From assembly GCA_009841145.1 (NCBI GenBank), contig VXMJ01000074.1, positions 1 through 32,477 on the forward strand: a stretch of 32,477 bases of DNA, given 5' to 3'. Positions within the stretch are counted from its first letter, which is position 1. Each line of letters begins with the position of its first letter. Source of the stretch: Caldilineaceae bacterium SB0661_bin_34. Its GTDB lineage: Bacteria > Chloroflexota > Anaerolineae > Caldilineales > Caldilineaceae. The position numbers were made by a program, and so were the translations under genes. The notes below the pieces were generated by a model. The model ran no database searches, had not been told where the DNA came from, and was given only the letters and a program-made list of their open reading frames with translations. Of this stretch, positions 1 to 32,477 are shown one piece after another.

Positions 1-798
1 TCCGCGTACCTTTGGGGGTGCCCATGGCATCCAAAACCCATTCTTCAGCAGCCTGTTAGCAAAGCCAAGCCGATTGTACCTGAGCCCAGACTGTTATCGA
101 AATATTTTCCAAGTCGCCGTTTCAATTTTTGTCGAATTAGATCCGGCCAGATCTTCCTCGACAGGGCACTTGCATTCTGATTGGGCCCCTACCGATGGGG
201 GGATCGGCGCATGGAAGCCGGAAATTCGCCACTACAGCAGGGGAACCCGTCAGTACGGGCATCGCGGCCGTGCGCAAATAGATCGGATGGGACCGGAACT
301 ACCTGTTTGAGGATCTGTTAAGGCAGAATGCGATTGCCCTCCCGAACTCAATTACAAGTTGTTGTGGTTATGATGTTTGCGGCATACTATCTTATGAATA
401 TTTGACATGTATAGTATCCTGAACAAGGAGGGTTGCAGTGCTGGATGCTGGCAATACGGTATAACAGCGAGCAAACTCGCCAGTTGGGGTGTTGCAATCC
501 GTACCCGGCAACACAATACTGATACTGGTTGCTTGGATGCCGCCCACCGCCGGTTGGCCCCGGGAACTCCTCCGGAAATCAGCGCGCGACTGCCATGGCG
601 GTCACGGCCGCGTCCGGCCAGATACTCCACTCCGCGTCCTCAAAAGCCACTATCATCGCAAATGGGTGGCGTGGATTGTGCTTGACAACCAGCATATGAT
701 CGCCTCCCGCCAGAAGCCGACACCGACACCAACTTCAACGGTAACTCCTACTTCGGCACCTGAGCCTACATCCACTCCCTTACGGAGATAAGAGCATA
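1..798. other. Stretch without a supportable gene
   Basis: I find no convincing gene here. The open frames are short, overlap each other on both strands and lack family motifs. The only protein-like hint is a Pro/Thr-rich run encoded on the plus strand at about 714-785 (PTPTPTSTVTPTSAPEPTST). It resembles the low-complexity linkers of secreted proteins, but no domain precedes it in that frame. It may be a gene remnant or chance. Confidence 0.5.
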
Positions 799-1206
799 AT
801 GTCAAAAAATACAACTGTCGGCATCTACGCAGGTCTGTTTGGCGGCTCCGTGTTTGGTGTCATGATGGCGGTCGGGGGCATGTTTCCCATGATCAGCAGC
901 ATGATGGGAATGGACAATGCTTTGGTCGGCTTTGTGCTGCACCTGATCATTTCGGCCGTTATTGGTGCCATCTTCGGCCTGGCTCTGGACACGATGGTGA
1001 TGCAGGGCCCGGGCATGAGCCTGTTGGCAGGCGGGATCTACGGCATCGTCTGGTGGGTTCTTGGACCGTTGCTGATTATGCCACTGGCGATGGGTATGCC
1101 TGTGTTTCAGGTCCAGGCCATGATGGGAAGTCTCTTTGGGCACATCATGTTTGGCGTCACCATGGGCACGATCTACTTCCTGTTGAGGAAACTTCCCGCC
1201 AGTTGA
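799..1206 (+). CDS. Small polytopic membrane protein, unknown function
   Basis: This encodes 135 residues, mostly hydrophobic, with about four membrane segments (roughly residues 8-32, 42-66, 73-95 and 103-128). It is rich in Gly and Met, including a GGSVFGVMMAVGGMFPM stretch and many small-residue packing motifs. The N-terminus is short and polar (MSKNTT). The start at 799 is supported by a GGAGA ribosome-binding site about 10 bases upstream. I do not recognise the family. It resembles the many short hypothetical inner-membrane proteins of bacteria, and no catalytic or metal-binding motif is evident apart from the Met-rich patches. It stands alone, with a possible terminator hairpin about 40 bases downstream. 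The gene is very likely real; its function is unknown. Confidence 0.8.
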   Translation: MSKNTTVGIYAGLFGGSVFGVMMAVGGMFPMISSMMGMDNALVGFVLHLIISAVIGAIFGLALDTMVMQGPGMSLLAGGIYGIVWWVLGPLLIMPLAMGMPVFQVQAMMGSLFGHIMFGVTMGTIYFLLRKLPAS

Positions 1207-1243
1207 AGAATGGCAGGAAACTCGTGGGGCCGCCCTGTACTTG

Positions 1244-1260
1244 GCACAAGGCCATTGTGC
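1244..1260 (+). terminator. Possible terminator hairpin after the membrane protein gene
   Basis: GCACAA at 1244-1249 and TTGTGC at 1255-1260 form a perfect 6-bp stem around a five-base loop, 38 bases after the stop of the 135-residue membrane protein. It is followed by only a weak T-rich stretch (tgttccttta). It lies just outside the TnpB-element end that starts near 1263, so it could instead belong to that element. Confidence 0.35.
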
Positions 1261-1262
1261 TG

Positions 1263-1343
1263 TTCCTTTACCTGGTACATTCCAGTACCGGTTCGGGTGA
1301 TTCGCTCTCGGTGGATGGGAACGGCATTGCACGCCCCCGCAAC
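1263..1343 (-). repeat. 3' end of TnpB-type element, left copy
   Basis: The reverse complement of this stretch matches 3993-4067 on the plus strand. Both copies carry a nearly shared block encoding a GRA..PSTESE tail (ccaccgagagcgaat is identical) and end in GTACC-R-GGT-R-AAGGAA. Two elements in opposite orientation sharing a coding tail and then a common terminus is what is expected for the right end of an IS200/IS605-like element. In this class the guide (omega/re) RNA usually overlaps this end. That role is inferred from the family and is not shown here. Confidence 0.6.
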
Positions 1344-2392
1344 TCGAGTCCGCGTGGAGCAGTCCCCACCGCTGTCCTGGTTCGTTCCGCGAGCAGGGCG
1401 CGCACCTCCTTGTAGGGTATGTACAACGTTATCTCCTCGTCGTCCAGCCTCGCCAGAATGTTGCAGGCGGCATTGACGTCCGCGTCCAGCACAACCCCGT
1501 CAAGACAGTAAAACCGATCCCAGCGACGACGGCCCTGCAACAGGCCCGTACGGGAGTCGACTTGCGATGTGTAGGCCGGGTTGGCCAATGCCAGCGCAGA
1601 ACCTCTGCGCCGAGAAATCGAGGTTAGGGTGTCCGCCATCACGCCCTTGACCCAACCGTTCAAACGACGGTTGGTGTCCCTGTGGCGGTACCTGGCGGAC
1701 TTCATGGACACGGACAGGTCCTCGCAGGCGATCGTGCCGGCCTTGTCCACGCCCACGGTGGCCTTCCCGCAGGGACGCGTGCTGCACACCTGTGCCTCGT
1801 CCACCGCATAGTGGACTTCCACCTGTCCGTTGTCCCGCAGGAGGATGCGGAGGGTGCCGGAAGGCAGGTGCGTGCCCTTGAGCGGAATGGCGATGCGTTG
1901 GCCGCGTTCCAAACCCTGGAGGTACACCCAGGCCCGGTCGTGCCAGACCTGGGTGGTGTAGGAGCCCGCGTCGGCCACGATCTGGTTCGTCACATGGGAC
2001 CGGCCGCCGCGCCACTGTTTCCGCATCTGCCGGTGCAGGAACGAATCCTCGGTCCAGCGGTTCTGCTTGAGCAGGTTGTACAGGCGCTCGCGTTCGGCAC
2101 TGTTCCCCCGCGTGCGGTGCCGGATAGCCTTCTTGACCGGCACCTTGGAAGCCTCCCGCGCCGCACCGATGTCCCCCAGCGCATCCGCCAAGGTCGCATT
2201 GCCCAGACGCGCCGGCAGCCCGTGCCAGTCATATCCCTCCGCCATCCAGGCATCGCGGATGTCGTAGGGGGATTGCAGGACCGCGGACACCCCGCTGCAC
2301 CGTTGCCAGGCATCCACGCGTACCTTGCCGTACAGGACGACGAGCCGTGCCAAGCGGTCGTGCTTGGCCGCGTTCAGCCCCTGGCTGTGCAA
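1268..2392 (-). CDS. TnpB-like RNA-guided nuclease family protein, internally deleted
   Basis: This encodes 374 residues if translation starts at the TTG at 2392; no in-frame ATG lies between it and the TAG at 2426. The C-terminal half shows a RuvC-like layout: GVDKAG (Asp of RuvC-I), CEDLS (Glu of RuvC-II) and LDADVNAACNIL (Asp of RuvC-III). Only about 8 residues separate the first Asp from the Glu, where TnpB proteins normally have some 80-100, so the strands between them are missing. The usual four-Cys zinc finger before RuvC-III is also absent: the region reads SQVDSRTG..FYCLDG. It was probably once the TnpB of an IS605-type element, with its 3' end matching a second copy at 3993-4067. 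No TnpA is present. It is likely inactive as a nuclease, though the frame is open. Confidence 0.7.
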   Translation of the reverse strand: MHSQGLNAAKHDRLARLVVLYGKVRVDAWQRCSGVSAVLQSPYDIRDAWMAEGYDWHGLPARLGNATLADALGDIGAAREASKVPVKKAIRHRTRGNSAERERLYNLLKQNRWTEDSFLHRQMRKQWRGGRSHVTNQIVADAGSYTTQVWHDRAWVYLQGLERGQRIAIPLKGTHLPSGTLRILLRDNGQVEVHYAVDEAQVCSTRPCGKATVGVDKAGTIACEDLSVSMKSARYRHRDTNRRLNGWVKGVMADTLTSISRRRGSALALANPAYTSQVDSRTGLLQGRRRWDRFYCLDGVVLDADVNAACNILARLDDEEITLYIPYKEVRALLAERTRTAVGTAPRGLELRGRAMPFPSTESESPEPVLECTR

Positions 2393-2986
2393 GATGCGTG
2401 TAACCTTCTCAGCCGTCGGCGGCGGCTACAACAGTTCTGCTTGCGGTAGCGGCACCAACCGTACCACCGACAGATGATGAAGGACCCGCTTTGCGAGCGG
2501 TTCGTCCGGAACAGGCAAAGCCTGCGCGTGCCGTGCCGGCCTCCGTACATCCACGGCAAGGCCGATCCCGCGGCCGTACGCTTTCATGGCTTGCACTTGC
2601 CTTGACCGGTCATCCTTTCGGCTACGGTGGGACATCCGGTCGGAGACCACCATTGGGCCCTCCGGTGTAGGCGTGTCCCGCTCCAGGAAGCGCAGAGCGT
2701 TGGTCTCAGTGTCATCCCGTGGCCCCGTCACCGCGCGCCGGACCGGAAATGGCCCCGAACGAGTCAGGGCGCGCAACGGAGGGGCTGAAGGATGCACCCG
2801 TGTCCCGAACCGGGAAATGTGGTGAATTTTATCCATGATCCATGTGATGCCACAACACCTGTCAATCAACTGACGGCTCATCCAGGCTCCATTCGGGCTG
2901 CCGCCTTCGTACAGGACGCTTCGACGACGGTGCCCGTCCCGATCCGAGCCCAGGTGCAAGGCCTGGTTGGTTAAGGTCGAATTGAC
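2393..2986. other. Unassigned stretch between two TnpB remnants
   Basis: No recognisable gene. On the minus strand an open frame (2426-3004) runs in the same frame as the TnpB-like gene and is separated from it by a single TAG at 2426-2428, but its translation has no family motif and looks Arg/Ser-rich and non-globular. It may be rearranged flanking DNA between two element copies. Confidence 0.4.
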
Positions 2987-3105
2987 ACAATGGGTGTTGC
3001 ACAAGAGCTACACCGCAACCTACACGGACAGCGACGGGGCGCGCCACGGCGAGGGCCTGGGCGACCTGTTGTCCGAGGAGAGCGACCAGTGCAAGGTCAA
3101 GGGGA
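2987..3105 (+). pseudogene. TnpB-like fragment: RuvC-I region
   Basis: If the single C at 3000 is ignored, the plus strand reads TMGVDKSYTATYTDSDG, followed by GEGLGDLLSEESD and CKVKG. The GVDK start matches the RuvC-I GVDK of the minus-strand TnpB-like protein, and the rest is the kind of sequence expected immediately after RuvC-I, which that protein lacks. The fragment has an internal one-base frameshift and no preceding N-terminal domain in frame. It ends near the transposase remnant at 3117. It belongs to a second, plus-strand copy of the same element family, whose 3' end is at 3993-4067. Confidence 0.6.
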
Positions 3106-3116
3106 TACAGACACAG

Positions 3117-3826
3117 CTAGCTTCGGGAGGTGAGCAGAAGCATCAGGCCATAGGCCATGCCCGCAAGATCGGCACTGTCCAGGTTTCCGGCCAGCAAGTG
3201 CAGGAAGGCTTGTGCGCCCTGCGGCGTCTTCAGGCCGCGGGCCAGCCGCGCCCGGGGCCTGAGCATCCAAACCAGCCCCCGGCAGGTTTGTGCTGGAGGG
3301 GACGGAGGGGTCGCGCACGCAGCGCACGAGGTCGTTCCAGCGGTCCATGACATGTTCCACCAAGGCCAGCACGGGCGGCGACAGCCGGACCGCGCCCTGG
3401 TGTGCCCACTCACAGCAGACCAGCAGCCGTTGGCCGCCCACAGGGGCAGTTCCCGCACCAGCTGCATCACCCCCCGCAGCACGGCCGCGTCCTCCGGGGT
3501 CGGCAGGATCCTGTCCTGACCCTGGCGCATGCGTTGCAGCCGCCGGCGCACCGTGCGGCACAGGTCGCACGCAGGGTGACGCCTAGCAGATACAGGCGCA
3601 TCAGGGTTTCCTGCCCAGGGCCGCGTGCGCTACTGGCAGGCACCCCCTCCGGAAGGCGCGAATGGGTGCGCCCGCAGCTCTGGCAGCGGCAGGGGCTCAG
3701 CAGCAGATGGCACTCGTAGCAGCCGTTGCGCCAAAAGGCGCGCCGGCCACAATGGGGACACGCCTCCGGCGGACCGGGGTCCCCAAGTTGACGCGCGGGA
3801 TTGTCAGGGACTACCGTGAAAGACAA
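3117..3826 (-). pseudogene. Insertion-sequence transposase, multiply frameshifted
   Basis: From an ATG at 3826 the protein begins with a zinc ribbon (CPHCG, then CQSCGRTHSRLPEG), the N-terminal finger found in transposases of the ISL3-like/DUF6431 type. The homologous-looking sequence then moves between all three minus frames. The frame of 3551 gives TPEDAAVLRGVMQLVRELPL, a second frame gives LALVEHVMDRWNDLVRCV and ends in PSSTN, and the 3551 frame resumes with MLRPRARLARGLKTPQGAQ. The last part resembles the STNN..ER..G..K.R.R..RG.KT..GA block near the end of such transposases. At least three frameshifts make it a pseudogene. Its outer end at 3874-3928 is repeated inverted at 32423-32477. 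The exact IS family is uncertain. Confidence 0.65.
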
Positions 3827-3873
3827 GGAGAGAGGTCCTTGCTTGGATTGAATGCGTCAAACCAAGGGTACAG

Positions 3874-3928
3874 GGCCTCTCGTCTTGTTCCGGGACTCAG
3901 CCGTTTTCAACGAAAGTGAAACAGTGCC
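3874..3928 (+). repeat. End of insertion sequence, left copy of inverted pair
   Basis: These 55 bases match the reverse complement of 32423-32477 with six mismatches by eye. Similarity stops exactly after ...gtgaaacagtgcc in both, which marks the element tip (read inward, GGCACTGTTTCACTTTCGTTG). It lies about 50-100 bases upstream of the decayed transposase at 3117-3826, as expected for its terminal region. Confidence 0.7.
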
Positions 3929-3992
3929 GTTCTGCCGGCATTGGTCAATCCAATCTACAACTTCGCGAACAGACTCCTGGATGGGCCTGCTA

Positions 3993-4067
3993 AGGGGCGC
4001 GCAAACCTTTCCCCATCCACCGAGAGCGAATGACCCTCACTGGGCCAAACAGTACCGGGTGAAGGAA
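3993..4067 (+). repeat. 3' end of TnpB-type element, right copy
   Basis: The plus strand encodes a tail GRANLSPSTESE ending at a TGA (4031-4033), parallel to GRAMPFPSTESE of the minus-strand TnpB-like protein. The common terminal motif GTACCGGGTGAAGGAA follows at 4052-4067. The element end lies only 7 bases from the stop codon of nuoN (4075-4077, minus strand), so insertion just spared that gene. About 170 or more residues between the RuvC-I fragment at 2987-3105 and this tail are missing, and the transposase remnant lies between them. Confidence 0.6.
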
Positions 4068-4074
4068 CCGAAGG

Positions 4075-5571
4075 TCAGGAACCGACTGACAGTAGTTGTT
4101 CGGAGGCGGTGGTGGCCCACTCGATGAGGGGATCCGGATACAGGCCAATCCAGAACACCACCAGGGTGCAGACGACCAGAACGGCCCCCATGCCAATCGG
4201 CATGCTCACGGGTTCGGCATCGGTTTCACGCTCGCCGAAATACATTACCCGAACCACGTTGACGTAGTACCAGGCCGCGATGCCGGCATTGACAACCCCG
4301 GCCCCCGCCAGCCAGAAGTACTGCCGCTGCACCGCCGCACCAAACACGAAGAACTTGCCCCAGAAGCCGGCCGTCGCCGGAATGCCCGCCAGGCTCAGCA
4401 GAAACACCGTCAACATGACGGCCAGTGCGGGCGCGCGGCGGTACAGGCCTTCGAAGGCGCCGATATCGGTGCGGTTGGCCCGTTCCTCAAGCACCATGAC
4501 CACCAGGAAGGCGCCGACATTCGTGAACATGTAGGCGATCAGATAGATGAGGAGGCCGTTGATGCCGTCCATGTAGCTTTCCGTGCCGGCAGCCACCGCA
4601 GTAATGCCAATCAGCAGGTACCCGGCATGCGCCACCGAACTGTACGCCAGCATGCGCTTGACATCCCGCTGGCGCAGCGCCATCAGGTTGCCCATGGTCA
4701 TGGTCAAGATGCTGAGGCCGGCCATGACCGGTACCCAGTCCACCAGCAGCGCGTTCATCGATACCACGAAGACCCGGGCGGTAACCGCCAGGCCTATGGC
4801 CTTGGAGGCGGTCGAGAGATAAATCGTGACCGGGGTCGGAGCGCCGTCGTAGGTGTCGGGCGCCCACTGGAAGAAGGGTGCCAGCGTGGCCTTGAAACCT
4901 AGGCCCACCATCACAAACATGGTGGCCGGAAGCAACGCGGGCACCAACACGGATGTGTCGTTGGCGGCGATGTAGGCGGCGATGCCCTTCAGATCCAGGG
5001 TGCCGGTGGCGCCGTACACAAAGGTCATGCCGTAGAGCATGGCCGCCGAGGCCACCGCGCCATAGAGGAAATATTTCAATCCCGCTTCAGCACTGCGTTG
5101 GTTGTCGCGCAGGAACCCGGCCAACAGATAGCTGGTAATGGACAGGAACTCGATGGCCACGTACAGCATGATCAGGTTGGATGCAGACAGGGCCGCACTC
5201 ATGGCCAGGGTCACCCAGACAAAGAAGCTCCAGAACTCGCCGCGCCGTTCCGTGCGCTTGTTCATGTAGGTACTGCCGGCCATCGTGATCAGGATCATGA
5301 CCAAAATGATCGGTGCCTTGAGCAATGCCGCGAAGAGATCGATCTCCAGCATGTTGAGGACGGCGGCCGGCTTCTGGGCTACCTCCAGCTCGAAGAAGGC
5401 GTAGGTCTGGAACAGCGACGCCACGAAGGCCACACTCAGCGTGAAGAGCGCGAGCGTGGCATAGCCCCTCCCGCTGTCTGTGCGGTCGCGCGCGAACACG
5501 TCGATCAGGAAAATGACCAGACCGCCCGTGAAGAGGAGGATTTCAGGCGCCAGCAGGCTGAACTGTTCCAC
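4075..5571 (-). CDS. nuoN: Complex I membrane subunit NuoN, second set
   Basis: This 498-residue polytopic protein is one of the three antiporter-like proton-pumping subunits of the complex I membrane arm. Family signatures include YVAIEFLSITSYLLAGF with the TM5 glutamate, AGLKYFLYGAVASAAMLYG, FKATLAPFFQWAPDTYDGAP with the TM7 lysine, DVKRMLAYSSVAHAGYLL, and AGIPATAGFWGKF with the TM12 lysine. About 14 helices span the length, normal for NuoN. It is the last gene of the minus-strand set, 46 bases after nuoM. It is clearly paralogous to, but well diverged from, the NuoN at 26458-27921. The key charged residues are intact, so a functional pump is expected. A TnpB-element end abuts its 3' end. 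Confidence 0.95.
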   Translation of the reverse strand: MEQFSLLAPEILLFTGGLVIFLIDVFARDRTDSGRGYATLALFTLSVAFVASLFQTYAFFELEVAQKPAAVLNMLEIDLFAALLKAPIILVMILITMAGSTYMNKRTERRGEFWSFFVWVTLAMSAALSASNLIMLYVAIEFLSITSYLLAGFLRDNQRSAEAGLKYFLYGAVASAAMLYGMTFVYGATGTLDLKGIAAYIAANDTSVLVPALLPATMFVMVGLGFKATLAPFFQWAPDTYDGAPTPVTIYLSTASKAIGLAVTARVFVVSMNALLVDWVPVMAGLSILTMTMGNLMALRQRDVKRMLAYSSVAHAGYLLIGITAVAAGTESYMDGINGLLIYLIAYMFTNVGAFLVVMVLEERANRTDIGAFEGLYRRAPALAVMLTVFLLSLAGIPATAGFWGKFFVFGAAVQRQYFWLAGAGVVNAGIAAWYYVNVVRVMYFGERETDAEPVSMPIGMGAVLVVCTLVVFWIGLYPDPLIEWATTASEQLLSVGS

Positions 5572-5617
5572 GACAGGTGTTTCCTGGAAGATCGAGGGGA
5601 ATGTCTCTGCGGACCTG

Positions 5618-7237
5618 TCAGCTCGGGCCGGTGATGAACATGATCAGGCGGACCGAGGCAGTGTTGAAGAACGAGAGCAGCCAAGTGGGATAGATGCCGA
5701 TCACGAACATGCCGATCACCAGGGGCCACATGGTCAGCTTTTCAAAAAACACCATGTCGGTCGGACCGTCGGCATGCCGTCCGTCCACATCGGTCCAGTG
5801 ATCCAGTTTCGTGCTGTCGTACTCGCCCAGGAACACGTTCTGGATGATCCGCCACAGGATGTACACGGCCGTCATCACGATGCCGATGGTCCCGAAGGCG
5901 GCCCAGATGGGCACAATCGCAAACGCACCGCGGAAGGTGAAAAACTCCGCCCAGAAGCCGGCCAGGCCCGGCAGGCCCAGGCTGGCAAAGGCGGTCACCA
6001 GCATGATGCCGTAGAAGTAGGGGGTCTTGGCGCTCAGGCCCCCGAACTTCGAGAGGTCGCGGGTGTGCGCCCGCTCGTAGATGATCCCCACGAGCAGGAA
6101 CAAGGCCCCGGTAATGATGCCGTGGTTGAACATCTGCAGGGTGGCACCGTTCAGGGCCATGACGGCACTGTCGTAAATCTGGCCCGACGTGACCGCGTCG
6201 CTGAACTTGCCGGCGACCGCATTCAGGCCATCCGGGGTCAGCACCAGTGATGCGGCACCGATGCCCAGCATCACGTAACCCATGTGGCTGACCGAACTGT
6301 AGGCGATGAGCCGCTTCAGGTCGCTCTGCGCAACGCAAACGAACGCGCCGTAGACGATGGCCACGGCGCCCACGGCAATGACTGCCCAGGCCCAGTGCTG
6401 ACTGGCCTCGGGAAATGTTGGCAGGACAATGCGCAGGAAGCCGTAGGCCCCCAGCTTGAGCAGGACTCCGGCGAGGATCACGCTGCCCGCCGTCGGCGCC
6501 TCGGTGTGGGCGTCCGGCAACCAGGTATGGAAGGGGAAGCTGGGCACCTTGAAGGCAAACCCGAGGAAGAATCCCCAGAAGGCCAGACTGCCCAGCAGGA
6601 GGCGGTTGTGATCGTCCAGCTGCATGAACGGCTGGGCCTCGGCCGCCATCAGGATGTCGAAGGTGCCGGTCGCAAGGTAGGTCAGCAGGATCGCCAGCAG
6701 CATGGCCACCGATCCGACCAGGGTGTAGATGAAGAACTTGATGGACGCGTAGCTGCGGTTCTCGCCGCCCCAAATTCCGATCAGGAGGTACATCGGAACC
6801 AGGGACACTTCCCAGAAGAGGTAGAACAGCACATAGTCCAGCGCCATGAACACGCCCAGCATGCTCAGTTCCAGCAGGTGGAACATCACGAAGTACTCCC
6901 GCACCCGGGTGCGGATGGTGCGGGCGCTGTAGTACAGGCTGAGGGTGGACAGCAGGGTTGTGAGGAAAATCAGGGGGAGGCTGAGGCCGTCGACCGCAAT
7001 CCGGAAGTTCGAGTTCAGCATCGGAATCCACGGCGCGGAAATCTCGCCGTACAGTTCGCCGGCATCCCGGTCGTAGGTCAGCATCAGCCAGGCGCTCAGG
7101 ACCAGTGGCACGAGGCTGAACAGGATCGACGACCAGCGGATGGCCCGATCCGAGCGGCTGAACACCAGTACCCAAATGCCGGCCACCAGCGGCATGAAGA
7201 GGGTTGCAAACAATGCCACCTGGCTCGCATTGGCCAT
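5618..7237 (-). CDS. nuoM: Complex I membrane subunit NuoM, second set
   Basis: This encodes 539 residues from the ATG at 7237, which has a strong AGGAGG site 8 bases upstream. The frame extends to 7279, but that longer start has no such site. It is an antiporter-like proton-pumping subunit. Markers are LYYSARTIRTRVREYF, LFYLFWEVSLVPMYLLIG with the TM5 glutamate, FAFKVPSFPFHTWLPDAH with the TM7 lysine, SDLKRLIAYSSVSHMGYVML, and GLPGLAGFWAEFF, where NuoM proteins carry Glu instead of Lys at the TM12 site. Length is slightly above the usual 490-510 because of a loop near residues 360-385 (LTPDGLNAVAGKFSDAVT). It lies between nuoL and nuoN of the minus operon. Confidence 0.95.
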   Translation of the reverse strand: MANASQVALFATLFMPLVAGIWVLVFSRSDRAIRWSSILFSLVPLVLSAWLMLTYDRDAGELYGEISAPWIPMLNSNFRIAVDGLSLPLIFLTTLLSTLSLYYSARTIRTRVREYFVMFHLLELSMLGVFMALDYVLFYLFWEVSLVPMYLLIGIWGGENRSYASIKFFIYTLVGSVAMLLAILLTYLATGTFDILMAAEAQPFMQLDDHNRLLLGSLAFWGFFLGFAFKVPSFPFHTWLPDAHTEAPTAGSVILAGVLLKLGAYGFLRIVLPTFPEASQHWAWAVIAVGAVAIVYGAFVCVAQSDLKRLIAYSSVSHMGYVMLGIGAASLVLTPDGLNAVAGKFSDAVTSGQIYDSAVMALNGATLQMFNHGIITGALFLLVGIIYERAHTRDLSKFGGLSAKTPYFYGIMLVTAFASLGLPGLAGFWAEFFTFRGAFAIVPIWAAFGTIGIVMTAVYILWRIIQNVFLGEYDSTKLDHWTDVDGRHADGPTDMVFFEKLTMWPLVIGMFVIGIYPTWLLSFFNTASVRLIMFITGPS

Positions 7238-7279
7238 TGGCCCGACCTCCTGACTCTCCGAAACCTGGAACCGTTGCAA

Positions 7280-9493
7280 CTACACCAGCGTGAGCACAAT
7301 GGGCATGCCCACGAGCACGACCCAAATGCCAAGCACCATCATGGCGATGACCAGGTAGGCCTGAACCTTGCCGTCCTGGAGATGCGTCAGCACCCCGCCA
7401 CACCAACGCATGAAGTTGGCCGTCAAATTGACCAGCCCGTCCACCAACAGATGGTCGGCCGCCGCCGCCAGGGCCGACAGCCACACCCCGGCCTTACCCA
7501 CCAGGTTCACCAGCGGATCGATGATCCAACGGGCGTCGATGGAGGCACAGAAGGATGACACAAAGTTGCTGAGCCGGACCACCGTGGCGTCATAGAGCTC
7601 GTCGATAAAGTACTTGCGATGGAAGATCTGCCAGATCGGTCCCATCGCCCTGTACATCGGATCGGTTTCGCCCGGCGGCAGGCCCTTGCCGTACACAAGC
7701 CAGCCCAGGCCGAGACCCCCCAACGCCACCGCCACGGACACCAGCAGGGGAACGAAGTTGAACTCCGGATGGAGCACATGGATGTAGATCACTTCCATGA
7801 AGGGCTCCAGGAAGTGCCCCAACCAGTTGTTGCCGATGGGGCCCAGGACAGGGAAGGCGGCCGGAATGCCGATCCAGCCGAGCGTGATCGCGAAGAACGA
7901 AATCAGGATCAACGGCACCGTCATGCTGCGTGTGCTTTCCGACGCGTGGTCCGCGGCTTCCGTGCGACCCCGGTTGAAGAAGGTCAAGGCCATCTGCCGC
8001 ATGGTGTAGAAGGCCGTGCAGAAGGCGGCAATCGCCAGGGCCAGGAATACGAGGCTGTTCTCCTCGAAGGCCACCGCCAGGATTTCGTCCTTGGACCAGA
8101 ACCCGGCCGTGATGATGGGGAAGCCGGACAGGGCCAGGCCGCCGATGATGAAGGTCCAGCCGGTGACCGGCATCTTGCGCAGCAGGCCGCCCATGTTGCG
8201 CATGTCCTGCGGATCGTTCGGATCCAGGCTGCCGTCCGGCCGCTGAATCAACTCCGAAGCATGGTCGTCCGCGTCGTCGTGGCCATGTCCATGGGCATGT
8301 TCATGCCCATGCTCCATGCCGTGGATGACACTGCCGGATCCCAGGAATAGCAGGGCCTTGAAAAAGGCGTGGGTCAGGAGGTGGAACAGGGCGGCCACGT
8401 AGGCTCCAATGCCCAGGGCGGCCACCATGTAGCCCAGCTGCGAAATGGTCGAATAGGCCAGGACCCGCTTCACATCCCACTGCGCCATCGCAATCGTGGC
8501 CGCAAAGAGTGCCGTGAAGGCCCCGACCCCGGCCACCAGGTACATCGATGTCGAGGTCAGGTGCAGGGCCCGGTCGAACAGCGGGTACATGCGGATCAGC
8601 AGGAACACGCCGGCCGAGACCATGGTGGCCGCGTGGATCATGGCGGACACCGGGGTCGGACCCTCCATGGCATCCGGCAGCCAAACATGCAGGGGGAACT
8701 GGGCGCTCTTGCCGATGGTTCCGCACAGGATCAGGAAGGTGATGATGGACACCCAGGTCACCTCGCGGAAACCCAGGTTGGCGTAGGTGCGGCCCAGCTC
8801 GTACAAGTTGTCCTCGCTGAACAGATCCGCAAAGCTGAGGCTGCTCGGCTCGCTGACGATATAGAGCACCATCATGCCGATGAACAGCAGGGCATCGCCG
8901 ATGCGTGTGGTGACGAAGGCCTTGAAGGCCGCCTTCTTGGCGCTCTCCTTTTCGAACCAGAAACCAATCAGCAGGTAGCTGCACAGGCCCATGATTTCCC
9001 AGAAGACGAAGAAGGTGATGAGGTTGTTGGAGGTCACCAGCCCCAGCATGCCCACGGCAAACAGCGAGATGTAGGCCATGAAGCGGCTGTAGCGGGGATC
9101 CTTGCCCTCCGCATGGGCCTCGGGGAAGTCCACGGCCTTCAGGTGGTGCGGGAAGGTCATGTAGCCCCGCGCGTAGATGAAGATCATGACCAGCAGGAAC
9201 GGCACCATGAACAGCATCAGCGCGTTGGCCGGGTCCAGCGCATAGCCGACGTCGATGTCGGTCAGACCGGTCGGAATGCTGAACAGCGTTGTGTTGACCG
9301 GATGGTGCGCCAGGTCGTGATCGACAAAGGCCGAGAAGGCCACGGCCCAGCCGATGATCAGACTGACCACAACACCGGCAATCGCGATCGCCGAACTGAG
9401 GGACTTGTTGCGGTTCGTGACGAGAATGATCAAGGCACAGGCCACGGCCGGAGGCAGAGGCACGAGCCAGGTCAGGTCAAAGATCGGGTTCAT
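7280..9493 (-). CDS. nuoL: Complex I membrane subunit NuoL, second set, with His-rich loop
   Basis: At 737 residues this is over 100 longer than the plus-operon NuoL (628). Pumping-core motifs are intact: [20 protein letters not shown] (TM5 Glu), [19 protein letters not shown] (TM7 Lys), [18 protein letters not shown] (TM8 region) and [10 protein letters not shown] (TM12 Lys). The C-terminal part has the long lateral helix region and a final membrane helix. A His-rich insertion, [17 protein letters not shown], at about residues 386-402 followed by an acidic linker separates SGSVIHG from [13 protein letters not shown], which are nearly adjacent in ordinary NuoL. This could bind metal, but that is only a suggestion. 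nuoM follows closely. Confidence 0.95.
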
Positions 9494-9520
9494 GGGCTGG
9501 GGTTGCCGGACGGGGATTGA

Positions 9521-9907
9521 TCAGCGACGCGGCAGTGCGGTGGGCACGGAATCCAAGGCTGGGAGACGACGCCGGAACACCGTGGCCAACACATAGGTGC
9601 AGACCAAGCCCGCCGCGGCGGCGGCAATCAGCCAGAGATCGGACACAACCCCGAGCAGGTGGGCCATTGATGCCGACAGGGTGCCTCCCGCCAGTCCAGT
9701 CAGGATCAGGTTGCGTTGCCGGGTCTTGCGAATCTTGACTTCGGCCAGCAGCCGGGCCACGTCCCGATAGCCGGGATTGTGTCGATGCAGTTCCTTGAGC
9801 GCGTAGACGGCTCCGCTGAAATTGCCGGCCTGCATCTTCTCCACGGCCAATCCGTAGAGAAACTCGCATTGCTCCTCCAGTGTGCCCTGGAGTTCCTGGC
9901 GCGCCAT
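9521..9907 (-). CDS. Small TPR-like membrane protein inside the nuo operon
   Basis: This encodes 128 residues, placed between nuoK (13 bases upstream) and nuoL (27 bases downstream) on the same strand, so it is almost certainly cotranscribed. Residues about 10-60 look like one to one and a half TPR-type helix pairs (EFLYGLAVEKMQAGNFSGAV, then LKELHRHNPGYRDVARLLAE). A basic stretch KIRKTRQRN follows, then two hydrophobic segments (about 72-90 and 92-110) and a basic tail FRRRLP. No such protein is a standard complex I subunit. The TPR-like half, presumably facing the cytoplasm, suggests a role in assembly or in docking a partner to this membrane arm; that is inference. I do not recognise the family. 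Confidence 0.8.
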   Translation of the reverse strand: MARQELQGTLEEQCEFLYGLAVEKMQAGNFSGAVYALKELHRHNPGYRDVARLLAEVKIRKTRQRNLILTGLAGGTLSASMAHLLGVVSDLWLIAAAAAGLVCTYVLATVFRRRLPALDSVPTALPRR

Positions 9908-9920
9908 GGGGGATCGTGAA

Positions 9921-10232
9921 TTAACCCTGCAGCAGATCGATTTCGTCGAGGTAGACGGTCTTGCGCGATCGGTAGATGGCGATCACGAGCGCCAGGCCGA
10001 CCGCCACTTCGGCCGCAGCCACGGCGATTACGAAGATGGCGAAGGTCTGGCCTGCCAAGTCTTCCCGGTTGGGGCCGTAGCGCCAGAACGCCACCAGGTT
10101 GATGTTGACCGCGTTAAGCATCAGCTCCACGGCCATCAGCATGGCGATGGCATTACGCCGGGCCAGGGCGCCGTAGAGACCGCAGCTGAAGATGAACGCC
10201 GCCAACGTGAGATAGGCCTGCAACGGAACCAC
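9921..10232 (-). CDS. nuoK: Complex I membrane subunit NuoK, second set
   Basis: This 103-residue protein has three membrane helices, the normal size for NuoK. The two conserved membrane glutamates of the proton pathway are present in AVELMLNAVN (TM2) and AAAEVAVGLAL (TM3). The first segment GLYGALARRNAIAMLM is also typical. NuoK couples the quinone module to the antiporter-like subunits. It follows nuoJ by 13 bases and precedes the small TPR-like protein. The C-terminal tail YLDEIDLLQG matches the usual L..L.G ending. Confidence 0.95.
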   Translation of the reverse strand: MVPLQAYLTLAAFIFSCGLYGALARRNAIAMLMAVELMLNAVNINLVAFWRYGPNREDLAGQTFAIFVIAVAAAEVAVGLALVIAIYRSRKTVYLDEIDLLQG

Positions 10233-10245
10233 GTCCCAGCCTCCC

Positions 10246-10782
10246 TTACTCGTCGTCCCGGGCCAGCATCACGGCACCAACCAGCGCAATCAGCAGCAGC
10301 AAGCCGATCAACTCGAGTGGCAGCGCATAGGTGGTGACGAACTCCCAGCCCAAGTCCACGATCATGGACTTGCCGTCCCCACTCAGCGTCAAGTCCTCGG
10401 CCACGGCCCAGGGCACGCGGTCCACCACGCCGGCCACCAGCAGGAACACCAGCAGCGCCATCGCCATGACGGCGAACATGTACCGGTTGTTGGGAGAGGT
10501 GACGCCGAACATGATGCCCCGGGTGAGCATGATGGCGAAGGTAATCAGCGTGGCAATGGCACCCACATAGACCAGCACCTGGGTTATGGCCAGGAACTCC
10601 GCCTCGAGCAGGACATAGACGCCGGCCACGCCGAACAGCGCGCCCACCAGGCACAGGGCCGAATAGAAGAGGTTGCGGTTCGTCACCACCAAAAGGGACG
10701 CCACGCCCGTTGCCACGGCCACCATGATGAAGACAGCCTGATGGGGCGTAGGAATCGGGATTTCGACGGGAAGTTCGGGCAT
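10246..10782 (-). CDS. nuoJ: Complex I membrane subunit NuoJ, second set
   Basis: This encodes 178 residues from the ATG at 10782 (MPELPVEIPIPTPHQ). The frame stays open upstream to 10911, but that part overlaps nuoH and is Pro/Arg/Ser-rich, so I prefer the later start even though no clear ribosome-binding site is seen. Five membrane helices are expected. The NuoJ core is clear: GVAGVYVLLEAEFLAITQVL followed by VYVGAIATLITFAIMLTRG, the third helix that contains the pi-bulge region in solved structures. It lies between nuoH and nuoK. Confidence 0.93.
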   Translation of the reverse strand: MPELPVEIPIPTPHQAVFIMVAVATGVASLLVVTNRNLFYSALCLVGALFGVAGVYVLLEAEFLAITQVLVYVGAIATLITFAIMLTRGIMFGVTSPNNRYMFAVMAMALLVFLLVAGVVDRVPWAVAEDLTLSGDGKSMIVDLGWEFVTTYALPLELIGLLLLIALVGAVMLARDDE

Positions 10783-10813
10783 GGTCCGGGTCGGGGCGAA
10801 AGCTGGCTTTGCC

Positions 10814-12022
10814 CTATTCGGCAACGGGCTGCATGGTGCCGATGAGCGAATCCGGAGTGAAGGCCCGCTTGGTGCGGAAGCCTTCCTGCCGAATGGCGCG
10901 TCCGACGGCATAGAGGCCGATGCCCATCACGAGCAGGTTGCCGACCAGGACCAGGACGGCGATCACTGGGGTGGGCAGATCCAGGACCTGAACCACCATC
11001 TGCCACGAGATAAGGCCGACGGTCAGGGGCACCAGGATTTTCCAGCAGAAGGACATCATCTGGTCCACCCGTAGGCGGGGGAAGGTGCCCCGCACCCAGA
11101 TCATCAACAGATAGATGGCGAATGTCTTGATCATCATGTAGCCGGCCGCCAGGAAGCCGCCGATGCCGGGCAGATCCACACCCGGACCCTGCCAGCCGCC
11201 CAGGAACATGGCCGCGCCCACCCAGGCGAACACGAACCCGCCCAGGAACTGCGCCAGGAAGAACATGGCAAAGCGCATGCCGGAGTATTCGATGTGGAAG
11301 CCGGCAATCAGTTCCGACTCCGCCTCCAGCAGGTCAAAGGGAGTCTGTTCCGATTCCGCCAAGGCGCACACGAAGAAGATCAGGGCGGCACCCGGCATCA
11401 GGAAGACGTACCAGCCTAGTCCCAAGAAGTTGCCCTGCTGCTCCGCCAACTCGCCAAAGCGCATGGTGCCCGCATACAGGACCACGGCCAGCATGCTCAG
11501 CACGAGCGGGATTTCATACGAAAGCAACTGTGCCACGACCCGGAAACCCGACAGGAGGGCGTACTTGTTGTTGCTGCCCCAGCCAGCCATCAGGGCGGCC
11601 ATGATGCCGATCGAGCCGAGGGCCACGATGTACAGGACGCCGACGTTGATGTCAACGCCTATCAGACCCCGCGTCACAGGCACCACGGCGAAGAGCAGCA
11701 GAACACCGAAGACACTCAGGATGGGCGCCAGGTTGTAGGCCATGAAGTCCGCCCGGGAGGGATTGATGCCCTCCTTGCTGAGCAGCTTCACGATGTCGGC
11801 GATTGTCTGCAACAAACCGAACCGCCCGACGCGGTTGGGTCCGATGCGGTCCTGGATGCGGCTAATGACCTTGCGCAGGAGCCAGACCAGAATCAACGCG
11901 ATTAGCGGGGCCACCAGTCCGATGGCCGTCACACCGACCAACAAGGCAATGGCGGTTGCGATCCACTCCGGCACGCCGGCTCCTACAAGAGCCGTCATGA
12001 GGACCTGATACCACTCAGCCAC
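10814..12022 (-). CDS. nuoH: Complex I membrane subunit NuoH, second set
   Basis: This 402-residue protein is longer than the plus-operon NuoH (about 323). NuoH forms the membrane part of the quinone chamber. Signatures are RIQDRIGPNRVGRFGLLQ, IADIVKLLSKEGINP, SYEIPLVLSMLAVVL and FDLLEAESELIAGFHIEYSG, and RGTFPRLRVDQMMSFCWK near the end. In the loop normally reading NR.PFDLPE this protein has SEQTPFDLLE, so the usually conserved Arg is Gln and the Pro is Leu. Extra length is in the N-terminal region and the tail. The deviation near the quinone chamber may matter, because this operon has no NuoB, NuoD or NuoI of its own. nuoA is 24 bases upstream. Confidence 0.93.
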   Translation of the reverse strand: MAEWYQVLMTALVGAGVPEWIATAIALLVGVTAIGLVAPLIALILVWLLRKVISRIQDRIGPNRVGRFGLLQTIADIVKLLSKEGINPSRADFMAYNLAPILSVFGVLLLFAVVPVTRGLIGVDINVGVLYIVALGSIGIMAALMAGWGSNNKYALLSGFRVVAQLLSYEIPLVLSMLAVVLYAGTMRFGELAEQQGNFLGLGWYVFLMPGAALIFFVCALAESEQTPFDLLEAESELIAGFHIEYSGMRFAMFFLAQFLGGFVFAWVGAAMFLGGWQGPGVDLPGIGGFLAAGYMMIKTFAIYLLMIWVRGTFPRLRVDQMMSFCWKILVPLTVGLISWQMVVQVLDLPTPVIAVLVLVGNLLVMGIGLYAVGRAIRQEGFRTKRAFTPDSLIGTMQPVAE

Positions 12023-12046
12023 GGGGCAAGCTTCCTGGGAGAACGA

Positions 12047-12409
12047 CTACTGCCACTCGAGGCCACCCTTGCGCCAGTCGTAGACCAGACCGACGATCAG
12101 GAGGGCCATGAAGAGGAGTGTCACGAGAACCGCGGCCATGCCGAATTCGGGCCGGCCATAGGCCATTGCAATCGGGTAGAGGAATACGACTTCCAAGTCG
12201 AACACAAGGAAGACGAGGCCAATCAGGTAAAACTGGGCCCGGAACTGAATCCAAGTGTCCCCGATTGTGTTCAGGCCGCTCTCATAGATGTCGTTCTTCA
12301 CCGGGTCCGGCTTGCGCGGCCCCAGGATGGCACCGGCCACGATGGACACAAGGGGAAGTACCAGGGCGAAGCCGCTCAGAATGAAGATGAATGCGTACTT
12401 GAGCAGCAT
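12047..12409 (-). CDS. nuoA: Complex I membrane subunit NuoA, second set
   Basis: This 120-residue, three-helix protein is the first gene of the minus operon. Family marks are LGPRKPDPVKNDIYESGLN, where the usual Cys of YECG is Ser, FRAQFYLIGLVFLVFDLEVVF with the conserved acidic pair in the second helix, and FLYPIAMAYG. The tail YDWRKGGLEW matches the typical NuoA ending. No strong ribosome-binding site precedes the ATG. The next gene on this strand is nuoH; nuoB, nuoC, nuoD and nuoI, which would normally come between, are missing. It points away from the plus operon's nuoA, about 760 bases apart. Confidence 0.94.
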   Translation of the reverse strand: MLLKYAFIFILSGFALVLPLVSIVAGAILGPRKPDPVKNDIYESGLNTIGDTWIQFRAQFYLIGLVFLVFDLEVVFLYPIAMAYGRPEFGMAAVLVTLLFMALLIVGLVYDWRKGGLEWQ

Positions 12410-12657
12410 GGAGCGGACGGTCGGGAGGAGAAGACTTTGCGCTGCGGAGCCATCGTGTCAGAAGGGCTTCTCGACGGTCGAACCGATGGTCCCAAGGGAC
12501 CGATTGCCGCGCGCAGCCCGTGCGGATGCGAATAGTAGCACAGCGATCCGGCTGAGGCGTTATCCGCGCTCCTTGGGGACACTGTTTCAATTTCTCGTTG
12601 CGCCTGCGAGAACAGCGGACAATGCAATCAACCCGTATCGATCACGGAGGTGCTGTC
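12410..12657. promoter_or_regulatory. Divergent intergenic region, left part
   Basis: This is non-coding DNA upstream of the minus-strand nuo operon and must hold its promoter, but no convincing -35/-10 pair is seen by eye. At 12577-12600 a sequence (cactgtttcaatttctcgttg) resembles the tip of the insertion sequence seen at 3874-3928 and 32423-32477 and may be a relic. Confidence 0.4.
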
Positions 12658-12885
12658 ATGAAATCGGTGCTACTGTTGCTGTTGGCGTTCGTGGGCTGCT
12701 TCCTGCTGGCGAGCTTCCTGCTGGCCCTTGGCTTGCAAGTGCTGGAAATGAACCAGTGGCAGGGCGTGGCGCTGGGCGTCGCCATATGGACCCTCAACAT
12801 AGCGTCGCTGGCGTTGTTGGTAGCCGCTGTCTGGCGCGGTATCAAAACCTTCAAGAACCGCCGCGGTGCAATCCAGCGCCGCTAA
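12658..12885 (+). CDS. Short two-helix membrane protein between the nuo operons
   Basis: This encodes 75 residues from the ATG at 12658, supported by a GGAGGTG site 7 bases upstream. The frame extends to 12598, but the earlier start has no such signal. There are two hydrophobic segments (about 3-27 and 37-59) joined by LEMNQWQG, and the tail is basic (RGIKTFKNRRGAIQRR). No family is recognised. It lies in the intergenic region between the two divergent complex I operons, on the same strand as the full operon and 283 bases before its first gene. It could be an accessory small membrane protein or unrelated. A real gene seems likely because of its good ribosome-binding site and the coherent membrane topology. 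Confidence 0.65.
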   Translation: MKSVLLLLLAFVGCFLLASFLLALGLQVLEMNQWQGVALGVAIWTLNIASLALLVAAVWRGIKTFKNRRGAIQRR

Positions 12886-13168
12886 CGTCGGCGTGCCGCA
12901 CCAACCGGTCGGCGACAGAGGGGTGTGAAATTTGTCCCGTCGCCGGAGTTCGTGGCCATTTGACAACCTGTGGCCGCAGCCGCCTCATAGGCAACGGCGA
13001 GCCTGGTCGGCAGGCCCGGACGCGCGAACGCCTCATATTGGCAGGGCGCGGACGGATCAGGTAGGATACGCCTTGTCTCCGAGTTCCAACCGTCCGAACC
13101 GGCATCCGGTCCTGCACCATGCCGGGATCGGCCAGGTCCCGGCCGCCTGTCTTTGACCCGCATGCCCC
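12886..13168. promoter_or_regulatory. Leader region of the full nuo operon
   Basis: This 283-base stretch precedes the GTG start of the plus-strand nuoA. It holds no supportable gene. It is expected to contain the operon promoter if the small membrane protein is not cotranscribed, but I see no clear consensus elements. Confidence 0.35.
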
Positions 13169-13549
13169 GTGAACGAAGTCGCCAACACACCCCAGGATTT
13201 CCTGCCCCTGCTGGTCATCGTTGTGGTGGCGCTGGCGGTGGCCGGCATTGTCATCGTCCTGTCGGTGATCCTGGGACCCCGCCGGGAACTTGAGGCGAAA
13301 TCGGAAGCCTATGAGTCCGGCATCCGGCCGTTCGCCGACACCCGGCGCCGCTTCCCGGTGCAGTACTATCTGATCGCCGTCCTTTTCATCATCTTCGACA
13401 TTGAAGTCGTCTTCCTCTACCCGTGGGCCACAACCCTGCACAACGACGCCCTCAAGAAGGTGTCGCTGGCTGCCATGGGCGTGTTCATGGCGGTCGTCGT
13501 GATCGGCTTCGTGTACGAGTGGCGCAAGGGCGCTCTCGACTGGGACTAA
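13169..13549 (+). CDS. nuoA: Complex I membrane subunit NuoA
   Basis: This 126-residue protein starts the complete complex I operon with a GTG codon; the overlapping ATG seven bases upstream is out of frame. Three membrane helices and NuoA signatures are present: [20 protein letters not shown] (Ser in place of the usual Cys of YECG), [20 protein letters not shown] with the acidic pair, and VVFLYPWA. The tail [10 protein letters not shown] is typical. NuoA sits beside NuoH and NuoJ at the heel of the complex. It is followed 43 bases later by nuoB. It is only moderately similar to the minus-operon NuoA. Confidence 0.95.
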
Positions 13550-13592
13550 CCGGAACGGATCGCTGGCGTGCCAGCGGGAGCCGGGTCAGCGC

Positions 13593-14147
13593 ATGGGTCT
13601 GGAATCAAATTTGAAGGAAGGCAGCCTGGTTACGGCGAGGCTGGAAGACCTCGTCAACTGGGCGCGCCGCAACAGCACCTGGCCCCTCCTGTTCGGCCTG
13701 GCCTGCTGCGCCATGGAGATGATCGCCGCTGGCACCGCCCGGCACGACATCGCCCGCTACGGCTCCGAACTGTTCCGGGCCACGCCCCGCCAGGCCGACC
13801 TCATCATCGTGTCCGGCCGGGTCAGCAACAAGATGGCTCCCGTCATCCGACGCCTGCACGACCAGATGCTTGAACCCAAGTGGGTGATCGCCATGGGCAT
13901 CTGCGCCAGCGCCGGTGGCCCGTTCAACAACTACGCCATCGTGCAGGGCGTCGACAAGATCATTCCGGTCGACGTCTATGTGCCCGGCTGCCCGCCCCGT
14001 CCCGAAGCCCTGCTCTACGGCATGGAACTTCTGCGCCAAAAGCAGACGGGCGAGCACTTCTCCAAGTATGTCTTTACCCCTGAACAGCCCGGGGTACCGG
14101 CCGAAGCCGAACAGGCCATGACGGGCCTGGCCCCGCGCATCGGCTGA
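13593..14147 (+). CDS. nuoB: Complex I subunit NuoB, N2 cluster
   Basis: This 184-residue protein ligates the terminal [4Fe-4S] cluster N2, which hands electrons to quinone. The ligands are Cys38 and Cys39 (GLACCAMEM), Cys104 ([11 protein letters not shown]) and Cys133 ([12 protein letters not shown]). Other conserved blocks are [19 protein letters not shown] and [14 protein letters not shown]. The size is normal. It is the only NuoB in the window; the minus operon has none. It is followed by the nuoCD fusion. Confidence 0.97.
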
Positions 14148-14224
14148 GGCGAATTTCCCGGACCTCGGTTCCGCGATCGACGGGATCCCGCGCTGCCAAG
14201 CAGCTGCCCCACCACCGCCTGATC

Positions 14225-16063
14225 ATGCCCCTGCTCAACGTATCACCGGTCGATCGGCTGTACGAAACCCTGCCCAACCTCGACGACATCAACATTCCGG
14301 CCCGCGCCCCGCAGCCGGACGGTGAGACCGAGGATACGCAGGCCATCGCGGCGGCATTCGGCAATCGCATCCTGGCCGCGGGCCTGCAGCACGACTTGCC
14401 GTTCGTGCACGTGGCGCCTGCGGACCTCCGGGACCTGGTGATCTGGCTGCGCGACGGCGACCTGGCCTACACCACCCTGATTGACATCACGTCGGTGGAC
14501 CTGTCCGAACTGCCGGACCCGGATCCCGATGTCCGCTTCCAGACGGTCTATCTCCTCAGGTCCCTTTCCCGGCACAAGGCGCTGTTCATCGTGTGTCCCC
14601 TTCCGGGCGGCGACGATGCGGAGGCCCCCAGCCTCGCCGGGCAGTTTCCCGGAGCTATTTGGCCCGAGCGCGAAGTAATGGACCTGATGGGCATCCGCTT
14701 TGCGGACCACCCGGACCCGCGCCGCATCCTGATGCCCGCCGCCTGGCCCAACCACCCGCTGCGCAAGGACGTGCCGCTGGGCGGCGAGGACGTTCCGTTC
14801 TCGCTCACCTGGGACCATCCCGAGTTCGACGGGCTGGGGGATCAGATCCTGGATCCCGAAAGCCTGCCCCCGGACCTGCCGCCCGGCATGAACCGGCAAA
14901 ACATGATCCTGAACATGGGCCCCCACCATCCGAGCACGCACGGCGTGCTGCGGCTGGTGGTGGAGCTGGACGGGGAACGCGTCGTCAATGTGGATCCGGA
15001 CCTCGGCTACCTGCATTCGGGATTCGAGAAGACTGGCGAGCATCGCCGGTACAAGGACTTCGTCTACTACACCGACCGGATGGACTACCTGTCGGCCATG
15101 AACAACAACCTCGGCTACGTGCTGGCGGTTGAGGGCATGCTCGACCTCGAGATCCCGGCGCGGGCTCAGGCCATTCGGGTGATCATGAGTGAGATGCAGC
15201 GGATCGCGTCCCACCTGTTCTGGCTCTCAACCCACGTGCTCGACATTTCCGGCAACGGCATGTCGCTCCTGATGTACGCCACCCGCGAGCGCGAGCGCAT
15301 CCTCGACCTGTTCGAGATGGTCTGCGGCGCCCGCCTGACCACCAGCTACATCCGCATCGGCGGCGTCTGGCAGGACCTGCCGGAGGCGTTCCTGGGTGCG
15401 CTGTCCGAATTCTGCGACCTGTTCCCGGGCCGCATTGACGAATACCGCGACCTGGTCAAGGACAGTCCCATCTGGCGCACGCGCCTGGAAGGCATTGGCA
15501 TGGTTGGCCGTGAGGACGCCTTGGCCATGGGCCTGACCGGTCCCATGCTGCGGGGCAGCGGCGTGGATTGGGACCTGCGCCGGGACCAGCCGTACAGCGG
15601 CTACGAGCAGTACGAGTTCGACGTGCCGACCAGCGACCGCGGTGATGGTTTCGGCCGCTACGAGATCCGCATGGAGGAAATGCGCCAGAGCGTCCGCATC
15701 ATCCGCCAGGCGCTGGACCGCCTGCCCGACGGCCTCTACCGCTCGGACGACCGCAAGGTGAACCCGCCGCCGCGCACCGAGCTCGACGTGAGCATGGAGT
15801 CCCTAATCCACCACTTCAAGCTTTTCACCGAAGGATTCAAGGTTCCGCCCGGCATGTACTACCATGGCATCGAGGCCAGCAAGGGCGAACTGGGATTCTT
15901 CATCTACAGTGACGGATCGGGCAAGCCCTACCGCCTCCACGTGCGGGGCCCCAGTTTCAACAACCTGTACGCCATCGGCGGCATGAGCAGGGGACTGATG
16001 CTTTCCGACATCATCACGAACATCGGCTCCATCGACATCGTACTGGGCGAAGTCGACCGCTGA
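14225..16063 (+). CDS. nuoCD: Complex I fused subunit NuoCD
   Basis: This 612-residue protein fuses NuoC (about 1-215) to NuoD (about 225-612), as in Gammaproteobacteria and some other groups. The NuoC part shows YTTLIDITSVDL, GAIWPEREVMDLMGIRFADH with DPRRILMP, and HPLRKDVPLGG. The NuoD part starts near NRQNMILNMGPHHPSTHGVL, whose His residues line the quinone site, and continues with DLGYLHSGFEKTGEHR, MSEMQRIASHLFWL, RGPSFNNLYAIGGMSRG and the typical ending DIVLGEVDR. It forms the quinone-reducing part of the peripheral arm with NuoB and NuoI. nuoEF follows after 17 bases. Confidence 0.96.
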   Translation: MPLLNVSPVDRLYETLPNLDDINIPARAPQPDGETEDTQAIAAAFGNRILAAGLQHDLPFVHVAPADLRDLVIWLRDGDLAYTTLIDITSVDLSELPDPDPDVRFQTVYLLRSLSRHKALFIVCPLPGGDDAEAPSLAGQFPGAIWPEREVMDLMGIRFADHPDPRRILMPAAWPNHPLRKDVPLGGEDVPFSLTWDHPEFDGLGDQILDPESLPPDLPPGMNRQNMILNMGPHHPSTHGVLRLVVELDGERVVNVDPDLGYLHSGFEKTGEHRRYKDFVYYTDRMDYLSAMNNNLGYVLAVEGMLDLEIPARAQAIRVIMSEMQRIASHLFWLSTHVLDISGNGMSLLMYATRERERILDLFEMVCGARLTTSYIRIGGVWQDLPEAFLGALSEFCDLFPGRIDEYRDLVKDSPIWRTRLEGIGMVGREDALAMGLTGPMLRGSGVDWDLRRDQPYSGYEQYEFDVPTSDRGDGFGRYEIRMEEMRQSVRIIRQALDRLPDGLYRSDDRKVNPPPRTELDVSMESLIHHFKLFTEGFKVPPGMYYHGIEASKGELGFFIYSDGSGKPYRLHVRGPSFNNLYAIGGMSRGLMLSDIITNIGSIDIVLGEVDR

Positions 16064-16080
16064 GCCCGGATTAAGACACC

Positions 16081-18081
16081 ATGGACCAGCCAATCCTCTC
16101 CGACGAACTGCGCTCCGAAATCCGGGAACTGATCGGCCGCTACCCCGAAGGGCGCGGGCGTTCGGCGATCCTGCCGGCCCTGTACGCCATCCAGCGGGTA
16201 CACGGCCACGCCTCCGTCGAGGCGCAGAACGAACTGGCCGCCATGCTGGGCCTGGAACCGTCCGAGGTCGGGGCCGTCGTCTCCTTCTATCACATGATCC
16301 ACCAGGAGCCGAAGGGCGACTACCTGCTCCAGGTGTGCACCAACGTGCCCTGCATGCTGCGCGGTTCGTCGGCCTGCATGCACCATCTCGAGGAGACACT
16401 CGGGGTCGGCCACGGCGAAACCACCGACGACGGCGTGTTCACGCTGGAGCACATGGAGTGCCTCGGCAGTTGCGCCACGGCGCCGATGGTGGCGGCCACC
16501 CGCAAGGCCTCCGGGGAAATCCGGTACTTCGAGGAACTCGAAACCCCCGAGGACATCGACGCGGTCCTCGGCATGCTGCGCAAGGACGAGGGTTTCGACA
16601 CGCTCGAGCGCTGGACGCCCGGCCGGGACTCCGAACGAACCGGGCGCGGGGCCGGTCCCTACACCGTGGCTGGCATGGAAAACCCCTGCCTGACCCGCCG
16701 GGTCGGCCGGCCCAATGCCCATACCATCGAGGAATACGAAGCGGACGATGTGGATGCCGGATACGCAACGGCCCGGCGCATCATCGCGTCCGGTTCGCCC
16801 ACCCCCGACGAACTGGTCGAGCAGGTCAAGGCCAGCGGCCTCAAGGGCCGCGGCGGAGCCGGCTTCCCCACAGGGGTCAAGTGGGGCTTCCTGGCCCCCA
16901 ACGCCTTTCCCCGCTATCTGGTGATCAACGCGGACGAGTCCGAGCCCGGAACCTTCAAGGACCGGTGCATCATGGAGTACGACCCGCACCAATTGATCGA
17001 GTCGATCATCATCACCGCGTACGCCGTGCAGGCCGAGCGCGCCTACATCTACATCCGGGGCGAGTACTACTTCGCGTGGCAGCGGCTGGAGGCGGCGATT
17101 GCCGAGGCCGAGGCCAAGGGCTATCTCGGCGAGAACATGTTCGGCACGGACTTCGGCCTCGACATTGTGGTTCACCGCGGTGCCGGCGCCTACATCTGCG
17201 GCGAGGAGTCCGCGCTGCTGAGCAGCCTGGAGGGCTACCGCGGCTTTCCGCGCTCGCGCCCGCCCTTTCCCGCCGTGGCCGGGCTCTACGCCAAGCCCAC
17301 CATCATCAACAACGTCGAATCGGTGTGCAACGTGTTGCACATCGCCCGTATCGGGCCGGACGAGTACCGCACCATGGGCACCGAGGCCAGCCCGGGCATG
17401 CGGATCTTCTGCCTGAGCGGCAACGTGAAGCGCCCCGGCCTCTACGAACTGCCGCAGGGAACCCCCCTCAGCACGCTCATCCACGAGCACGGCGGCGGAC
17501 CGGAGAAGGACGACAAGGGCATCCGCGCCGTGATTCCGGGCGGCCTGTCGATGCAACTGTTCTCTCCGGATCAGCTCGACACCGGCCTCGACCAGGAGAG
17601 CATCGCCGCCGCCGGGTCCAACCTGGGCTCCGCCGGCATCATCGTGATGGACGAGGATGCCCGGATGGTGGAAGTCGGGTTGCGCACCGTGTCCTTCTTC
17701 CGCGAGGAGAGTTGCGGCAAGTGCACCCCCTGCCGGGAAGGCACGGTCTGGATGGAGGACATCCTGATGCGCATCCAGGCCGGCCAGGGCCGGGAACAGG
17801 ACCTGAAGCTGCTGGACTTCATCGCCGACAACATCGCCGGCAAGTCCTTCTGCCCCTTCGGCTTCGCGGCCGTCTGGGGCCTGCAGAGCAACATGGCCAA
17901 GTTCGGCGACGAGTGGCGGGAACACATCACCGCCACCAACCCGGGAAACGAGTCGCCAAATCTGCCGGTGCGGCCCATCTACCGACCCGACGCCGACGCC
18001 GGATCCGGCATCTCCGACATACACCTTGAGCCGGTGGGCGATGCCCCGCTGGTGCGCGACACGGTGGTCGGCCTCGACTGA
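16081..18081 (+). CDS. Complex I fused subunit NuoEF
   Basis: A single 666-residue frame joins NuoE (about 1-175) and NuoF (about 200-650) with no stop or frameshift. The NuoE half binds a [2Fe-2S] cluster through Cys86 and Cys91 (CTNVPC) and Cys127 and Cys131 (CLGSC). The NuoF half has the NADH/FMN motifs GRGGAGFPTGVKW (256-268), NADESEPGTFKDR and GAGAYICGEESALLSSLEG. It also has the N3 [4Fe-4S] ligands Cys545, Cys548, Cys551 (ESCGKCTPC) and Cys591 (FCPFG). The linker TPGRDSERTGRGAG is short and polar. In most bacteria these are two genes, so the fusion fixes a 1:1 ratio of the NADH module. It precedes nuoG by 35 bases. Confidence 0.96.
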   Translation: MDQPILSDELRSEIRELIGRYPEGRGRSAILPALYAIQRVHGHASVEAQNELAAMLGLEPSEVGAVVSFYHMIHQEPKGDYLLQVCTNVPCMLRGSSACMHHLEETLGVGHGETTDDGVFTLEHMECLGSCATAPMVAATRKASGEIRYFEELETPEDIDAVLGMLRKDEGFDTLERWTPGRDSERTGRGAGPYTVAGMENPCLTRRVGRPNAHTIEEYEADDVDAGYATARRIIASGSPTPDELVEQVKASGLKGRGGAGFPTGVKWGFLAPNAFPRYLVINADESEPGTFKDRCIMEYDPHQLIESIIITAYAVQAERAYIYIRGEYYFAWQRLEAAIAEAEAKGYLGENMFGTDFGLDIVVHRGAGAYICGEESALLSSLEGYRGFPRSRPPFPAVAGLYAKPTIINNVESVCNVLHIARIGPDEYRTMGTEASPGMRIFCLSGNVKRPGLYELPQGTPLSTLIHEHGGGPEKDDKGIRAVIPGGLSMQLFSPDQLDTGLDQESIAAAGSNLGSAGIIVMDEDARMVEVGLRTVSFFREESCGKCTPCREGTVWMEDILMRIQAGQGREQDLKLLDFIADNIAGKSFCPFGFAAVWGLQSNMAKFGDEWREHITATNPGNESPNLPVRPIYRPDADAGSGISDIHLEPVGDAPLVRDTVVGLD

Positions 18082-18116
18082 CCACGACCCAAGCTCCACC
18101 AATCCCAGGTTTCGCC

Positions 18117-20657
18117 ATGGCCGATACGGTCACCCTCTCCATCAACGACGAGCAGGTCACGGTGCCGCGCGGCACGCTGGTAATCGACGCCGCCACGCAG
18201 ATGGGGATTGAGATCCCGGTGTTTTGCAGCCATCCCAAGCTGGATCCGGTGGCCTGCTGCCGCCAGTGCCTGGTGGAGATGGAGGGTCCGCGCGGCACCA
18301 TGCTCAACACAGCCTGCAACATGCCGTGCATGCCGGACATGGTGGTCCGCACCAACACCCCTGCGGTCCAGGCGGCCCAGGAGGCCAACCTGGCGTTCAT
18401 CCTGCTGCACCACCCCCTCGACTGCCCCATCTGCGACAAGGGCGGCGAGTGCCCCCTGCAGGACATGACGATGCGCTTCGGCCCCGGCGTGAGCCAGTTG
18501 GTGGAACCCAAGCGCCGCGCCCAAAAGAACTACGACATTTCGGACACGATTGTCCTGGACCAGGAGCGCTGCGTCATCTGCTGGCGGTGCGTGCGCTACC
18601 TGGAGGAGTGGGAGGAAAAGCCACAGCTCGGGCTCTTCGAAAGGGGCGGCGACACCATCATCGACGTGCAGCCCGGCACCTGCGTCGACGCCAAGACGAG
18701 CGGCAACATCATCGACATCTGTCCGGTGGGCGCCCTGACCAACCGCGGCTCCCGCTTCCAGTACCGGCCCTGGCAGGTCGAGCGCACGCCCACCATCAGC
18801 CTGCACGACCCCATGGGCAACAACATCTCGGTCGACACTCGCAACGGGACGGAGGTCAGGCGCATCCTGGGCCGTGAGAACATGGGAGTCAACGACCAGT
18901 TCATCACCGACCGGGACCGGTTCTGCCACCATTGGGTAGGGCATCCGGATCGCCTGACGAAGCCCCTCGTACGACACAGTCCGAATGAACAACTGACCGA
19001 GGTTTCGTGGCCGGAAGCCCTCGACTTCGCGGCCCGGCGCCTGCAGGAGGTGTCCACCGCGGCCGGACCCGTCGGCCTGGGTGCCATTGGCAGTGCCAAG
19101 CTCAGCAACGAAAGCAACTATCTGTTGCAGCGCATGGCCCGCCAGCACCTTCAAACACCGAACGTGGACCACCGTCAGGGCGGAGACGTGAAGGCGGCCC
19201 CGACCGGCGTACCCAGTCTGGCCCATCTCATGCAGCCGCAGTACGGCCCCAAGCCGGAGGCGGACCTGATCATTCTCTTCGGCGTGGACCCGGCCGAGGA
19301 AATCCCGATGCTGGACGTCCATCTCAAACGGGCGATCAGCCGGGGCGGCTCCCGGCAGATTTCAATCCATCCCCGCCAAACCGAAAGCGGCCGCCGCGGC
19401 CAGTCACTGCAGTACCGGCCCGGCCTGGAATTGGCACTGGTCCAAAGTCTGGCCAGGGCGGCCTTGACACATACCAATGCCGACGACGCGGTACCGTCCG
19501 GCTGGTCGCAGACCAGTCCCGTGCGCACCGGGGTGCTCCAGGCCGATATCGAATCGGTCGCAGGCGCCCTTGCGGCAAGTGAAAACGCGGTGATCATCTG
19601 CGGCCCCGACATCACCCAGCAGACCGACGGTGAAGAGGTGCGGCAGGCACTGCACTGCCTGGCCACGGCCACAGGCCATGCCGAGCGTCTTGCCTTCATT
19701 GGTCTGGACGCCAACAGCCAGGGCTGCCATGACGTTGGTGTCGTGCCCAACCGCCTGCCGGGCGGTGAAGCGGTTGACAACCACCCGGCACGACAGCGGC
19801 TGGAATCCCTGTGGCAGGGCACTCTGCCCGACGGTATCGGACTGACCTATTCCCAGATGCTCGAGGGATGCGGCGAGGACATCAAGGGCCTTTATGTAAT
19901 GGGGGCCGATCCTGCCAGCGAGAACGCGCGCTGGGCCGAGAACCTCGGCCGGCTGGATCTGCTGATCGTACAGGAGCTGTTCCTGACGGCAACAGCGCAA
20001 CAGGCCGACATCGTGCTGCCGGCCCGCAGCTGGGTGGAAGTCGACGGCACCTTCACCAACATGGAACGGCGGGTGCAGCGCAGCCCCAAGGCCGTGGACA
20101 TCCACGGTTCTGAAGCCGCGCCGGACTGGCTCATCCTCGACCACCTGTGCGGCCGTCTCTCAGACCACAGCCAGGGCTATGCATCAGTCCAGGCAATCAC
20201 TGCTGAAATTGCCGAGGCGATTCCGGCCTACCGGGACATTGCCTGGGATACCCTGGGCGAACTGGGACAGGTGTGCGCCCGGCCGGAACTCGACGCCCGT
20301 GTGGAGGCTCCGGTCCCGTTCGCCGAGGAAGGCGCCCCATCCAGCACGGCCCTGCGCCTGTTCCGGGGCCGCACCTTCTACGACAGCAGTCGCTTTTGTA
20401 CGCTGACCGATGTAGTCGCCAACCTGATCCCGGAGCCCTACCTGGCCGTGAATCCGGTCGATCTGGCCCGCCGCGATATCGGCGATGGGTCGGAGGTGAC
20501 CGTCGGCAACGATTACGGTTCCCTGACCGTGACGGTCAGGGCGGACGAGACGGTGGCACCGGGCACGGCCTTCATGCCGGAAGGGCTAGGCAGACAGCCT
20601 GTCGGGACCGTGCTCAACGGCCGCTACTGGGAGTGGGTCAGCCTGGCCGCGGCCTAG
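18117..20657 (+). CDS. nuoG: Complex I subunit NuoG
   Basis: This 846-residue iron-sulfur subunit of the NADH module has a ferredoxin-like N-terminus that binds [2Fe-2S] via Cys37, Cys48, Cys51 and Cys67. The N5 cluster uses His99, Cys103, Cys106 and Cys112 (HPLDCPICDKGGEC). N4 uses Cys152, Cys155, Cys158 and Cys202 (CVICWRC; ICPVGALT). From about residue 220 to the end it has the molybdopterin-oxidoreductase-like fold that NuoG proteins keep without cofactor, including GADPASENARWAENLGRLD, QQADIVLPARSWVEVDGTF and a C-terminal beta-barrel part. Length is within the usual 780-910 range. It is encoded between nuoEF and nuoH. Confidence 0.95.
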   Translation: MADTVTLSINDEQVTVPRGTLVIDAATQMGIEIPVFCSHPKLDPVACCRQCLVEMEGPRGTMLNTACNMPCMPDMVVRTNTPAVQAAQEANLAFILLHHPLDCPICDKGGECPLQDMTMRFGPGVSQLVEPKRRAQKNYDISDTIVLDQERCVICWRCVRYLEEWEEKPQLGLFERGGDTIIDVQPGTCVDAKTSGNIIDICPVGALTNRGSRFQYRPWQVERTPTISLHDPMGNNISVDTRNGTEVRRILGRENMGVNDQFITDRDRFCHHWVGHPDRLTKPLVRHSPNEQLTEVSWPEALDFAARRLQEVSTAAGPVGLGAIGSAKLSNESNYLLQRMARQHLQTPNVDHRQGGDVKAAPTGVPSLAHLMQPQYGPKPEADLIILFGVDPAEEIPMLDVHLKRAISRGGSRQISIHPRQTESGRRGQSLQYRPGLELALVQSLARAALTHTNADDAVPSGWSQTSPVRTGVLQADIESVAGALAASENAVIICGPDITQQTDGEEVRQALHCLATATGHAERLAFIGLDANSQGCHDVGVVPNRLPGGEAVDNHPARQRLESLWQGTLPDGIGLTYSQMLEGCGEDIKGLYVMGADPASENARWAENLGRLDLLIVQELFLTATAQQADIVLPARSWVEVDGTFTNMERRVQRSPKAVDIHGSEAAPDWLILDHLCGRLSDHSQGYASVQAITAEIAEAIPAYRDIAWDTLGELGQVCARPELDARVEAPVPFAEEGAPSSTALRLFRGRTFYDSSRFCTLTDVVANLIPEPYLAVNPVDLARRDIGDGSEVTVGNDYGSLTVTVRADETVAPGTAFMPEGLGRQPVGTVLNGRYWEWVSLAAA

Positions 20658-20670
20658 GCGGAAGCCGACG

Positions 20671-21651
20671 GTGGACGTCATGCCGAAACTGCTCATCTAC
20701 CTGATCCAGGCGGTGGTGCTCAGCCTGGTGGTCATCACTGGGTTCGCCTATCTGACCTGGCTGGAGCGCAAGCTGATCGCGCGCTTCCAGGTGCGCATCG
20801 GTCCCAACCGCGCCGGCCCGTTCGGCCTGCTGCAGCCGGCCGCCGACGCCGTCAAGGCAATGTTCAAGGAAGAGTACATCCCGGGACATGTCGACAAGTT
20901 CGTCTATGTCCTGGCGCCGATGCTCGCCCTGGCGCCGGCCCTGATCGTCTGGGCCGTCATCCCCATCGCCAAGGGGGTGCCGGCCATGGGCGACGTCAAC
21001 ATCGGCTTCCTCTGGATTCTCGCCGTCACCGGAGTCGAGAGCTTCGGCGTCATCCTGGCCGGATGGAGCAGCAACAACAACTATTCGCTGCTGGGCGCCC
21101 TGCGCTCCGCGGCACAGATGATTTCCTACGAAATTCCGCTGGGCCTGTTCCTGGTTAGCATTGCCATGCTGGGCGGCACGTTCAGCCTGGTCGAACTGGT
21201 GGAAACCCCGCGGGCTCCGTGGGAGTGGATCTGGATCTGGCTCGCCTTCCCCTTCTTCTTCACGTCCATCCTGGCGGAGACAAACCGGTCGCCCTTCGAC
21301 CTGCCGGAGACCGAGAACGAGCTGGTGGCCGGCTTCTTCACCGAATATGGGGGCATGAAGTTCTCCATGTTCATGATGGCCGAGTACATCAACATGATCA
21401 CGACCAGCACGGTGGTCGCCACGCTCTTCTTCGGGGGCTGGCAGGGGCCGCTGGCGGACCGGTACATCTGGCTGGGCCCGGTCTACCTGTTCATCAAGGT
21501 CCTGGCCCTGCTGTTCCTGTTCATCTGGATCCGGGCCAGCATCAGCCGCCCGCGCTTCGACCAGCTGATGCGCTTCAACTGGAAGTTCATGATCCCGGCC
21601 GGCCTGGTGTACCTGACCGTGTCCGCGGTCGTGACGGTCTTTTTCAAGTAG
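20671..21651 (+). CDS. nuoH: Complex I membrane subunit NuoH
   Basis: The frame encodes 326 residues from a GTG at 20671 or 323 from the ATG at 20680; GGAAG lies just before the GTG, so the choice is open. It is an eight-helix membrane protein forming the floor of the quinone chamber. Motifs are [72 protein letters not shown] with the conserved Arg, [13 protein letters not shown] and [17 protein letters not shown]. This is an ordinary NuoH, in contrast to the one of the minus operon. nuoI follows 43 bases later. Confidence 0.96.
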
Positions 21652-21694
21652 ACCGGGTTGCGTTCCCGGCTACCCATCCGACAGGGACCCACGC

Positions 21695-22168
21695 ATGAGC
21701 GTCAACAGCTACCTCAAGGGCGCACTCGAAATCGCCAAGGGCCTGGGCATCACGCTCAAGAACCTGCGCCGCGGACCCATCACGGTGGAGTATCCCTACG
21801 AAGCCATTCCGGTCTATCCGCGGTTCCGCGGCAAGCACGAGTTGCGGCGCTACGAAAACGGCATGGAACGGTGCATCGGCTGCATGCTGTGCGAAGCCGC
21901 CTGTCCGACGAACGCCATCTACGTGGATGCTGCCGAGAATGATCCGCACGATCCGGTCTCGCCCGGCGAACGCTATGCCAGGACCTACGAGGTGAACCTC
22001 CTGCGCTGCGTTTTCTGCGGAGACTGCGAGGAGGCTTGCCCGACCGAGGCCATCGTCCTCGGACACGACTTTGCCATGGCCAACTACGAACGGTCCGACT
22101 TCATCCTGACCAAGGACACGCTGCTCAATCCCGACGAGCCGCAGGTCATCATCCGGCCCGAGGCCTGA
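21695..22168 (+). CDS. nuoI: Complex I ferredoxin-like subunit NuoI
   Basis: This 157-residue protein carries the two [4Fe-4S] clusters N6a and N6b that link the NADH module to NuoB. Ligands are Cys60, 63, 66 and 70 ([12 protein letters not shown]) and Cys105, 108, 111 and 115 ([12 protein letters not shown]). The N-terminal amphipathic region contains [10 protein letters not shown] and the [14 protein letters not shown] block typical of the family. It has normal length and is the only NuoI in the window. It is 13 bases from nuoJ. Confidence 0.97.
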
Positions 22169-22181
22169 CCCGCACCGAACC

Positions 22182-22697
22182 ATGTCCGTCTTTGCCTTTC
22201 TGATCGGCGCCCTAAGTCTGGCCGCCGCGATCGGCGTGGTAATTTCCGCCAAACCGGTCCACAGCGCCTTGTTCCTCATGGCCAACTTCGCCACCCTGGC
22301 GATCCTGTATGTCCTGCTGGACGCGCAGTTCCTGGCTGCAGCCCAGGTCATCATCTATGCCGGCGGCATCGTGATCCTGATTCTCTTCGTCATCATGCTG
22401 ATCGGACACGATCCCGCCGACCGCAGCCAGCAGGTGACCTGGCCGGCCGTGGCCAGCCTCGTGCTGGGCGTGATCCTGCTGGCATCGCTGGTACTGCAAC
22501 TGACCGGCCGGCTGGAACTCGGCGGCGGTGGCGGCATTGCCTCCGGCGGCTCCCCGTCGGCAGTCGGCACCGAGCTCTTCACCCGCTTCCTGCTGCCCTT
22601 CGAGTTTGTGGCCATCCTGCTGCTGGTGGCCCTGATAGGCGCACTCATCATGGGACGTCGCGAGTCCGGGGAGCCGGTCGAGGAGCCGGTCGGCTGA
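22182..22697 (+). CDS. nuoJ: Complex I membrane subunit NuoJ
   Basis: This 171-residue protein has about five membrane helices. The NuoJ core ILYVLLDAQFLAAAQVIIYA followed by GGIVILILFVIML is conserved. A Gly-rich periplasmic loop (LGGGGGIASGGSPSA) precedes the last helix. It overlaps nuoK by one base (TGATG), which indicates translational coupling. It is the counterpart of 10246-10782. Confidence 0.95.
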   Translation: MSVFAFLIGALSLAAAIGVVISAKPVHSALFLMANFATLAILYVLLDAQFLAAAQVIIYAGGIVILILFVIMLIGHDPADRSQQVTWPAVASLVLGVILLASLVLQLTGRLELGGGGGIASGGSPSAVGTELFTRFLLPFEFVAILLLVALIGALIMGRRESGEPVEEPVG

Positions 22698-22999
22698 TGG
22701 ACAGCAACAACCTTTTCCTGGTGCTGGGAGCCCTGATTTTCGTGGTCGGGGCAACCGGCGTCCTGCTGCGGCGCAACGCCCTGATCATCTTCATGTGCGT
22801 CGAGATGATGCTCAACAGCGTCAACCTGTCACTGATCACGCTATCCCGCATGTGGGGGAATCTGGAAGGGCAGATATTCGTGTTCGTCATCATGGCCGTA
22901 GCGGCCGCCGAAGTGGCCATCGGCCTCGCGATCCTGATCGCGCACAACCGCCACGTGCGCAACATCAACATCGAAACCCTTAACCTGCTCCGGAACTGA
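22697..22999 (+). CDS. nuoK: Complex I membrane subunit NuoK
   Basis: This 100-residue, three-helix protein has both conserved membrane glutamates (CVEMMLNSVN and AAAEVAIGLAI), so the proton pathway is intact. It has LLRRNALIIFM in the first loop and the tail NIETLNLL, as in the family. The start codon overlaps the nuoJ stop codon. nuoL follows after 38 bases. Confidence 0.96.
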   Translation: MDSNNLFLVLGALIFVVGATGVLLRRNALIIFMCVEMMLNSVNLSLITLSRMWGNLEGQIFVFVIMAVAAAEVAIGLAILIAHNRHVRNINIETLNLLRN

Positions 23000-23037
23000 G
23001 CCCCTGCGGCCTTCGGACCACCCGCGCTCCTGCTCCC

Positions 23038-24924
23038 ATGATTTCCCTTGCCTGGCTGTTGCTGCTTCTGCCCTTGGCCGGGATGCTGATCAACCTCGTT
23101 CTGGGCCGCGTGATTGGCCGGCGCGCCACCGCGGTCGTGGCGAGCGGAACGGTCGGTGTTGCCTTCCTGCTGGCCCTGTCCATGGCGCCGGATGTGTTCG
23201 GCGGCCTCCACGTCCACGACCACGGCACGACCGTTCACCTATGGAACTGGATTGACATGGGCTCCTTCCATGTCCCCATGGCCTTGCTGGTGGACAAGCT
23301 GAGCCTGGTGATGGTGATGGTGGTCACCGGCGTCGGCTTCCTAATCCACGTCTACGCCATCGGCTACATGGAGGGGGACGAACGCTTCAACCGCTTCTTC
23401 CTCTACCTGAACCTGTTCATCCTGGCCATGCTGCTGCTGGTGCTGGGCGACAGTTTCCTGACCTTGTTCATCGGGTGGGAAGGCGTGGGCCTGGCATCCT
23501 TCCTGCTGATCGGCTTCTGGTTCGACCGCAAGGACGATCTGTACGGTTCCTTCGCCGACTGCGGCAAGAAGGCCTTCATCGTGAACCGCATCGGCGACGT
23601 GGGCATGATCCTGGCAATGGCCCTGATTTGGTCCACCGTGGGCTCCCTGGAATTCAACGAGGTCTTCCACGAACTTGAAGCGGGGATCGCCGTCCCGGCC
23701 ACCGCGGTCTGCCTGTTGCTCCTACTGGCCGTGGCCGGCAAAAGCGCCCAGTTCCCCCTGTACGTCTGGCTGCCGGACGCCATGGCGGGTCCCACGCCCG
23801 TATCGGCGCTGATCCACGCCGCCACCATGGTAACCGCCGGCATCTATTTGATGGCCCGCACCCACGCCTTCTGGGAACTGTCGGCCACGGCTTCGACCAC
23901 GGCCGCCTGGGTTGGGGTGGGGACCGCCTTCGTCGCCGGGACAATGGCCCTGGTCCAGCACGATCTAAAAAAGGTCTTGGCCTACTCGACCGTATCCCAG
24001 TTGGGCTACATGGTCCTGGGGGCCGCAACCGGTGCCTTTGCCCTCGCCATATTCCATTTGGTTACGCATGCCTTCTTCAAGGCGCTCCTGTTCCTGAGCG
24101 CCGGCAGCGTTCAGCACGCAACCCATGAACTGGACATGCGCAAGCTGGGCGGCCTGCAACAGAAGATGCCGGGCACGGCCCGTTGTTTCCTGATAGGCGT
24201 ATTGGCGCTGGCCGGCATTCCCATCTTCTCCGGCTTTTTTTCCAAGGACGCCATCCTGCTGTCTGCCTTCGGAAAGAGTCCTCTGCTGTATGCCGTGGGC
24301 CTGATCACCGCCTTGATCACGTCGGTGTACGCCTTCCGGGCCTGGTGGCTAACTTTCAACGGCACGCCCCGGGATCAGGAGATTCACAGTCATGTGCATG
24401 AGAGTGGCGCGCTGATGATGGTTCCGCTGTGGATCCTGGCCGGGCTGGCATTCGTGGGCGGTGCGCTGAATCTTCCGGGGGTGCTGACTCTGGAACACGC
24501 CCTGGAAGGGGTGCTGGGCCACCACACCCCACCGCCCCTGCAGCTGGAAATCAGCCTGCTGGCCGTCAGTGCCGTGGTTGCGATCACCGGCTGGTGGCTG
24601 ATTCGCAGTACGTACCGCCATGCCGGCTGGATTGACTCCGTCAAGGCCACCATGAAGCCGCTGACGAAGACGGCCCGCAACCGGTGGTACCTCGACACGT
24701 TGTACGACGACGGCCTGGTACCGGCCCTGCACGCCGTGAGCCAGTGGTTTACGAATGCAGTGGACCAGACGTTGATCGACGGCATCGTCAACGGCAGCGC
24801 CCGGTTGGCGATGAACATTAGCCGCCAGGCGCGACGTGTCAACAACGGCCAAGTGCCCACGTACGCTCTCAGCCTGTTTGTCGGCGCCACGGTGCTGGTG
24901 GTCGTCTTCTGGCTGGCGGTCTAG
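23038..24924 (+). CDS. nuoL: Complex I membrane subunit NuoL
   Basis: This 628-residue antiporter-like subunit lies at the far end of the membrane arm. Motifs are LFIGWEGVGLASFLLIGFWF (TM5 Glu), [19 protein letters not shown] (TM7 Lys), HDLKKVLAYSTVSQLGYM (TM8 region), HATHELDMRKLGGLQQKMP and SGFFSKDAILLSAF (TM12 Lys). The long lateral helix lies near residues 540-590 and a final membrane helix ends the protein. Its length is standard and it lacks the His-rich loop of the minus-operon NuoL: only a short segment separates SAGSVQHATHE from LGGL. nuoM follows after 33 bases. Confidence 0.96.
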   Translation: MISLAWLLLLLPLAGMLINLVLGRVIGRRATAVVASGTVGVAFLLALSMAPDVFGGLHVHDHGTTVHLWNWIDMGSFHVPMALLVDKLSLVMVMVVTGVGFLIHVYAIGYMEGDERFNRFFLYLNLFILAMLLLVLGDSFLTLFIGWEGVGLASFLLIGFWFDRKDDLYGSFADCGKKAFIVNRIGDVGMILAMALIWSTVGSLEFNEVFHELEAGIAVPATAVCLLLLLAVAGKSAQFPLYVWLPDAMAGPTPVSALIHAATMVTAGIYLMARTHAFWELSATASTTAAWVGVGTAFVAGTMALVQHDLKKVLAYSTVSQLGYMVLGAATGAFALAIFHLVTHAFFKALLFLSAGSVQHATHELDMRKLGGLQQKMPGTARCFLIGVLALAGIPIFSGFFSKDAILLSAFGKSPLLYAVGLITALITSVYAFRAWWLTFNGTPRDQEIHSHVHESGALMMVPLWILAGLAFVGGALNLPGVLTLEHALEGVLGHHTPPPLQLEISLLAVSAVVAITGWWLIRSTYRHAGWIDSVKATMKPLTKTARNRWYLDTLYDDGLVPALHAVSQWFTNAVDQTLIDGIVNGSARLAMNISRQARRVNNGQVPTYALSLFVGATVLVVVFWLAV

Positions 24925-24957
24925 TCCAGCACCCCTGACGGTCCACACCTGTTTGCC

Positions 24958-26418
24958 ATGGATTTTCTGCTGCCCCTCCTGCTCCTGCTGCCGTTGGCCG
25001 GCGCCGTTGTAGTTGCGCTGCTCGGCTCCGACGGACCGCGCAAGGCACTGGCCATGCTGGCCTCTCTGGCCACCTTCGCCGCCAGTGTAGGACTTCTGCA
25101 GAACGGATCCGCGCTGACCGCGGGCGAGGCCGTACTGGCATTCCAGCGTCCCTGGTTCCCGGAAGTCGGGCTGTCCCTGCACCTGGCGGCGGACGGCATT
25201 AGCGTCTGGCTGGTACTCCTGACAACCTTCATCATGCCGATCGCGATCGGCTTCAGCAACCGCTTTGTGGCGGATCGGCTCGGCCAGCACCTCGCCCTGC
25301 TGCTGCTGATGGAGGCCGCCATGGTTGGCGTCTTCCTAGCCCAGGATCTGGTGTTGTTCTACACCTTCTTCGAGTTCACGCTGATCCCGATGTACTTCCT
25401 GATTGGACAGTGGGGCAGCGAGAACCGGATCTACGCCGCCCTGAAGTTCGTCATGTACACGCTGCTGGGTTCGGCTCTGATGCTGGTCGCGATTGTGGCC
25501 ATCTTCGTCCAGACCGGAACCTTCTCCATTCCCGAGATTGCCGCAACCCTGCCGGCCACCGCCGGATCCACGTTCCAGGTGCTGGGCTTCCTGGCGTTTG
25601 CCCTGGCCTTTGCGGTCAAGATCCCACTGTTTCCGTTCCACACCTGGCTACCCGACGCCCATGTCCAGGCACCGACGGCCGGTTCCATCATCCTGGCCGG
25701 AGTTCTGCTCAAGATGGGCACCTACGGCCTGCTGCGCCTGGCCATGCCCTTCTTCCCCGAAGCCTTTGCCAGCTATGCGCCCCTACTGATCGTGCTTTCG
25801 CTGATCGGCATCGTCTACGGTGCCCTGGTGGCCCTGAAGCAGCAGGATGTCAAGAGCCTGGTGGCCTACAGTTCGGTGTCGCACATGGGGTTCATAGTGC
25901 TGGGCCTGGCCGTAGCCAACACGCAGGCCGTCAGCGGTGCAGTGCTGCAGATGGTAAACCACGGCCTCAGCACCGGCGCCCTGTTTCTCATGGTGGGCCT
26001 GTTGTACGAGCGTCGCCACACCCGGCTGTTCTCCGATTTCGGGGGATTGTGGAAGAGCGTGCCGATCTACTGCGGGTTGCTGCTGATTACGGCCCTGAGC
26101 AGCGCCGGCCTACCGAGCCTCAATGGGTTCGTGGGCGAGTTCACCATCCTGCTTGGCACGTGGCAGGTTTCGCCGGCGGCCGCGGCCGTGGCCAGCACGG
26201 GCGTGATCCTGGCCGCCTGGTACCTGCTGACGGCATTCCGCAAGCTGGCCCAAGGCGAGATCAGGCATCAGGAAAACGAGGTGGGGGTGCTGCCGGACCT
26301 GCAGCGCTCCGAATTGATGATGATCGTGCCGCTCGTGGTTATGTTCTTCGTGATCGGTCTTTATCCCAACCTGCTGCTCGACCACATCGTGCCGGCGGTT
26401 GAAATTCTGCTTCCCTAA
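24958..26418 (+). CDS. nuoM: Complex I membrane subunit NuoM
   Basis: This 486-residue antiporter-like subunit has VLFYTFFEFTLIPMYFLIGQ (TM5 Glu), FAVKIPLFPFHTWLPDAHVQ (TM7 Lys), QDVKSLVAYSSVSHMGFIVL, MVNHGLSTGALFLMVGLLYE and LPSLNGFVGEFTIL, with the TM12 Glu typical of NuoM. It has the usual size and is shorter than the minus-operon NuoM (539). It sits between nuoL and nuoN, 39 bases before nuoN. Confidence 0.96.
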   Translation: MDFLLPLLLLLPLAGAVVVALLGSDGPRKALAMLASLATFAASVGLLQNGSALTAGEAVLAFQRPWFPEVGLSLHLAADGISVWLVLLTTFIMPIAIGFSNRFVADRLGQHLALLLLMEAAMVGVFLAQDLVLFYTFFEFTLIPMYFLIGQWGSENRIYAALKFVMYTLLGSALMLVAIVAIFVQTGTFSIPEIAATLPATAGSTFQVLGFLAFALAFAVKIPLFPFHTWLPDAHVQAPTAGSIILAGVLLKMGTYGLLRLAMPFFPEAFASYAPLLIVLSLIGIVYGALVALKQQDVKSLVAYSSVSHMGFIVLGLAVANTQAVSGAVLQMVNHGLSTGALFLMVGLLYERRHTRLFSDFGGLWKSVPIYCGLLLITALSSAGLPSLNGFVGEFTILLGTWQVSPAAAAVASTGVILAAWYLLTAFRKLAQGEIRHQENEVGVLPDLQRSELMMIVPLVVMFFVIGLYPNLLLDHIVPAVEILLP

Positions 26419-26457
26419 CCGGATCCGATCAGGCCGACCTGCACCGGAATCGTACCG

Positions 26458-27921
26458 ATGAACCTCAACTACAGCGCCATCTTGCCGGAAATGGTGATGG
26501 CCGGCGGTGCCATCGTCGTACTGATGGTGGACGCCCTGAGACGCATCGAAAACCACCGCGGCGACGCTGCGAACCGGGGTAGCGGCCTCCTTTTGACCCT
26601 GTCCCTGATTGTCGCCGCGGGATCCACCGTCGCGGCCTTCGCGGTGCGCGGGGAATCCGGGCTCATGTTCCAGGACTCGGCTCGTTCCGACGCGTTGAGC
26701 TTCGGGATCCGGCTGATCGTTCTGGCCACCACGATCCTGGTTCTCCTGGTCGGCTCCCGCTACGTGTCGACCTTTACCCGGTACCCGGGCGAGTACTACT
26801 CCCTGCTGCTGCTGTCGGCCACGGGCATGATGGCGATGGGCATCGCCTCGGACCTGATGGTGCTCTTCATAGCCCTGGAGACCTTCTCGCTCAGTCTGAT
26901 CCTCCTGGCCGGCATGTACCGGCACAACCGGTCCAGCACGGAGGCCAGCCTCAAGTACTTCCTGCTGGGGGCCTTCGCCTCCGGGTTCTTCGTGTACGGG
27001 TCCGCCCTAATCTACGGCGTCACGGGGACCGTGTTGTTCGCCGGCATGGGACCGGCCCTGCAGGTGGCGGCCGACGGCGGACCGGGCGCAGTCCTGCTGT
27101 GGGCGGGGATTGCCCTGCTGCTGGTGGGCTTCGGGTTCAAGTTGAGCCTAGTGCCGTTTCACATGTGGACCCCGGACGTCTATCAGGGAGCCCCTACGTC
27201 CGTCACCGCCTTCATGTCGGTCGGCACCAAGACCGCGATGTTTGGTGCCCTGGTCCGCATATTCCTGATGACCTTCCCGTACGGTTTCGAGAACTGGACG
27301 GGACCGCTGATTGTCCTGGCCGTATTGACGATGACGGTCGGCAACGTCACGGCCCTGTGCCAGACCAGCATCAAGCGCATGCTGGGCTACTCCGGCATCG
27401 CGCACGCCGGCTACGTTTTGGCCGGCCTGGTGCCGGGCACGGAAACGGCCGTGAACAGCGCGCTGTTCTACCTGTTCGCCTACGCCTTCATGAATATCGG
27501 CGCCTTCATCATCGTGATGGCGATCGAGCACAGCGTTGAGACAGACGTGGAGCGAAGCCAGTTGCGCGGCACCGGAGCCGCCATGCCGGTCCTGGCCGGC
27601 TTCATGGCGTTGTTCCTGTTCAGCCTGAGCGGCATTCCGCCCCTGGCCGGCTTCTTCGGCAAGTTCCTGATTTTCCGCTCCATCCTGGACGGAGGCCTGG
27701 CCTGGCTGGCCGCGGTCGTGGTCGTCAACAGCGCGGTCAGCGCCTACTACTACCTGCGCATCGTGGTCACGATGTACTTCCAGCAGCGACCGCAGGAAGT
27801 CCATGCACCCCAAAGTTCACCGGCCATGCAGGTGGGCATGGTGCTGGCCGGGGTCATGGTACTGGCTATCGGAGTCTTTCCGGCCTTCTTCATGGGCCTG
27901 TTGACGGTACCCGGCCTATAG
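26458..27921 (+). CDS. nuoN: Complex I membrane subunit NuoN
   Basis: This 487-residue antiporter-like subunit is the last gene of the complete operon. Motifs are FIALETFSLSLILLAGMYR (TM5 Glu), FKLSLVPFHMWTPDVYQGAP (TM7 Lys), TSIKRMLGYSGIAHAGYVLA, LSGIPPLAGFFGKFLIF (TM12 Lys) and SAVSAYYYLRIVVTMYF. No obvious terminator follows. The last 200 bases of the gene are repeated in decayed form at 29007-29199. Confidence 0.96.
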   Translation: MNLNYSAILPEMVMAGGAIVVLMVDALRRIENHRGDAANRGSGLLLTLSLIVAAGSTVAAFAVRGESGLMFQDSARSDALSFGIRLIVLATTILVLLVGSRYVSTFTRYPGEYYSLLLLSATGMMAMGIASDLMVLFIALETFSLSLILLAGMYRHNRSSTEASLKYFLLGAFASGFFVYGSALIYGVTGTVLFAGMGPALQVAADGGPGAVLLWAGIALLLVGFGFKLSLVPFHMWTPDVYQGAPTSVTAFMSVGTKTAMFGALVRIFLMTFPYGFENWTGPLIVLAVLTMTVGNVTALCQTSIKRMLGYSGIAHAGYVLAGLVPGTETAVNSALFYLFAYAFMNIGAFIIVMAIEHSVETDVERSQLRGTGAAMPVLAGFMALFLFSLSGIPPLAGFFGKFLIFRSILDGGLAWLAAVVVVNSAVSAYYYLRIVVTMYFQQRPQEVHAPQSSPAMQVGMVLAGVMVLAIGVFPAFFMGLLTVPGL

Positions 27922-28068
27922 GATGGCCCCAGCATCGTCCGGTGACGGCAGGCATGGCTGTGGAGCCTCGGACGCGATTTTGAAAGCATGGCACGCGGAT
28001 CCGGTAGGCCCTGCCTGTGGGCACTGGAATGTCTTGTTCATGCTGGATTGCTTTGAGGGGGTAGGGAA

Positions 28069-28564
28069 ATGGCCCAGATCGACAAGTTGCTGGAGCACGC
28101 CAAGGATCACTTCTCATCCGGAGAGGACGCGTTGGCCTCGGTGCTTGGTGTATACGAGATCAAGCAGCACATGGGCCCGGACTCCGCGTGAGGGAATCTG
28201 CATCGCCACCAACCAACGCCTCCTGTTCTACGCGAAGAAACTGACCGGCTTCGACCTGGAATCGGTACCCTACGGCAACATCTCGTCGCTAGAAATGGGC
28301 AAAGGTTTCATGGGCCACTACATCAACTTCTTTGCGTCTGGCAACAGCGCCAAGATGAAGTGGATTCAGGTAGGCGACGTGTCCGCGTTTGTGGAAATTG
28401 TCAAGGCGCAGATGGAAGCAGCCAAGGCAGCGGCCACACAGGACCCACCGCCAGCAGACGATCCCGTATCACTTCTGGAGCAGTTGGGCAAGCTCCACAC
28501 ATCCGGTGTTCTGACAGACACGGAGTTTGAATCCAAGAAGGATGAGATCCTAGCGCGAATGTAG
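28069..28564 (+). pseudogene. PH-like plus SHOCT domain protein, frameshifted
   Basis: Translation from the ATG at 28069 (GGGGGTAGGGAA just upstream) gives about 40 residues, starting MAQIDKLLEHAKDHF, and stops at 28189-28191. One frame over, from about 28187, the protein continues as REGICIATNQRLLFYAKKL, then FDLESVPYGNISSLEMGKG, a bacterial PH-like (YokE/bPH type) domain. It ends in a SHOCT-like tail, LLEQLGKLHTSGVLTDTEFE. The span is 3n+1 bases, so one extra base near 28183-28187 would restore a 164-residue protein. This is either a true frameshift or a sequencing or assembly error. PH/SHOCT proteins are usually small cytoplasmic or membrane-associated proteins of unclear function. Confidence 0.7.
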
Positions 28565-28625
28565 GACAATGCGTCGGGACCATCACACAAGGACCACGAC
28601 AGCAATAACCAAGCGCGGCGGCACG

Positions 28626-28787
28626 ATGACAGTCGGGATACTGAACATCTCGGGCATGGGACACAGCCGACGGCTGGCGCGGGCCCTTGCGGACGTGGAC
28701 ATGAGCGATTTCCTGCGGATACTCGAGTACAAGTTCCGGCGGCACGGCACGGAGTTCGTCAAGGTAGACCGCTGGCACCCCTCCAGC
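28626..28787 (+). pseudogene. Second type of TnpB, C-terminal fragment
   Basis: The plus strand encodes MTVGILNISGMGHSRRLARA, then LADVDMSDFLRILEYKFRR and GTEFVKVDRWHPSS. This is the well-known TnpB/OrfB stretch from RuvC-II (normally ..IEDLNISGM.RNRRLARA..) through the ..EF...LEYK..W.G......DR..PSS block just before the zinc finger. The catalytic Glu position reads Gly and the following Asp is changed, and the zinc finger and RuvC-III are missing. The sequence breaks off abruptly at the methyltransferase repeat. It is a dead relic of an IS605/IS607-type element, different in type from the TnpB at 1268-2392. Confidence 0.65.
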
Positions 28788-28788
28788 A

Positions 28789-28844
28789 GGAGGGGCAGTT
28801 CCAGTTGTCCGACCCTCGCATTGGATGGCATGTCGCGCCTTCAG
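28789..28844 (-). repeat. Copy of the methyltransferase start region
   Basis: These 56 bases match 30445-30500, which spans the ribosome-binding site and first codons of the C5 methyltransferase (ggaggggcagttccagttg is identical in both). On the minus strand this copy also reads as a start, MPSNARVGQLELPL, compared with MPPHSITGQLELPL in the gene. The frame continues to 28583 without methyltransferase motifs, so it is a broken duplicate. Confidence 0.6.
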
Positions 28845-29006
28845 AACCGAACCAGTGCATTTGAAGGGATTGGACTCTCCACACTCGGATCAACCGGTAG
28901 CACCCCCCGCATGCCCTGTGAGTTAGCTTGAAGGTGAGGGGAGAACACTGTAAAGAAGGTTCTGGCACACAGTCTGCACCGGACTGGGCCGGTGCAAATC
29001 GGTAAT

Positions 29007-29199
29007 GTTGTCAACAGCACGGTCAGAGCCTACTACTACCTGCGCGTCGTGATCACGATGGGCAGCGACCACAGGAAGTTCATGCTCCACAGAGTTCGCC
29101 GACCATGCAGGTGGGCATGATGCTGGCCGGGGTCATGATCCTGGCCAGCGACATCTTTCTGGCTTTCTTTGCGGGCCTGTTGATGGTCCCCGCCTGTAG
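29007..29199 (+). repeat. Decayed duplicate of the nuoN 3' end
   Basis: The sequence aligns with 27721-27918, from the STVRAYYYLR block (SAVSAYYYLR in NuoN) to the stop codon. Similarity is high, with identical runs such as atgcaggtgggcatg and ctggccggggtcatg, many point changes and a short deletion after cacgatg that breaks the frame. It is in direct orientation, 1.3 kb from the original. Confidence 0.8.
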
Positions 29200-29275
29200 A
29201 TACCAAGCCGGCTACGGCAAGGCCGCGACGGCATCCGCAACCTGGTTTCCGGGTTCGTTGGACGGTGGTGCAACG

Positions 29276-30487
29276 TCAACCGGATTGATTGAGCGCCAGT
29301 ACCGGCTCCAAAATCTCCTCGGCAAGGAACCGCACCACCGGCACCGCGACGCCGTCGCCGGTCAGGTGGTAGGCCTCGTTGTAGTTTTCGGGCAACACAT
29401 AGCTGTCGGGCAAACCCATGAGGCGAGCCGTCTCCCGGCTTGACATCAAACGCGATCGCGTTCGTGCTCCTTCGACTTCCAGTACCAACTGTCGGCTGGA
29501 GCCTCCCGTCGGTGTACGCAGGCAACCTGCGACACCGTCGAAACGGACTTCGGCCCGCAACGCCTTGGCACCGTTGGAGTCGGTGCGTGTCCGCCTGTAC
29601 ACCGTGCCAACCACACGACGTTCCAAACGTCGCATCTCCTTCACCTTGGCTTGGTGGCGTTCGTTCATCAGGTTAAGCAGTTTGGCAGTCTCGTCCGGAT
29701 GGTGCCAAGAGACACTGGTTGGGGCCTCCTCAATGAGATCGGCAAGTTGTGCGGAACGGCCGGGCGGCACCGGCAACTTCCACCAGATCCACTCTTGGCG
29801 GAGGCTTTCGGGCAACCGCCGGAACGCCTTGACCAGGGAACCGGTATGGAAGATGCTCCGTTGTCCGGCACCAGCCAGCATCCTCGGTACCTGTGCTTGC
29901 CGACAGACCCCGATCACAAACAGGCGCGGCCTCGACTGGGGCAGGAACATGGCGGCATCGACAACCACGGCACCAAATCGATAGCCCCCTTCATACATGG
30001 CATCGCAAATGCTGATGAAATCCCGACCGTTGTGGGATGTCAGCGCACCGCAAACGTTTTCCAGCACAACCATGGTCGGCGCACGGTCTTGCTCCTTCAG
30101 CTTCAGCATCAGATTCCAGAAGGGCCAGAACGTACCGGAGCGATCGCCGTCCAACCCATCGCCTCTTCCTGCCAGGGACAGATCCTGGCAGGGAAACGAT
30201 GCCCAGGCCATGTCTGAGGAACCCGGGAGCTGTTCCGGAGTCACATCACGGATGTCTTGGCACACAGGTTCCCAATGCCAGTTGCACCGGTAACTGCTCG
30301 CCTTTTGGCGGCTGAAGTCGTTGACAAACAGCGATGTCCAGTTGCGGCCAAGGCCAGCCCTGACCATCCCGGCCCCGGCAAAGAACTCATAGAAGGTTCC
30401 GGCTGGGGGAGGATTCACGGGTGTTGCCGTGCGTTGCACGGGCGGGAGGGGCAGTTCCAGTTGCCCGGTAATCGAATGAGGTGGCAT
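29276..30487 (-). CDS. C5 cytosine DNA methyltransferase
   Basis: This 403-residue protein transfers a methyl group from S-adenosylmethionine to C5 of cytosine. Conserved motifs are in standard order: I, FYEFFAGAGMVRAGLG (32-47); IV, FPCQDLSLAG with catalytic Cys100; VI, ENV (143-145); VIII, QSRPRLFVIG (184-193); a target-recognition region at about 205-335; IX near RETARLMGLPDSY; and X, GDGVAVPVVRFLAEEIL. The length is typical for a modification enzyme of a type II system. The ATG at 30487 is preceded by CTGAAGG. It is transcribed away from a GIY-YIG nuclease gene about 400 bases off, so the two probably form a restriction-modification system. The recognition site cannot be read from the sequence. 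Confidence 0.93.
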   Translation of the reverse strand: MPPHSITGQLELPLPPVQRTATPVNPPPAGTFYEFFAGAGMVRAGLGRNWTSLFVNDFSRQKASSYRCNWHWEPVCQDIRDVTPEQLPGSSDMAWASFPCQDLSLAGRGDGLDGDRSGTFWPFWNLMLKLKEQDRAPTMVVLENVCGALTSHNGRDFISICDAMYEGGYRFGAVVVDAAMFLPQSRPRLFVIGVCRQAQVPRMLAGAGQRSIFHTGSLVKAFRRLPESLRQEWIWWKLPVPPGRSAQLADLIEEAPTSVSWHHPDETAKLLNLMNERHQAKVKEMRRLERRVVGTVYRRTRTDSNGAKALRAEVRFDGVAGCLRTPTGGSSRQLVLEVEGARTRSRLMSSRETARLMGLPDSYVLPENYNEAYHLTGDGVAVPVVRFLAEEILEPVLALNQSG

Positions 30488-30500
30488 GTCAAACCTTCAG
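30445..30500 (-). repeat. Methyltransferase start region repeated at 28789-28844
   Basis: This 56-base block contains the ribosome-binding site and the first codons of the C5 methyltransferase and is duplicated 1.7 kb away in the same orientation. Identity is roughly 80 percent by eye, and similarity ends sharply on both sides. Confidence 0.6.
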
Positions 30501-30885
30501 CCGCGGACCACGATCGTTGGCGTCTCCCTATGGACTATACATCCGGATCGACCGGTGACGACCACGCTTCACGTGCATTGGCGCAAGCACAAGGTACTGC
30601 TGTTCAGGAGGCTCCCTACAACCCGATCAGTACCGTCCAACCCATGATCATGTCCGTTCACCGCATTCAGGGTATACCTTGAGCAACCATGGCAGTTCAT
30701 CAACAGCGACTTGCTCTGTGTGGTGTTGCGTCCCGGATGGTGGCAAATCCAACCAAACAGCTGGAGACGAAAGACGATTCCGGAACGGTTCCATCCAGAG
30801 GTGAGACTGGCACTGGACACAGCCGGACTCATTCTGCGGTTTCGTTCAACTCCTGATTGACTTCAGTTCATTTCCATCCGACCCA
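30501..30885. other. Intergenic region of the restriction-modification pair
   Basis: This lies between the divergent methyltransferase and nuclease genes and should contain both promoters. On the plus strand an open frame from about 30646 to 30860 encodes a protein-like, Trp-rich segment (EQPWQFINSDLLCVVLRPGW...RFHPEVRLALDTAG) but has no good start codon or ribosome-binding site. It may be a relic of an unidentified gene. No controller-protein gene is seen. Confidence 0.4.
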
Positions 30886-30888
30886 GTG

Positions 30889-31557
30889 ATGACACCGGCA
30901 GAGCAACCCGAAGTAAGGGCACTGTACGAAGGAGTGGCCCGGATTTTGAACACACGGTGTGCCAATGGAATGGTGGTTGGGAACTGTCGATGTGGCGTAT
31001 ACCTCTTCTACGACTACGATGGCGAACCTATCTACGTGGGCAAGACCTGGGAAAGCCTGCGAACAAGGATTCGCAGGCACTTGACCAACCAGCGGACCGA
31101 CGCTGTTGCCATGCATGTCCTGGATCCCTTCGAAGTCGCAGAGATCGAAATGTGGCCATTCTGGGATCTGTCGGAATCGAAAAACAAAATATCACAAGAA
31201 AGCAAAGAATTGTTATCCCGAGCGGAATTCACGGTATACCAAATGGCGCTTGAACAATCGACGTTTGGCGCGACGTTGAACGAAGGCAACATTCCGTCGA
31301 AGGACATGGTCGAGATGCCACCCTCGATCAGGGGTTTTATTCTCGCATCCGAACTGCGCTCGGTCAGGAAACATCCTGACCTGAGGATAGCGCGCCGAGC
31401 CCAGACTTTCGCGGAGTTGGCACGAGTGATAAGCGAACGACAGGTGAAAGTGAATTTGCGCACAACGCTTCTCGTGCAAGCACAACGCTTGGAATACCTG
31501 GCACGGTCCCGACTGGACGAAGTCCAAGGCAATCCCAACCAGTCAGACGGCCTGTAG
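30889..31557 (+). CDS. GIY-YIG nuclease, probable type II restriction enzyme
   Basis: The frame allows a GTG at 30886 and an ATG at 30889; I chose the ATG (222 residues). Numbering from the GTG, the GIY-YIG nuclease core is GVYLFYDYDGEPIYVGKTW, with Gly37-Val-Tyr39 and Tyr50-Val-Gly52-Lys53. A helix with Arg61 and His65 (RIRRHL) follows, then the metal-binding Glu114 (RAEFTVYQ) and Asn132 (TLNEG). Size and the order Tyr, Tyr, Arg, His, Glu, Asn resemble the Eco29kI-type restriction endonucleases (about 214 residues). The C-terminal 80 residues are helical and charged. Its divergent C5 methyltransferase neighbour supports a restriction role. Cleavage specificity is unknown; the Eco29kI relation is by layout, not alignment. 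Confidence 0.8.
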   Translation: MTPAEQPEVRALYEGVARILNTRCANGMVVGNCRCGVYLFYDYDGEPIYVGKTWESLRTRIRRHLTNQRTDAVAMHVLDPFEVAEIEMWPFWDLSESKNKISQESKELLSRAEFTVYQMALEQSTFGATLNEGNIPSKDMVEMPPSIRGFILASELRSVRKHPDLRIARRAQTFAELARVISERQVKVNLRTTLLVQAQRLEYLARSRLDEVQGNPNQSDGL

Positions 31558-31986
31558 ATCCTTTGTCACATACGAGGATGTTACGCCCCTGAAGAAGGTA
31601 TCCACATGGGAACCGGACATGGTTTGGAGCGATGTGTCCAACACACGCATCTTTTCTGTACAACACACCTTAGTCTTTCGATCGCACAACGCAGATCGAA
31701 TCCTGGACTGGCAGGTACATGGCTCACCGTATCCCAACACCGGTGCTGCATGCGTCGCGCGTTGCGCACGGATTTCGGCAACGGCGGTGACAGTGAGGGT
31801 TTGACGGCCGACGGAACCGCCAAGGCAGCAAAGCACTGCCGATCAAGTCTGCGCGACAACTGGATGGGAGATGCTGATCGCCTACCGGGCCAGATTGGTT
31901 CAAGGCCGATGCCTCCCGCCGCCACTCATAGGCAGGGAAACCCGTTGACAATGCACCGTTCGTTCTTGGACGGATACCGGCCCAAC
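31558..31986. other. Stretch without a supportable gene
   Basis: This lies between the nuclease gene and the selW terminator. Open frames exist on both strands but show no family motifs. A T-arm-like sequence on the plus strand (attggttcaaggccgat, about 31894-31910) is not part of a complete tRNA. Confidence 0.45.
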
Positions 31987-32036
31987 AAAAAAGCCGCAGC
32001 CGGGAAATGGTGCGTGACCATCCTGCCGACTGCGGC
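31987..32036 (-). terminator. Rho-independent terminator of selW
   Basis: On the minus strand GCCGCAGTCGG pairs with CCGGCTGCGGC (11 bp with one G-T pair), and an inner ATGGT/ACCAT stem caps the hairpin. TTTTTTG follows directly. It starts 26 bases after the selW stop codon. Confidence 0.85.
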
Positions 32037-32061
32037 CCTCAAGCCATGTGCAGCGTGCCTG

Positions 32062-32343
32062 TCAGGCAACGGCCTCCATGGACTTCGGCACCATGCCGGT
32101 GGCCTCGGCAACGAGCCTCACGAGCTCGCCTTCCTCGGCGTGACGGCCTGTTTCGGCCTTGGAGTAGATCAAATTGCCGTCCACAACGACTTCAAACCGG
32201 CCGCCTCCGGCGGCGATCAGCTTCATGGACTCAATCCCAGACTTGAACTCGGTGAAGAGGTCTTCTGCCGCACGGGCAGCCATGGGTGAGTAGTTTCATT
32301 GCAGGCAGAATTCGATCGATACCTTGACAGCTCTGTCGCTCAT
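32062..32343 (-). CDS. selW: SelW-like selenoprotein (Rdx family) with in-frame UGA
   Basis: Read from the ATG at 32343 (GGGAGA 6 bases upstream), the frame gives MSDRAVKVSIEFCLQ, then TGA (32298-32296), then NYSPMAARAAEDLF and on to a normal stop: 93 residues counting the UGA as selenocysteine. Cys13 and Sec16 form CxxU in the context E(F/Y)CxxUNYxP, the redox motif of SelW-type Rdx proteins, which have a thioredoxin-like fold. GGGRFEVVVDGNLIYSKAETGR further on is the second hallmark of the family. CTGCC-cgtgc-GGCAG forms a hairpin whose loop begins 21 bases after the UGA, a plausible bacterial SECIS position. Without recoding, only a 73-residue frame from Met21 would be called, lacking the redox motif. 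A strong terminator follows. Confidence 0.88.
32260..32298 (-). promoter_or_regulatory. Candidate bacterial SECIS element
   Basis: Downstream of the UGA (32298-32296) the mRNA can fold CTGCC (32278-32274) with GGCAG (32268-32264) around the loop CGUGC. Bacterial SECIS hairpins sit directly 3' of the UGA, within the coding sequence, with the apical loop about 16-37 bases away and a G (often GU) in the loop. Here the distance is 21 bases and the loop contains GU. The stem is short, so this is a candidate only. Confidence 0.5.
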
Positions 32344-32422
32344 GACAGTTCTCCCGGATGGTGAACCAACTGCCCCATAGGTTAACGGCAAACCGCCTTC
32401 TTGGCAAGCCCGGTGTGCGTCG

Positions 32423-32477
32423 GGCACTGTTTCACTTTCGTTGAAAGCGGTCGAGGTCCGGAATAAGACGAGAGGCC
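32423..32477 (-). repeat. End of insertion sequence, right copy of inverted pair
   Basis: This begins with GGCACTGTTTCACTTTCGTTGAA and is the inverted counterpart of 3874-3928 (55 bases, six mismatches by eye). The window ends within it. By orientation the rest of the element, with a rightward transposase, should lie beyond the window. Confidence 0.7.

What the first reader, a model, noticed from the sequence alone, without database searches (positions are those of the whole stretch)
32062..32343. Hidden selenoprotein: SelW-like gene with UGA in a CxxU motif
Seen directly: ATG with a ribosome-binding site, 15 codons, TGA, then an uninterrupted frame to the stop at 32062, with C-L-Q-(UGA)-N-Y-S-P across the TGA and a GG.FEVVVDG block later. 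Known: SelW-type Rdx proteins carry CxxU or CxxC at exactly this place. A hairpin with its loop 21 bases after the UGA fits a bacterial SECIS, and a strong terminator ends the unit. Ordinary gene callers will truncate the protein and lose its active site. It implies selA, selB, selC and selD elsewhere in the genome.
Basis: partly seen in the sequence, partly recalled or inferred. Interest (0 to 1): 0.85.

Follow-up and report, generated by a model that had tools for sequence, protein, structure and literature searches.

The report
Bacterial selenoprotein W hidden by UGA
The finding is real: a small redox protein of an uncultured Chloroflexota bacterium is encoded through a UGA "stop" codon that the cell almost certainly reads as selenocysteine; it is a well-conserved member of a bacterial selenoprotein family known since 2005, so it is correct but ordinary.

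Summary
Confirmed. On the minus strand, ATG 32343 opens 15 codons, TGA at 32298-32296, then an open frame to the TGA stop at 32064-32062. Read through, the 93-residue protein matches Pfam Rdx (E 1e-18) across the TGA, which falls in the CxxU active site (C-L-Q-U). The same genome encodes SelA, SelB, tRNA-Sec (anticodon UCA) and a SelD that itself carries an in-frame TGA. In 41 of 46 searched genomes of the same family the homologue keeps one in-frame TGA; it lies at the CxxU position in every one of the 48 homologous loci read, seven from outside the family. Downstream, a short hairpin with a G-U loop 21 nt after the UGA is conserved with compensatory changes and forces unusual codon choices. 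Its predicted stability in this species alone is marginal, so covariation and codon bias carry the SECIS case. Three further in-frame-TGA proteins were found in the genome: formate dehydrogenase, an AhpD/CMD-like protein and a UxxC thiol-redox protein. SelW-like CxxU proteins are among the most abundant selenoproteins of marine bacteria and are known to be missed by annotation. Verdict: new member of a known kind; interest low.

The parts
32062..32343 (-). SelW-like (Rdx family) selenoprotein gene, 93 residues read through the UGA, TGA stop included
32296..32298 (-). In-frame UGA, codon 16, the U of the CxxU motif (C13-L-Q-U16)
   Evidence: TGA at this position in all 48 TGA-type homologous loci read
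32265..32279 (-). bSECIS hairpin CUGCC-CGUGC-GGCAG, loop at 32270-32274, G-U at loop positions 2-3, loop starts 21 nt after the UGA
32344..32357 (-). Ribosome-binding site region (CCGGGAGAACTGTC before ATG), nearly identical in two sister species
31989..32040 (-). Rho-independent terminator: long GC-rich hairpin followed by TTTTTT

Best explanation
This is a functional selW-like selenoprotein gene of a Caldilineaceae-type Chloroflexota bacterium. The ribosome initiates at ATG 32343. At the 16th codon (UGA) SelB carries Sec-tRNA(UCA) to the ribosome and recognises the short hairpin 21 nt downstream, so selenocysteine is inserted instead of termination. The product is a 93-residue thioredoxin-like Rdx protein whose Cys13-x-x-Sec16 pair is the redox centre, probably a thiol/selenol oxidoreductase or antioxidant. 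Shown here: the gene, TGA conservation, family membership, complete Sec machinery in the genome, and covariation and codon constraint in the hairpin. Inferred: the actual Sec insertion and the redox role.
For: Rdx/SelTWH match across the UGA, with solved SelW-family structures as sequence relatives. SelB with its C-terminal region, SelA, SelD with its own in-frame TGA, tRNA-Sec with anticodon UCA. TGA kept in 41 of 46 same-family genomes, always aligned at CxxU, and in Acidimicrobiia and Anaerolineae loci. The three family genomes with neither SelB nor tRNA-Sec and without the TGA form are G040, G041, G044. Helix: 92.9% of cells paired, 13 cells with both sides changed against 3.1 in shuffles, 0/500 shuffles as high, and better than every slid register. 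Codons in the hairpin: AGT in 13/13 Ser against 13% background, TTG 13/14, GTC 27/27, CGT 18/20. Three other in-frame-TGA redox proteins in the genome, each with a hairpin that satisfies the model. UGA is also an ordinary stop in 4 of 9 long window ORFs, so the code is not globally changed.
Against: No protein or selenium measurement exists. The hairpin in this species alone is -6.3 kcal/mol bare (-7.6 with flanking bases), borderline for the published bSECIS limit of -7.5, and competing folds are favoured in a 57-nt fold. The hairpin region is not more stable than synonymous recodings. About 8% of all TGA triplets in the window pass the same bSECIS filter by chance (74/911). One congener (G001) with SelB and tRNA-Sec has no detectable copy.
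Confidence: 0.97

Rival explanations
1. Pseudogene or sequencing error: a Cys codon TGC/TGT was misread or mutated to TGA.
For: A single base separates TGA from TGC; the window comes from a draft assembly of 102 contigs.
Against: The TGA is conserved in 41 of 46 independent genomes of the family and in other classes, with conservation of the protein downstream.
Confidence: 0.01
2. The UGA is a true stop and a shorter protein starts downstream at Met21.
For: ATG codons exist at residues 21 and 40 of this species.
Against: Met21 is mostly Arg in relatives; residues 7-20 are conserved and belong to the Rdx match; the invariant Cys13 lies upstream of the UGA.
Confidence: 0.01
3. UGA is read as Trp, Gly or Cys through a genome-wide code change or a suppressor tRNA, not as Sec.
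For: A TGA in a coding frame alone cannot tell the inserted residue.
Against: UGA terminates this gene and 4 of 9 long ORFs in the window; tRNA-Sec(UCA), SelA, SelB and SelD are present; the position is catalytic Cys/Sec in the family; the downstream hairpin is constrained.
Confidence: 0.01

Closest known systems
Bacterial SelW-like selenoproteins (Rdx family PF10262; TIGR02174 CXXU_selWTH; NF041051 SelTWH_Campy)
   Same: Rdx domain across the UGA, CxxU at the N-terminus, G-G-x-F-E-V block, in-frame UGA followed by a bSECIS hairpin; TIGR02174 matched above its cut-off
   Different: NF041051 gives 83.2 bits, just under its cut-off of 88; conserved tail motif YSK-x-x-x-GRHAEEGE shared with other Chloroflexota copies
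Eukaryotic selenoprotein W
   Same: Same sequence family and CxxU motif (2npb is a weak sequence match)
   Different: Eukaryotic SECIS lies in the 3' UTR (established knowledge); here it is inside the coding region right after the UGA
Cys-form Rdx paralogues in Chloroflexota (for example G040 C14, L071)
   Same: Same domain, ITYCxxC motif
   Different: CxxC instead of CxxU, no in-frame TGA, only 31-39% identical to the query

Membership tests
Rdx / SelT-SelW-SelH family | Rdx domain match above the curated cut-off | tested here: met
   PF10262 67.7 bits against 22.6; TIGR02174 50.5 against 34.2
NF041051 equivalog (SelTWH_Campy) | Score above the equivalog's curated cut-off | tested here: not met
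   83.2 bits against a cut-off of 88; not filed under that equivalog, only under the broader family
SelW-like selenoprotein | CxxU redox motif with in-frame UGA at the position of the second Cys | tested here: met
   C13-L-Q-U16; invariant C13 and aligned TGA in all TGA-type homologous loci read
Bacterial selenoprotein gene | Sec machinery in the same genome: selA, selB, selC, selD | tested here: met
Bacterial selenoprotein gene | bSECIS geometry: loop 3-9 nt, stem 4-16 bp, G in the first two loop positions, spacing 16-37 nt (PMC13188914) | tested here: met
   loop 5 nt, stem 5 bp, G at loop position 2, spacing 21 nt
Bacterial selenoprotein gene | bSECIS energy at or below -7.5 kcal/mol (PMC13188914) | tested here: inconclusive
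   -6.3 bare hairpin, -7.6 with flanking bases; 25 of 36 distinct homologous loci pass on the bare hairpin
Bacterial selenoprotein gene | Selenium incorporated in the protein | not testable with these tools
   needs 75Se labelling or mass spectrometry

The most novel reading that the evidence does not exclude
In this lineage the SECIS is a weak hairpin in competition with other folds, so that SelW synthesis is tuned or conditional (for instance on selenium supply), while relatives have stronger hairpins.
Probability: 0.07. Interest if true: 0.3.

Novelty: new member of a known kind. Interest (0 to 1): 0.16.

Why it matters
It corrects the gene model of a protein that standard callers would cut at its active site, and it shows Sec use across a Chloroflexota family (SelB in 42 and tRNA-Sec in 41 of 46 genomes). 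[quoted passage not shown]

Tried and rejected
Rfam at gathering scores finds nothing in the window. Free energy of the UGA-downstream region against synonymous recodings shows no excess stability, so that test gives no support; positional conservation, covariation and codon bias do. A plain bSECIS filter is passed by 74 of 911 TGA triplets of the window, so it is weak evidence alone. The sigma-70 scan found no promoter in the 134 bases upstream, so the transcription start is unknown. The terminator scan missed the long-stem terminator, which folding shows. The Acidimicrobiia loci L009, L010 and L012 have a hairpin in a different register (loop 17 nt after the UGA) and were left out of the covariation alignment. 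Pseudogene, sequencing error, downstream start and code change were considered and rejected.

Full report
What is there. On the minus strand of the window, ATG at 32343 follows a GGGAG ribosome-binding site, and 15 codons later there is a TGA at 32298-32296; the same frame then stays open for 77 codons to a TGA stop at 32064-32062. The read-through product is 93 residues with the motif C13-L-Q-U16. Pfam Rdx matches residues 7-79 with E 1.1e-18, that is, on both sides of the TGA. NCBIfam TIGR02174 (SelT/SelW/SelH) is matched above its cut-off; the narrower equivalog NF041051 falls just short at 83.2 against 88 bits. By sequence, solved structures of the SelW family are found (Atu0228 2fa8, 3dex, 2obk, 2p0g); in the three alignments printed, their second motif Cys aligns with the TGA.

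Is the TGA read? The genome (4.34 Mb, 98% complete) has SelB at 297 bits with its C-terminal region in the same frame, SelA at 478 bits, a single strong tRNA-Sec that ARAGORN also calls tRNA-SeC with anticodon UCA, and SelD. SelD itself has one in-frame TGA in SCAG-U-ASK, which I take (from general knowledge of SelD) to be the usual catalytic Cys/Sec place. UGA is not globally recoded: it ends this very gene and 4 of 9 long ORFs of the window.

Conservation. In 46 genomes of the same family, 42 have a homologue and in 41 it carries one in-frame TGA. Reading the loci shows the TGA at the CxxU position in each of the 48 TGA-type loci examined, including seven from outside the family search: three Acidimicrobiia and four Anaerolineae-type. 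Across 400 genomes of the phylum, every listed match better than E = 5.4e-24 has an in-frame TGA. SelB is present in 42 and tRNA-Sec in 41 of the 46. Of the five family genomes without the TGA form, three (G040, G041, G044) also lack both SelB and tRNA-Sec, while two (G001, G036) keep them. Two fragmented genomes with the TGA form lack a detected tRNA-Sec (G022, G035), and G022 lacks SelB too. Met21, the rival start, is not conserved.

The SECIS. Relatives share a hairpin at a fixed place after the UGA: stem columns 19-24 with 30-35, loop CGUGC or AGUUU. On 28 distinct sequences 92.9% of cells pair; three pairs have changes on both sides (C-G/U-A, G-C/A-U, U-A/C-G), 13 such cells against 3.1 in shuffles (0/500), and sliding the partner by 1-3 columns weakens the signal in every case. 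RNAalifold finds the same helix unprompted. Codon choice in the hairpin departs strongly from the rest of the same genes: AGT in 13/13 Ser (13% background), TTG in 13/14 Leu (19%), GTC in 27/27 Val (29%), CGT in 18/20 Arg (22%), GCG in 19/19 Ala (24%). The sequences are related, so the P values of that call are not independent events, but the two loop types with different amino acids (CGU-GCG and AGU-UUG) both keep G-U at the same loop place. The published bSECIS model asks for a 3-9 nt loop, a 4-16 bp stem, G in the first two loop positions, a 16-37 nt spacing and energy at or below -7.5 kcal/mol (PMC13188914). The window hairpin meets the geometry (5 nt, 5 bp, G at position 2, 21 nt) and is borderline in energy (-6.3 bare, -7.6 with flanks). 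Two negative controls are recorded: the region is not more stable than synonymous recodings, and 8% of TGA triplets in the window pass the filter. The hairpin is therefore supported by comparison, not by energy.

Surroundings. The gene looks monocistronic: a strong terminator starts about 22 bases after the stop (-34 kcal/mol, z -3.8, U-tail). No sigma-70-like promoter was found upstream, and the contig ends 134 bases upstream of the ATG. Downstream lie a cytosine-C5 methyltransferase gene and, further on, a NADH dehydrogenase (nuo) operon; nothing suggests a functional link.

Other selenoproteins. Three families known to include selenoproteins were searched in the genome, and each has a member with one in-frame TGA: formate dehydrogenase alpha (CSRA-U-HSPTVAGL), an AhpD/CMD-like protein (CPY-U), and an AhpC-TSA/thioredoxin-like protein (U-INC, UxxC). 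All three and SelD have a hairpin that satisfies the bSECIS model including energy. The genome thus encodes at least five likely selenoproteins. These four were read but not tested for conservation in relatives.

Known or new. SelW-like CxxU selenoproteins are listed among prokaryotic selenoprotein families (PMC13188914), were the most abundant family in the Sargasso Sea and GOS surveys (PMC1088965, PMC2398784), and were reported as wholly missed by annotation in Epsilonproteobacteria (PMC4607533). selA and selB were reported as enriched in sponge symbionts (PMC5649159); that study's bins include Caldilineaceae, though which bins hold the two genes was not looked up. No paper found here describes this gene in Caldilineaceae, but it is an expected member. 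The taxonomic placement rests on the nearest named relatives (96-97% identical proteins in MAGs titled Caldilineales/Caldilineaceae).

Noticed in passing
G000:C47:14627-16630 (-), L078: Formate dehydrogenase alpha subunit with an in-frame TGA at the likely catalytic Sec site (CSRA-U-HSPT), 719 bits to TIGR01591, bSECIS-like hairpin.
   Followed up: partly
G000:C3:28746-28901 (-), L079: AhpD/CMD-like protein with CPY-UGA (CxxU) and a 7-bp hairpin with loop CGUGAA 24 nt after the UGA.
   Followed up: partly
G000:C94:32929-33255 (-), L080: AhpC-TSA/thioredoxin-like protein with a UxxC motif (TFG-U-INC) and an 8-bp hairpin with loop GUU.
   Followed up: partly
G000:C40:42966-43913 (-), L081: SelD with an in-frame TGA (SCAG-U-ASK): a selenoprotein that makes the selenium donor for selenoproteins.
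   Followed up: partly
window 28569-28931 (+): 120-aa ORF with a borderline Cas12f1/TnpB-like TNB domain match (26.4 bits against cut-off 26.3), possibly a remnant of a TnpB gene.
   Followed up: no
window 29276-30487 (-): C-5 cytosine DNA methyltransferase gene near the nuo operon.
   Followed up: no
L009, L010, L012 (Acidimicrobiia), about 17 nt after the UGA: SelW homologues whose hairpin sits in another register (loop 17 nt after the UGA), so the SECIS position shifted between phyla while the protein was kept.
   Followed up: partly
G001 (same genus): Has SelB and tRNA-Sec but no detectable SelW-like gene at 97% completeness; loss or assembly gap.
   Followed up: partly
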